NCBI GenBank assembly: GCA_039566865.1
Contig: CM076958.1
Coordinates: 7,416,501 to 7,480,500 of the forward strand
Length of the DNA: 64,000 bases
Direction of reading: 5' to 3'
Source: Aurelia coerulea
Taxonomy: Eukaryota; Cnidaria; Scyphozoa; Semaeostomeae; Ulmaridae
This document shows, piece by piece, positions 1 through 64,000 of this stretch (positions within the stretch are counted from its first letter, which is position 1; each line of letters begins with the position of its first letter). The position numbers and the translations under genes are program-made. The notes under the pieces were generated by a model. It saw only the letters and a list, made by a program, of their open reading frames with translations, did no database searches and was not told the DNA's origin.

Positions 1-1800
1 TGCAGTTTCTTGTGGGCATATTTAAACATAACTGCAGTTAATAATTGATAAAATATATGCTAAGTTTCCCGCACATCGAGCTGCGAATCTTCCCCGACTG
101 CTTGCTGTTGCAACTTTCTTCGCAACGGCTGCAGATATTTAAATGATTGAATTATGTCCACAGCGCATGCGTTCATAGTCCCCGTGCTGATTGGCTGTCA
201 AGTTGACCAAAAAACAAAGCTGAAAAACAATACTACCATGTATCCCCAACAATCTCCTTGGTAGATATACACACAAAGATAAACACAAACCAGTTTCAAT
301 GCAGTTCATCATAAAAATAACTTCACAGCAGAAGGTGTTCAGTGCACAATTTTACAGGAAACTTGGATCAAACAATTTGAGGCAGAGAAGCATGTAGATT
401 CTATCGCTATTGTTTTGACTTGGAAACGTAACGTCTCGCATTGTCTACCTGCATTGTTTCACGCGCTTAAATTGATAGGCATTGGAAACGACCAGCTGAA
501 CCATGTAAATTGCCGCAAATTCACAAATTGCTTTCTTGTTGATGAGAATTGTCTGGAACTGAACACAAAGGGTAACGGACAATCACCTTGCAATTTCGAC
601 CCTTATCACTTGACTTGATTGTCGATTGCTCTGAAGGACAACACCGAAGGATACATCTCATTCTGAGGGCACATCTCGCCAGCATAGAATCATTTGTGGT
701 ACATAGCCGATTACTGGTGGCCCATGGCCGAAACCGCCAAAGCCTCATTTTCACGGATCAATCAGACGGCTAAAAAGCGAAGAAGACAAGAGAAATCCAA
801 CACAGTGACATTTCGTTTCACAAACCGCTGACCACTCAAAATCAACAGTCTCAAAGCTAGATTTCAAAGCGAGCGAGACAACTGGCCTAGATGGGTCGGG
901 CGTCGGCTTTTGCATTCCAGCGTGAGCTCATCCGTTCGCAGTTAAATCCACTATTTGATTTTGATGGAAGAAAGGTTGGCGAACATTGGGAGACATCAAT
1001 CGACGAAATTTTCTGATTAAAAAGCATTATGCGAAGACTTCTTGTGGCCATGAAAAAATGGCCTAATTCCTACGCAGATTCCTGTTGATGAAAGAGGACA
1101 TTTCTCCAAAACTACACCGTGCCACATCAAGAACTTTACAGGAGTCCTTGCCAAGGATGTCAGAAACATGACCTATCAGGTGGGTTATTCACTGTTTTTT
1201 GCGTTGCGACGTTATTCTAGGTTTTTAGGACATTACTCTAGAACCATATAAGGTAAGTAGCAGAAGGAACCATTCCTTCCATATTTTGTTTGCATTGGAA
1301 TACACAAGCTGGAAGTCTGGCATTTGTTTATGTTGATGAAACTACCTATAGACAATTGATACCCAGAAGCTCACATTCGTGAGTGGTCGGAAAGGCAGGT
1401 AAAATGTTATTTATCAAACTGCAGTCTAAAATGGTTCAACGGTCGTCATCTGAAATTGCCAGTTTTGAGGCGTTTATTTCTATCTCAATCCTATCTCCAT
1501 TCATGCCTATCTCAATATGTGATCTGCAAGACCCTAACTGAGTTACACGCCCACTTAGTATTATTCTAGAAACCGAACTCAAACTGAAGGAACACATATT
1601 TGAACGTGTATTTGAACTAGAACCTCGATCCTAAACTTATACGAATTGAATGTTATTGAATGCATTATTACATTGAAGTTGAATAAGAGAACATACAATC
1701 CTCGAAGATTTAGAGCCTATACCGTAAACGAGACTTGTTTATGTTTATGTGGAGATCTATTCAAAGCGTTGAGACGAGCCTAACCAGTGTGGAACACGAA
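1..1800. other. unassigned stretch, no gene recognised
   Basis: No conserved protein, splice pattern or strong repeat was recognised here. The short ORFs at about 415-773 overlap on both strands and have no recognisable motif. One detail: TATCCCCAACAA occurs near 242-253, the same end sequence as the MITE at 50719-50966, so the first 250 bases may be the tail of a related element cut by the window edge. Confidence 0.4.
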
Positions 1801-1842
1801 GGAAATTTCAAACCCCCCCCCCTTGCAATTGCTCCAACCATC

Positions 1843-2066
1843 TGTTACAATTGCCCCGTGTTAACGGGGCAATTGTAACACTTGACCACTGATTTTGAAA
1901 CTATCACAGCGTTACAAAAATTTGTTCTATGTGATGGAAACTAATGTCCATTTCATTCCAAGGGATGCAACTACAATATAATTTACCTTCAAGAACACAA
2001 TTAATCATTAGTGAGGCTATATGGCTGATTTTCTAAAAAGTGTTACAATTGACCCCAGTCTCCCCT
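1843..2066. mobile_element. MITE-like inverted repeats with GGGGCAATTGTAACA ends
   Basis: Positions 1843-1880 form a hairpin with 17-base arms and a 4-base loop (TGTTACAATTGCCCC against GGGGCAATTGTAACA). The right half of the hairpin also pairs with TGTTACAATTGACCCC near 2041, so 1864-2066 looks like a roughly 200-bp terminal-inverted-repeat element. The bases to its left could be the end of a second copy. No clear target duplication was found. Non-autonomous DNA element is an inference. Confidence 0.45.
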
Positions 2067-2160
2067 ACTAAGTGTCTTGACACATCCTAAAACGCGTTTC
2101 TTGTTCGAGCAGTGTCTTGGCAACTTTCTATGTTTCACTGGCAAATTGCGGTAAATTGCA

Positions 2161-3017
2161 GACACTTCTATCTTTTTTATTATTAATTCATATTTTTACA
2201 CGATATCCCATCAGTACAAAATCAAACTATAAAAGTTACAAGTTTGTTATAAATGAATAATGAAAAACAAAATCTAAAATTTGGTATTAGCTAGGATTGG
2301 ATCCAGGCTGAGATCTGATCTTCCTGGGAGCCGTGTTTTAGTTAGGGTTTACTGAACTCTTTAAATGCGTTTTTAATTTTCTTTTAAACTGATAGAGCGA
2401 GGGGATTTCCCTTCTTTCGATTGGTATTTCATTCCAAGCTGTAAGCTCGGAAAGGTGGGAAACTTTTTTTGTACACTCAAGTTTAAACTTTGGGATGTCG
2501 AGATTCTATTGTTTTTTGTGTTATACCTAGAAATTTTATTCCTCTGACTATACTTGTTCCAGAGGCTCTCAGGGCACTGGCTGTTGACCATTTTGTGTGT
2601 CATGATAAATCTATCAAAATAGATGATCTGATCAACGTTCAGCCCATTATTGATCCAGGGGTCCTTTAGTCTAGCATTTTGAATAATTGAGAAGGCCCTG
2701 TTCTGTAGACGCTGAAGCGTTTGCAGCTTCGTATTGGGCAGGCTACCCCAGATAATATTCCCATATCGGAGGAGGTGACTTTCAACCAGCGCATGATAAA
2801 CCTCACATAGCTTAGATTGCGGAAGAATGTTTTTAAGTTTTTTCAATGCAGACAAACCACTTGTTACTTTACCTTTCAAGGATTTGAAGTGTTCCTTCCA
2901 ACTTAGATTCTCGTCGACAATAACCCCAAGTGACAAGTAGTTTTTGTCACTCGTTTTATTTCTGTGCCATGAAGTTTCAATGGAGCCAGAGGTAAAGTAA
3001 CGTAAAGAACAAAGCAT
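2161..3017 (-). pseudogene. LINE 3' fragment (RT C-terminal region plus 3' UTR)
   Basis: An open frame of 214 codons (2373-3017) reads the region after the RT catalytic domain of a CR1/L2/jockey-type LINE. It shows LGVIVDENLSWKEH, then a SxLLRYGNIIWG block, then LQRLQNRAFSIIQNA, in the order usual for the thumb and downstream region. The catalytic RT box and endonuclease are missing, so the copy is 5'-truncated. Non-coding sequence at 2161-2372 is 3' UTR, confirmed by a second copy in the opposite orientation at 35405-35785 that shares the same UTR. The product would be non-functional. Confidence 0.85.
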
Positions 3018-3930
3018 GGCTATGTTGATTTCAAATGATATACGTCATTTAAGCCCGAGCCCCTGTGACCCGTATATTATGCACGTAGATAAAGCATTGT
3101 GGCCAATGAGATCTATCTTCACTGGTCATTTTGACCGGGGCTTGATGAAATCAACCAATCAAATAGCGGGGCTGACCGGGGCTCGACGTCAAAATGACAT
3201 CATTCGATCTGTAGGAAATTATTCCATGGTTTTCGCCAGATCGAAATTACGCACAATTCAGAACTCAAAATGGCTGACTGGCTGCTCGCGTGCTCTTGGT
3301 GAAATACTACGAAGGAAGTCAATCACCAACATGCTCCTGCTAGAGAAGCGGCCTCGTCAGATAGGAAATTGAGGAGACAAGCAGTTAATAAACAATCACC
3401 AAAACAAATGATTGCTTTCTTTCTGCATAATACAAATTTCCTATGATGTAAAGAGGAGAGGAAGGCTGAGAAAAAAACACAGCAAAAGGCCTGATGCCTT
3501 TACGGTATGACCGCATTTCAACGATTATGACTTGTGTTAAGTTACTATCATTCCAAGCAACTAAGTTGATAATCAAACCTGACGTTTGCTTGAAATTTTA
3601 CAGTTTTTCCAGCCAATATTTTTGTACTTTTACAATGGAGTAGGTTTAGGCCCTTTTTCATAGCATCGATCACCCGTCTACACGATCAGACAAATTTCCG
3701 GAATTCCGTCGTAATGCAATTTGATAATTAGTTTGTTGTTAGCGTTCAAACAGCTTTCATCAAGAAAATAATGGAATATTTTCATGATTTCTTTCAGAAC
3801 AGAAAGCAATTTTTTTACAAAATTTTTCAATAAATGCCAATGGGCATAGTCTTAATTTCCATACAACCAAAGGGCGTGGTGACCAAAATTCTCCCCGCCC
3901 CGGTCAGAAGTTCTCCTAGATCCGCCTCTG
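3018..3930. other. unassigned stretch between repeats
   Basis: A 118-codon ORF at 3016-3372 (+) starts at the 5' edge of the LINE fragment. It has no recognised motif and contains short GACCGGGGCT repeats, which suggests repeat DNA rather than a gene. Nothing else is seen up to the tandem duplication at 3934. Confidence 0.35.
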
Positions 3931-3933
3931 GAA

Positions 3934-4122
3934 ACATGGACCTGAAACGAACAAGTTGGTGTCATTCAGTAATGTTTCCGGCAACTGAAACTTTGTGACA
4001 TTGGTTTCATTATGCGATGAAACATCAATTATCCGTGTGTTTCTTTTAACTGGTACATTGACCTGAAACGGACAAATGGGTGTCATTCAGTTAAGTTTCT
4101 GGAAACTGAAACTTGATGAACC
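3934..4122. repeat. tandem duplication, period about 120 bp
   Basis: The segment at about 3934-4000 (ACATGGACCTGAAACG onward) is repeated with scattered changes at about 4054-4120 (ACATTGACCTGAAACG onward). Both units carry GGTGTCATTCAGT and AACTGAAACTT. TGAAAC motifs continue to about 4200. No coding function is apparent. Confidence 0.6.
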
Positions 4123-4711
4123 ATCTTGCTTCAGTCAATATAAACAAGCGTTTCAGTTGTAGGATATTCAGAAATCAAGATTAAATAAGCTGCGTTTCAG
4201 TGACATGAACATATAATTTCGTCCTGTTTATTGGATGGCTGCTTTGTTATTCTGATTTTCGCTGTTTTCTATTTGCTTATTACCCTAGGTACCAGAGCGT
4301 CAAAAGTAAGGAAAGGAAGATGTTCCTTTTTTTTACTTTATATTTTTGTTGGCTCTGGTAGCTATGGTATCTGCTTATAACCTCCTGGATAAAACCAAGA
4401 TTTCATTTCATCTCATCTAATCGAAGCAACGCTTTGCGAACTGAAAAGCTTACCTTGCAATTATAAGGACGGAAGCCAATAGCACAGGAGTCAGCAATTC
4501 GAACGTCGTTCCCACTGGCCTTCGAAGCTGAAAAAAGACGGATATTCTATGACGTTGGATTGTTTCATTGCAATTTCTAACAATATGTTAACATATTAGA
4601 TCAATTCAAATAACGCATTATCCATAAGAAAATGGACAGTTTTTTCACTGCTTCTGACAAGAAGGTCAGCAAATGGTGCGTCATAGTCACCCCGGATAAT
4701 GTCCGTGTAGT

Positions 4712-5255
4712 ACAGTGGAGGCTACTCAGTACAGTGGAGGCTGTTAAGTACAGTGGAGGCTGTTAAGTACAGTGGAGGTTGTTTAGTGCAGTGTAGGGCT
4801 AGAATTGGGTACAGTGGAGGGTGTTCAGTACGATGGAGGGTTAACATGAGTACAGTGGAGGGCTAGCATGATGAGTGTGGGGGGCTAGCATCAGTACAAT
4901 GGAAGCTGTTCAGTACGGTGGAGGGCTAACATGAGTACATTGGAGGGCTAGCATGATGAATGTGGGGGTACAACATTGAGCACAGTGGAGGCTATTCAGT
5001 AAAGTGGGGGCTAACATAAGTACAGTGGGGGCTGTGCAGTACGGTGGAGGGCTACTATCAGTACAGTGGAGGGCTAACATGATGAGTGTGGGGGCTGCAT
5101 TCAGTACAGTAGAGGCTGTTCAGTACGGTGAAGGGCTAGCATCAGTACAGTGGAGGGCTAGCGTGATGAATGTAGGGGTACAACATTGAGTACAGTGGGG
5201 GCTATTCAGTACAGTGGGGGCTAACTTGAGTGCAGTCGAGGCTGTGCAGTACGTG
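4712..5255. repeat. minisatellite built on (CA)GTACAGTGGAGGCT
   Basis: Many head-to-tail, imperfect units contain GTACAGTGGAGG or GTACAGTGGGGG, linked by CTGTTCA, CTAACATGA or CTAGCATGA. A higher-order pattern includes ATGATGAGTGTGGGGG. The two small ORFs in the array (5004-5189 and 5214-5486) are by-products of the repeat. A related array in the opposite orientation is at 29195-29960. Confidence 0.85.
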
Positions 5256-5482
5256 ATGAAATCTACTGCTTGTCCTTACTGTACGCAAAATGGGGCTTTC
5301 GTTAAAAAAAAGGAAGGCTTACTCGAATGTGAATTTTGGACTTTATTGTCATACTATATGTCGAAGTGTTCTATCATCCAAATTTCTCAAAAGGTAAAAA
5401 AATCATGCAAATTCAAAATCTCAATAGTAAAGTCGTCATCAAATTGTTCCTCCAGAGAACAAGGAGCCACGGTGTTCAAATT

Positions 5483-5965
5483 TTAGTCCATCAACATTTG
5501 AACAAAACTCTTGGACCTCATGACAATTGTTCCTTTAATCTGCACAAAGATACTTGAAAATTGGTTGTCAAATTTCAATTTAGAGTCAATTGTTATCCAT
5601 AACAGTATAACTTGATTACTGGATAGGATTATTCTCTGATCGATTTCCAAGTAAAGTTTGTTGACTTGATCTAAGCCCATAAGCTGGAATTTGATGGATT
5701 TGCAACCATCATGTTTGATTCAAACTATTACAAGGTTTTGCGTATATCAATTTCCAAACATGAGATCACTGGTTCGATTTTCTGGTCACAGGCAAACAAG
5801 GTATTGTCATCGGCAAAATTACATATTTCTGATTTCTCAATGAAGTAAATCAGGTCATTTATGTAAATATTGAATAAAAGAGGACCAAGGACTGAACCTT
5901 GTGGTACGTCGTCTGATGTGATATCGAGCCACAAACTATAAAGACTCCAACTCGTTGTTTTTGTG
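5483..5965 (-). pseudogene. LINE reverse transcriptase fragment
   Basis: The minus strand reads DVPQGSVLGPLLFNIYINDL followed by NFADDNTLF (about 5965-5728). These are the RT boxes around the FADD catalytic motif. In another frame at 5680-5483 a degenerate ITIDSKLKFDN block follows. A frameshift separates the two parts. The 5' break lies beside the (ATT)n tract at 5974. This is a truncated, frameshifted L2/CR1-like LINE copy. Confidence 0.85.
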
Positions 5966-5973
5966 ACGCAAGG

Positions 5974-6051
5974 TATTATTACTATTATTATTATTATTAT
6001 CATTATTATCATTATTATTGTTATTATTATTATTATTATTATTGTTGTTGA
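5974..6051. repeat. (ATT)n microsatellite
   Basis: Imperfect ATT repeats with a few ATC and ATTG interruptions. They abut the 5' side of the RLE-type LINE fragment that follows. Confidence 0.95.
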
Positions 6052-6303
6052 TGCTGCGCTGCAAGATGGACGTGCTTTGAAGCGCGCCTACTTTTGCTTG
6101 CTTCTTTCAATAATAATCCGTCGTAACTGCCACCGAAAATGCTGTCCAGTATACTTGTGAAACACTAAATAGCCAATGCAACTGCTACAGAAGTTGAAGG
6201 TTTATTTCAAGGATGCCATTAAGCAAGGAAAAATTGTTCGACTCACGAGGAAGAACACATCATTATTGTTTACAGAGCTACACGAATTTCTAATCTTATC
6301 AAA

Positions 6304-7377
6304 ATGCTAAACCACGAAGAAGAAAATATAAGGAATATGGCAAGAGAATCGTTAAGTTTGGATATGAGATCGAGGGGAGTAAGAACAACGAATTGTGAAA
6401 AGAACTTTTTAGGCTATCAATTAGATGATAACGACAGATTGGTCAAGAATAAAACATATGGTGGAAGCTCAGATTGGCCAGATCTTCTATTCCAAGTGAA
6501 CAAATTAAAAGGTTGTGTCGCATACGAAAACAGTTTGGCGAAAGTTTTTGTCGACGGAAAGGAACTTAAACAGAGAAACCTGAAGCAAGAGATCGAGCGA
6601 GAAATGGAAAAATTGGACTTAGCCAAATGCTCAGAACTCAGGTTTCAAGGGAAATTTATAGGAATGGATGGGATTGATCGGAAAATATCACATCAAATTT
6701 ACTACGGGTGGAAACATTCAGACAGCCTGGTGAAATTCGTGCTACGAGCAAGGATGAATCAAATACCTTGCAATCAACTGATACATTTTTGGAACAAAGA
6801 TCACGAGAAAAAATGCTTTTTATGTAACCATCATACGGAATCAGTAGCTCATTTGATGAACTCCTGCAAAAAGTTCAAAGATCTCTACTCAAAGCGACAT
6901 GATAGGATAGTAGATGCTGTTTATCAAAAGACGCGTCGATACAATCAAACATCAGTTTTCTTTGTAAATAGGATGGCAGAAACAGCATTTCCAGATTTAC
7001 GAACTGAACTGCAGCAAATGAATAACCGGAAACCTGATTTATTAGAGATAAAGTCAAACAAAAAAGAATGTGAGATCATAGAAGTAACTGTATGCTTCGA
7101 TTTGTACATGTCAGAATCATACAGGAGTAAAGAAACGAAATACCAACAGCTGAAAAACATATTGGATCAAAATGGGATTAAAACAAATATAAGAATATTG
7201 TGCTTTGGATCGCTTGGAACTGTGCATGAAGATGTAAGGAAGAATTTAAGGAGATTAGGACTTTCTAGTGAGGAGGTGAAGTCTACGATAAAATGGTGCA
7301 GTGTGTCGAACATGATATGTGGAAACATAATATGGCAGAACAGATGTAAAGGAATGCACGGACAAAATGAATTTTAG
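6304..7377 (+). pseudogene. C-terminal part of an RLE-type (R2/R4/Dong-like) LINE ORF
   Basis: A 357-codon open frame with no RT domain but with the two hallmarks of site-specific LINEs that use a restriction-like endonuclease. First, a CCHC knuckle at residues about 172-190 (C-x2-C, then H and C in the SVAHLMNSC block). Second, the endonuclease core at about residues 240-265: RKPDLLEI, then EIIEVTVCFD, which fits the family's R/K-PD...D/E pattern. The (ATT)n tracts at 5974-6051 and 7459-7491 lie on either side, matching the TAA-repeat preference known for Dong-type elements. The copy is 5'-truncated; the frame is intact, but function alone is unlikely. It differs clearly from the minus-strand RLE copies further on. 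Confidence 0.8.
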
Positions 7378-7456
7378 TTTTTTTTATAAGTATACTGGAC
7401 AAACATTTGACTCTGAGATATCTTAGTTTTGCTCTCGTTCGTCAAATCATATCAGA

Positions 7457-7458
<2 letters not shown>

Positions 7459-7491
<33 letters not shown>
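7459..7491. repeat. (TTA)n microsatellite
   Basis: Eleven perfect TTA/ATT units directly after the RLE-type LINE fragment. Confidence 0.95.
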
Positions 7492-7492
<1 letters not shown>

Positions 7493-7588
7493 ATTGAACT
7501 AAACCACCATCAAAAATTAACAGAAATAAAATGAATAAAAACACAACTGTTAAAATCTTGGAACGTTTCGATTAAAAATCTTCGTCAG

Positions 7589-7589
<1 letters not shown>

Positions 7590-7622
<33 letters not shown>
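7590..7622. repeat. (TTA)n microsatellite
   Basis: Eleven perfect units at the 3' end of the minus-strand RLE-type LINE fragment that follows. Confidence 0.95.
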
Positions 7623-7624
<2 letters not shown>

Positions 7625-8410
7625 ATTGTACATGCTCGGGTTAGATGTTTTCCGGTTTATGCCTTGAAAGCAAGTTGCAACAAGCAACTAAAGGTTTCAA
7701 AGTCAATGTCCATCTTCTTCAGGTTTCAAGCACCTTCCTCAGTATTCTTCCTGTTCCTAACAATGCTGTTTTTTGCACCTGTCCTACTCTCAAATTAATC
7801 CCAATTTTCTCTATCCATTTATCAAATTCTTTCGATACAGCTACCAGTGCTCCAATAACTACAGGTATGACAGTCACTTTCTTCATGCCCCACATAGTGG
7901 CTACTTCTCTTTTCAAGTCTCCATACTTTTCCATCTTTTCTCGCTCTTTCGCTCTTACTCGGGAATCCCACGGCACTGCTACGTCAATGATCTTGCATTC
8001 CTTTACATCTTCCTTTACCACCACAATGTCTGGTCTTCGTGCTTCAATCTCATGGTCGCACTGGATATTGAAATGCCGCAATACCAAGAACAAAACAAGT
8101 GGTGGTAAAGGAAGATGTAACACAGACATTGTGGTGGTAAAGGAAGATGTAAAGGAATGCAAGATCATTGACGTAGCAGTGCCGTGGGATTCCCGAGTAA
8201 GAGCGAAAGAGCGAGAAAAGATGGAAAAGTATGGAGACTTGAAAAGAGAAGTAGCCACTATGTGGGGCATGAATGGGATTTCCCTTTCTTGAAACACCCT
8301 CTGGTCCATGTTCGTACCATTTATTTGCCCTTTCGATGTCAAGCTCTCCACACAACTCCCAGTATGAAAATGAAGACATGATGAAAATGAAGAACAAAAT
8401 GAAGAGCAAA
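7625..8410 (-). pseudogene. RLE-type LINE 3' fragment carrying an inverted internal duplication
   Basis: Reading the minus strand, 8409-8277 gives the WELCGELDIERANKWYEHGP block. Then 8090-7719 gives the endonuclease core FNIQCDHEIEARRPDIVVV followed by KECKIIDVAVPWDSR. These match the same blocks in the copy at 14032-16523. Between them sits about 150 bp that is the inverted copy of 7884-8031. The long 281-codon frame at 7719-8564 therefore reads partly through antisense LINE sequence and is not a real protein. The 3' end abuts (TTA)n. Confidence 0.8.
7884..8272. repeat. near-perfect inverted repeat, arms about 150 bp
   Basis: The left arm 7884-8031 and the right arm about 8120-8272 are reverse complements over almost their whole length, with a spacer of about 88 bp. 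Both derive from the LINE endonuclease region. A transcript would fold into a long hairpin. Confidence 0.9.
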
Positions 8411-9183
8411 TCGAGAAGGAAGGTTCTGATTCTGAAGATGAAGGCGAAGCAGAGTAAACTTTACGAGCTGATGAGGCTTGTTCTTGGTGGATCTTTACAT
8501 TTGTTGTATTGTTAATCTTTTTAACAATCTTTTCACAGTTTGATAGGACCGAGGGGCAAATCACTCCCTAGAAATCTAGCTCATTTCTTCATATCTTTTT
8601 ATTTTCTCCTAATAACCCCTATAAATCTTTAAATTGTTTTCTCGAAACGTCGTGCGATTTTTAGGGAGTGTTAGGCTCCTCGGACAGGGTTTACGGAACG
8701 GTGTTTCTATTCAAGCTTTTTCGCGCGGTAGAGGCGTTTTCGCACGGTAAATTTGCGTTGTTTACACAGCTACTTAAAATGTATCACGTGATTATGAACC
8801 TCAGTTTGTTTTCGGTTTACTATGCAAAATTGCCACAGTTTGATGCCAATGACAATTGGAAAGTTTCTATTTTGTTCTGATACAACAAAAGCGGTTTTAT
8901 TTTCGATTCCCCTTAGCCCCACTTCTATTGATAAGAAGAGGTAAGATGATAACAAAATTAAATAATGCTTATTTTAAGGCATATTTGGGTCAATTTTTGT
9001 ATGGTCAAAACCAATGATTTTCGTCCTCCGGGAATTCTACTAGTAAAATTGTTTTTTTGCAGGTAACAATAATAATTTTGAATAGTTGCTCTCCATTGTA
9101 GCTAATGCGAAGTAATAAGCTCATGAGAATACGAAAACAATGAAAAACTTAGAACCAACAAGGCCCATGCATTCGAAGGAAGA
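8411..9183. other. unassigned stretch upstream of the 2A LINE
   Basis: No gene recognised. ORFs of 60-80 codons on both strands have no motif. The part nearest 9184 may belong to the LINE 5' UTR, but no second copy here fixes the boundary. Confidence 0.3.
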
Positions 9184-9406
9184 ATGCCTTTGTATTTAGC
9201 GGTTCATTCAACTTGTGTTTATCTTAATATTTGTCGTACCTGTAAATTGTGCTTTTTAATGTACGTATTTTTGTTGAGGCTTGTGAACGGTGGTGGTGGG
9301 GGTTCTATTGAAATGGTCAATAATAGTACGTATCTTCTCTTGTTACATCATTTTCCTGAACGGATTGGAGGTTATTTCCCCGTAGGACCAGCGAGAAGGA
9401 TTCTTT

Positions 9407-11920
9407 ATGATGATGCCGGTTGAAATGAAGCAATGGCGAGCAACAATAGGGTGTTTCAATGTATCAATCAACGGTGTATGTTCCCCTTGCAAAACCTTTA
9501 GGCCATTTTCAATTATCTCGCACATCTTTTACCTCTATTGGCTTTGTTCTTGTTTTATCGCAATCTCAATCTTTGTGCTACCATTTGTACTGATACTGCA
9601 GTCTTTTGCAATGCATCTTACTGCAACACAGTTGGGTTTCATGCCTATGTTCGCCCGCGCGCATCAGTTTGTGAAGACAGTGCTGTACATTACCGTGGAA
9701 CTTGTCAAGCGAATTCCGCTAGCTATTGTTTTTGCTGTTCGGAAGAAGTACTCTCACTCCCATTATGCCTACTTTCACTTGGCATGCGTAGCTTGTTACG
9801 CACTACATATAGGATGGTTGATTCTTAGAACCATTTTGTTGAGTGGTGATGTAGAAACTAATCCTGGTCCGGAATCACTTGATTTTTGCTGTTGGAATTT
9901 GAATAGCATTACTGCATATGATTTTTTAAGAGTTTCCCTTATTGAGGCATACAACTCGGTGTGCAACTATGACTTAATCGGCATTGTTGAAACTCACATT
10001 GACAGCACCGTTGATGAAGATAGGCTTTCACTAGATGGCTATACATTTATCAAAGAAAACCATCCACAAAATGTGAAAAGAGGTGGTGTTGGAGTATACG
10101 TTAGGGATTCGCTTCCTTCCAAAAATCGTTCGGACCTGGTGACTCTTCCAGAGTGCGTTGTGTGCGAGATCCAATTAAACAGGAAAAAGTACTTTTTCGT
10201 AGTTGTTTATAGAAGTCCAAGTCAAGATCAGAGTGAATTTGATAACTTCACAATGAATTTTGAGTTGTTGCTTTCAAAATTGCATGCTGAAAATCCATTC
10301 TCTGTTATCATTACCGGTGATTTCAACTGCCGCTCGACTCAATGGTGGGAAAATGATATCGAAAATAATGAAGGAAAGCTATTTGAGCCAATAACGTCTG
10401 ACCTTGGTCTTCATCAGCTGATCTCGGAACCAACTCACTTAATGGGTGACTCAAAATCCTGCATCGATTTGATTTTTAGTGATCAACCAAACCTCGTTAT
10501 CGATTCTGGTGTTCATCCATCACTACATGAGCAATGTCATCATCAAATCGTCTATGGGAAATTATCTGTTTCGAATGTTACACTACCTCCTCATACCCGC
10601 AGAATCTGGTACTATGACAAGGCAGATTTTGTCGCCATTATGAAAAGTATCGGAATGTTTCGTTGGCAGGAATATCTTGACAAAATCACATGCCCTAACG
10701 AGCAAGTAGAATTACTCAACGAAGTCCTTTTGAACATTTATTCTAATTATATTCCAAACCAAGTCAAGACGATCAAGCCTCGTGAAGCTCCCTGGATAAC
10801 GCACAATGTTAAAAAATTCCTCAGGAAAAAGAACCATGCTTATAAAACTTTTGTTAGGAATGGTCAGCCAGGCGACAGGCTTGAAGGAATACAAAAGATG
10901 GTATCTGACGGTGCAAAAATGATTGAGGATGCCAAACAAAATTACCTCCGTAAGACAGGGCAAACGTTAGCTAACCCAGGGACATCTCGCAAAACATATT
11001 GGTCTTTAATCAATACCCTTCTGAATAAAGCGAAGATTCCTATAATACCACCCCTTTTAGAGAACGGGTTATTTATAACTGATTTTACTGAAAAGGCTCA
11101 GTTATTTAATGATTATTTCATACTCCAATGTACAACAATTGACACAGGTAGTGAACTTCCACAACATATTCCATTACCTACTTCCTTGATAAACGACTTT
11201 AACATCTCTGAGGAAAAAATTCTAAATATCATAAGATCTCTTAATCCTAACAAGGCACATGGCTGGGATGAAATTTCTATAAGAATGATAAAAATAAGCG
11301 ATGCATCATTACTTACTCCTCTTAAAATAATATTCACGAACTGTTTGAGACAGGGTGTATTTCCCGAAATATGGAATTGTGCAAATGTAGTCCCGGTTCA
11401 CAAGAAAAACGAAAAGAATGTAAAGAGTAACTACCGTCATATTTCTCTTCTACCAATTTTTGGGAAGATGTTTGAAAAACTCGTTTACGACTCCTTATAC
11501 TCGCATCTTGTTTCATGTAATTTGCTTAACCCCAATCAATCAGGTTTTCGTCCTGGTGACTCAACAGTCAACCAACTAATTTCCATAACGCATACGATAT
11601 TCAAAGCATTTGACTGTAATCCTCCACTTGATGTTCGTTCTGTGTATCTTGATATTTCTAAAGCCTTTGACAGGGTATGGCATGATGGTCTCATTTATAA
11701 ATTAAAACGATGTGGCGTCTCAGGGAAACTTCTTTCTCTTATACAAAGTTTTCTTAAGGATCGGAAACAGCGAACTGTGCTGAACGGAAAGTGTTCTAGT
11801 TGGGGAGATATTTCAGCGGGAGTGCCCCAGGGTTCTATTTTAGGGCCCTTGTTTTTTCTTGTATATATAAATGATCTAACTGCAGACTTGAAATGTAATG
11901 TCAAAACTTTTCGCCGATGA
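9407..11920 (+). CDS. 2A-APE endonuclease-RT polyprotein of a LINE (N-terminal part before a frameshift)
   Basis: 837 codons. Residues 1-140 hold several hydrophobic stretches. Residues about 143-155 read LLSGDVETNPGP, a canonical DxExNPGP 2A motif at which ribosomes skip the Gly-Pro bond, so the first 154 residues would be released separately. The APE endonuclease follows: WNLNS, VETH, VVVYRSPS, ITGDFN, CIDLIFSD and a final HQI. These give the expected N, E, Y, D-N, SD and H positions. The RT follows with KAHGWDEIS, YRHISLLPIFGKMFEKL, NQSGFRPG, YLDISKAFDRVW and GVPQGSILGPL. The frame breaks just before the FADD box because of one extra A in the A-run at 11903-11906. The upstream ATG at 9407 is also conserved in the copy at 49052, which supports this start. 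Confidence 0.88.
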   Translation: MMMPVEMKQWRATIGCFNVSINGVCSPCKTFRPFSIISHIFYLYWLCSCFIAISIFVLPFVLILQSFAMHLTATQLGFMPMFARAHQFVKTVLYITVELVKRIPLAIVFAVRKKYSHSHYAYFHLACVACYALHIGWLILRTILLSGDVETNPGPESLDFCCWNLNSITAYDFLRVSLIEAYNSVCNYDLIGIVETHIDSTVDEDRLSLDGYTFIKENHPQNVKRGGVGVYVRDSLPSKNRSDLVTLPECVVCEIQLNRKKYFFVVVYRSPSQDQSEFDNFTMNFELLLSKLHAENPFSVIITGDFNCRSTQWWENDIENNEGKLFEPITSDLGLHQLISEPTHLMGDSKSCIDLIFSDQPNLVIDSGVHPSLHEQCHHQIVYGKLSVSNVTLPPHTRRIWYYDKADFVAIMKSIGMFRWQEYLDKITCPNEQVELLNEVLLNIYSNYIPNQVKTIKPREAPWITHNVKKFLRKKNHAYKTFVRNGQPGDRLEGIQKMVSDGAKMIEDAKQNYLRKTGQTLANPGTSRKTYWSLINTLLNKAKIPIIPPLLENGLFITDFTEKAQLFNDYFILQCTTIDTGSELPQHIPLPTSLINDFNISEEKILNIIRSLNPNKAHGWDEISIRMIKISDASLLTPLKIIFTNCLRQGVFPEIWNCANVVPVHKKNEKNVKSNYRHISLLPIFGKMFEKLVYDSLYSHLVSCNLLNPNQSGFRPGDSTVNQLISITHTIFKAFDCNPPLDVRSVYLDISKAFDRVWHDGLIYKLKRCGVSGKLLSLIQSFLKDRKQRTVLNGKCSSWGDISAGVPQGSILGPLFFLVYINDLTADLKCNVKTFRR

Positions 11921-13145
11921 TACATCTTTGTTTACGGTTGTTCGAGAAGCTAACGAAGCAGCAAGGGATATGAACCATGACCTTCAATTGATAAGTCAGT
12001 GGGCCCATGATTGGAGAATGTCATTCAATCCTGATCCGCTAAAACAAGCTGTTGAATTATTATTTTCAAGAAAAAGAAATGAAACAGATCATCCAGTGAT
12101 TCTCTTTAACAACATACCCGTAAAAAAAGTAAATGAACATAAACATCTAGGTATTATCTTAGACTCAAAGCTTTCCTTCTCGGCTCATATAAAATCTGCT
12201 ATCTCTAAAACGAGAAAGGGCATTGGTTTACTGAAATATCTCTCCAAATATCTACCCAGACATACCCTTAGCGAGCTATATAAGCTTTACGTGCGACCAC
12301 ACCTAGACTACGGGGATGTTATCTATCACATCCCAGCTAAAGTGTGTGAATTCCGTCAAAACATCAGTTTATCCAATTTAATGGAAAAATTAGAATCTGT
12401 TCAGTATTCTGCTGCCCGTGCTGTAACAGGAACTTGGAAGGGAACATCGCGCAATAAGCTGTACATTGAGCTTGGCTGGGAGTCGCTAAGCTCCAGAAGA
12501 TGGAGTAGACGCCTTACATTGTTCTATAAGATTATGAATAATCTCATACCCCTGTACACAAAGGAGCCAATTCCACAGCCTCATCAGTCAAACTACTCTC
12601 TTCGTAACCAGGATGTCGTTGGGCGAATAAGGGCGAGAACCGAACAATTTCAATCCAGCTTCTATCCTAACTGCATATCTGAATGGAACAAGCTTGATCC
12701 AGAAATCAGGCTTGCACCATCGGTTGCTGTTTTTAAGAAAAAGATTTTGTCGATAATTCGCCCCCCTGCAAAATCTGTATTTGGTATTCATGACCCAATA
12801 GGCCTGTCGTATCTTACCCAGATAAGGGTCGGTCTGAGTCAATTAAATTGTCACAAATTCAATCATAATTTCCGAGATAACATTGACCCAATGTGCCCAA
12901 CGAACGATGGCATTGAGGATACGGAGCACTTTCTGTTGCTCTGCCCTTCATTTGACATTCATCGACGAGATCTTCTCGCTGGAGTTTCGGAATTATTGCG
13001 ACCATATGTTCGAATAAACAGCCTTCCAAATAACGCACTGGTCCAAATTTTATTTTATGGTGAAAAAGACCTTTCTATTGATGTTAATAGAAACGTACTC
13101 AAGTTAACCCTAGATTTCATTCACAAAACAGGCCGGTTCAATTGA
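11898..13145 (+). CDS. LINE RT catalytic box and C-terminal region (after the frameshift)
   Basis: 415 codons in the next frame, continuing the ORF above. It begins with LFADDTSLF, the RT catalytic box with both aspartates. It then has LGIILDSKLSF, YVRPHLDYGDVIY and LESVQYSAARAVTG, the usual downstream blocks of CR1/L2 LINEs. Near the end a C-x2/3-type cluster (MCPTNDGIEDTEHFLLLCPS) resembles a CCHC-like knuckle. The stop is at 13143-13145. Deleting one A near 11903-11906 would join it to the upstream frame. The real product is a single polyprotein, so this is one gene broken once, not two genes. Confidence 0.85.
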   Translation: MSKLFADDTSLFTVVREANEAARDMNHDLQLISQWAHDWRMSFNPDPLKQAVELLFSRKRNETDHPVILFNNIPVKKVNEHKHLGIILDSKLSFSAHIKSAISKTRKGIGLLKYLSKYLPRHTLSELYKLYVRPHLDYGDVIYHIPAKVCEFRQNISLSNLMEKLESVQYSAARAVTGTWKGTSRNKLYIELGWESLSSRRWSRRLTLFYKIMNNLIPLYTKEPIPQPHQSNYSLRNQDVVGRIRARTEQFQSSFYPNCISEWNKLDPEIRLAPSVAVFKKKILSIIRPPAKSVFGIHDPIGLSYLTQIRVGLSQLNCHKFNHNFRDNIDPMCPTNDGIEDTEHFLLLCPSFDIHRRDLLAGVSELLRPYVRINSLPNNALVQILFYGEKDLSIDVNRNVLKLTLDFIHKTGRFN

Positions 13146-13232
13146 AGTGGTTTAAGCAGCTGCTATACCCCCCCCCCCCTTCCCGTTCGCAAAGTCTCTT
13201 TCTCTCCTTTTATTCGTTAGTCCCGGTCCAAA

Positions 13233-13482
13233 AGTCTGTTTCACATTGGATGTGAGGTTCGACAATTTATCTACACAAATTCAAACATCTAAATATCTAC
13301 GTTATTGTGATCAATAAACCCAGACAACATACAGGCGCTATGTCTTGGGCAGTAGGGACTCTGGAGGGGGTCAGTAACAACAGCAATTGTTGCTGTTGTT
13401 GGTTGTTCTCTCAGCCGGGGATTCTATTGTTCAGCATCAGGCGCCTCCGTCACTGACCTGACAACCAATGTGAAACAGACTC
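13233..13482. repeat. possible MITE with GTCTGTTTCACATTGG ends
   Basis: GTCTGTTTCACATTGG near 13236 is mirrored by CCAATGTGAAACAGAC near 13467-13482. Between them is another palindromic stretch (CAACAGCAATTGTTGCTGTTG). No target duplication was seen. It may instead be structured 3' UTR of the LINE. Confidence 0.35.
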
Positions 13483-13689
13483 CAGTATATATCAGTATCT
13501 TATCGTATGTATATCATTTTGTAGGTGTTTATGTAGTTACTTAGTTGTATGTTTTTATGTGTTGGCCATGGGGTAGACATTGTCTTTTGCTCCTCATGGT
13601 ATCGTCCTTGTAGTGTTGCATAGTAGTTAAAGTATAGTAGAATGTAGCATATCTTGTAATATTTTATATTGATAAAAAAAAAAAACAAC

Positions 13690-13961
13690 TCCCAGTGTAT
13701 ATTTCTTGCAATGTTATCATGCCTTCTCTTGTATTCTCGCTGGGCTAGCATTTTACATTCACTCACAATATGGTTGATCGTCTCTCCTTTTTCGCCACAT
13801 AACCTGCACAGAGGTGACTCCAGGGTGTTATCAATATGATGTTTCACATAGTTTGTTCTCAATGCCTGGTCTTGTGCAGCACATATTAATGCTTCTGTAC
13901 AAGCTTTCAAGTCACCATTTTTGAGCCATTCCCAGGTCTTATCTTTATCAATGTTTTCATC
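13690..13961 (-). pseudogene. RLE-type LINE fragment
   Basis: The minus strand reads KTWEWLKNGDLKACTEALI, then ALRTNYVKHHIDNT, then the CRLCGEKGETINHIVSEC knuckle, ending at WEL. The same blocks occur in the copy at 15400-15660. It starts directly inside the (ATT)n tract and is cut off at a T/A-run near 13680. It is a short piece truncated at both ends. Confidence 0.85.
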
Positions 13962-13996
13962 CATTATTATTATTATTATTATTATTATCATCATTA

Positions 13997-14030
<34 letters not shown>

Positions 14031-14031
14031 G
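13962..14031. repeat. (ATT)n microsatellite between two RLE LINE copies
   Basis: The tract abuts the 5' break of the fragment at 13690-13961 and the 3' end of the copy at 14032-16523, so both copies use the same microsatellite as a boundary. Confidence 0.95.
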
Positions 14032-16523
14032 GTTCGTATTATTACGCTCAGTATTACACTGGTAGTTTTGTCCTTTCTATCTGGTTACAACTAGTAACCT
14101 CAGGTCTAAGGGTTTTATGCACTGATCTTTATCCTCCTTAAAAATCCAAGAGAAAGTCTACATTTCCAATGTTCTTCGTAATATTCTTGCAGTTCCAAGC
14201 TGCGTACTTTTTTAGCAATGCCTCTGTTCTGATGTTAACACCAATTTTCTTTATCCATGTTTCTAAATTTTTTGATATCATGCCTAGTGCACCAATAACA
14301 ATCTAGACTTATGACGATGAGTCCCTTGTATCCCTGCGGTACCTTGCTCACAGGGACTCATAATGAAACAGTTAAAAACCTGACCCTATTTTGTAAAGTC
14401 TCGCTTTCAGATTGCCTGCCAGAGAGCCCAAATATTTTGCGAAATATTTTTGCGAAACCTTCAAGGACTTGTCTTTTTGTGTGAAGAATAAAACTCTTTC
14501 GCTTATTTCAGGACGTTTGATTAGTTTCCCTAGAGACTTTCTAGAGTCCAAAGTCCACAGCAAGACTTCGCTCGTTCTTTGCAAGGACTGCAAGTAGCTA
14601 GGGTGGACGCGGACATAAAAGCAAAATAAGTTCTAAAAATAAGAAATAAGTTTTCCCTGTTCCTGCAGCCAGACACGAAGATATCTCCACCCTTCAAAAC
14701 TTTTAAATAAACAGCCTGGAATTAGCACAACTCAACTCCAGACTGTGTTTCTGTTTTGTGCAGAAGCTCCGAGTCAGCCATCTTGCATTTTGTTTGGCGA
14801 ATCAAGATTGCGAAATCGCTAAATGGCAAAAATTAAAAGATGAACAGCCTCCCTTTGCTACCTGCCCTGCCAGACCTCGCCTGATTGGCTAAAAGTTCCA
14901 GCAGATTTGCCGTAACCATGGTAATTCGCAAATCTCGCAAGCTGATTGGTATGCAAGGAATCCCAGCATATTAGGCCTAAATAGGGTCAGGTTTTTCAGA
15001 GTAATAATATGAGTTTCTGTTGACCGAAGCTCCATCATAAAGTCAAAGAGCACAGGGAAACAAGAGACTCATCGGCATAAGTCTAATAACAATCGGGATG
15101 ACTTCAGTCTTCTTCATTCCCCAAAGGGATGCAATCTCTCGCCTTAGACCTTGGTATTTTTCTACCTTTTCTTGCTCCTTATTTCCTATTCTCGCATCAT
15201 TCGGAACAGCTATGTCAATGATTTTACACTCCTTTTTCAACTTCTCAACAACGACAATATCTGGTCTTCGGCTCTGGATAAAATGATCACATTGAATGGT
15301 AAAGTCCCATAATATCTTGGTCTCTTCATTGTCTAGCACACTTTGTGGCACATGCTCGTACCATTTCTTTTCTCTTTCAAAACCATACATACCACATAGT
15401 TCCCAATGAATGACTGTCATGCCTTGCTTTGTATTGTTTTTGAGCAAGTTTACTGCATTCGCTAACGAGGTGGGAAATGCTTTCCCCTTTGGCACCACAC
15501 AATCTACAGAGCGGAGATTCAGATGTTTTATCGATATGGAATTTGGAATAATTGGTTCTTAGAGCTTGTTCTTGGGCGGAGAAAATCAATGACACTGTCC
15601 CAGATTTGAGATCTGACTTTCTCACCCAATTCCAAGATTTAGTCTCATCTACATCCTCATTGATCTCTCGAATAAATTGGCCATACATTTTCTTCTCTCT
15701 CCACGTATTCTTTAACTCTTCCGTAGCTGCCTTCTTAAACTCATCTGGCTCTATGCAGGATTCTGTCTCGAGAACTTTCGACTCTTTCGTCAGTTTAAGT
15801 AGTGTCTCTGAGCTATGGTTGATATACCATCCTAGGCTATTTTTTTCAGCTCGGATGCAACCTTCACAGCTGATTAATCCTCTGCCACCTTTTCCACGTG
15901 GGACATAGATCCTGTCTACATCGCTTTTAGGGTGCAATGTTCCATGAATAGTCATGAGCTTTCGCGTTTTCCTATCCATTCGCTTTAGTTCATCTTTGGT
16001 CCACCGTATGATTCCTGCACTATACCTCAATAGAGAAACAGCCCAAGTATTTGCAGCTAGGATCTTATTCTTGTCATTGAGCCCTGACTTCAGGACTAGT
16101 TTAACTCTTCTGAAATATTCTCTATTAAACCGTTCTTTCATATCATTCTCCATCACTCTATCTAGCTCGAGCATCCCAAGATATTTATATCCAGCTTTCT
16201 CCACTTGTCTGACACGTTCTCCATTCGGCAATTCAATTCCATTGCATTCAACTAGCTTTCCTCTTTTCAGTATCACTACGCCACATTTATCTATGCCAAA
16301 TACCATTCCGATATCGCTACTGAATAAATGCACTGTTTTCATTAATGAATCGATTTGGTCTTGCGTTTTACCAAATAATTTTAGATCATCCATGAACAAT
16401 AAATGATTGATTTTAGTATTTTTTCCTTTAAATTCATACCCGGCTGTAACTTTCCTCAGTACCAAATACATTGGGATCATGCAAAGAACAAAGAGCAGAG
16501 GGGAGAGGCTATCACCCTGAAAA
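14032..16523 (-). pseudogene. RLE-type (Dong/R4-like) LINE copy, 5'-truncated and split by a DNA element
   Basis: From 16523 downwards the minus strand reads the RT from its GDSLSPLLF box through LLFMDDLKLF (catalytic DD), then AGYKYLGMLE, then the CRLCGAKGESISHLVSEC knuckle near 15500. After a frameshift near 15450 come WELCGMYGFEREKKWYEH, the endonuclease core RRPDIVVV and KECKIIDIAVP. The frame stops being LINE at 15085, where a 782-bp element is inserted. It resumes at 14303 with VIGALGMISKNLETWI and ends near 14150. The RT N-terminal half is absent: the copy starts exactly at a (TAA)n tract of about 120 bp and ends at another. In the family, RLE proteins nick a specific target and prime reverse transcription there; this copy is dead. 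Confidence 0.88.
14304..15085. mobile_element. non-autonomous TIR element with a 9-bp TSD (MULE-like)
   Basis: The ends are TAGACTTATGACGATGAGTC and its near-perfect reverse complement. The inverted match continues with gaps for about 110 bp, including AAAAACCTGACCCTATTT. The 9-bp TSD ATAACAATC lies at 14295-14303 and 15086-15094. Removing the element plus one TSD restores the LINE reading VIPIVIGALG, which proves the insertion. There is no transposase ORF. A 9-bp TSD and long TIRs fit Mutator-like elements, but the family is an inference. Confidence 0.88.
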
Positions 16524-16643
<120 letters not shown>

Positions 16644-16773
16644 ATAAAGCATCTATTCAAAGTAGGCTAAAATAATGATTAGCTAAGTTACAGCTAATTA
16701 AGGCCTACTATTTACAATATACATAATTTACAATAAAACTATTAATATATATTACAGGACAAATCAGAGTTAA

Positions 16774-16920
16774 AGGGCCTGTTTCATCCAGCATTCCTTG
16801 CACGTGCCGTTTGTTGATGTTTCTTTGTTGTCCGCCATTTTCATGGGCCATGAAAATGGCGGACAACAAAGGAACATCAACAAACGGCACGTGCAAGGAA
16901 TGCTGGATGAAACAGACCCT
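16774..16920. mobile_element. 147-bp near-perfect palindromic MITE at TTAA
   Basis: The element is almost entirely two self-complementary arms meeting near GGGCCATGAAAATGG. TTAA occurs at 16770-16773 and 16921-16924. Ends read AGGGCCTGTTTCATCC and GGATGAAACAGACCCT. A second copy at 34845-34990 is also flanked by TTAA. TTAA duplication points to piggyBac or Kolobok mobilisation (inference). Confidence 0.9.
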
Positions 16921-16929
16921 TTAAAATCT

Positions 16930-17588
16930 ATCATCATGTTAGAAACCCAACTTGTGGGATATATACTTTGCAAAGCCTACAGTTGCATTTTCCACCATTC
17001 CAGCATCTAATTCGTTTTTTGAACATAGGAAGGCTGTTAGATTGTTTTATTTCTTGCGGTAAATGCTGCCACAGTTTATTTCCAAGGTAAGTAATCAACT
17101 CAACTCCAAAGGACGTAGTTCGTACTTTTGGCAGTTGAGCATCATCACCATGCCTTAGACAGTACCTAATATTGCGTTGCATGAAAATATCCTTCATGAA
17201 TGGTGGATTCAGACCGCCTTTTGTTTTATAAATTTCAGTCATGAGCAACTGTAGGTCTCTTACATGGATTGGCACCGATTTAGATTGCTCCAGCAGAAAA
17301 CCGAAATCATTCTCGTAATCTTTACATGCAATGCGTAATGTCCTTTCTTGAATATGATTTATTCTATGATTCAAAGCTCTATCATAGAACATCCAAACAA
17401 GCGGACAGTAGCTGAAATGAGACAAAACAAACGCCCTCATTAACTGCTGCCGTTTTTCAGTGTCCATGTATCGTGATATTCGTGCAAGAGCATGGAGTTT
17501 TTGGCTGGCCTTTTTGCAAACAGTCTTGACATGCTGCTTGAAAGAAAGTGATTGATCAAAGGTTTTCAATACAGTGCTGAGATATTCC
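16930..17588 (-). pseudogene. LINE RT C-terminal fragment
   Basis: The minus strand reads FDQSLSFKQHVKTVCKKA, then AFVLSHFSYCPLVWMFYDR, then NHIQERTLRIACKDYENDF, then LGNKLWQHLPQEIKQSNSL. These are the post-catalytic blocks of an APE-type LINE. The catalytic RT box is absent. The 3' end runs into an ATGATG-rich tail beside the TTAA MITE. At the 5' break it meets a plus-strand LINE tail head to head (17590). Confidence 0.85.
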
Positions 17589-17589
17589 G

Positions 17590-18100
17590 TCCAATCAAAC
17601 AGGGCCGAACAACACGAAGATCCAAGTTCAAATTGGACATTCCATTTCGCAAAACCAATGCTGGCCAAAACTGTCTATCTTATTTAGGGCCCAAAACATG
17701 GAATTGTCTTTCATCTGAGATGAAATCAGCAAACAATATCAACACGTTCAAACATAAGATCAAAGAGAATTTTTTCCAAAATATACAAAAAGAGGAAGAT
17801 GACATTTATGTCTTCTATTAAGACTCGTCATTATCTCTCCCAACTATGGTATGATCTTACAATCCATCTTTTACAAGGAAAACAACTGCAATTTTTCCTT
17901 TCTAACGTTGTTCGTTGTTCCAGCACCTCTGAGGGGACCATTATGGAATTAAGGTCATCCTGACCTTTTAATGCTATCCCTGCCACTGTAATTAGGGGTG
18001 TTTTTCCTTTACGTTTTAACCTTATATATTGTATTGTACGGTAAAATATTTTTAAATAATGTGGCAAATGATACATACATACATACATACATACATTATC
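17590..18100 (+). pseudogene. LINE 3' end with a (CATA)n tail
   Basis: The short frame 17552-17821 reads FRKTNAGQNCLSYLGPKTWN, then INTFKHKIKENFF, the extreme C-terminus of a LINE ORF2, and stops at 17821. The 3' UTR runs to about 18070 and ends in about six ATAC units, a typical microsatellite tail for L2/CR1-type elements. Part of this UTR is found again, inverted, at 19550-19640. Confidence 0.8.
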
Positions 18101-18395
18101 AGTAGGGCAAGCCAAAAATGGAATGAGGAAAGCTATCAAATGATTGGGCGAAAGCTGTTTCCCCATTAGTGTTGCTTTATGTTGCGACATATGAGCCAGG
18201 AACTAGGATATTGAGTGAAACGACTCTGGTGAAACAAAGGATGCAATTATGATGCATGCGTATGCGAGGGAGTGCATCCTTGTGACTGCCATGCAAGTAT
18301 GACTAAATCCATGATGCAATTATCTGCTCCAGATTGAAAAGTTTGAAAAGTGCGCAGGGGATTTTTAAACAGGGATAAAAATGGCGTAGCCATGT

Positions 18396-19448
18396 AGAGC
18401 CCCATCGCCCTGTTCCGATCACTGAAAAAGAAACCTTTAGTTATACTTGGCCTGAGTAAATTTTATCGGAAAAGTTAATGCTAATGAATTATTCCTTATT
18501 TCATAGTTTAAAATATAGAATCCAGTTATTGTACATTTAGCGACTGTCTTCTGTAAAATCGTTGTCGGAAAACACAGCGATAATATTGCGATATCTTCAT
18601 TCCATCGCCCTGTTCTGATCACGCAAGCTCATGCATGAATTTCAGATGGTACCACCGCAGAGGGCCCAAGAAAGCGCAGTTTCCAATTGAAATGGATGCC
18701 ATACACATAACAAAAGATATTTATCTCATGTTATCGTTTGATAAGTAACACTTTGCCTCTTTATTCGTTTACTGACACCATAAGCAATTTACAATTGAAA
18801 TTTACAGTCTATTACAAGATAACTGGCAACACTCTAGCATAGCCCCCTTCCCATACTTCAATGCCCCCCTGGCATTAATTCAAAACCTACCTCGCGCGCA
18901 TTCAAAGTCAATGAAACCCCCTGGTGAGGTTTCTTTGTTTATTTCACCTTCAACCTCGTCTCTTCATTGAGAGAGAATCCAGAAATTCAAAGCCAAACCC
19001 CATGATCGGAAGAGGGCAATCTCCAGCCTATCTGACTGCAGTTAGAATTTTACCCCCGGCTGGGAAGCAGAAGATATTATGATCAAAACTTTTTTGTAAA
19101 TATTCACTTAGAGAATTGGAGTAAAGTTTGAAATGTTTTGACTGCGGTTCTAGTAAACAGTAGCAGAGAAACAAGAGAAATATAATTGCTGCAAGAAAAC
19201 ACAAAGTGAAAAATGGCGACTACTTGCGATTCCATCACAGGTAGGCCTCTTTCATCTTCCATATCGCTGGATTCACACGCCAGAAAAAAGAAAACCACGT
19301 CTCAAGTTGAAGCTCATGGCGTCAGCAAAGTATTTTTTGCGCGCTTTTTTAATTGTAGGACACATTCCTCTTGTAAACAAACATCCCGAGATTGTACACC
19401 AAAGCGCTCACATGAGCCAGTGATCGGAACAGGGGGCGATGGGGCTCT
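18396..19448. mobile_element. TIR element with AGAGCCCCATCGCCC ends
   Basis: AGAGCCCCATCGCCCTGTTC at 18396 is matched by its reverse complement at 19414-19448, with the pairing running about 33 bp. ATGT flanks both sides (18392-18395 and 19449-19452) and may be a 4-bp TSD. A third, internal copy of CCATCGCCCTGTTCTGATCA lies near 18602. No transposase is visible. Confidence 0.6.
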
Positions 19449-19549
19449 ATGTATGCATGTTAAAATTCACCATAAAATTAAATGTTTACAATGGCTCAAA
19501 TAAATATATAGAATAGTTAAAATACAATTTACCTAACAACTTTAATGCA

Positions 19550-19640
19550 CATAAGTTAAAAAACACCCCTAATCCTAGTGGCAGGGATAGCATTAAAAGA
19601 CTGAGTTGACCTTATTTCCATAATGGTCCCTTAGAGGTGG
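19550..19640 (-). repeat. fragment of the LINE 3' UTR seen at 17930-18010
   Basis: Reverse complement matches the UTR of the plus-strand LINE tail, including GGGACCATTATGGAA and ATGCTATCCCTGCCACT. Only about 90 bp is present. Confidence 0.7.
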
Positions 19641-20689
19641 TTGCAAAAAAATTATAAACAATATATTTTATGCGTTTTTGGATGAAGCATACTTTAGTAA
19701 GGCCGAATCACGAAATGTGAGAGCCAACTCCTGGCATCCTGATTTAAACTTACATTGAGGCAAACATGCCTCAATGTACACATATTTTGATAAAGGAGAT
19801 CCTTGACATGTTTTTACTCTATTTTCACTTGTTTCCTGTATCATATTACTCGAAAGGTACTTGAGTAATGTCTTAAACATGGAAAAGGCTTGAAAAGCTT
19901 GTTTTGAAATGTTCACAACAAGGGCACATGAAGATTGTTATAAGACCTCTAAGAAACTCGCAAGAAACTCTGAGCACTCACAATCTGATAATTTTAAGAA
20001 ACTTTCAGTATTGGCCCAAATTCTTATAGTATCAAAAAAGAAATACGTGTAGCTGCAGACCTCAAATTCTCTCACAAACAATCTACCGTGAGACGTTTCC
20101 GGTCACCAAGTCGATTATTGAGTAACTATCAACTCGAAAGTCAGCACATACAGAAGACTGACGGGAAATAAAAACGAATTTGATGAATAACAGAGAAGAA
20201 TTCTCATCAGAATGGTGAATTGAGTTGTCGTTATACGGGGGCAACTGTGCACAGCAAAAGCAAATAGCTGCTCAGTAACATTCCTGCGATTAAATTTTGC
20301 TGACTAGGCCTATACACATTTGCAGCATTTTGATACGTTCGGATGAAATTCTCACCTGAAGGATGAAGTTTTTCCATAAAAGAAGCGTTAACTGCCGTAG
20401 GTTCCGAGACATCTTTACTCAAAACTCTAACAAATCTCCTAAAGATGCAACTATGACTCTTTAAGCATTCTTTCTTCTCTTCCTGCCTACCGAAGCAGTT
20501 TCATTTTGCGGACGATTAGATTAATTTCAATCTGACGACTTTAGCATTTTTGGGCACCTGCTTTGTTTTGTTGTGGTTTCGACAGCCTCGTTCTGGTTTC
20601 TAGATCATAAAGAAGAAAAGAATAGAATTAGAAGAACAGATTTTGTTGTCATGGAGAAAAACCATAACCTCACTACACAAGTATGGGGC
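19641..20689. other. unassigned stretch
   Basis: No gene or repeat recognised. ORFs of 60-82 codons have no motif. Confidence 0.3.
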
Positions 20690-22607
20690 GGAATTGAAAT
20701 GAGGGGGTCTGGGGGAAGTGTAATAAAGGTCAACTTAGACATTTGCGTTGCCTCGTTTTGAATAATGATTCCCGTTTATTTCTAAGATATAGCCAAGGAG
20801 ATGACGACAACAAACTTTCCTTACTAGCATTTTCCCACGTTATTTTGGTTGTTTACTCGAATTTGGTTTATTGATGTCCGTCGGAATGGTAGATTTCACA
20901 CATTACACTACCCGATAGGAATAAGTATTGTGTAGGCAAAGCATTGATTTTATAACTGTTTTGCGTCTTCGAAATATCCCTATTACATTTGGTGTCAGGT
21001 GTGGGATATTCATCATCATTGGAGAGGAGAGAATTGGAATCGAACGGACAAATCAAATCGAAAAGAAACCTACAGATTGGACTTGCTTTGGGACCAGCGG
21101 AATATTTCTTATTGGGACGAAACAAAAGAAACGATGATGCTTGGCGCTTGTGAAAGGCCACGAACCCCTCCTTCACTTGAAGACGATATCGAACTGAACC
21201 ATTCAATCCAAAAGGGAGATAAGTGAAATGATGCAAAAAAAAAAAGAAAGAAGTAGTATAGCAGCATGGCAGAGAAAGATTAAACATTAAACCGGACTTT
21301 CAAATGCAAACAAGTGTAACACTGGACTGTCGTTTATTTATATTTAAATTGTTTTTTGTCCCAAGGTATTGCAACGTTTTCGAGGAATGCAATTCATATC
21401 ACGGTAAGAATCGGGGACGATTCTTTTCTAGGAAAGGGAGGTATGTAATAAAGGTCAACTTAGACATTTGCGTTGCCTCGTTTTGAATAATGATTCCCGT
21501 TTATTTCTAAGATATAGCCAAGGAGATGACGACAACAAACTTTCCTTACTAGCATTTTCCCACGTTATTTTGGTTGTTTACTCGAATTTGGTTTATTGAT
21601 GTCCGTCGGAATGGTAGATTTCACACATTACACTACCCGATAGGAATAAGTATTGTGTAGGCAAAGCATTGATTTTATAACTGTTTTGCGTCACTGTTAT
21701 TTCGAGACTAAGTTTATTTATTTTAACTGCCCCTGAGCGAAATGACTATTCAACTCTTTACTCGTTAGAAGCATGTCAGAAGCAAAGCTGATTTAGTCCA
21801 AATGTCGATAAAATCACTTTTCTTTGAAATATAGATATCTGACAATCATCTACCACCTTTGAAGTAGAATCATGTTTTCCCATTTGTTTACGTTAGTTGA
21901 TTTGAGACGTTACATGTGTTATTCTTTTGTGTACTTTATGATAAATAGAGTAATCCTTAATTGTTGACGGGGAGAAGGAGAAGAGAACAGACATGGACGA
22001 TCTAGGTTAAGTCGAGAAGGGAGACACAGGATGCTTGTGAAAGATCTTGTTGTCTGTGATTATTTTGATGTGAAGTATTGTGATTTTGGTGCATTTTGGA
22101 TGTATTGATGCGTACTTATTCAGTGGCTTGCGAGTCCACAGAGTAGATTTAACCTTGGTGTGTAAAGAAAGTAACAGAATGCGATGTTTATGGAAGAATT
22201 GATGCTCTATACATTTGTCATTTCATTTGTACATGTCTACATCGGCAACCGCTCGTGCTGATTATAAATTGTTTTGCGTCTTCGAAATATCCCTATTACA
22301 GAAGTCCCCAGGAAAATTTTTGGGGCCACGCCCTTTACTTTGGCTTAGAATGCATCTCCCGATATCATGCTTGCCATTAGCGACAAGGAATCTTTGATAG
22401 CGTTGTGACAGTTCTCTTATGAGTTGAAGCATGAGGAAAATTTTTGAAGCAACATCCTTTACTTTGGCTTAGAATGCATCCCCTGATTCCATATTAGCCA
22501 ATGCTAAAATGGAAGATTTGACATTTCTTGGAAAATTCTTTCCCAGCTATACCCAGCTTTTTTCTCTTCGGTTTTCGAGGATCTCGAGGACCACGCCACT
22601 GCTCATT
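20690..22607 (+). repeat. dispersed repeat (GGGGTCTGGGGG...GGCCACGCC), split by an LTR element
   Basis: 20690-20714 and 22305-22607 are the two halves of one repeat copy. A sister copy at 44395-44775 is uninterrupted at that point. Inside, a unit of roughly 130 bp (GGAAAATTTTTG...CTTTACTTTGGCTTAGAATGCAT) occurs twice. The 3' end reads CCACGCCACTG, reminiscent of hAT ends (inference). Confidence 0.75.
20719..22300 (+). mobile_element. TRIM-like non-autonomous LTR retrotransposon
   Basis: The 5' LTR 20719-20987 starts TGTAATAAAGG and ends CCTATTACA. The next bases, TGGTGTCAGGTGTGGGAT, look like a tRNA primer-binding site. The internal region is only about 457 bp. AGGAAAGGGAGGTA before 21445 is a polypurine tract. 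The 3' LTR 21445-22300 matches the 5' LTR almost base for base but has 577 extra bp (21693-22269) between two copies of TGTTTTGCGTC. GAAG flanks the element at 20715-20718 and 22301-22304. No gag or pol is encoded. Confidence 0.85.
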
Positions 22608-22987
22608 AGTTTAGCTATGATTATTGATTCTTGAAGTCTGGGTACTTTTCGTCTCTCTTGACGAAGTGCTTCTGATGTCAGAAGGGTTGAGCTTTCCAAA
22701 GTTAAATTTCCTTGAATTGGAACCTATGACAAATTCGTTTACGATGCTGACAAGGTTGAATTTATCCACTCTGTCGTTGTACACATGTTTCACCATCAGG
22801 TGGTTGAGGCGGTAGTTTGCTGTTGTTGAACTTAAATAGGTATTGACTCTCTTCAGTGCCAAGGGCCTGTCACTGATGATAAGTTTTCTATGTTATTATG
22901 AAGAATAAAAAATTCAACTTCTGGAAATTATTGGGGGGGGCCCGGGCCCGACCGGCCCCAATAGGTGCTACGGGCCTGAAGTATGGT

Positions 22988-23236
22988 ATTATATAAGTTT
23001 CATAATTTTAATTATATAAGTAAAATAAGTTTCAAAGTAGAGTTGTTTTTCAGATAAACTTTAATTCTTTTTTTTTGCGTTAATCATATATTTTATCAAT
23101 AATCATAAATAAAATTTACATTAAATAAAATTCAACTTAAATAAAACTTTTAAATTTCTTATATTTCTATTTCTGTGCGAGGCCCAGCGCTATCACTATC
23201 AAAATAAACGAGGCTAGCCTCATTCTCATTGCTAGA
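22988..23236 (+). repeat. left terminal inverted repeat of the putative alpha-kinase/integrase transposon
   Basis: From ATTATATAAGTTTC to GAGGCTAGCCTCATTCTCAT. It is almost identical to the reverse complement of 42199-42603 once a 152-bp MITE is removed from the latter. The outermost bases are ambiguous and no TSD was identified. The alpha-kinase ORF starts within 200 bp of its inner edge. Confidence 0.8.
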
Positions 23237-23410
23237 CGAAAAAGAGCGGGAAACAACGCTAAACAAGTTGCACGTTGTCCTGAAAAATATGTCTGACAAG
23301 AATAAGAGGAAGATTTGGAATGACTTTCGTAACCAAATTGCAAAAAAGAGAAGAGGAGACACAGCCCCAAGAAGAAAGGCCCATCACCACAAAATGTTAT
23401 GGTGCAGAGA

Positions 23411-23656
23411 ATGAGCGCCGAGCCGAACAAATTAAAGAAATATGAACCACTCGACACGTGTGATTTTGTCGACTTTACGAAATACGACGAGCTGTCGATT
23501 GAAAATGTAAAGGATGCCTGTGAGAAGTTTTATGAAATGCCTGCAGGATCATGTGATGTTCTTCTCAGTGACCGTGGCCCATCTTGTTATCTAACAGAGC
23601 AGATAGCAGGGAAGAAGTTTTACCTTGTAAGATTTTGTAAGATTTCTTCCAAATAA
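23411..23656 (+). pseudogene. N-terminal part of the alpha-kinase ORF, cut by an insertion
   Basis: The frame starts at ATG 23411 (or in-frame 23399) and reads YEPLDTCDFVDFTKYDEL, then SCDVLLSDRGPSC, then KKFYLVRF, with no recognised standard domain. A short basic ORF just upstream (23288-23414, KNKRKIWNDF) ends in TGA overlapping this ATG and may be the same protein after a 1-nt indel. At 23657 a TA-flanked 14.9-kb segment begins. Joining the two flanks across it continues an open frame (VRFLPNN, then IAIPVDTS) into the kinase part at 38584. A local 10-bp duplication GTAAGATTTT near 23628 breaks the frame. The function of this N-terminal region is unknown. Confidence 0.6.
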
Positions 23657-23831
23657 TACCGGGTGCGCCAAAATAAACTATACATTTTTGGCAGGCCACG
23701 ATAAATCGTACACTGGACCGATTTTAAAGATTTATGACTTAATCTTTAGCAGAAAGCCTGAATTAGATTCTAGGATTTTTACAAATTTTTTTTCCGTTTT
23801 CAGTTTTTAGAGCTACAAGCGAGTTTCTTAA

Positions 23832-24636
23832 AGTTAATTGACGGAGATAAATAGCCACCTCCAGGCCTGCATATGCAGGGAGCTGGGCAAGCTAAAAATA
23901 GATCTTGTTTCTTAGCCAATGAAAATTGAGAACTCTTGTGGTGATCACCACTTTCACGTGATCAGGTTTTCTCGAGAACAAACAAATTTAAAATGGCTAA
24001 CGGATTCAGAGTTGTGCTCTCCTGCAAGAAACAGAAAATAGTAGGCTTTAATTAGCTGTAATTTTAGCTATGGTTTTGTTTTCAGCCTACTTTGTAAATA
24101 AATTAATGATGATGATGATGATGAAGAAGCGAACTCAACGAGCTGGAAAGTTGTACACTTTGTTTTTGGGTACGGGGAAAAGGAAGAGGAGTTGTTCTTG
24201 TTGGAGGAGCACGACGATATCCAGTTGTTATTAGGCTTCGAGACTTCAGCTGAGACAACACTAAGAGAATGGATTTTGGAAACAGTCGAGTTAGGCGCCT
24301 AGGCCGATCGTTGCCAAAAGACGAAACGAAACTCCCCCGAAACTCAGTCCGTGCATGACAAAATTTGAAAAGCTGGAAGATGGATATGTTCACATGCTGG
24401 AAGATATTCGTATGCAAGAAAGTTCCACGAAAAGAGGGCAAGTGTGATTATAGAGGATGATATTATTTTGTTGTATTGTAGTTGTACGGCCTTGTGCGTT
24501 TTCCATCCAGGGGTTTCCCCTCTTCCTCAATTCAGTGGCGTGACGAAAGGCAATCGCTGATTGGTCAATTCATTTCAATTGAGTTGAATTGAAGTTATTT
24601 TTAGAAAGCCGTTGGCTTTAGCTCCGTCAACTAACT
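23832..24636. mobile_element. 805-bp TIR element at TTAA
   Basis: Ends AGTTAATTGACGGAG and CTCCGTCAACTAACT, flanked by TTAA at 23828-23831 and 24637-24640. The other arm of the large inverted repeat (near 38408-38416) keeps the empty site with a single TTAA. It contains a short (GAT)n near 24102-24122. No transposase was seen; piggyBac or Kolobok type is an inference. Confidence 0.85.
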
Positions 24637-25020
24637 TTAAAATTTTCGTTTTCGAAAACACTGAAAACCATCAAAAAACGTTGATCAAATTTTCGAAAGA
24701 ATCAACATGACTGGACAAAGAGAAAAAGTTTTCAGCGTGATTTGGAGATTTGGAAGTTGATTATTGTAAACTTCTGCACGAGCGTTATTTCAACGATTGG
24801 CCTGTTACGAAACTCGGTAGTAGTTACAATAAAGTACCGCCCCAAAAGCCGTCACAAAATCAAATATGTATCAAGACCCCATGCTTCCTGGCCCCATGAC
24901 GCTTCCTCGCCCGTCTTTTTAACCCCCTTGACACAGGAACACAACCTGCACCAAAGCATAAATTCAATGACATTACAAAAGAAAAGACTTTTCTTTTGTA
25001 TCCTTGAAAATATTATCACA

Positions 25021-25140
25021 CTAGGCTTGCCGGTCGGCGCCAGCGGCGCCGACCTGGCCCGCCGTCGTACCGAGTGATTGCTTGGGAAAGAATTTGTTGC
25101 TTCTTGACGTTGTTTTCTGTTATCACTTGTACTCCGTTAT
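25021..25140 (+). repeat. GC-rich hairpin repeat, copy 1
   Basis: CTAGGCTTGCC is followed by a palindrome GTCGGCGCC-agc-GGCGCCGAC, then CTGGCCCGCCGTCGTACCGA and GGGAAAGAAT. The same order recurs at 33839-33955. It is strikingly GC-rich in an AT-rich context. Confidence 0.75.
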
Positions 25141-25372
25141 CACATGTAATGCCACTTCTGTTATCACTTGTACTTGTACTCTTGTAGCCATATTTAGCGT
25201 AGACTGCTGTGTAGATAATATATTTTAGATACCCTGTAAATTGATTTCATTTCAACACTGATCATTATTTCTAACATTGTTTTTAATAGATTAATTAGAC
25301 ATTGACATATTGTAAATAGGTTTTTTCTTTCCTTTGTATTATATTATTATCATTGTATTGTATCGTTAGATG
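25141..25372 (+). other. probable LINE 3' UTR, left part
   Basis: AT-rich non-coding sequence that appears to continue at 29094-29175, after the 3.7-kb foldback element is removed, into GAAGGGCTACCCTCCC and an (AAATC)n tail typical of L2/CR1 LINE 3' ends. Confidence 0.55.
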
Positions 25373-28300
25373 CACAGTGATCCAGATTGTCAAAATTATG
25401 GAATAAATGCCAAAACACAAAACGTTGGAAATGCAAAACCTTTCAAACCTATCATAGAGAAGACACTTTGAGGTATTCAGAACAAAAATCCGTATAGAAA
25501 TCGGACCAACTACTGCAGAGAAATTGCACTTTTAAGTTGACAAAAATTGCCAGGCCATGTTTTTGTTTACATTTCCGGTGTATCACTTTTGAAATGGGCC
25601 TAAACCAACAATTTCAAATTTTCATTTCTCCAGTTGTATTCGTCCAATTCCAATAAACTTTTTTTTAAATTGACCCTCAATGTCTGCGCAATTATACAAC
25701 GTATCAGTTCTATGAATTTACATCAATTTATTTAATTTATTTGGCACATATTTGCCAAGGGGTATTTTTAGCAGTAGAACTACTCAAGACCCCTAAATTT
25801 CTTCTTTCCTGGTGCAAACAAAAAAAGTGAGGAAAAAAGAGTCTTAAAAACTCATTTCGCACTAAACTTCAGGTATCGATGAAGGTTTCTGCCAAAGGGT
25901 TCGTTCAGGTTCGTACAGGTAAAAATTTTATAGCTGATATAAAAAATCGAGTCATTTAGGCCCATGTATGCTATTTTCTGTCATTTTCCGTGATTAGAAT
26001 GTATCTCTTGTTTCTGGGTGGTTCCATGGCATAATTTTCGTTTTGATTGCAGAGCTGTAATAATTAGGGTTTAAATTCTAAATAAAAAGAGGAATTATGT
26101 CATTACTTAACAAGCATATTAGCATTTAAGTGGATCAAACATAGTCTAGCCGACAAGCATTTTATGTCTATGACTTGGGTCATATGACTTAAATTATGTC
26201 TATCAGTGACGGATCCAGGGTGGGTCCACTGGGTCCCTGGACCCACTTAAAGAAATCAAAGTTTGGCTATTAATAGAAAGTTCACCATCTTTTTGACAAT
26301 AGGTTATGCAGTCACAATCTTTTCTGAGTGAAATAGATTTTGAAAAATGAGATTGTAAATTATCTTCAAGCGGTAAACAAGCAGATCAAGTTCTTTTCGT
26401 ATCTTTTGGATTTGATCCAAGGGCTCTTGAGTCAATGGTCCGGTAATTCTGCTTGTCGGTGATTATTTCTAGCGATGATGTTCTGTGAATGGCACTAAAA
26501 GCGGATATCCAGTTACAATGGTTTCAAATATGATGTCAATCCTTCTTTGTTCAGTGCTCATGGACCCATAAAAGCTATTTATACCTACATTCGTTCTATT
26601 GCAACGTCAGAAAACTTCCAAATTTAGCCTACTGTGGACCCAGCCACTGCGACGGATTCCGCAGTGGCTGGGTCCAGTGCAGACTAAATTTAGCAATTTT
26701 CTGACGTTTCAATAGAGATGAGTGTAGCTATAAATATCTGTCTGGGTCCACTGAAATGGATAACGCTCTGATTGCATCATAAGAAGTTTCGCATATAGAG
26801 AAGGCGGAACAGGGTCATGAATATGACTACTGACTGTGGTAGGAACTGAGGAATATGGAGCAGAGAGAGAGAGCTGATGTGTCAGATTTAAATCAAGTGT
26901 TCACCTTTTTAACGGCATCCAAGGAGCTGACCTTCTATCCATCTATGTATGATCTATGTATGTTTATATGAGTTGATCGTGTTCGTGTATGAATGATAAC
27001 ACAAGTGTCATTTTAAGACTTTAATCAAGCTAGTAAAAAGTCATGCTGTACACTTTGATTTGACGTAGTATTTCAAAATGATATATTATTCCTCAAGCAT
27101 CGCAAGAAATTCTTTGATGATTTTGGAGACTTGAAATATTCATAATCATGACCAAAAAATATCACATAAACTCAAACTCTAATCAATGTCTATGACTAGG
27201 CTTAAGTCCAAACTCTACCATTCGATCTATTAACTATAGTTCATTTTTTCATGTTTGGAAAAAGCGCCTCTTCTTGGTTTGATGCAAAGAAAGTCTCATT
27301 CTCACATGCCTGAATTTGTCGCTTCAATGGATCGTGTCTAGCATGGGGAATATCTGGTGCAAATTTGATGAGCATCCGGACAAAGGGGCCATGATTTACT
27401 GACACAAAACTTTTTCACAGTCTGCAACCAAAAGTTCCTCTAAATTTTCAGATGTACTCGTTCCACAAAAACTCTAATTGGATTATAAACCAAGAGGTTT
27501 TCTTTGAAGTGACAGTTTTAGTCTTCTAAACTGCAGATAACTTTTAGAATATAGTTTCAGTCTGTGCGATTCTGTAATCAGTTTCAACCTTAACCAAAAA
27601 TAAATGTAAAGTTCCTTTGGATTTTTTAAATTCAGCATTAGGTATTGAATAAAGAAAGATAAAGTGATAAATATACAGCCTATGGAGTAACTATAAGTTC
27701 ATAAAATTCATGATAACTATATAGTTTTTATCATTGCCCACGACATGTAATGAACCAAAAAGCTAAGGCTCGTGAGACCTTTAATTTGAAGTCCAAGATG
27801 AAGTTCGTTTCTCAAGACTTATACAACAGAAGTGCACTTTAAAGACTAAAAGCCAAGGCGAGGGGGTTCTCAAATTTCTGGTCATATAGGCATTTAGGGC
27901 AGTTTTTGTCAGAAATTATAGAAACAGGGTATACTTTCATAATCTTGTTGTGAATTTTCTGGTACTGGGGCTTATCATTTACGAAACATTCTGAAACTGT
28001 TCTGTTTCCCGTGACTTTAATGTTAGGTAATTTAAAGTCCTGCTAATGCTTTGTTTACGTGAAACAAAAATATTGCAGTGGTTTTGCAGCGAAAATTTTT
28101 CTTTGTGAAAACGTAACTCGTATTCAAAGATTAGGTATCAAAATCTTCCCTAAATTCTGGGATTGGGTCATGACAGAAATCCTTTTGCCGCACACCACAC
28201 CTTCCTGTAACCTATTAGTGCAGTTTCCAAGATCAAAAAATGGACCTCAAGCCCAAGCTTTGTATCTTAACAGTCATAGACATAAGATGCTTTGTTGCCG

Positions 28301-29093
28301 TGATTTTAGTGTAAACCATGTTAAACCCGTGTACGATTCAAGTCATTTAAATGTTAATGTGATTGTTAGGTAATGAAATAATGCCTCTTTTTATTTAGAA
28401 TTTAAACCCTCGCTATTAAAGCTGTGCAATTAAAACGAAAACTATGCATTGGAAACACTCAGAACAAAAATATACATACTATCATTGAAAATCACAGAAA
28501 ATAGCATACATAGGCCTAAATGACTCGATTTTTTATATCAGCTATAAAATTTTTACATGTACGAACCTGAACGAACCCTTTGGCAGAAACCTTCATCGAT
28601 ACCTGAAGTTTAGTGCGAAATGAGTTTTTAAGACTCTTTTTTCCTCACTTTTTTTGTTTGCACCAGGAAAGAAGAAATTTAGGGGTCTTGAGTAGTTCTA
28701 CTGCTAAAAATACCCCTTGACAAATATGTGCCAAATAAATTAAATAAATTGATGTAAACTCATAGAACTGATACGTTGTATAATTGCGCAGACATTGAGG
28801 GTCAATTAAAAAAAAAATTTATTGAAATCGGACGAATACAACTGGAGAAATGAAAATTTGAAATTGTTGGTTTAGGCCCATTTCAAAAGTGATACACCGG
28901 AAATGTAAACAAAAACATGGCCTGGCAATTTTTGGCAACTTAAAATTGCAATTTCTCTGCAGTAGTTGGTCCGATTTCTGTACGGATTTTTGTTCTGAAT
29001 ACCTCAAAGTGTCCTCTCTATGATAGGTGTAAAAGTTTTTGCATTTGCAACTATTTGTGTTTTGGCATTTATTCCATGCTCTGGATCACTGTG
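25373..29093. mobile_element. 3.7-kb foldback element with about 720-bp inverted arms
   Basis: The left arm 25373-about 26115 and the right arm about 28365-29093 are reverse complements with minor changes. Ends read CACAGTGATCCAG and CTGGATCACTGTG. A 5-bp TSD AGATG lies at 25368-25372 and 29094-29098. The centre, about 2.2 kb, has no ORF of note but holds a separate hairpin at 26575-26750. No transposase is visible. Confidence 0.88.
26575..26750. repeat. hairpin inside the foldback element, arms about 85 bp
   Basis: GGACCCAGCCACTGCG and CGCAGTGGCTGGGTCC face each other across 8 bases near 26634-26675. The pairing continues outward through AACGTCAGAAAA and GCTATTTATA. It is probably a palindromic MITE. 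A nearby CAGTGACGGATCCAGG (26205) is hAT-like. Confidence 0.75.
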
Positions 29094-29175
29094 AGATGGA
29101 GGGCCCCTTGAAAATCAGCACTTGCTGAAGGGCTACCCTCCCTAAATATGTGAAATCAAATCAAATCAAAATCCA
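29094..29175 (+). other. LINE 3' terminus with an (AAATC)n tail
   Basis: CACTTGCTGAAGGGCTACCC, then CTCCCTAAATATGTG and three to four AAATC units. This is the right half of the LINE 3' UTR interrupted by the foldback element. Confidence 0.6.
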
Positions 29176-29194
29176 AGATGTCTCCCCACACACA

Positions 29195-29960
29195 TCGTGG
29201 TATCCCTCCACTCTCATCCGGGTGCCTCCCCACTGTACTGAATATCCCCCACCGTACTGACAATGCCTCTCCACACACATCATAGTATGCCCCCACTGTA
29301 CTGAACATCCCCCACTGTACTCAAGGTATGCCCCCACTGTACCCAGGATGCCTCCCCACTGTACTGAACACCCCCCACTGTATTGCACACCCCCCACTGT
29401 ATTGCACACACGTTCCGTGTGGTGATTCTATTCTAAATTCTACAAAGCTGCTGTTCATAGTTGCGCAAGGGAGCATTTCACAACATGAGTGTTTACCCCC
29501 AGGGCCATTGAGAGAGAGGCCGGGCACCACGCCCTTTTATCCTTGGGTACGCCCCCCTATGCACTGGTAAGACACTGCTTTTAGATTTTTTTTAGAATCT
29601 CAGTGGGCCTGCAGGCCTGAACACGTTCCTGAAAAGAAAACTGTAACAAAGAAAAATACATACCTTATTTCTTGCTGGCCTACAGAGGCCCCGGGCCCCC
29701 AGGTAACTACCCTGGCTACCCCTTCTCTGCTCTGAATATCCCCCTACTATACTGATGGTGCCTCACCACACACATCATGGTATCCCCCCCCCCCCACTGT
29801 ACTCCAGATGCCTCCCACTGTACTGAACACCCCGTCCCCCACTGCACTCAAGGTATCCCCCACTGAGCTCCAGATGCCTCCCCACTATACTGAATTTGCC
29901 CCCACTGTACTCAAACATACCTCCCCACTGTACTGAACATCCCCAACTGTACTGCACACT
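29195..29960. repeat. minisatellite CCCCACTGTACTGAACATCC, opposite orientation to 4712-5255
   Basis: Repeated CCCCACTGTACT units separated by GAACATCC, CAAGGTATGC or CCAGATGCCTC, with ACACACATC spacers. It is interrupted at about 29411-29720 by unrelated sequence. It is the reverse complement of the 4712-5255 motif, AGTACAGTGGGG. Confidence 0.85.
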
Positions 29961-31837
29961 CCCGGTGGGTGCAATTCAACAGTAAAAGGTACATCACGCT
30001 CGTCCGTACCATTCCATAGGATACCCTTTTCTCTGACATTCTAGTTGATGAAAAAACCCCTTCTCATGGCAAATTTTGAAGGTATCCCCCCTTTAAAGGA
30101 TTATCACTGAGCCCTAAAGAAATATGTACAGTACAAACACTGTTTCTAAGAGAAAGGTTTGGGATTTTGGCACTTCTACTGTTACGATTCACTTATACTG
30201 ATATCTCTTCTCTTTGTTGGAAAACAGTAGAATTCCATAAAACTTGGGGTATGACACTTGGGCCAGGTAAATTTTGACTTTTATTTTAGGGCCCCGAGTC
30301 CACCAGCCAGCATTTCACCGTTTTTGGGTTGGAATATTTTCTGAAGAAAAATACCCCGTTTTTCCTAAGATTCTACAAAAAACTTTCATAAAAAGGAATA
30401 TAGCTCTATAAATTCTCAATTTACTCTGTATGTTACGATTATTGTAGTAGATTTTTCCCGGTTTATGGGGTCATATTTTAAAATTTTGCCCTGGTTACGG
30501 GTCCTAACTCTGAATTCTCAAAGACACATATATACCAGACCCCCTATAGGAGTTACCCCCTCGCCCTTTGCTTTCTAGCCCTCTCATCCCAAACAGAGGC
30601 TCTGAAATCACTTTCTGATTGTTCTTTCCAGCAATTATTCTGGTTGGAAAGGTATTGACGTCAGAAATGTGTCTGGAATGGAAGGGCAATTAGCGGTGTT
30701 GCCTTCCAATGAAGAAAGTACAAATAGAATTGTAATGTAATGTTTAATGTGTTGTTGTTCAATTTCAATGACCTCTGAAAACAGAATAGCTTGTAAACAT
30801 TAGGCCTCTCAATTCAGATCACCCATCCTGTTCAACCGAGGATAGTTCGGAAGAGTGATAGCACCCCTCAACTCGTTTCACGTTTTTAATCGGGCAAAGG
30901 GCGACGTGCAAATCGCTGATTTCTTTGTAAAACTGCCTTGTAAAATAGCAGATAAGTCCTAGTCATTGCTCATAAAAGCATAAAAAGACAGCAGGTAAAA
31001 ATAAAACTTACGGAGACTCCTAAAATAAGACTGCGGGAAATCACAAGAGTCGACAGGAGTCTGAAAAACTTCCATAGCTAAACTTTATTTCGATTTGGCC
31101 CAAGACCTGGCCCCTGTCTTCTTTGAAGGATTTTCTTCAGCTTCAATTTCTGCACATGTGGTTTCTGTCAAAAACAGAATGCACGCATTCGTTGCCGATC
31201 CCTTACTTCCAGTTATCGTCCAATATTTCACACCATTTTACTCTTCCTTCCCTCTTCACATTTCATGAGGGCCTATTCTTTGATAAGAGACTTAGCCAAT
31301 CTAGGTTTAGTGGCCATTTGCTGCCAAAAGCTGGTCGAGAGTATCGTAAATGTTAATCCTCTCAAGGAACAATTCAAGTACTATTTTAATCTAAAAACTA
31401 TCAACAGTTTGAAAGCAATTTTCCATGCTGCACAACAATGTCAAAACCTTTTTGCGTGACAACTCAGATGGCAGTTGAAAACATAAAAGGGGATGTTTCT
31501 CTTGAGAGAAGGGGGAGTCTCCGAGAAAGGGCTAAAAAGGCATCTACAAATTAGAAAATGTTGCAATTGTGGCACCCTGGAGCGCCAACCCCTCTCCTAA
31601 TAACTCATCTTTTGAGGTAGAAACCCCTTAAATATAGCAAGGCTGCCAAAAGACAACATTTAGCAAATAAACTGGGGGAAATGGCCTTTGATGAAGGGTG
31701 GGAAATGTGCAATTTCCACTCGACCCCCCTCCAGCACCTAGGAAATCCCCGGACCTGAATCCCTCTCCAAATGGGTCCCAATGCATATCAAGCGAATAGA
31801 GATTCCATTGGGATTTTTAAAAAATCAGAAAACCCCT
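29961..31837. other. unassigned stretch
   Basis: No gene recognised. There are many C-runs and short ORFs without motifs. It could hold old, decayed repeats. Confidence 0.3.
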
Positions 31838-33529
31838 TTTCATTCATTTTCATTTTTCATTATTTTTACACGGTGGCCCCGTCAATCGAGAGGATTGCTT
31901 TACAGGGGGCCGTGCCAAACTTTACAATATTACTAAAAATTACTAACAAATTACCTATATTTACAATCTAAAATAAAAAATAAATGAAAAACAATGGAGT
32001 TAGCCTGAGAGAGGCAAATTACTTTTCAGCATACTTTTAAAAATGCTAAGAGAGGGTGCTTGTTTGACATCCAAAGGCAATTCATTCCAAGTCTTTGCAC
32101 CCCGGAAAGATATCGCTTTCTGCCCATTGCAAGTTTTCATCCTTGGAACAAGGACATCGGCAATGGCATTCCGCAAATTCATACTGATATCACGCGCAGA
32201 GTTTTTCTTGAAAAGGTTTGAAAGATAGCTGGGTGCAAGACCTGACAATGCTTTGTATGTAATAGTAGCTGTCTCGCATTTTATCATTTCCGTAACCGTT
32301 GGCCAATTTAGTTCCTTGATCAAATTTGAGGCGGATACATCATAGCTGCTATTGGTGACAATTCTTGCAGCTCGATTTTGCAATTTTTGTATGGTTTGCA
32401 ATCTGGTTTCACTGCAGCCTCCCCAAATAGAACAGCAATAACGGAAATGTGGCTCTACGATGCCATGATACATTTTGATTAAGGTATCCTTAGGTACGAA
32501 TTTTTTGGCATATTTCAAAACTCCTAGAGCACGAGACAGTTTGCTACATAATAATTTCGTGTTCCGATCCCAAACGAGGCTATCATCAAGTTGGACTCCT
32601 AAATATTTTACATTTTTAACGATGTCAATTTCAGTGCCATCAATAACAAATGATGGGGTCTCTACTTTATTGTCAGCAATCTTTTTTAGGTTTGGTCGAG
32701 AACCTACAACCATCGCCTGTGTCTTTACGACATTTAGTGACAGTTTGTTCCCTTGTAACCATTCCTTTAGCCGATCGAGATCACTATCCAGTGTGTCATT
32801 CAACTCGTTGATATTTTTCGCAGAATGTGAAATACTTGTGTCATCAGCATACATTGTCACATTGCATTTACGGAGAGACATAGGGAGATCGTTAATATAA
32901 ATTAGAAAAAGGAGTGGACCAAGACATGAACCCTGTGGCACTCCGCAATCAACCTTTTGTAAACTTGAGGATGTGCCATTGCCCTTGCAGAATTGACGTC
33001 GGTTTTGCAGATAGGACTTAAACCAAGAATGCTCATGACCATCTATGCCATATTTTTTTAGTTTCGCAAGTAAAATTTGATGATCAACGGTATCAAAAGC
33101 TTTTTTTAGGTCGATAAATACCATCGCAGTGTATTTCCCGTTATCCATATTTACATACCAATCGTCAGTGCTATTTAATAAACAAGTAACCACAGAGTGC
33201 AAAGACCTGAAGCCAGACTGGTGCGAGAAAAGGAGCTTGTTTCTATCCAAGTATTCGTAAACCTGGTTGTAAACCAGCTTTTCGAATACTCTAGACAAGA
33301 AAGGGAGCACCGATATTGGTCTGTAGTTAGAGCGATCATCTTTTTGCCCACTTTTGAATATAGGGGCAACTCTCGCAACCTTCCATGAATTGGGAAAGCT
33401 CCCAGTTGCTAGAGATAGATTGAAAATGTCGCAAAGGGACTCAGCTATGACCGGAAGACCAGCTTTCAGAAAGAAATTAGCAATACCATCAGTACCAAAT
33501 CCCTCAATGGGGAATTGAAGTACACCCAT
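31838..33529 (-). CDS. LINE reverse transcriptase ORF, 5'-truncated but open
   Basis: A 509-codon uninterrupted frame (32000-33529). It shows all main RT boxes in order: GTDGI, WKVARVAPIFKSG, YRPISVLPFLSRVFEKLVY, QSGFR, FIDLKKAFDTVDH, CGVPQGSCLGPLLFLIYIND and MYADDTS. Then come VKYLGVQLDDSL, EPHFRYCCSIWGG and QKLQNRAARIVT. The catalytic YADD is intact. The endonuclease and ORF1 are missing. The 3' UTR (31838-31999) ends in AAAATGA-type repeats, an L2/CR1-like tail. An open frame over the whole retained part suggests a fairly recent insertion. It would encode RT activity only if expressed from outside. Confidence 0.92.
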
Positions 33530-33955
33530 TTTTTGATGTCATGAGCAGCGCGAGAACAATCGAATGACAAAGGACTTCGAGCTCAACACAAAGGGGAACA
33601 AAGGGCTTGGCAAGCCGAAAGTGGGGTGAGGAATTTGGCGAATAACCCCTCGACCAGAGCCTTGACTGGAAAAAGAGGACGTTTTGAGGAGGAACGGAAT
33701 GTTGGGCGACGTTTTCACCTGCGGTTCGACTTCGCCCATGTTGCGGTTCTGCCAATCGAACTGTCTAGACAATGAGAAAGTTCGCGAGAGGGACAAAGGG
33801 AATGACGCCACATCCGACTGCAACGAATATGTATATAGACTAGGCTTGCCGCTTTTCGCCTGCGGCGCCGAGCTGGCCCGCCGTCGTACCGATTTAGCGT
33901 GGGAAAGAATGCGTTGACTATTGGCGTTATTTTCTCTCTATCACTTTCTGTGACC
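33530..33955 (+). repeat. dispersed repeat ending in the GC-rich hairpin, copy 2
   Basis: 33839-33955 repeats the order seen at 25021-25140: CTAGGCTTGCC, a GGCGCCGAG-rich segment, CTGGCCCGCCGTCGTACCGA, then GGGAAAGAAT and a TTATTTTCT tail. The minus-strand frame at 33539-33823 has no recognised domain. Confidence 0.6.
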
Positions 33956-34075
33956 AAAGTATTGGATGTTACTTGAATTAATTTAGTTTGTAAATTATAT
34001 TTTCCTCAATGTTTTAGCTTTCTGCATATTTGGAGACCCAAAAGAGTAAGCCAGAATTTCAGGAACTAAAAACTA

Positions 34076-34287
34076 CAATCATGGACATAAATTATGAGAC
34101 AAATTTACTTTTTCTGATATTTTGAACTGTTCAGCATCCTCTCCCTCCCCCCGTTCCCCCATAATCAATGTTGAAAAGTCCAAGAACCTCCCTCGACACG
34201 TCACCAACATTGAATAAGGAGGAGGGGGATCTTCAATAGTCAGATCTTAAATTTTGAATTTGTCTCAAACTATTTTGTCCATGATTG
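34076..34287. mobile_element. 212-bp TA-flanked MITE
   Basis: Ends CAATCATGGACA and TGTCCATGATTG, with TA at 34074-34075 and 34288-34289. The subterminal TGAGACAAATT is also inverted. The TA duplication suits Tc1/mariner (inference). Confidence 0.8.
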
Positions 34288-34844
34288 TAACTGCACTAAT
34301 CATAGAACCAAAAAATAACTATTGCCCAAATTTTTGACACAAAAAAATAACTTGAGAATCCCATCCCTATCCTAAATATACCAGAGTACCCCCCCCCCCC
34401 TGCCAGGACATTGGAGCCATTTAAATATCAATTCAATTCAAAGGAGTTAAACTTAGATGAATGTAATCAGTCTAGGCAAATGTAGCCCTCATAATAGAAT
34501 GATGTTATTACTTTAATGTTATAATTACCAAGGTAATAGCCCATAGAAATGTAATAGCAGGTGTTAGTAACGGCAGTTTGAGCTGGCATACTGGAAAAAC
34601 CGGACCCTATGATCCAGGGACCCCTCTGACCCCTATGATCTTCAAGTACTGAATTTTGAAAGGAACCTGAACATAGAAGGGTTATCCTCCCCTGCATAAA
34701 GGCTACATGCTAATCAATTTGGTGCCATTACTGTTGATTGCAGCCTGGGGGTGAATGCCTATCAAGCAGGGGCGGATCCAGACGCTGGCATTGTTCTTCT
34801 GCAAGCATGGTAACTTGCCGCTGATTGTGTAACTCGCACCTTAA

Positions 34845-34990
34845 AGGGTCTGTTTCATCCAGCATGCCTTGCACGTGCCATCTCTTGGTTGGCCTTTGTT
34901 GCCGTCATTTTCATGGCCCATGAAAATGGCGGACAACAAAGGAACATCAACAGACGGAACGTGCAAGGAATGCTGGATGAAACAGACCCT
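34845..34990. mobile_element. second copy of the palindromic TTAA MITE
   Basis: Ends AGGGTCTGTTTCATCC and GGATGAAACAGACCCT, with TTAA at 34841-34844 and 34991-34994. The left arm has more changes than the right when compared with 16774-16920, so this hairpin is less perfect. Confidence 0.9.
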
Positions 34991-35404
34991 TTAACCATAG
35001 TGACTATGCCTTCACTTAGCTGAATGAAAGAATCCGCTAAATCATTAACATCTTCATCCATCGTAACTTTCAGAGAAAGTCCCTGCCCTACCCTTGTTTG
35101 TTTTATTAGTGCACATTGCATCTTCCATACCAATTTAAACTGGGGTGGAACTCAAAAATGCTGAAAAGTTGAAAACACAAAATAGAATTTCATGGAAATG
35201 TAAAACAAAGAGCAATAATATTAATGCACCGTAAATATTCTTCAGTATGAGCACTGATAAAGGGTGGACATGCTTCCATTTCTGGGGGATCAAGCACACC
35301 TTGTCGACTATTTAAAGAATGACATGCATATGTTATTTGTACTGATGCTATGTCTGTCGAATTGTATTAACCCAGAATCTAAGAATCTAATAGAATCTAA
35401 ATTG

Positions 35405-35660
35405 GAAGAATCTTAGTAGAGTCTAAGTTGGAAGGAACACTTCAAATCCTTGAAAGGTAAAATAGCAAGTGGTTTGTCTGCATTGAAAAAACGTTCTTCC
35501 GCAATCTAAGCTATGTGAGGTTTACCATGCGCTGGTTGAAAGTCACCTCCGATATGGGAATGTTATCTGGGGTAGCCTAACTAAAACACGACTCCCAGGA
35601 AGATCAGATCTCAGCCTGGATCCAATCCTAGCTAATACCAAATTTTAAATTTTGTTTTTC

Positions 35661-35700
<40 letters not shown>

Positions 35701-35785
35701 TAACAAACTTGTAACTTTTGTAGTTTAATTTTGTACTGATGGGATTATCGTGTAAAAATATGAATTAATAAAAATTAAAAAAAAC
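35405..35785 (+). pseudogene. LINE 3' fragment with an internal deletion, sister of 2161-3017
   Basis: Matches the reverse complement of 2161-3017: GTCTAAGTTGGAAGGAACACTTC onward, through CATGCGCTGGTTGAAAGTCA to GGGGTAGCCT. It then jumps straight to the UTR (CTCCCAGGAAGATCAGATCT). About 390 bp of coding sequence is missing. A (TTTA)n expansion lies near 35660-35700. Confidence 0.85.
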
Positions 35786-35846
35786 CCCCTCCCCAGGCTG
35801 CAATAAGCAGTATTGGCACTAAATTTGAAAAATTATGGTAGAAGTA

Positions 35847-36233
35847 CACTCATTTTTTTTATAAGAAACTAAGGTCCGGGGCTGGTAGGCAGTTTCTTAA
35901 ATTTTTGGGCCATTTTTCTACCAAAAGTTTCTTAGGTGTTTCTTATATTTTTAATGCCAGTAGTGTAAAGTTAATCTTGTTTTGTTTAAAGGGCTCTCAA
36001 ATTAGTCACTAAGATCTCAAAACAATTAAATAACATAATTCGCACTCAAAATAATGTCCAAACAGTTGCAATAACTGTACAGTGTCAAAACATTTCTGAC
36101 TGCCATAGGAAAATCAAAACTGTAAGTTACAAAAGTTTCTTAGCTTTTTAATTCCAGGTAGGGTTGTTTCTTAACTTTCGAAAAATTGAGCCTACCGTTT
36201 CTTATAAGCGGTTTCTTATAAAAAAAATGAGTG
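35847..36233. mobile_element. 387-bp TA-flanked MITE
   Basis: Perfect 23-bp ends beginning CACTCATTTTTTTTATAAG, flanked by TA at 35845-35846 and 36234-36235. The interior (GGTAGGCAGTTTCT to CAAAACTGTAAGTTAC) recurs inverted at about 60850-61130, where the ends have decayed. Confidence 0.88.
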
Positions 36234-36235
36234 TA

Positions 36236-38060
36236 ACCTGATTAGCATTTAGCATCCTCATTATCATATGGCCTTTATGCAGAGGGGATGACCCCTCTTA
36301 AGTGTCCTTTCAAAACTCAGTACTTCCTAGGGTCCTATATGGGTCCTAGGGGTCATAAGGGTCTAAAGGTCATACGGTCTGGTTTTTGATTACAAAGTCC
36401 TTTGTAATCTAAGAAGGGGCTCCGATATCAGTCAGAAAGTCAGAAAGAAAGAAAGAATGAAAGAAAGAAAGTAAGTAAGTCAGTCACGCTCGTTAAAACA
36501 ATTAATTAACGTTTTATCTCTGCTAATTGGCACTGAAATAAAGAAAGCGCACAGAAAACGCATACAAGACAGATGTTTCCTGCGATCCTATAGCAACATT
36601 TGACGTCGGCTTATTTCATGTTGGACAGATTTGACACCGCAAGATGGATAAATCACCATGATGTTTACCCTGGCACAACAACAAATTGGCACGTTCTTGA
36701 CTTCATTAGCAGCTTAATCATGTTAAAACAATCGTTTTCTAGAACGAACGCATCATTAGCCACTTATTGATAGAACTCATTATGCAAATAAGTCAACCTT
36801 GGAGGATGATGTAACCGGCGGCCTGCACAGAGGCTTGCATTCGCAGTATCACCGAAGGTAGAAGGACCGGCCTCCTACACAGCTACGGATGCAAATGTAG
36901 CAGGTGAAGTTGAGAGGAAAGGTGCAGAATTCCAGCAAACAATGGCCCTATTGACTGGGGGAAGGCACGTGATCACACTGAACCAAAACATCTTCATGCA
37001 TGTGAATCTGCACAGAGGTTATTTTCGTGACTGCTTGTCTCAAACTAGATGCCCGCGAATAGAAACGTTCTGCAGGGTTCTGCATAAACATAAGTAATTT
37101 TGCATTATCGTAAATCTCACATGACATCTAATTTGAGGCATACAAGGCGCTTGATTTTCTATTGAAGGCGACTTTAGCAGCAACACTCATCTCTCTGACT
37201 GTAGCTAAAAACAGCATCAACGATCATTTGGGGTTATGAAGAAATCAATTTTCAGATTTTCTTATGCTTGCTTAGCTCAGGACGGACTTTGTAATCATCC
37301 AAAAGGATCTTATGTTTCCAGTATGCCGTCTCAGCAGAGCAAATCCCAAGGGCGGAAGTATCAAATTATCTTTGTGTATGAGCATTTTGTTATCATAGGA
37401 ATTGTTATGATTTCGAAGGGAATTCCAACGATACAAACATGTAAATGCCCAGTAGAAGCCGCTTGGCTTCTGTTTTCGAACTGAAATTTCAGAAGCATGT
37501 AGAGGAATGATACAGCTAAAGATTTTGTATTTATTTACGGATTTTAAGCAAATTTAAATGGTTGAAAACGCATAATGTAAACAGTTATGAGCACAGTTTC
37601 ATTCGTTGAAGAGCTTGACCAGCGTGCACGATCTCTTCTAGTTTCTCGAAAAATTCGCGAAAATGAATTCTGTTTCCACATGCCTGTAGGTTAATCATCT
37701 ATCTAGAATAATGTTCTCGTATCTAAAACGATAAATGTTCATGAACTAAAAAACCGAGTTCTCAGCAGAAGTATCACTGGTAAAAGCCGTTTGCGGACGA
37801 TGGGGTTTCCACAGGGTGAGAGATCTTATAGATTCTGTCCACAGGGTTTTGCCTGAAAATCCCCAAATCAGACTTATTCCGTTCCTGGCGGCCCAGCCTG
37901 GCGTTTTTTGGCGAAAAGAAGGCGATTCGTGGAACTTACATATTTTTGCGGATTTTTTGGCACCTAAATGCAAGGGCCAGTGGGACGGGAAGGGGGAGAT
38001 CTCAGTGACGTACAAAACGCGTATGGATCCTTTGATCTGACCGTCTCGACGCTTGGTTAT
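36236..38060. other. unassigned stretch
   Basis: No gene recognised. (GAAA)n and (GTAA)n purine tracts lie near 36440-36475. ORFs at 37236-37484 and 37816-38040 have no motif. Confidence 0.3.
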
Positions 38061-38064
38061 AGTA

Positions 38065-38170
38065 GACTAGGAATCAGAACCCGCGCTGCGCGCGGGTTCG
38101 GAGTTCCTAGCTCCTGCGGAGGGCTTGGGCGCCTCCGGCGGCCACTGTCGCGCTTCGCGCGCCATATTAT
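38065..38170. repeat. cluster of GC-rich palindromes
   Basis: GAACCCGCGC-tgc-GCGCGGGTTC, then CTCCGGCGG and CGCGCTTCGCGCG. It lies directly inside the right arm of the 14.9-kb segment and resembles in style, though not in sequence, the hairpin repeat at 25021. Confidence 0.6.
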
Positions 38171-38583
38171 CAGTACTTTCAGTGTTATTTTTGTCGTTGG
38201 TGTGGTTTCTTTATACTTGCTCTTGTTATCCTTAGTTATAGTAGATTTCTCCCAAGATAGTACGAACTCTCATACAGCAGCTTACAATTGGTCGATTTCT
38301 AAATCCCAAATCACCACGAAAAAGTTTTCTTTTTATCCATTCATATCGATTCTTTAGAAAGCTTGATCGACGTTTTTTGATCGTTTTTAGTGTTTTCGAA
38401 AACGAAACTTTTAAGAAACTCGCTTGTAGCTCTAAAAACTGAAAACAGAAAAATTTGCAAAACATTGTATAATCTAATTCAGGCTTTCTGCCAAATATTA
38501 AGTCATAAATCTTCAAAATCGGTCCTGTATACGATTTATCGTGGCCTGCCAAAAGTGCATAGTTTATTTTGGCGCACCCGGTA

Positions 38584-39581
38584 GGCCAAATAATATTGCC
38601 ATACCTGTTGATACTAGTAGGTAGTAGTAGAACACCAAGAGCTCATAGCTTTGGAAGAGATGTTTCATTAGACAGCAAAACAAGTTATCCAGTAAGCTGG
38701 GGACATAGTGCATCTACCTTGTCCCACTCTGGAAATGTGCCACAAAAATCAAGAATGAAGCCTGCAGAAAAGTTAAGCCATCTTCCACCAGTCCCTTCTT
38801 CAGCATTTCCAAAATCAGTATCATTAGCTGACCTTCTAGATGCAAGAAAACTGATTGAGCCACCCAGTGTCACACGTTTGAAACATGATCTTAGTGGTTA
38901 TGATGTTGCTGAAAAGATGTGGAAGCCATCAGGATCTATTGAGGTCAACAAGGAAGATTCACATTTTGCTGAGTGGGGATTCAGGCATGCATTCCTTGCC
39001 ACTTCAGTAAACCCAAGAGCCCAAGAAAAGTGGGTCATCAAAGTCACCAAAGAGGAACATCTAGCCCCAGTAACAGAAAATTTCAATATCACCGTCACGC
39101 AGCACACAAGAAAGCAAGTCCAGATGCATGCTGTTACAGGAGCATTACCAGGAGTTTCAATAAAAAGATACCCTCAGTCTTTGGTTCATTTTTTAGGTAC
39201 AAGAAGGTTTACTTTTCCACTATTGAAGGCAAACCCGTCACTGTTGAGGAATTTATACCTGGTAATTTCCAGAAGTATATAAACAACACTGGGCAGATTA
39301 GAGAAGCACAGTCAGCTGAAGATAGAATCCTTATAGAAAAGGCAGAATGTTTGGTACACTACTCATATTGGCACACAAAGAAGCAAATGATGGTTTTAGA
39401 CCTTCAGGGTGTGGAATATATCCTTTGTGACCCAGAGATTGCCACTGCTGTCCTTCAGGAGGATGGAGAATTAAATTTCTGTGCTGGAAATTTATCTTTC
39501 AAAGCAATAAGTACCACCTTTCTTGCAGGACATTCATGCAATGATTATTGCAGGGTGTTGGATTTGGCACAGGAACAATAG
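38584..39581 (+). pseudogene. alpha-kinase domain ORF (C-terminal part), one frameshift
   Basis: Atypical protein kinase of the eEF2K/TRPM7 (alpha-kinase) type. The first frame (to about 39140) reads SFGRDVSLDSK, FRHAFLATS and KWVIKVTKEEH with the ATP-binding lysine. A missing base near 39140 moves the match to the second frame: FGSFFRYKKVYF, VEEFIPGNFQKYINN, KAECLVHYSYW, MVLDLQGVEYILCDPEIAT (catalytic Asp and DLQG), FCAGNLSF, and GHSCNDYCRVLDL. The H-x-C-x3-C zinc site typical of the fold is present. It ends at a stop at 39579-39581. There are no introns over about 1 kb. With 23411-23656 it forms one ORF split by the 14.9-kb insertion. A lone 1-nt insertion near 38625 also breaks the frame. 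Kinase catalysis would need these repaired. Confidence 0.85.
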
Positions 39582-40611
39582 ATTGGAACATAAAAAGCTG
39601 TTACAAAATTACTGTTCATCAACCTTCTGAAAATCAAGACTTGCTAAACTGCAACATTAACCAACCATTTTACAACATGAAGAAATTAATCACTAATACA
39701 CAAATTTGCACATGGTTGAAAAGTTGAAGTTTAATATGATTTATAGAATAGCTCCATTTTCATGAATATTCAAGAACTTCCATTACTTTATGTTGTTAGA
39801 TATTGAGTCCAGTGGGTGACATATTGATAAAATTTGGGGGTAAGGCTGTTCTTCAGTAGAAATACATTAAAGATTGTTTTTTTAGAGAAATAGTTATTCC
39901 ATTCAAGAACATTGGGGAGTGACCAGTGGCAGAGCCAGACCAGTGGGGGGGGGGGGGTATAAAGGTATACCCAGACACTTTTATTGCATATTTAAATGAT
40001 CAATGAAAGCTTATTCATCATTTGGTAATGAAAGCTTATTCATCCACAACAAATTCAATATTTTCTACCATACATATATCATCATCATCAAAATGCTACA
40101 ATACAGTTGCACTAATAAAAGAATTATGCATGGCAGCAACAAACAAACAAATATTAAAACTAAACTAATTAACTAAATTAAAAGGAACAGGAAATACACT
40201 GTATGCATGACTTGAACATGTTAATTATTGCAGCTGAATAAAGATGGACAATATCATATTGTGGAACTTCATGCAGGACAATACCATTTCAGAAAGGGTA
40301 TCAAGACAATTTGTTACACCTAAAACCTCAAATGAAACATGCATAAAAGACCAACTGCACATCATCAAAACAGTCATATTATTTGCAGCTCTTTCATATA
40401 ATTTTGTCGTCAAAAACAGAGCTTTAGGACAGCCAAACAGAGTAATGATGGCACTAGGTACTGCAGACAAAATATCTATGACTAGATGAGTTTGCTGGTG
40501 TGTAATTGGTCTTTATTTTTTAAATTTGAAGATAACTTGCTATGAGCCCTAACTAAAACTAACAAATTCAGCAACAATAACAAAGTTCTGCAAAACTGAA
40601 AAGTTCCAATT
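39582..40611. other. intergenic region between the convergent kinase and integrase ORFs
   Basis: AT-rich and non-coding. It contains CAGTGGCAGAGCCAGACCAG followed by a G-run near 39923, resembling one end of a hAT-like element, without a matching second end. It probably includes the 3' UTRs of both flanking ORFs. Confidence 0.4.
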
Positions 40612-42143
40612 TCAGCTGCAAACAGAATTCTTCAGAAACCTATATGCTTCTACTAAGTCCTTGCATTCAACTCTTTCAGGATTGGGCATGAGAGTGACTA
40701 ATTCATTTCGTTCATCCATGCTTATATAATCCAATGGAGAGTCACCAACTCCAGCTAATTCCGCAACTTCAAGAATGTCATGTTTGGATACTTTGATTCC
40801 CATTTCCCTTCCACCATATTTCTCAGGAAAAGCATGCATATGATTGGGTACTCCTGACGGTAATTCAATACCAACTTGGTGCCTTATTCTGTGGGCATTC
40901 CATAATTTGGCAAAAACACCACATTCCCTTTGCAAAACTGGAATGAACAAATAGGACATAAGCTTCCTATCCCTCAAATTCTGAGGATCATAAGCTCTTG
41001 AATTTAGCAACAAAACTAGGTAGGCTTTGATATGTTTCTCCATTCTTTCATGCAGGTCCCTCCACCATCTTTCAATCTTGTTGGAGGTAGAGGGCCCAAA
41101 AATAACTGAATCAGAAGGTTCATTCAAATCCCCTTGTTTGCCATGCAAATAAACATGAATTGTGGCCATTGTGCCAGTTTCAGTACCTTTATCTAGCCTA
41201 AGGTAGTTTGGCATCATCTCAGTTTCAACCAAGCGCTGCATATAGAAGTTACCAACAATAACTGGATCAGAATCTCCTTTCCACACATGATGAAGGAATA
41301 TGATCTTACGTGAAAAGGTGTCAAGACAGCTATAAATAGCCAAGGGGAAAGTGGAGTTTTGGAACCCCATCATCTTGTCATGGCCATCAAGTGAAAAGAC
41401 CCAATTAGATCCATCAGAAACTAATGGCTGTTTTACGCTTCTTTGCTTTTTTCTTTAGATTTCTCTCATCCAACGCTTCCGGGTGGATATCCCATATTAC
41501 ATCATGAACCACTTGTCTGGGAACTCGAATGCCATGTTCTGTTCTCAGCTTCAAGTTCATGTTTCGATACCCCAACAGCTTGCCAGGGCCCTCCATTTCT
41601 TTCCTCACTACCTCAGCAACAGTTGGTATAGAAACAGTGTTGTCAATGTAGCGTATATTGAAGTATCGCAGGCGTCGGTCCAGTGTAGGAATGCTCCAAG
41701 GGTAACATGGGAAATCTCTTTTCATGTAGTCGAGTATTTCTCGTCTTTTCATGTTTTGACTGACATGACATATGTCAACAAAGTGTTTTCAAGCTCATGA
41801 TTATCAAACCATGATGTAGTCCAGGGTGCATTCCATGTAAAACCTACGCCGAAGGTACGCCGAGTCCTAACCTTTCGTACGCCAGGTATTTTCAGGGAGA
41901 GAAAATACACGTCATATATTTTTGATCATATCAAAGGAAACTGCTAATTCACACAAGACAAGATTGAGGACAACTTCACATTCACGCCAAGGTAGGCAGA
42001 TTTTCGTATGCCGTCACGCCAAGAACCAATTTTATTGAAAAATGACGCTGCTACGCCGACAAAAGGTGAGGTCTACGCCGAAGATCTTCGGGCCTAAGTG
42101 CATGGAATAGATCCTGGGATGTAGTAGCTGCACTTGAAGCCAT
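40612..42143 (-). pseudogene. DDE integrase/transposase ORF with two 1-nt frameshifts and a MITE insertion
   Basis: Start ATG at 42143-42141 (MASSAATTSW...), interrupted by a 297-bp MITE at 41821-42117. A 1-nt shift near 41752 leads into MKRREILDYMKRDFPCYPWS, an N-terminal DNA-binding-like region. An extra A near 41436 shifts the frame into the integrase core: SLDGHDKMMGFQNSTFP (first D), MPNYLRLDKGTETGTM (second D) and FGPSTSNKIERWWRDLHERM (E), 39 residues after the second D. It ends at 40612. The whole would be about 400 residues, close to the known eukaryotic IS3-like or rve-type integrase proteins of fish and cnidarians (recalled family, not searched). Start and terminal repeat are about 60 bp apart, as in a transposon's transposase gene. 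Confidence 0.82.
41821..42117. mobile_element. 297-bp MITE with an 8-bp TSD
   Basis: Ends CCAGGGTGCATTCCATG and CATGGAATAGATCCTGG. TSD GATGTAGT at 41813-41820 and 42118-42125. The interior is rich in TACGCCGA motifs. The 8-bp TSD fits hAT-type mobilisation. Removing it restores the integrase 5' frame. Confidence 0.85.
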
Positions 42144-42198
42144 CGCACAGCTTCGTGTGATCAAAGATAATCAATCAATCAATAACAATCAAGTGCAA

Positions 42199-42603
42199 TC
42201 ATGAGAATGAGGCTAGCCTCGTTTATTTTGATAATGATAGCGCTGGGCTAGACTGATTACAATTCGTCGTAAATTTCGCTCGTTTTTTATATTTTGATTT
42301 TAACCCTTTCGCTCAATCTTGAGAGAGCGATTCCATTCAATTCAATAAGTAATTCAACTCAATAGCGAGCAAAAACTAGGGACGAACTGTAATAAGTCTA
42401 GCACTGGGCCTCGTGCTAAATAGAAATATAAGAAATTTAAAAGTATTATTTAAGTTGAATTTTATTTAATGTAAATTTTATTCATGATTATTGATAAAAT
42501 ATATGATTAACGCAAAAAAAAAAGAATTAAAGTTTATCTGAAAAACAACTCTACTTTGAAACTTATTTTACTTATATAATTAAAATTATGAAACTTATAT
42601 AAT
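42199..42603 (-). repeat. right terminal inverted repeat of the putative alpha-kinase/integrase transposon
   Basis: Reverse complement of 22988-23236 with a 152-bp MITE plus 9-bp TSD inserted at 42249. The outer end is GAAACTTATATAAT at 42590-42603. The integrase ORF starts just inside the inner edge. Confidence 0.8.
42249..42400. mobile_element. 152-bp MITE with a 9-bp TSD
   Basis: Ends TAGACTGATTACAATTCGTC and GACGAACTGTAATAAGTCTA. TSD GCGCTGGGC at 42240-42248 against GCACTGGGC at 42401-42409 (one change). The matching terminal repeat at 23176-23196 shows the empty site. The TAGACT end is shared with the 14304-15085 element. Confidence 0.9.
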
Positions 42604-42682
42604 TTGATAGCTATGGGCTACCATACACAAGGACCCTCTAGTTACCAAGCGACAATGTACTGAGAAAATTTAAAAAGCAATA

Positions 42683-43704
42683 GGGTAGGGTGGGGTAATG
42701 TGGGTCTACGGGGTAAAGTGGGTCTACTGAGCTTTTCGCTAGAAATATCCTTTCTCGTTAAATGGAAGAAAGGCTGGCTATTTTTCTTTTAATGTCGGCA
42801 TAATAAACTGCCTTTTTACATAAAATATTTGTCTTAAATGTATCTCCACTCGTTTTACAAAATAACTTTACTGAACGGCCTATTGTGCAAGAATTTCAAA
42901 GCCCAAGAAAACTTTCTCCTGCCACTGTTGTTTTGCTTTTCTGGTCCATTTAATGACCATGAGGTGAGAGTTTGGTCTTTTACAAATGAAATAACGTTTA
43001 GTTCGAAGTCATTGACGCGATTGTTCTTTTTATTTTTATTTTTTTACCAGGTGGGGTAATGTGGGCCTACTGAGAATTCAGCCATAATTCAAATCCAGCG
43101 AAGCATTGAATTGCTAAAAATTTTCGTACTTATATTCATCTTGCCACGTTGTTTTCTGTCTAAAATGCGAAAACGGGTTTCCTATTACCGCAGTTGCTGT
43201 CTTGTAACCACTAAATTGGAGTAAACATACTGCAAACATCTTTATTTGACTGTTATTATCAAATTCGATCACTGACGTGCAAGTCGCAACGATGGTGGAT
43301 CACAGCATAAATGACCGTAGTTTTATTTTCGTCGCGGGAACGGGATTACTTGCGATAAAAAGCAAAGACTGTGATTTTCTTGAATAGAGAATAATTGGGA
43401 AATGTAAGTCCATTAATTTTTTCCATCATTTAGCCTGTCATATTCCGATTTTGTACAAGTTTTGGAATTAGACCCACTTTTCCCGCTCGTTGGAAAAAGT
43501 GGGCCTATTTTAGTTGCCAAAAGAGAAAATTTTTTAAAAATATTTAACTGCCTTTGTCAGAGCTGAGATTTTTTCCCAAGAAAGAAGAAGCACTGAATGT
43601 CAATTAAACGAAAGTTTTGAAATGTTTTGCATTTTAGTCTCGTTTTACCAGCTATCCATTTTGAGATTTTGCTCATTTTAGACCCACATTACCCCACCCT
43701 ACCC
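42683..43704. mobile_element. 1.02-kb TA-flanked element with G-rich ends
   Basis: Ends GGGTAGGGTGGGGTAATGTG and its reverse complement CACATTACCCCACCCTACCC. TA lies at 42681-42682 and 43705-43706. GTGGGTCTA and GTGGGCCTA motifs recur subterminally and internally (42720, 43060, 43500). No transposase is present. Confidence 0.88.
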
Positions 43705-43734
43705 TAGTAAATACTGAAGTGGCAAGGTGAATTC

Positions 43735-43800
43735 CGCGGAAAACGCGGAAACTATTGTTTTCACGAGAACAATAGCTTCCGCGGAATCAATTTTCCGCGT
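43735..43800. repeat. hairpin rich in TTCCGCGGAA
   Basis: GCGGAAACTATTGTT and AACAATAGCTTCCGC pair across 8 bases, surrounded by further TTCCGCGGAA palindromes up to 43840. Possibly an element end; not classified. Confidence 0.6.
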
Positions 43801-44075
43801 AATTCAATTTGGCCTTACACCCATAGTGAATTCCGCGGGAAAAACTTGCTATCCACTCGAGCGAAATAGAATAAACCGAGGAACAAACAGGACTGAACTG
43901 ATAACTTTCTGTGACCTTACGGCCGAAGGGCATTTCACTCCACAGAGAGTCTCGAACGCCTATTGCAAAAATCCTTTTGTTTTCAAGAAAAATCCATCAA
44001 ATATCTTAAAGTTCTGACAAAATCTCGTACAATCTTTCTACTAAATGCCCCCCCCACTTACAGCGAAACTGCAAG

Positions 44076-45508
44076 CAGTGGCGGACTGGCTCTGATTTTT
44101 GCACCGGCCATGGATGAGTGATGGGGGCCCTAAGTGGGTGTGGCCTACATCATGAGGGTGTGGTCATACACAAAATTCGTTGCAATTCCTCGATTTCTTA
44201 CCAATAGCAAAGCTAAACCCACTTTCTTTGAAAATGAGGCTTATACCTTATTATGGCATGATTAAAATCTTTACGTAGTCTCTACTTTATAAAAGAAACT
44301 CTGACCTTTTGAGAGTATTGTGGGCCAGATGATCTATAATGTTTTCGTTTCACAAACTGTTGAACAACCCTTTCTCGAACCTCACCCAGCAGAGTGGCCA
44401 GGGAATCGAAACAAGGGGGTCTAGGGGCGAAGCCCCTTGGAAAATTTTTGGGGCCACGCCCTTTACTTTCGCTTAGAATTCATTTCCCAATATCATGCTT
44501 GCCATTAGCGACAAGGAAGCCTTGATCGTTTTGTAACAGTTATCCTATGAATCAAAGAACGATGAAAATTTTTGAAGGAAGATCCCTTACTTTGCCTTAG
44601 AATACATCTCCCAATATCATGCTTGCCAGTGCTAAATTGGAAGATTTGACATTTCTATGAAACGTCTTACCCAACTTATACCCAGTTATTTTCTCCTCGG
44701 TTTTAAAGGAGTCTCGAGAACCATCTTTCGATAAAAGTGGGGGGGGGGCAATTGTCCCCCATACCCCCGTGGCAACGCCACTGACTGATGGAGTATCAAG
44801 ATGAGGGGTCTGGGGGCACAGTCTCCAGGAAAATCTCTAAGGACACTCCCTCCACTTTGGCTCAGAACGCTTCTTTCAATCCCATGTTTGGAGGTACTTA
44901 AATTAAATGTTTAGCAAGTGTAACATTAGTTTTATGAATTAGCATCCACAGGGAAATTTTGTGAATAAATATCTGTTCTTTGGCTGAAATTTTCAAAATT
45001 ATTTTAACAGTTTTCTATCAATCAACACTCTTATAAAAATTTTCGAGCAAAAGCTTTTACATTGCTGCAGCAATCCAATTGTTGCGTGTCCCCAAAGTGG
45101 AGTCCTTGACAAAGCTTTTCCCGGAAATTTTTGAAACTGACAGCCTTATTTTGGCTTGGAACGATTCACCCAGTCATTTTCTAGCATTTTTCAGAGAGTC
45201 TTACCCTACACTACAAAAACTCAACTATTTTCTTTGAAAGAATCTCTAGAACCCTCTTTTGACATAAGTGGACGGGGCCTTTACCATATCTTCACTCTCG
45301 ACTGTATTCATTTCTCTGAACATATTCACTGACCTGGAAGGATTCAAATGTGAAGTGAGATGTCCATTATTCAAGAATGCAGATCTACTAAAGAAGTTCC
45401 TAATTTCGCAAAAGGGCCCTTCTCCGGCAAAAAGGGGTCCTTTTTGCAAGATTTTGAGGGGGGCCCACCGGCCACGGGTCGGTGGGCCGGTGGGCCAGTC
45501 CGCCACTG
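44076..45508. mobile_element. hAT-like non-autonomous element
   Basis: Ends CAGTGGCGGACTGGC and GCCAGTCCGCCACTG. 8-bp TSD ACTGCAAG (44068-44075) against ACTGCATG (45509-45516), one mismatch. It contains a copy of the dispersed repeat at 44395-44775 and related, weaker units up to about 45250. No transposase domain was seen. Confidence 0.82.
44395..44775 (+). repeat. dispersed repeat, sister of 20690-22607
   Basis: GGGGGTCTAGGGGCGAAGCC, then GGAAAATTTTTGGGGCCACG, two roughly 130-bp subunits, and a CACGCC/CGCCACTG end. It is uninterrupted where the other copy holds the TRIM element. A partial third unit starts at about 44800 (GGGGTCTGGGGGCACAG). Confidence 0.8.
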
Positions 45509-45516
45509 ACTGCATG

Positions 45517-48500
45517 AAAGCAACATGGTTGTCCTCCAAAATTTAGAGGCGAGGGTAGATGAGAAGTTGGAAAAAATAGAAGAGTCGTTTATAAGAGTAG
45601 TAGCTACTGGAGGAATATATGGCGGGACTTCACTGCCGGTGTCAATCGTTGTACACTGAAGTATAAAATAGTCATTGAATAATTGTGCCTTTTCAGTAAA
45701 ATCAGTTACAAATAGCCCGTTCTCTAGAAGGGGTGGTATTATAGGGATCTTAGCCTTGTTTAGAACGGTGTTAATTAAGGACCAATAGGTTCTGTTCGAA
45801 TTTCCCGGATTTGCTAAGGTGTTCCCTGCTTTAAGAAAATAATTTCGCTTAGCATCTTCAATCAGCCTCGAACCTTCAGTTATCATTTTTTGTATTCCTT
45901 CAAGCTTATCGTCTGGCTGCCACTCCTAACGAAGCTTTTGTAAGCATGATTCTTTTTCCTCAGAAAATTTTTAACAGTTTGAGTTACCCAGGGAGCTTGG
46001 CGTGGTCTGATCGTTTTTACCTTGTTGGGTATGAAGTTGGAATAAATATTGAGAAGAACTTCATTGAGAAATTCGACCTGTTCATTGGGGCATGTAATTT
46101 TGTCGAGATGCTCCCAACGGAACATTTCAATACTTTTTATGATTGCGACAATGTCCGCCTTGTCATAATACCAAGCCTTTCGAGTGTGAGGAGGAAGTGC
46201 TATATTCGATACAGACAATTTTCCATAAACAATTTGATGATGACATTGCTCATGTAGCGATGGATGGACACCAGAATCGATAACAAGGTTGGGCTGATCA
46301 GTAAAAATTAAATCAATGCAAGATTTAGAATCACCCATGAAGTGAGTTGGTTCTGAAATTAATTGATGAAGGCCAAGTTCAGAAACGAATGGCTCATATA
46401 TTCTTCCCTCGTTGTTTTCGATATCATGTTCCCACCATTGAGTTGATCTGCAGTTGAAATCACCAGTAATAATAACGCAGAAGGGATTTTCATTGTGCAT
46501 TTGAGAAAGCAACAACTCAAAGTTTATCGTGAAATCGTCAAATTCACTCTGGTCCTGACTTGGACTTCTGTAAATTACAACAAAAAAGTATTTTTTCTGT
46601 TTAGTTAGATCTCACATACAACACATTCAGGGAGAGTCACAAGATCAGAACGATTTTGTGAAGGAAGGGATTCTTTGATATAGAGGCCAACACCACCCCT
46701 TTTGACGTTTCGTGGATGGTTACTCTTGAAAAAAGTATAGCCATCTTATGCCAATCTGTCTTCATCGATTGTGCTATCAAGATGGGTCTCAACGATACCA
46801 ATTAGGTCATGTTTATAAACTGAATTGAATGCCTCGATCAAGGACACTCGTAAGAAATCATGCGCAGTAATACTATTTAGATTCCAAGTACAAAAGTCAA
46901 GTGTTTCAGGACCAGGGTTCATTTCTATATCGCCACTGAGCAGAATTGTAATAAAAACCAACCATAATTGCAGAGTACACACCCTATGTAAAAATAGGCA
47001 TAAACGAAAAGAAATCGCTTCATAGCGAAATGCTTATACCGAACAGCATACGAGTCAAATCTTTCAATAGGGCACAGGGAAACCCGCAAATCTTCCAATT
47101 TCACCCTTATAAGCCAATGATATCGTCGTATTCCGATCACATGACTGAAAATAAGGCTTTCGAGATAACTTTTCGAGTACCTTCACGAAAATAAAAATGG
47201 ATATTCGAGTAATAAAGATACAGAGCTGGTTTTACCCCGAATCGATTCGAGAGGCCCCACTCCACATTTGTTTTTCTGCATTTGGTTAAAATCTCGTCAG
47301 GGATCGGCGTTACATTGAGTTTTATTCCTTCGAAAATTGGCCTATATTCAAGAATTCTTCAGGAACGCTACAAATAGGATATAGCTTTCAAAATTTCATA
47401 TGTTACGTGAATTATGTCCAGGAATAACATGAAAATATTTGTTTGTGTGATTTTCGAAAATCCTAGACGAATTAAAGCTATTTGCTGCGAAGAAAGCTAA
47501 TGGGCCTACCTTCACCCGCAGCAGAATCCCAGTAATCGGCATTAAATCACTCCTTTTCGCAACAATAACCAGCCGATACATTAACGAATAACTTAACCAC
47601 ACATCCAATTTCTTTCCAGCAATTTATCATCGATAATTTCGATAAAATGAGATAAGATTTTACAGCCTCAGCAGCAAACCGTCCAACTACCGTCGATTCA
47701 ATGTTTTCTTGTTGCAAACACTTTGGAAGTCTTGCAAGATTTGCATAAAACAAAAGATTTTGCAAGACTTAGGTCTCCCATATGACACTGCAAAATGACA
47801 CCTTTGAGCACACTCCTGGAGGCATTCTATCGTTGTAAGATAAAGAGAAATTAAAACATTTCTCAAAGATTGCAAATTTCTTTGTCACATCGGAAAAGTA
47901 CATAATTTGTGTAAAGAAATTTCCTATGCAATCTATTCTCAAAGGTGTACAATCTATTATCAAAGGTAACAATTTGCTGTGTCATATGGGAGACCTGAGC
48001 CTTGCACAACCTTTTGTTTTATGCAAGCTTTCCTGGTGTTTGCAACAAGAAAACTTTGAATCGACGGTAGTTGGACGGTTTGCTGCAGAGGCTGTAAAGT
48101 CTTGTCATATTTTATCGAAATTATCGATGATAAAATGGTGGAAAGAAATTGGATTTGTGGTGAAGTTATTCGTTAATGTATCCGCTGGTTATTATTGTGA
48201 AAAAGAGTGATTTAATGCCGATTACTGCGATTTTGCTGCGTGTGAAGGTAGGCCCATTAGCTTTCTCCGCAGCAAATAGCTTTAATTCGTCTAGGATTTT
48301 CGAAAATCACACAAACAAATATCTTCTTGTTATTTCTGGATATAATTCACGTAACATGTGAAATTTTAAAAGCTATATCTTAATTGTAGCGTTCCTGAAG
48401 ATTTCTTGAACATAGGCCAATTTTCGAAGGAATGAAATTCGATGTAACGCCGATCCCTGACGAAATTTCAACCAAATGCAGAAAAACAAATGTGGAGTGA

Positions 48501-49250
48501 GGCCTCTCGAATCGATTCGTGGTAAAACCAGCTCTGTATCTTTATTACTCGAATATCCTTTTTTTATTTTCGTGAAGGTACTGGAAAATTTATCTCAAAA
48601 GCCTTATTTTCAGTCATGTGATCGGAATACGACGATATCATTGGCTTATAAAAGTGAAATTGGAAGATTTGCGGGTTTCCCTGTGCCCTATTGAAAGATT
48701 TGACTCATATGCTATACCGAACTAGACCAATGACACCAAGAGGGATTCGCTTTAGGAGTTCCACAGTCGCATAAATTATTGTCTTCGCAAAGTGATGCAC
48801 ACGGGCGAACAGCGGCAAGAAACATAAATTTGAGACCATGGAGTGCTCTGCGAGAAACTGTATTGTTAATGTCAAGGGTAATGCAAAAACTGCGATTGCG
48901 ATGAAGGAACAACAAAACCAATATAACTTCAACATTTGGAAAATAAGTGAAAATGGCCTGAAATTTTTGCTCACTGGGGACACATTGTGCATGGATACAC
49001 AAAAGCACCCTATTGTTGCTCGCCATTGATTGATTTCAACCGGCATCATCACAAAGAAATCTTCTTGCTGGTCCTAAGGGGCAATAAGTCACAATGTAAC
49101 CACCATTGTAAATACACGAAAAAGAGAAAAACGGATAATCTAATAATACAGACTTACAGATACACAACAACATAAAATGAACAACAAGCACGGTGAGCTT
49201 AGTTATCGGCATGGGTTCTGCGATTGCAAAGGGACTGCTTATTGATAATT
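45517..49250 (-). pseudogene. second 2A LINE copy, decayed and split by a foldback element
   Basis: The minus strand starts at ATG 49052 with MMMPVEINQWRATIGCF, matching the start of the 9407 ORF, and runs to LKRIPLGVIGLVRYS at 48723. A 1.67-kb foldback element follows. Beyond it, at 47035, the hydrophobic segment resumes and leads to LLSGDIEMNPGP, a 2A motif (DxExNPGP kept), then LDFCTWNLNSITAHDFL and VETHLDST. A damaged stretch near 46560-46740 precedes the endonuclease blocks VIITGDFNCRSTQWW and CIDLIFTDQPNL. The frame shifts near 45886 and continues to LINDSS near 45590. The RT is missing. In family members the 2A would release the N-terminal segment; this copy is dead. Confidence 0.87.
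47045..48713. mobile_element. 1.67-kb foldback element with about 745-bp arms and a 9-bp TSD
   Basis: The left arm 47045-about 47785 is the inverted near-copy of about 47975-48713, with a spacer of about 190 bp. Ends AGCATACGAGTC and GACTCATATGCT. TSD ATACCGAAC at 47036-47044 and 48714-48722. Mirrored ORFs on both strands (for instance 47396-47765 and 47926-48361) are shared arm sequence, not genes. No transposase. The 9-bp TSD suggests MULE-like mobilisation (inference). Confidence 0.92.
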
Positions 49251-49359
49251 GAGGTTGAGAAATACACAAGGGATGGTTCTTACTTTCAATAGGTAATTGT
49301 TTTATAGTAAACTTATGGACCAGGAAATGAATTAAAATGAACTGATTAAATGACTCGAG

Positions 49360-49517
49360 TTAGGTTTTTGACTTAAGTGATTCCCGCATATCGTCGTGAG
49401 CACACTGATTTTTCAAATGAAAAACAAATTCATTAGTTTCAAAGACACAAATAGCCTCAACAAACTCTAAGGGGACAGTAGTTTTCCAATCGAGTGGGTC
49501 TGCACTGTCAATTACAA
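49360..49517 (-). CDS. possible terminal exon of an unknown gene
   Basis: The minus strand has a pyrimidine-rich stretch, then TTTTCTAACACAG (acceptor ending near 49518). It then has an open frame reading VVIDSADPLDWKTTVPLEFV, ending HDDMRESLKSKT and a stop at 49360. The composition is protein-like (no repeats, mixed residues) and the acceptor is good, but there is no recognised domain and no partner exon. It lies between two LINE copies, so it may instead be LINE-derived. Confidence 0.3.
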
Positions 49518-49971
49518 CCTGTGTTAGAAAACAAAAGCATATCCGTGGGAGAAAAATAAAATGCAGCATCTGAGGAAGTGGGGTTTCCCAACGAGGGTTC
49601 AAAAATAAATGTCATGCACGAAAAATCGTGAAATTGGGTACAGCATATCCTATAAAAATTTGTTTTTTGCTGAGACGCAAAAAAAAAGAAATAGCATTTC
49701 TGACACTTAATTTGGGACAGATTTGGGTAATTGTGCACACACAACAAAAATACCTTTATCGTGTAAATTTCGGCCCTAAACTTGAAATGGGATGGGTAAT
49801 TGTGCACAAAAATTACCTTAAATCAAGTAAATTTCTGCCCTAAACTTGAAATGGGATTATTTGATTATTCATCATGTTGTACAACCACAAAATTATTCTA
49901 AATGGACGACTCAATCAAAGCAAATTTACTGAAAACTCAACGTATCTAACTAATTACAACTCCTAATTCAG

Positions 49972-51067
49972 CTCGTAATTCACTCGTATTTGAGAAGGTC
50001 AATCAGGTCATATTCAGTTTCGAAGTAATAGAACTTTCCATCTTCCCACTTAAGACAAAGTCTGCAGTTTATATCTGCCATAGCAAAACATGAAGGCTTG
50101 TCCTTTAACCACTCATTTGCCTTTTCCAGAAGCTTTACTCTTCTACGTGTCAAATCTAGCCGAAACTTGTAATCTTCACATTTCTTTCTGGCCCTGTAGA
50201 CAGCCGTTTTGTGGCGCCATGTTGTGAAGCGTACTATTATTGAACGATGTTTCTTACCAGTTTCAGTATCTTCCCTTACTTTCCCAATCCTATGGCCCTG
50301 TCAATAACGGACTCAGGAATGTCAACTTTTAACTCTTCCTTGAAGATCTTTTTCACTTTCTGGAGGCATTTATTCGCAGACTCATCAGCTTCTTGCTCAA
50401 CTCCATTTATTCGCAAGCATAAACGGCGCTGGTATTGCTCCATATCGTCAGCTTTAAGTTCAAGCTCCTCAGTTCTCTCTTCATTTGACTCCAGTTGATC
50501 TGTATGCCTTTTTGTCAGCTCCTCGTTTCGCTCAATACATTTTATATAGCTTTCGAGGAGAACTACCTTCGCTTCCAGGGTTTCGATTTTGCTGTTTTGC
50601 TCAATAATTGTTTCTCGCAGACTTTCAATGCAAGTTTTCGTAGCCAAGTCTTCCTTTAAAGTGGATAGCTTTTTGTCAAGCTTTTCATCCAGAATCTTAC
50701 CAATCTCATTGAACGCTATTGTTGGGGAGATGAAGTGCTGACCCTATTGTTTTGATACATTGTGTTTTAGCTTTGTTGAGAGCGAATTGACGTTGGGGCT
50801 CACGTTGTCATGCGCATCGCTGCTTTTGTTTCTTTCCTTGTTTTCAACGGTCGAGCTAACTTGCATATTACATAAGTGAAGTAAATAGTTACTACGCATG
50901 CGATCTGGAGCCCTTTTTGGGGGATTCCTTGAGGCTCTCAACTTAGGCTGTTCGTATCCCCAACAAGCTAGGACCGACATACCTCGCTGCTCCTCATCCA
51001 CTTGGCCTTGGCCTTGGCCTAAATCGTCCTGCTTTGATGGAGCACCTTCGGCTTTTCTTGGATCCAT
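49972..51067 (-). pseudogene. LINE ORF1 (coiled coil plus RRM-like/C-terminal nucleic-acid-binding domain), split by a MITE
   Basis: The frame starts at 51067 (MDPRKAEGAPSKQDD, GQ repeats, MSVLA), is interrupted by the MITE at 50719-50966, and continues FNEIGKILDEKLDKK into a heptad-rich coiled coil (ESLRETIIEQNSKIETLEAK...). Then comes LCLRINGVEQEADES, like the L1 ORF1p/Transposase_22 RRM. One lost C near 50290 shifts the frame. The match then continues HRIGKVREDTETG, HRSIIVRFTTWRHKTAVYRA and RRVKLLEKANEW, to a stop near 49974. ORF1 proteins of this type are trimeric RNA chaperones that package LINE RNA. No ORF2 follows directly. Confidence 0.85.
50719..50966. mobile_element. 248-bp MITE with TTGTTGGGGA ends and a GCTA TSD
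   Basis: Ends TTGTTGGGGA and TCCCCAACAA. GCTA at 50715-50718 and 50967-50970. Removal of one GCTA plus the element joins MSVLA to FNEIGK in frame. Related ends lie at 60540 (TTGTTGGGGATACGAA with TCCCCCAAAAAGG nearby) and near 242. Confidence 0.85.
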
Positions 51068-51964
51068 TTCTTCAAAATAAACTTATTCCTCCTTCTTAGT
51101 GAATATTTACATAACGAACTTATCAAGAATTTATAACAGCCTAACAAAACATATTCATGAACGCTAGCAGATGCCCAATGCTGCAACTTAACGATCTACC
51201 ACAGCAGAACACGTCGTCCGCCATCACACTGAGAGCTTTAAGAATTTAGCACTTATCTTATCATGGCCACAAGATTTTTTTGTGGTCAAGATTAAGGATA
51301 ATTTCTTTTAACCTTTCTTTAGTAATAGGTTGGAATTCAAAAAGCATCTTGAGTTTCAAGTTGTTTTCTATACCGATTATGCTAGTACGTTTTTCAAACA
51401 TCTTGATGATTTGGTGCAGAGATGGATTGGGATCCTCTTTTGTGTTGATTTGATCTGTGTTCTGGCCAACATTGATGAAGTATTTTTTCATGATTTCAGC
51501 GATTTTTTTTGGGTCAGTGATTAGCGAATCATTCTCTGACAGACAGATGTCTGAATCACCATGATTTTTTTCCAAACAAGTATGGTTTTATCTTTTTCCA
51601 AAATGATTTTGAGTCTAAAGTACCATTTTGACAAATTTTTCTGAAGTAATCTTTGTCTTAAATTAGCACAATGATTTCTTTGCTTTTTGTACTTTTCAAA
51701 GTTGCTTTGTGTACTGTTTTTGTTGTATTTTTCTTGAGTTTTGTTCTAAGTTTAATTGCCTTCCGGTGCACAGTTAATAGGGGGTTGTTGTTTGCCCTGA
51801 CTAACTTCTTTTGCAGAGGAGCATGTGCATTAACAACAGAGCAGAAGATCTTTTCAAAGACCTTAAAGGAGTCCTCAGCACTATTTGAGTTATCACAAAG
51901 TTGGAAAGGTGCTTGTTGCAGATGATTGAGGAAGGAGTCTTCACTAAAATTTTTGAAATCTCTA

Positions 51965-52974
51965 CTGGGTGTCCCAAAAAAAGTTCCGACGTTTGACAGA
52001 GCACATAGAAAGATCTTTTTCATCTGGCAATTTCTTTTCATTCTAGATGCATGCCCGATATTTCAACTTACAGTTTGGCATATCGCAGGAAGAAATTAGT
52101 AATCGGAAATTGGAGTTATGAGCTCTAACATTTCACTTTCATGTTCAAGGCAAAATCAGAGAGATTATTACGCCTTCCTGCTTCGTGATGGTGGGGACTC
52201 CCTCGATGAGCAGCACAAAAATTGAGTTGAAAATTCGTTCAATACCTTGACATCCCGAGCGGGCAGACGTTTTATTCACAAGAGAAAACGTTACTTTGTA
52301 ATTGAATAGAATTTAGATTCAAATCATTTTTGATTGTGTGAATTAGCCTAAGGTGTGAAGAATTGAAACAAATAGATCTCGGGAAAACTGTTTCGTGCTG
52401 TTATTGTTGTCTTGTGCCAACTGGGACTTCCAAATGGGAATTTTACTGTTTCACGGTTTCACGGCACGGAATGGAATAAACTGTCTTTTCTTAACTAAAG
52501 AATGGTTTCAATTGCTTTTTCGACCTGCCATATTATGCAATAATGCATTTTTCTGTGTACGTCCAGTTCGAATTGAGTGGCAACGTATGAACTTAGTATT
52601 TTCCCCCGAGACCTATTAGATTCGATTTTTTACTTCAAATACAGTATGCTGAATGAGCGGAACTCTTCCACGTGTCGTCTAAGCAATGAAAGAAAGTGTA
52701 AACCTAGTTTTTGTGTCGCTCATCCGGAGATTCCCCCTCCATCATGATGATGCAGGAAGGCGAACAAATCTCTCTGGTTTTGCCTTCAACATAAAAGTGC
52801 GATGTTAGAACTAATAACTCCATCTTCAGATTACTGATTTTTTCCTACGATATGCCAAACTGTAAGTTGAAATGTCGAGCATGTACCTAGAATGACAATA
52901 AAATAAATTACTAGATAACAAACTTTTTCGTCTGCGTTCAACCAAACGCCGGAACTTTTTTTTGGGACACCCGG
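51965..52974. mobile_element. 1.01-kb mariner-like element with about 215-bp TIRs
   Basis: Ends CTGGGTGTCCCAAAAAAAG and CTTTTTTTTGGGACACCCGG. TA at 51963-51964 and 52975-52976. The arms pair for about 215 bp (including GATATGCCAAACTGTAAG and GCAGGAAGGCG). The centre is non-coding. The host LINE frame (KFIYY to DFKNFSED) confirms the insertion. Confidence 0.9.
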
Positions 52975-53240
52975 TATAATATATAAATTTAGCATGATGC
53001 TTTGGGAGATGTGATTTCCAGGCAGTTAAAATCATTTTGTGATAATCACTTATGCTAGTTTCAATTGCTTTACTGTGTTTGAATTGAGTTTTATGATTAG
53101 TAAGAATAGAATAGCATCAATTGATGACGGAGTTACGGAGTACAATTTGGTTTAAAGCAGATGGGTTCTTTTATGAGGTTTGAAAGGGCCAAAGTGCTAC
53201 AAATAGTTTTTAAATTTAAGTTATCTGGTGTGAGATTTAA

Positions 53241-55696
53241 AGGGGACCTGCAACGTTGAAACAACTTGTGCTTAATCGAAAGCTCTAAGTGTCATAAAGA
53301 TGAAAATAAGAATATTTTTCGAAAATGAATATCCGTTTCTCTGTAATTAATGCTTAAACTTCCTCATTTGTCCCGCGCGTCTGACTTCCTTGTTGCAGCC
53401 TCGCTTTCGAAACCCACGCATTCTGACGTCAGAGGTGAATATACAAATTTTCGGGTCTCAATGATTTCTAAAGCTTTTATTGCGGGTCCATTGACACGAT
53501 GAAAGGGGAGATGGCTGGTTGCGCTACTCACAATTACTTTACAAAAGCTGCAACAGACTAATCGCTAAAATCAAGAAAGTCAATCGAAAAAGAAAACTGC
53601 ATTCCAACATTTTCCCACAGGTGAATCCATTCGGGAAAATCGGATCCATAATCTGTTTGCAAAACGTCGCGCTGCTTGTTGACAAAGTTGCTTTTGCCAA
53701 GAGCAATATTTTTCCGAATGCTAGGAGCAAATAAACGTCCTGAGAAAGAAAGAAGTAGACTAAAGGTCAGATAAGCTTTATTCAAAGCGAACCCCTTGAA
53801 ACCATGAAGCCATAATATAAGACCTGTTTTGGAAGCCCCTGATGGCTGAAACCTCAAAAGGATTTAGGTGCATATGAAAAATGACAGCGAAAACAGGGCG
53901 CATAAATATCATTTTTGAATTGTTCTCAGAGATATTTGGCAGGGAGCAAAACTTCTACCGCCTTAGATTGGGGCCTCGAATAACTTTTAGATGTTCTTTT
54001 TTATTTTATGTCATCAATAATGATAAACTATGGCACTGAATCTTGTTCTATATCTCACGAATCTGGAAAGGATATGATGTGACGTTTTGAATGAGATTTT
54101 TGTTCGATATGCAAGGGATAATTTAGAATTAACGTCCCAAAAAAGTCTCAATTTGATGATTTTTCACTCCATGGTTATAAAAGATCTCTATAAAAATTTG
54201 TACTAGCCCCAAAAATGAGCAGTTGACTACTGCCGAGGCAACTATCAGTCAAAGAGAGATTTTGTCTACCCCATTACAGAACCCAGCCATTGAGGTTGAA
54301 CAAGGAATGTGCTGAAAAAAGACAAGCCATATAATTTAAACAGTAATTTCATGGTGTATGCTTCTGTTCAGATTATCATGAGAATTAAACACAGTTAAGG
54401 TTGTGTCCAGCTTGATGAAGACGACCATACAGAGAAAACTGCAACTTGCATCAAATGTTAGCTCTAGCGATGATATCCAATCGTAACAAACAGCAATTCC
54501 AAAACGTCTGTCTTTTCTGAAACAAGAGATTGAAAAAAGCATGAAAATATCATGAATATTACAAGAAAATAAAGGCTCAATAACATTTTCCCCACGATTT
54601 TCTTGGATTTTGCTTTTAGAAGTTTCTTAGCACTTCTCAAACATGGTACCAGGGTTTCTATAAGGTTTTGCCATCCTAGTACTAGTTTCTTGTAAGCCAG
54701 TTTCTTTTATAAAATGTGTGTACTCACAAAAGTCAACTCCTAAGGAGGAAGAAAGACTCAGAATTGAATACAAGAGTGGATATTGAAATGTCAAGCCTAT
54801 AGTCAAAAGCAAGCATGATGACGAAAAGGCAATCATAAATATGCTGCATCAATGCCCAAAGGGCTTCCCCTAATATCGCCTCAAGTATTTGGTAAGGATT
54901 CTGCGTTACACAATGAATGCAAGCTGCATATACTTGAAACCAATGTATTCATGTGACTGAAAGAAAAGCACTGCGAATTTTTTGAACAAAGATAAATTTA
55001 ACGAATAAAGTGCCATCCTTGTAAACCAACAACTTTCGATCGAAGTTCGTGATGGCTTGCTTGGCCGACCTAAAGTCCAAAATACGCCAATATAAATAAC
55101 CGGTTTCGTTTTATACTTGTACGAGAAACAAGATGTTAAGCCGTTTAAAAGTACCTCCCAGTCAGTGTTTCCAATCCTTTCAGGATTCACGTCGTCATTT
55201 TCACTTTCATTTTTGATTCTGATCAGTCACTTCCTTGTTCTTGTTTGACTGCAATGGTTGGGCCTCCCTTCGTCTCTTTGCGTTAGTTGATCCTTACTAG
55301 CAAATGTAATGGCTTAGACTGAAAATGTTGGATCTCAATTTCATCGGTATCAAGGAGTCCATAGTCAAGTTCGATGTTCGTCGCTGCTGCTTGTGCTTGC
55401 TTTTTGCCAAATCTTTACTTTTTCATTCAACTGTCTGTGTTGTGTGTAGGCCTTGTGAAAGTGGTGTGATCCCTCTTGCCCTAATATTCACCTCTGACGT
55501 CAAAAGAGCTCGCGAATGAAAACGCGGGAGACCCCGTCCTTCAATCAAAATGGCCGCCAATAGGGCAAAATCGGGAAGTTGGGGGGCTTGTAGCTCAAAA
55601 TTCGTAAGCGGGATCTAAATTCTAATGCGAAATCCGATTTCTACAGGTAATTATTGACTAAATGAAGCAAAGTTGTTTCAACGTTGCAGGTCTCCT
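53241..55696. mobile_element. 2.46-kb TTAA element with AGGGGACCTGCAACG ends
   Basis: Ends AGGGGACCTGCAACGTTGAA and TTCAACGTTGCAGGTCTCCT. TTAA at 53237-53240 and 55697-55700. A subterminal TCTGACGTCAGAGGTGAATA occurs on the left, and its partner is inverted on the right. Small ORFs have no transposase motif. Inserted in the LINE endonuclease. Confidence 0.9.
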
Positions 55697-56389
55697 TTAA
55701 GTCACCAATTATGATAACATTTTCATAGTTTAAACTAGCTTCATCAATAATTTTGACAAGAGAATTTTGAAGACATTCATTGCTTGAATTGGGTGGGTTA
55801 TAAGTAGCAACAAGAAACCATGTTTGGTTTTTTGAATTTATCTCAAGGCAAATATTTTCTATTTGGCTATCCTCCAAGTTGTTACCTCTTTTACTTTTGA
55901 TTGAATTTTTTACATAAACTAGCAGACCGCCACCATAGGCATTTCGATCTTCACGGTAAGGTGAGAGGACAGGGTTGCATAGATCGGCTTTGTTTTTCAA
56001 CTAAAATATCGTTGACGCGAGAAGAGAGAACAGGGGAATTTTAGTGGGGGCTTCGAATGAGAAAGGGAGATTTTTTCATATCATCATAAAATGCTAAAAT
56101 TTACAAAGTAACAACAACAGTTAAACTAGAATAGGAAAATAATTAGGGTAGTTCATAGCGAGAAAAGACGCAAAGTCTTCGCTTACAATAATTTAATAAA
56201 AGGATGCTATTTAATTTAACAAACAATAATATACCGCAGACCTGACGGAGGTTTTAGAATGATGCTTTGTTTTACGATTAATACGAGAGTTAGATACACA
56301 AGGAACAACACTGATGCTTTAAAAGGTAACTGATCATGCTTAACTTCATTCTGAAAAATCTACTGATCATCATTGATCAGAACCGGTTC

Positions 56390-56798
56390 CTAATGCTGTT
56401 CTTTTCGTGAAGATTGCGATGAAGTTTGGATTCTCTTTGCAACAAATATCCAACCAAGCAGATTCGTAATCAACACAGCCACAAAACACACGAGAACTGT
56501 GATTGCAAGCAAGATGAAAATGTCCTTCATGCGATTGATATCCAAAGAATAGAAAGTGCTTGCCTTCTTACATTGTAGTTTGCTAAACCATTTAGATATG
56601 ACATGGTCAACTTCTCCACTGTTGATCATGTGGGTAACAGCAGTGTTTATTCGTCTTTTCCAGGACCAATTCTTGCGAAAAATTATGCCAAAACCATACC
56701 CAATGCCTTCGACACGTATCATCCTTGCAGAACAAGTATGGTCTAGGGACACTTGATGCTGCATCGTCATGTGATCAAAGATTAATAGGTCAATTTGC
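56390..56798 (-). CDS. terminal exon of an ionotropic glutamate receptor
   Basis: The minus strand has TTTTCCTTAG at 56799-56808, a good acceptor. An open frame follows: QIDLLIFDHMTMQHQVS, then GYGFGIIFRKNWSWKRRINTA, AVTHMINSGEVDHVISKWFS and LQC. This is the end of the S2 half of the ligand-binding domain, with the cysteine that usually pairs with an earlier one (LDHTC). Next comes a hydrophobic helix, DIFILLAITVLVCFVAVLI, the last membrane segment (M4), and a short basic tail ending KEQH. This is the standard iGluR C-terminal layout, so the gene runs on the minus strand with upstream exons beyond 56800. It forms part of a tetrameric ligand-gated cation channel. There are no internal stops; the subfamily (NMDA, AMPA/kainate or cnidarian-specific) cannot be set from this exon. 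Confidence 0.85.
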
Positions 56799-56895
56799 CT
56801 AAGGAAAATGAAAGTAATTCTGATCAGCGATTGTATAATGCAAGATAGGCACTAAATCCTAACTGGCTAACAAAATTGACACGTGATGCGCTCTA

Positions 56896-57141
56896 AACCT
56901 ATCAAATGAAACCGAAAATCAACCGGGAAATGTGAAATCACAGATTTAGGTCCTTTTTGACGATTTATCGCCCTTCACCAAAATATAAATCGGCAGAGGG
57001 GGGAATGAAGATTTTCAAAACCTATCAAATGAAACCGAAAATCAACCGGGAAATGTGAAATCACAGATTTAGGTCCTTTTTGACGATTTATCGCCCTTCA
57101 CCAAAATATAAATCGGCAGAGGGGGGAATGAAGATTTTCAA
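56896..57141. repeat. tandem duplication, period 123 bp
   Basis: CCTATCAAATGAAACCGAAA to GAATGAAGATTTTCAAAA is present twice, almost identical, in the left arm of the foldback. The right arm (62680-62790) has it once. Confidence 0.9.
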
Positions 57142-57335
57142 AAAATTTCTTCACAGACCTGTTCCCAATACTCTAATGCAGAGTTAATCATGGGCGCTAC
57201 GAATTTTTTACAAAATTTGGAGAAATGCCAAACTTTTAATTCTACCTCATTGTCGCTGTAGATTGTCATAGTAAACAGCTAATTGATGACTGAAACGCAT
57301 AAACATGGAGATTAAATATTTTGATTCAAAGGTGT

Positions 57336-59049
57336 ATCCCCTGCCAAAGTGGACAAAAGTCAAAGAACACCATATTGTATATCAGCATTGTATATATATT
57401 ATGGTGCAACGAGATCTTGTTATTTTCCTTCATTTATACATTCAAACTACATCATATATTGTGAAATTCAAAAATATATAATGTTGAATGATTCTTAAAT
57501 ATAAATTAAGGTTGCATTATATAGATCGTGTTCATTGTATTTATCAAGCTTGCATGTACATAAATTGTGGATTGAAAATATATATATCGAGAGTGAATAG
57601 ATAAATTGTGGATTGAATATATATATCGAGAGAGAATACATAAATTGTGGACTGAATATAAATAGCGAGAGTGAATATATAAATTGTGGATTGAATATAT
57701 ATATCGAGCTTGAATATCGTACTTATCGTGAATATCGTACTTATCGTGAATATCGTACTTGTCGTGAACATCGTACTTATCGTGAATATCGTACTTATCG
57801 TGAATATCGTACTTGTCGTGAATATCGTACTTATCGTGAATATCGCATGTATCATACTTGCATCGGTTAGTTACATACTGGCAGACACTTCATGTGCGTT
57901 TGCAGTCAGTGCTAGGAATTGTGGCCTAATCCTGGATTGCTGAAATGTCTTCAAAATGCCATTTTGGAAAAGTTTTTTATCGAACTTCCGTGATTACCAG
58001 AACAAGCACATACATCGACACGCTTTTAGCAGTGAACTAAATATTCTGGACCAGTTAAGCATGAAAACTTAAGGTGCTTTTAATGTTTTGAATGTCATCG
58101 TTTGCAGATGCGAAGAACTGAGTCCTCAACTTGGTCTCACACAAGAAAGAAGATAGTTGATTAGCATCCTGTCTTTAACTGTATGTCTTCAAGAGGCAAT
58201 TGCAATTTGCAATATACATGGGTGATGTCATAACTTAAATGTGTACCTTAAAGAGCGGGACCAAAGTACATCTGCAAACTACAAATGTACAAGCATGGTT
58301 TCCATGTAGGCATAAGTGGTGGGGCCAGTGCTGAGACACCACGGCTGTACAATTGCTGTGACAGCGCTGCGACGTATGTTTCCATTAATCTTTCTCGTGG
58401 CAGAAGCGTCATACGGGCTAGGAAAGATGAACCAAATTCAACTTTTACGTCAGCGCTTACGCGGTAAAGCAACAATCGCGGCCATGGTAGAGCCACCGTA
58501 AGGAAATGTTTCCGTTAAAACTGAACAAGTCACAGCACTGTCTCAGCACTGGTGCAGCCGTGTCTCAGTACTGGCCCCGCCACTTATGGCCAGTATGTAA
58601 CTAACCGATGCAAGTATGATACATACGATATTCACGATAAGTACGATATTCACGACAAGTACGATATTCACGATAAGTATGATAGTCACGATAAGTACGA
58701 TATTCAAACTCGATATATATATATTCAATCCACAATTTATATATTCACTCTCGCTATTTATATTCAGTCCACAATTTATGTATTCTCTCTCGATATATAT
58801 ATTCAATCCACAATTTATATATTCACTCTCGATATATATATTTTCAATCCACAATTTATATACATGCATGCAACCTCAATTTATATTTAAGAATCATTCA
58901 ACATTGTATATTTTTGAATTTCACAATATATGATGTTGTTTGAGTGTATAAATGAAGGAAAATAACAAGATCTCGTTGCACCATAATATATATACAATGC
59001 TGATATACAATATGGTGTTCTTTGACTTTTGTCCACTTTGGCAGGGGAT
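57336..59049. mobile_element. 1.7-kb foldback element with an 8-bp TSD
   Basis: Ends ATCCCCTGCCAAAGTGG and CCACTTTGGCAGGGGAT. TSD AAAGGTGT at 57328-57335 and 59050-59057. Arms of about 450-550 bp include a roughly 40-bp repeat (ATAAATTGTGGATTGAATAT) and an 18-bp minisatellite. The corresponding place in the other arm of the outer foldback (near 62478) is empty. The centre carries a further inverted pair (58309-58365 with 58531-58590). Confidence 0.92.
57712..57862. repeat. 18-bp minisatellite CGTACTTATCGTGAATAT
   Basis: About eight units with few changes in the left arm; about four to five inverted units at 58610-58690 in the right arm. Because 18 is divisible by three, both strands stay open and give repetitive ORFs with no protein meaning. 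Confidence 0.92.
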
Positions 59050-60241
59050 AAAGGTGTCCCTCTTTGTGCTTGAGTATCTTCAGAACTTCTTCAAAAGATA
59101 CCAAATCTAGTGCACTATCTGGATCTTTTTTCAGCTTAAAACTGACATGAAAACCTCCGGAAATATTCAAGATTAATGTTGAGGGTAGAATGAACAACGG
59201 AAAAAGTTGTACTGTACGGGGCTAAAAAACCCGCACCGCACAAAGAAGGGGGGAATTAAAAGGTACTTACATTTCTATCTTGCAAAAAAAGGACAAAAAT
59301 CAAAATCGTGAAGCAGCACAAATGATAAACGTACTTCAACTGGTTTTGATAGCCAAATTCCACTTTTTGAACAGCAGTCTACTGCCAGTTTCTCCAACAA
59401 ATCGTTCACATTTGTTCTTCCAACAACATTGTCAGCAAAAGGCCCCCAACAAAAGGAGCGCGAAAACGTCAATTTTCAACCACATGCATGCCAGCCATCG
59501 TCAAATAACATACGATTCCAATGAACTTTGAATAAATAACAAATATATTTACTCTCCATGTTCCAGAATGGCAAGAACTGTAACATCCAACGTGGCCAGA
59601 ACGAACGATTTAATAATGTCCTCGATAACACTTGCCTTCATGCCTTTATCCTATTCTGGTGTCATCGTTGCAAGATTACAAGTAGGAATCGTTGTCAGCA
59701 AAACCTCGTATAAATTCATGAATGGCGGCCCTTGCTTTCAGCAGCACAAAAGAAGTGGCTGTTGTTTCTCCTCTTACAGTACAGTACAGTGTAGCAGGTA
59801 CATTGAATAGTATGAAATGCTGATGTACGTAAGAATGTAATAGCAAAAAACGTAAAAAAGAAGTTGACCATTTCGACAAAATAACATTGAAATACTATTT
59901 TTGAAGCTCTTTCACATCAATTTCAAATTTTGTGCGGATTTTATAGAGAAATATCTATCTTTGGGCTACTTGGACCAGAGGTCATCCATTAGAAAATCAT
60001 CCTTTTGTGGTCAAGCAACACAGCAGCAGTGACCAAAGCTGGACATTTATATCGCACTTGTAGACTCATGGAAGCTTGCACGTATTTTTCGTAACATGGT
60101 AAAGCTGCAAGCCAGTGCGTGTATCTTTTTATGAGAAATAGCTTACAAGAAACAGTAGGTTCAATTTTTTGAAAGTTAAGAAGCAACCCTACCTGAATCA
60201 CGGTCGGTAGAAAACGCTGAATTTGGAAAAAGCTTTACGGG

Positions 60242-60536
60242 TGATACATCGAGTTATTCCTATCCTAAAATATCATTCCATTCGTGATATATCGACTTTT
60301 ATTCCTTCTGTGTCTACCTTTCCTGCGAAGGCGCCATTTTAATCCGATTGACATGACCTCAAGAGTCTTAGACTAATTATGCCCCTCAAGTGTGGTAAAA
60401 TGAAACGGAGTGCCCTTGAAGTCCTGTCAATCGGATTAAAATGCCGCCTTCGCAGGAAAGGTAGACACAGAAGGAGAACTAGTCGATATATGACGAATGG
60501 AATAACATATTAGGATAGGAATAACTCAATGTATCA
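60242..60536. mobile_element. 295-bp hairpin MITE
   Basis: Ends TGATACATCGAGTTATTCC and GGAATAACTCAATGTATCA. Arms of about 112 bp include CCTTTCCTGCGAAGGCG and ATTTTAATCCGATTGACA, with a spacer of about 70 bp. No clear TSD. TTGTTGGGGATACG follows at once (60540), the start of another element. Confidence 0.85.
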
Positions 60537-60849
60537 CTTGTTGGGGATACGAATCGTCAAAGTTCAAAGCAACGGTCATCCCCCAAAAAGGAAACCTGTG
60601 ATCATGCGCACAAAGCATGTTTGGTTTTGTGGAAAGGATGTGGGCGGATAATCCGGCCACAATCCAAACAAGAATTAGCAAAGAGACAAAGAGATTCTCG
60701 CGCATGGTAATAGGTTTCCCAGCTGTTGATCTGCTTTGAACTTTACCAGCATAACAAAAGGCTCAGACAACAGTGGCAGTCCTCGGTATCCTCAACAATC
60801 ACCTGTAAAGCTTTTTCTACATTCAGCGCTTCCTACCGCCCGTGCCTGA

Positions 60850-61130
60850 ATTCATAAAGCTAAGGAACTTTAGTAATTTGCAGTTTTAATTTTCCCAGCG
60901 GCCAGCGCATTAAAAAATGTTTTGACACTGTACAGTTGTAGCAACTGTTTGGACATTATTTTGAGCGCGAATTATGTTATCTACTTGTTTTGAGATCTTA
61001 CTAAGTAATTTAGGAGCCCTCTTGACAAGGCCAAGTTAACTCTACTGGCACTAAAATTATAAGAAACACGCAAGAACATTTTGGTAGAAAAATGGCCCAA
61101 ATATTTGAGAAACTGCCTACCTACCACTCT
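60850..61130 (-). repeat. second, decayed copy of the 35847-36233 MITE
   Basis: The reverse complement matches the interior of that MITE for about 280 bp (GGTAGGCAGTTTCT, TTTTTCTACCAAAA, AATAATGTCCAAACAGTTGC). The CACTCATTTTTT ends are not recognisable here. Confidence 0.75.
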
Positions 61131-62839
61131 GGGATCTCCTGTGTCTTTGTAACACTTTGTAACAATTTTAAAGCTATGTTTATGCATTCATGTCACCATC
61201 TAGATCATACAAGTAATCCTAACCAAAAATGGACCAAATGGAAAATGAAAAAGCTCTCTAGTATTAAAGATTTTAACTATTCTGGGCCACTTAAATTGCA
61301 TGAAACTCGTTTCAAGAAATTGAGCTCTGAAATCGTAAAATTGAAATAATATTCCTTGCCTGATCTAGATCATGGCATGAATGCATAAAATTTGCTGAAA
61401 ATTGTTACAATGACACGGGAGATCACAGAGACCTCCCAAACCCCTACGAAACTTTTTGTACACTGTGAATACACAGATCCTCAGATAGTGAGAATTTTGA
61501 GAAACTTTCAATACTGGCTTAAAGTTTTGCTGTCAAACAGAAAATACGTGAATGCTTTCATGAGATTTGCTCGCCGTTGCTGTCTGACCGTGAACGTGTG
61601 ATTTCCTAATGGAATGACCTCCAAATAATGACCTCTAAAATGCAAGTACTGTAGCCCGAAGATAGATATTTTTCTATGACATCCACACAAAATGTGAAAT
61701 TGATATGAAAGAGCTTTAAAAATAGTAGTTCAATGATTTTGTCGAAATGGTCAATCTATTTTTACACATTAAAACAAAAGTACAATTCTTCCGTTTTAAT
61801 TTATACGAGGTTTTGGCTTATGCAATTGCCCATAACGATTCCTACTTGTAATCTCGCAACGATGACAGCAGAATAGGATAAAGGCATGAAGGCAAGTGTT
61901 ATCGAGGAGGACATTATTAAATCGTTCGTTCTGGCCACGTTGGATGTTACAGTTCTTGCCATTTTGGAATATGGAGAGTAAATATATTTGTTATTTATTC
62001 AAAGTTCATTGGAATCGTATGTTATTTGACGATGGCTGGCATGTATGTGGTTGAACATTGATGTTTTCGTGCTCCTTTTGTTGGGGGCCTTTTGTTGACA
62101 ATGTTGTTGGAAGAAGAAATGTGAACGATTTGTTGGAGAAACTGGCAGTAGACTGCTGTTCAAAAAGTGGAATTTGGCTATCAAAATCAGTTGAAGTACA
62201 TTTATCATTTGTGCTGCTTCACGATTTTGATTTTTGTCCTTTTTTTGCAAGATAGAAATGTAAGTACCTTTTAATTCCCCCCTTCTTTGTGCGGTGCGGC
62301 TTTTTAGCCCCGTACGGTACAACTTTTTCCGTTGTTCATTCTACCCTCAACACTAATCTTGAATATTTCCGGAGGATTTCATGTCAGTTTCAAGCTGAAA
62401 AAAGATCCAGATAGTGCACTAGGTTTGGTATCTTTTGAGGAAGTTCTGAAGATACTCAAGCACAAAGAGGGACACCTTCGAATCAAAATAGTTAGTCTCC
62501 ATGTTTATGCGTTTCAGTCATCAATTAGCTGTTTACTATGACAATCTACAGCGACAATGAGGTAGAATTAAAAGTTTGGCATTTCTCCAAATTTTGAAAT
62601 AATTCGTAGCGACCATGATTAACTCTGCATTATAGTATTGGGAACAGGTCTGTGAAACATTTTTTTTTGAAAATCTTCATTCCCCTTCTGTCGATTTATA
62701 TTATGGTGAAGGGTGATAAATCGTCAAAGAAAGGCCTAAATCTGAGATTTCAAATTTTCCGGTTGGTTTTCGGTTCCATTTGATTGGTTTAGAGCGTATC
62801 ACGTGTCAATTTTGTTAGCAAGTTAGGATTTAGTGCCTA

Positions 62840-62945
62840 ATTGTATTGTATTGTATTGCATTGTATTGCATAGTATTGCGATATGACGTGATGTGACGTG
62901 ACTTGTTTTGACGTGACGTGACGTAGACCGTGGCGTAGACGCGCA
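62840..62945. repeat. short tandem repeats (ATTGT)n then (GACGT)n
   Basis: Imperfect ATTGT units immediately outside the right end of the large foldback, followed by TGACGTGACG units. Simple repeats. Confidence 0.8.
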
Positions 62946-64000
62946 GCCTTTCTGTTGATGTTATTGATTGATTATATTGATCTTATTGTTTTGACTTGAG
63001 AATATAGCTGAGAAAGACCGCCAATGTCAAGGAAGGGAGATTTATTGCATTTCAAACTAGGCAAAGAACCTAATTTGTTCGAATCTAACACAATGTGTCC
63101 TGCCACTCATGATAATTGATACTACTTGATATATTGTCGGATAAATCATGGAAGAAAAGGAAGAACTAATCATATCGAAAAAAATATGAATAGTAACATT
63201 GCTACAGCGAGAAATATATCGCCTTTCTCACTTTACACTAATGTGGGACAGACGTCGGTTTACATGCAAGGAAGTACGTGAAATCGGTTGTTACAATTGC
63301 CCTAGACTTGCTCCAAGTCTCGTTCGTTATCGTATTCGGGCCCACTCGGTTGAGCAGTGAGCGGCGAAAGTGGAGCGAGCGAAGCGAGCGGAACGGGCAG
63401 CGAACGAGACTTGTGAAAGGTGGGTGCTCATGAATAATTAATGAGATCCTTGATGTAACCAAGGCTGATTAAATTGCTAAGATCGTCAGGGGGTTGCACT
63501 AGCCATCAATTGTTACGAGAGTATTCTTATTGAAATCTTGACATTATGTTATTCAATGAAAATATGAATTACAATTTAACGAATGACGTAGTTTAGTTTA
63601 AATTCAAAGGGGATTACTTGCATGTTATAAAAGGCTATTGAATATTCAGTCTGTCGATTGTCGAGAAGGAAGCTTTTTCAAACTATGTGTTTACAGTTTG
63701 CACGAACGAAGTTTGGTGATCATTTTATGTCAATGAATTCAAAGTTTGTTTAATCAAAACGGACAGAAACATGAGTTTTGCAAAATTCTTAAAGAATACC
63801 CACGGGCTCAAATGAGTATAAACAACGATTTGAAGTCACAAAACAACTGGGTAAAAGTTTGAGCCGATTTAAATAGAGAAACAGTTCAAGAACATTATTT
63901 ATTGTAGAGACTGAGAAGTTGACAGTTCAGACGATGGACGTCTTTCAAATTTGCATTGCTTAGGACAATTTAGATCTCTAGGATACTAAACGACAGACTT
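62946..64000. other. unassigned stretch
   Basis: No gene or mobile element recognised, apart from GAGCGAGCGAAGCGAGCGGA near 63371, a common repeat-like motif. Upstream exons of the iGluR gene were looked for on the minus strand and not seen. Confidence 0.35.

What the first reader, a model, noticed from the sequence alone, without database searches (positions are those of the whole stretch)
22988..42603. Putative two-gene DNA transposon carrying an alpha-kinase beside its integrase
Seen: near-identical inverted repeats of about 250 bp at 22988-23236 and 42199-42603. An alpha-kinase ORF starts just inside the left one (+). A DDE integrase ORF starts about 60 bp inside the right one (-). The two are convergent. 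Subtracting three nested insertions leaves about 4.2 kb. Known: alpha-kinases (eEF2K/TRPM7 fold) are regulatory host enzymes; IS3-like/rve-type integrases drive eukaryotic DNA transposons. Inference: the kinase is transposon cargo or an accessory factor, for instance phosphorylating the integrase or host chromatin or translation factors. I know of no description of such a pairing.
Basis: partly seen in the sequence, partly recalled or inferred. Interest (0 to 1): 0.92.

Follow-up and report, generated by a model that had tools for sequence, protein, structure and literature searches.

The report
Two-gene IS3EU transposon carrying a kinase
A jumping gene in this animal-like genome carries its own protein kinase beside its cut-and-paste enzyme, and many related copies do too; the pairing was already reported briefly for fungi, but what the kinase does is unknown.

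Summary
Long inverted repeats bound an alpha-kinase gene (+) and a DDE integrase gene (-) that converge; both are broken in this copy. True ends are 22982 and 42625.

Other copies show a mobile two-gene element: termini TATGGTGGCCCAT..ATGGGCCACCATA, TIRs up to 388 bp, exact 6-bp target duplications in 3 of 6 complete elements (not in the window copy). These are published marks of the IS3EU superfamily. Genome-wide, 56 of 92 alpha-kinase loci have a clade integrase converging within 12 kb, none divergent; about 0.5 are expected by chance. Of 71 clade integrase loci (35% identity or more) 55 have the kinase; of 52 more distant ones none has it convergent. Both proteins are under purifying selection between families, and catalytic kinase residues are kept. 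Their trees agree only partly and reject each other's topology.

The pairing is not new in principle: Kojima 2025 (PMC12730594) states that fungal TET+ IS3EU elements hold transposase and alpha-kinase in opposite orientation. Added here: a two-gene form without TET/JBP in an animal-like genome, its prevalence within the clade, and evidence that the kinase is a maintained transposon gene. Its substrate is unknown.

The parts
22982..23236 (+). left terminal inverted repeat; begins TATGGT but lacks about 16 bp present in other copies
42201..42625 (-). right terminal inverted repeat, ending ACCATA; holds an insert of about 150 bp (about 42249-42398)
23289..23658 (+). alpha-kinase gene, N-terminal part (conserved module before the kinase domain); frame broken in this copy
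   Evidence: open homologue in the C11:18033970 copy
38584..39581 (+). alpha-kinase gene, C-terminal part with the PF02816 kinase domain; one frameshift near 39140
23659..38581 (.). nested insertion splitting the kinase gene (ends CCGGGTGCGCC..GGCGCACCCGG, TA duplication), itself holding further repeats and a reverse-transcriptase-like ORF
40612..42143 (-). DDE integrase/transposase gene (PF24764 at about 40879-41406); frame broken near 41440 and split by an insert
41820..42117 (.). 298-bp insert in the integrase N-terminal codons, flanked by GATGTAG on both sides
39582..40611 (.). spacer between the two convergent stop codons, 1030 bp, 93-97% identical in same-family copies; longest open frame 95 codons
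22976..22981 (.). left flank hexamer ctgaag (right flank 42626-42631 cacaag): no clean 6-bp duplication in this copy

Best explanation
It is a decayed copy of an IS3EU DNA transposon with two genes: a DDE integrase-type transposase and an alpha-kinase, read towards each other from opposite long TIRs. Shown: the pair is recurrent, convergent and carried as one unit between TIRs in several families, and both proteins are kept by purifying selection. Inferred: the kinase is a resident, maintained gene of this IS3EU clade, not recent cargo, and it acts in trans to raise the success of transposition by phosphorylating a protein. The transposase or its complex is the likeliest target (about 40%); a host factor that limits the element (silencing, translation or repair) is next (about 35%). 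Identity and architecture are about 95% sure; the mechanism step is weak.
For: Same-family copies at C9, C11 (two) and C22 hold kinase and integrase in the same order and orientation at 95-98% identity in the aligned pieces. Families A, B, C and D hold both genes convergent, kinase 45-57% and integrase 48-64% identical to the window family by aligned piece; E has the kinase at the edge of the fetched stretch, complete in the genome search (C22:9448260, 507-codon frame). Exact 6-bp duplications caggtc and gttaac (two B copies) and ctgtac (C), and TATGG..CCATA ends. Genome-wide 56 of 92 kinase loci have a convergent integrase within 12 kb, 0 a divergent one, 1 only a same-strand one, 35 none; random placement gives 0.53 (for the 123 loci of the first integrase search, where 54 were seen). 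pN 0.25-0.30 against pS 0.81-0.84 for the kinase; in shifted frames the ratio is about 1 or more. K248 and D368 are invariant in the 73-sequence alignment, Q370, D378, H354 and C413 kept in 90% or more. Ten kinase/integrase homologue pairs from other data share an exact contig length, down to 2842 and 5435 bp (nine, from 110 of 120 listed kinases and 114 of 120 listed integrases; the tenth).
Against: No clean target duplication in the window copy, the C9 copy or A_C8. 16 of 71 clade integrase loci show no kinase within 12 kb, so the kinase may be dispensable or these copies are truncated. 35 of 92 kinase loci have no detected integrase. The random control ignores clustering of transposons; the distant-integrase control does not. 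No biochemical evidence of any target.
Confidence: 0.6

Rival explanations
1. A host alpha-kinase gene was captured recently by one element, as passive cargo.
For: The window copy alone would allow it; transposons of this superfamily do capture genes (TET/JBP in fungi, PMC12730594).
Against: Five other integrase families in the genome have the kinase in the same place and orientation; 55 of 71 clade loci are paired; kinases of families A, B and W are 55-62% identical and under purifying selection.
Confidence: 0.04
2. Chance neighbourhood: a host kinase gene lies between unrelated repeats.
For: The window copy has no clean target duplication and is riddled with inserts.
Against: About 0.5 kinase loci expected near an integrase by chance against 56 seen, convergent in each; exact 6-bp duplications around kinase-bearing elements.
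Confidence: 0.01
3. The kinase works not on the transposition machinery but on host physiology, for example translation (eEF2-like target), stress or innate defence, making cells tolerate transposition.
For: Nearest solved structures by sequence are the TRPM7, MHCKA, eEF2K and ALPK1 kinase domains (one unnamed 'Protein kinase, putative' is also among the 11); that their known targets are largely cytoplasmic is recalled.
Against: The conserved N-terminal module has no Pfam match and no PDB match before about residue 208 of the query, so nothing ties it to the substrate-binding parts of these host kinases.
Confidence: 0.35
4. The kinase is an independent selfish gene that moves between IS3EU lineages and merely rides on them.
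Against: Convergent position in all 56 paired loci; self-comparison of the fetched elements shows long inverted repeats at the outer TIRs only, with short ones of about 40-50 bp in the spacer of B; distance matrices still correlate (29 of 9999).
Confidence: 0.15

Closest known systems
TET+ IS3EU transposons of rust fungi and Tuber indicum (Kojima 2025, PMC12730594; passages, section 4.1)
   Same: transposase and alpha-kinase genes in opposite orientations; 6-bp TSDs; termini TAYGG..CCRTA; TIRs longer than 30 bp
   Different: those elements carry a third gene (TET/JBP dioxygenase) between the two; here a spacer of 1.0-1.6 kb without a long frame; host animal-like, not a fungus. Sequence kinship of the two kinases was not tested
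IS3EU / GingerRoot superfamily in general (PMC10045372, passages)
   Same: TA..TA termini, usually 6-bp TSDs, DDE integrase-like transposase
Alpha-kinases TRPM7, MHCKA, eEF2K, ALPK1
   Same: kinase domain with catalytic Lys, Asp and zinc His/Cys positions (roles recalled)
   Different: a separate conserved N-terminal module of about 110 residues and no other Pfam domain; GNLS..A where TRPM7 and MHCKA read GNLG or NLG
Abundant rva_4 integrase genes of the same genome
   Same: same Pfam family
   Different: far closer to the Pfam model (E 1e-59 to 1e-82) and mostly without kinase neighbours: 4 of 150 within 12 kb; three of those four kinases already have a convergent clade integrase, the fourth (C22:5643821) is on the same strand 8.3 kb away

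Membership tests
IS3EU DNA transposons | TA..TA termini (fungal form TAYGG..CCRTA) | tested here: met
   TATGGTGGCCCAT..ATGGGCCACCATA (with small variants) in W, A, B, C families
IS3EU DNA transposons | 6-bp target site duplications | tested here: met
   exact in B_C8, B_C11, C_C5; absent in the window copy, the C9 copy and A_C8: 3 of 6 complete elements
IS3EU DNA transposons | terminal inverted repeats longer than 30 bp | tested here: met
   332 bp at 99.4% (B_C8), 339 bp at 92% (B_C11), 388 bp at 99.7% (A_C8), about 280 bp at 89% (C); none found for D and E within the fetched stretch
IS3EU DNA transposons | DDE transposase grouping with IS3EU/GingerRoot in a tree | not testable with these tools
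   Repbase sequences not held; only Pfam rva_4 integrase core and a DDE-like pattern D159/D223/E263 in the alignment (motif assignment recalled)
IS3EU with alpha-kinase | alpha-kinase gene opposite to transposase | tested here: met
TET+ IS3EU | TET/JBP dioxygenase gene between transposase and kinase | tested here: not met
   longest open frame in the spacer 95 (W), 62 (A), 91 (B), 86 (C) and 152 (D) codons; the one of D has no Pfam match. No TET/JBP profile was run on the others, and an intron-rich gene could be missed
Alpha-kinase family PF02816 | profile match above curated cut-off over the whole domain | tested here: met
   positions 1-185 of 185, 110-116 bits against 21.3, in A, B and the C11 copy of the window family
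Alpha-kinase family PF02816 | catalytic activity | not testable with these tools
   residues conserved; no assay

The most novel reading that the evidence does not exclude
The alpha-kinase is an ancestral core gene of IS3EU in animals and fungi and an obligate licensing factor for transposition: to my knowledge the first DNA transposon superfamily with its own protein kinase. Most alpha-kinase 'expansions' in cnidarian, tunicate and rust genomes, labelled TRPM6-like, eEF2K or myosin heavy chain kinase, would then be transposon genes.
Probability: 0.35. Interest if true: 0.72.

Novelty: new member of a known kind. Interest (0 to 1): 0.5.

Why it matters
A protein kinase kept as a standing second gene of a DNA transposon is unusual and gives a testable case of an element that may use phosphorylation to control its own movement or its host. 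It also warns annotators. In this genome 56 of 92 alpha-kinase loci sit in the transposon arrangement, and homologues in corals and sea squirts carry names such as TRPM6-like, eEF2K or myosin heavy chain kinase. PMC4469406 lists 79 and 39 alpha-kinase domains in two of ten columns of its table, 5 in one and 0 in the other seven, and calls the family highly expanded in rusts and absent in Microbotryomycetes (passages); IS3EU cargo is a likely cause there (inference, not tested).

Tried and rejected
Rejected: chance neighbourhood and recent single capture. Expected full parallel phylogeny: not found; 14 pairs gave a distance correlation r 0.37 but AU tests reject a shared topology both ways. Nine of the 14 pairs rest on equal contig length only, and some sequences are partial, so this test is weak; I did not repeat it without the one very close pair (W and P0051/P0128), which may carry part of the correlation. 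Scans of viral contigs with the window's integrase and kinase pieces found no relative; single proteins find close relatives only, and the first 70 or so residues of the kinase query were out of the kinase frame. Genome contigs was not scanned. Reaching fungal kinases by an alignment of the most divergent homologues (49 hits) gave no fungal name among the few named hits, so kinship of animal and fungal IS3EU kinases stays untested. Pfam gave nothing for the kinase N-terminal module. Literature: searches; of these one paper names both IS3EU and alpha-kinase. Apart from PMC12730594, PMC10045372, PMC4469406 and PMC5295586 (passages or one section) I saw listings only; one search showed 40 of 44 papers.
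Full report
OBSERVATION. The inverted repeats score 98-100% over three blocks. Pfam recognises the kinase domain (38973-39578 +, E 1.9e-25) and an integrase core (40612-41451 -, E 1.5e-17). Copies elsewhere show that the repeat runs further out: TATGGTGGCCCATCGCTATCAAATTATATAAG and so on. In the window the left end keeps TATGGT at 22982 but has lost about 16 bp; the right end is complete at 42625. The kinase gene starts at 23289 and is split by a nested insert at 23659-38581 with a TA duplication. The integrase start codon is at 42143 and the gene is cut by an insert at 41820-42117 with a 7-bp duplication. The ORF listing also shows kinase and integrase each broken by a frameshift. So the window copy cannot make either protein whole.

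SAME FAMILY ELSEWHERE. The window is G000:C16:7416501-7480500 of a 574-Mb genome in 294 contigs; its left repeat has 15 matches, a lower bound, the window's own among them. In the stretches fetched, copies at C9:15226165-15257165, C11:18033970, C11:18166323 and C22:715612-719562 hold kinase and integrase in the same order and orientation at 95-98% nucleotide identity in the aligned pieces. Others are partial. The C1 copy keeps only a repeat and the integrase start. The C22:4025283, C22:4034207 and C22:10417427 copies have integrase but no kinase within 12 kb. C22:699728 and C22:10408494 have integrase and a truncated kinase. The two C11 copies have an open kinase frame of 476 codons; C22:4025970 and C22:700415 have an open integrase frame of 415 codons. 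In the first of these the putative second catalytic Asp reads Glu (motif assignment recalled), so an open frame need not mean an active enzyme.

OTHER FAMILIES. The integrase query found 143 matches (139 of 447 candidates scored). I extended six loci of five further families and read them. Family A (C8:25983710), B (C11:16317641 and C8:17185617), C (C5:15457863) and D (C19:8634509) have the kinase convergent beyond the integrase. E (C22:9456033) has the kinase at the edge of the fetched stretch and a retrotransposon in its integrase; the genome search shows that kinase complete (C22:9448260). No TIR was found for D and E in the fetched stretches. A and B_C8 are near-perfect elements: A 4880 bp with 388-bp TIRs at 99.7%; B_C8 4864 bp with 332-bp TIRs at 99.4% (its kinase has one stop). 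Five B copies share over 99% identity over 3 kb, so B moved recently. Ends are TATGG..CCATA. Exact 6-bp duplications: caggtc (B_C8), gttaac (B_C11), ctgtac (C_C5); none for A_C8, the C9 copy or the window copy. That is 3 of 6 complete elements.

GENOME-WIDE PAIRING. The Pfam alpha-kinase model gives 100 matches, 92 loci. With the integrase places, 54 of 92 kinase loci have a convergent integrase as nearest match within 12 kb, 2 a same-strand one, 36 none. Adding nine places from a second integrase query (102 of 553 candidates scored), 56 of 92 have a convergent integrase within 12 kb (1.05-10.1 kb, median 2.8 kb), none a divergent one, 1 only a same-strand one and 35 none. Randomly placed loci give 0.53 on average, at most 4 in 2000 trials; that control ignores clustering of transposons. 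Seen from the integrase side, 55 of 71 loci at 35% identity or more are paired and 16 are not; of 52 loci under 35% none is paired convergently and one has a same-strand kinase. The 35% line is mine. Of 150 loci closest to the Pfam rva_4 model (150 of 521 candidates scored), 4 have a kinase within 12 kb; three of these kinases already have a clade integrase, the fourth is on the same strand. The kinase is therefore tied to one integrase clade.

THE PROTEINS. Kinases of A, B and the window family align over their whole length (B and W 62 and 55% identical to A), and integrases likewise (57 and 63% to W). The kinase domain is complete (Pfam positions 1-185). In 73 homologues K248 and D368 are invariant columns, and Q370, D378, H354 and C413 are kept in at least 90%. 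In the alignment to TRPM7 (1ia9, E 4.3e-17) D368, Q370 and D378 fall on the DLQG and DP motifs, and the end on the H-C-C zinc positions (roles recalled). Before the kinase domain lies a conserved module of about 110 residues (KKYEPLDTRDFV..GSCDxLxSDRGPSC..EQIxGKKxYxIRF) with no Pfam or PDB match. Between families synonymous sites are saturated (pS 0.81-0.85), while pN is 0.25-0.30 for the kinase and 0.22-0.27 for the integrase; third codon positions differ 2.3 to 3.4 times as often as second ones; in shifted frames dN/dS is 1.0 to 2.1. Both genes are under purifying selection.

OTHER GENOMES. Kinase homologues with names come from Paramuricea, Stylophora, Desmophyllum, Actinostola, Clytia, Ciona and Phallusia, several labelled TRPM6-like, eEF2K or myosin heavy chain kinase (156 hits, 120 listed). 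Integrase homologues come from Dendronephthya, Exaiptasia, Acropora, Actinostola, Clytia, Ciona and Patella (376 hits, 120 listed). No genomic context is given, but nine kinase/integrase pairs share the exact length of their longest contig, including 2842, 5435, 11852, 64267 and 85488 bp (110 and 114 proteins with a contig length); a tenth (188872 bp, P0276 and P0223) appears. Near misses of 1-20 bases above 2500 bp number four, all under 3 kb, so exact equality is mostly not chance. The Ciona pair is on one 12-Mb sequence and is weaker.

CO-EVOLUTION. With five families of this genome and the nine contig-length pairs, kinase and integrase distances correlate (r 0.37, 29 of 9999 permutations reach it). 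Maximum-likelihood trees agree on W with its relative and on A with B, but each data set rejects the other's topology (AU p 5e-4 and 5e-31). So the genes have probably been exchanged between lineages at times, unless some contig-length pairs join two different elements.

COMPARISON WITH THE KNOWN. IS3EU has TA..TA ends and usually 6-bp duplications (PMC10045372, passages); fungal TET+ members end TAYGG..CCRTA with TIRs over 30 bp (PMC12730594, passages). These are met here; grouping of the transposase with IS3EU in a tree could not be tested. PMC12730594 section 4.1 says that all TET+ IS3EU families have the TET/JBP gene between transposase and alpha-kinase genes, which are in opposite orientations.

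HOW IT LIKELY WORKS. Shown: TIR-bounded unit with target duplications, pairing, orientation, conservation. Inferred: convergent transcription from each TIR yields transposase and kinase; the transposase cuts at TATGG/CCATA and inserts with a 6-bp stagger; the active kinase phosphorylates either the transposase complex (about 40%) or a host factor (about 35%). The remaining weight is for a kinase that merely rides along or has another role. Nothing here tells the target.

Noticed in passing
own genome G000, e.g. C17:4913785-4915493 and C21:11193200-11194908; C9:1150843-1151592 and others: In some families of the clade the integrase match falls into separate blocks or stops near residue 254 with the kinase about 3 kb away, as if the transposase gene has introns.
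   Followed up: no
own genome, PF24764 search: A different rva_4 integrase family is very abundant (150 matches from 150 scored of 521 candidates), many with frames of 300-680 codons and several with identical scores.
   Followed up: partly
G000:C22:4025283 and 4034207; C22:10408494 and 10417427: Two places on C22 hold pairs of same-strand copies about 8.9 kb apart, mirrored between positions 4.03 and 10.4 Mb, suggesting an inverted segmental duplication or assembly artefact; C11:18.03 and 18.17 Mb look duplicated too.
   Followed up: no
window 25398-29077: Inverted repeat of about 735 bp per arm (597 nt at 96% plus 138 nt at 83%) inside the nested insert, possibly another DNA transposon.
   Followed up: no
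window 32000-33538 (-): 512-codon open frame with reverse-transcriptase motifs (YADD), LINE type by eye only.
   Followed up: no
C22:4025970 copy (L013:857-2101): Open integrase frame with Glu at the putative second catalytic Asp, where the window copy and families A and B have Asp.
   Followed up: no
rust fungi, PMC4469406 table passage: Alpha-kinase domain counts of 79 and 39 in two columns, 5 in one and 0 in seven others may reflect IS3EU cargo rather than host signalling genes (inference).
   Followed up: no
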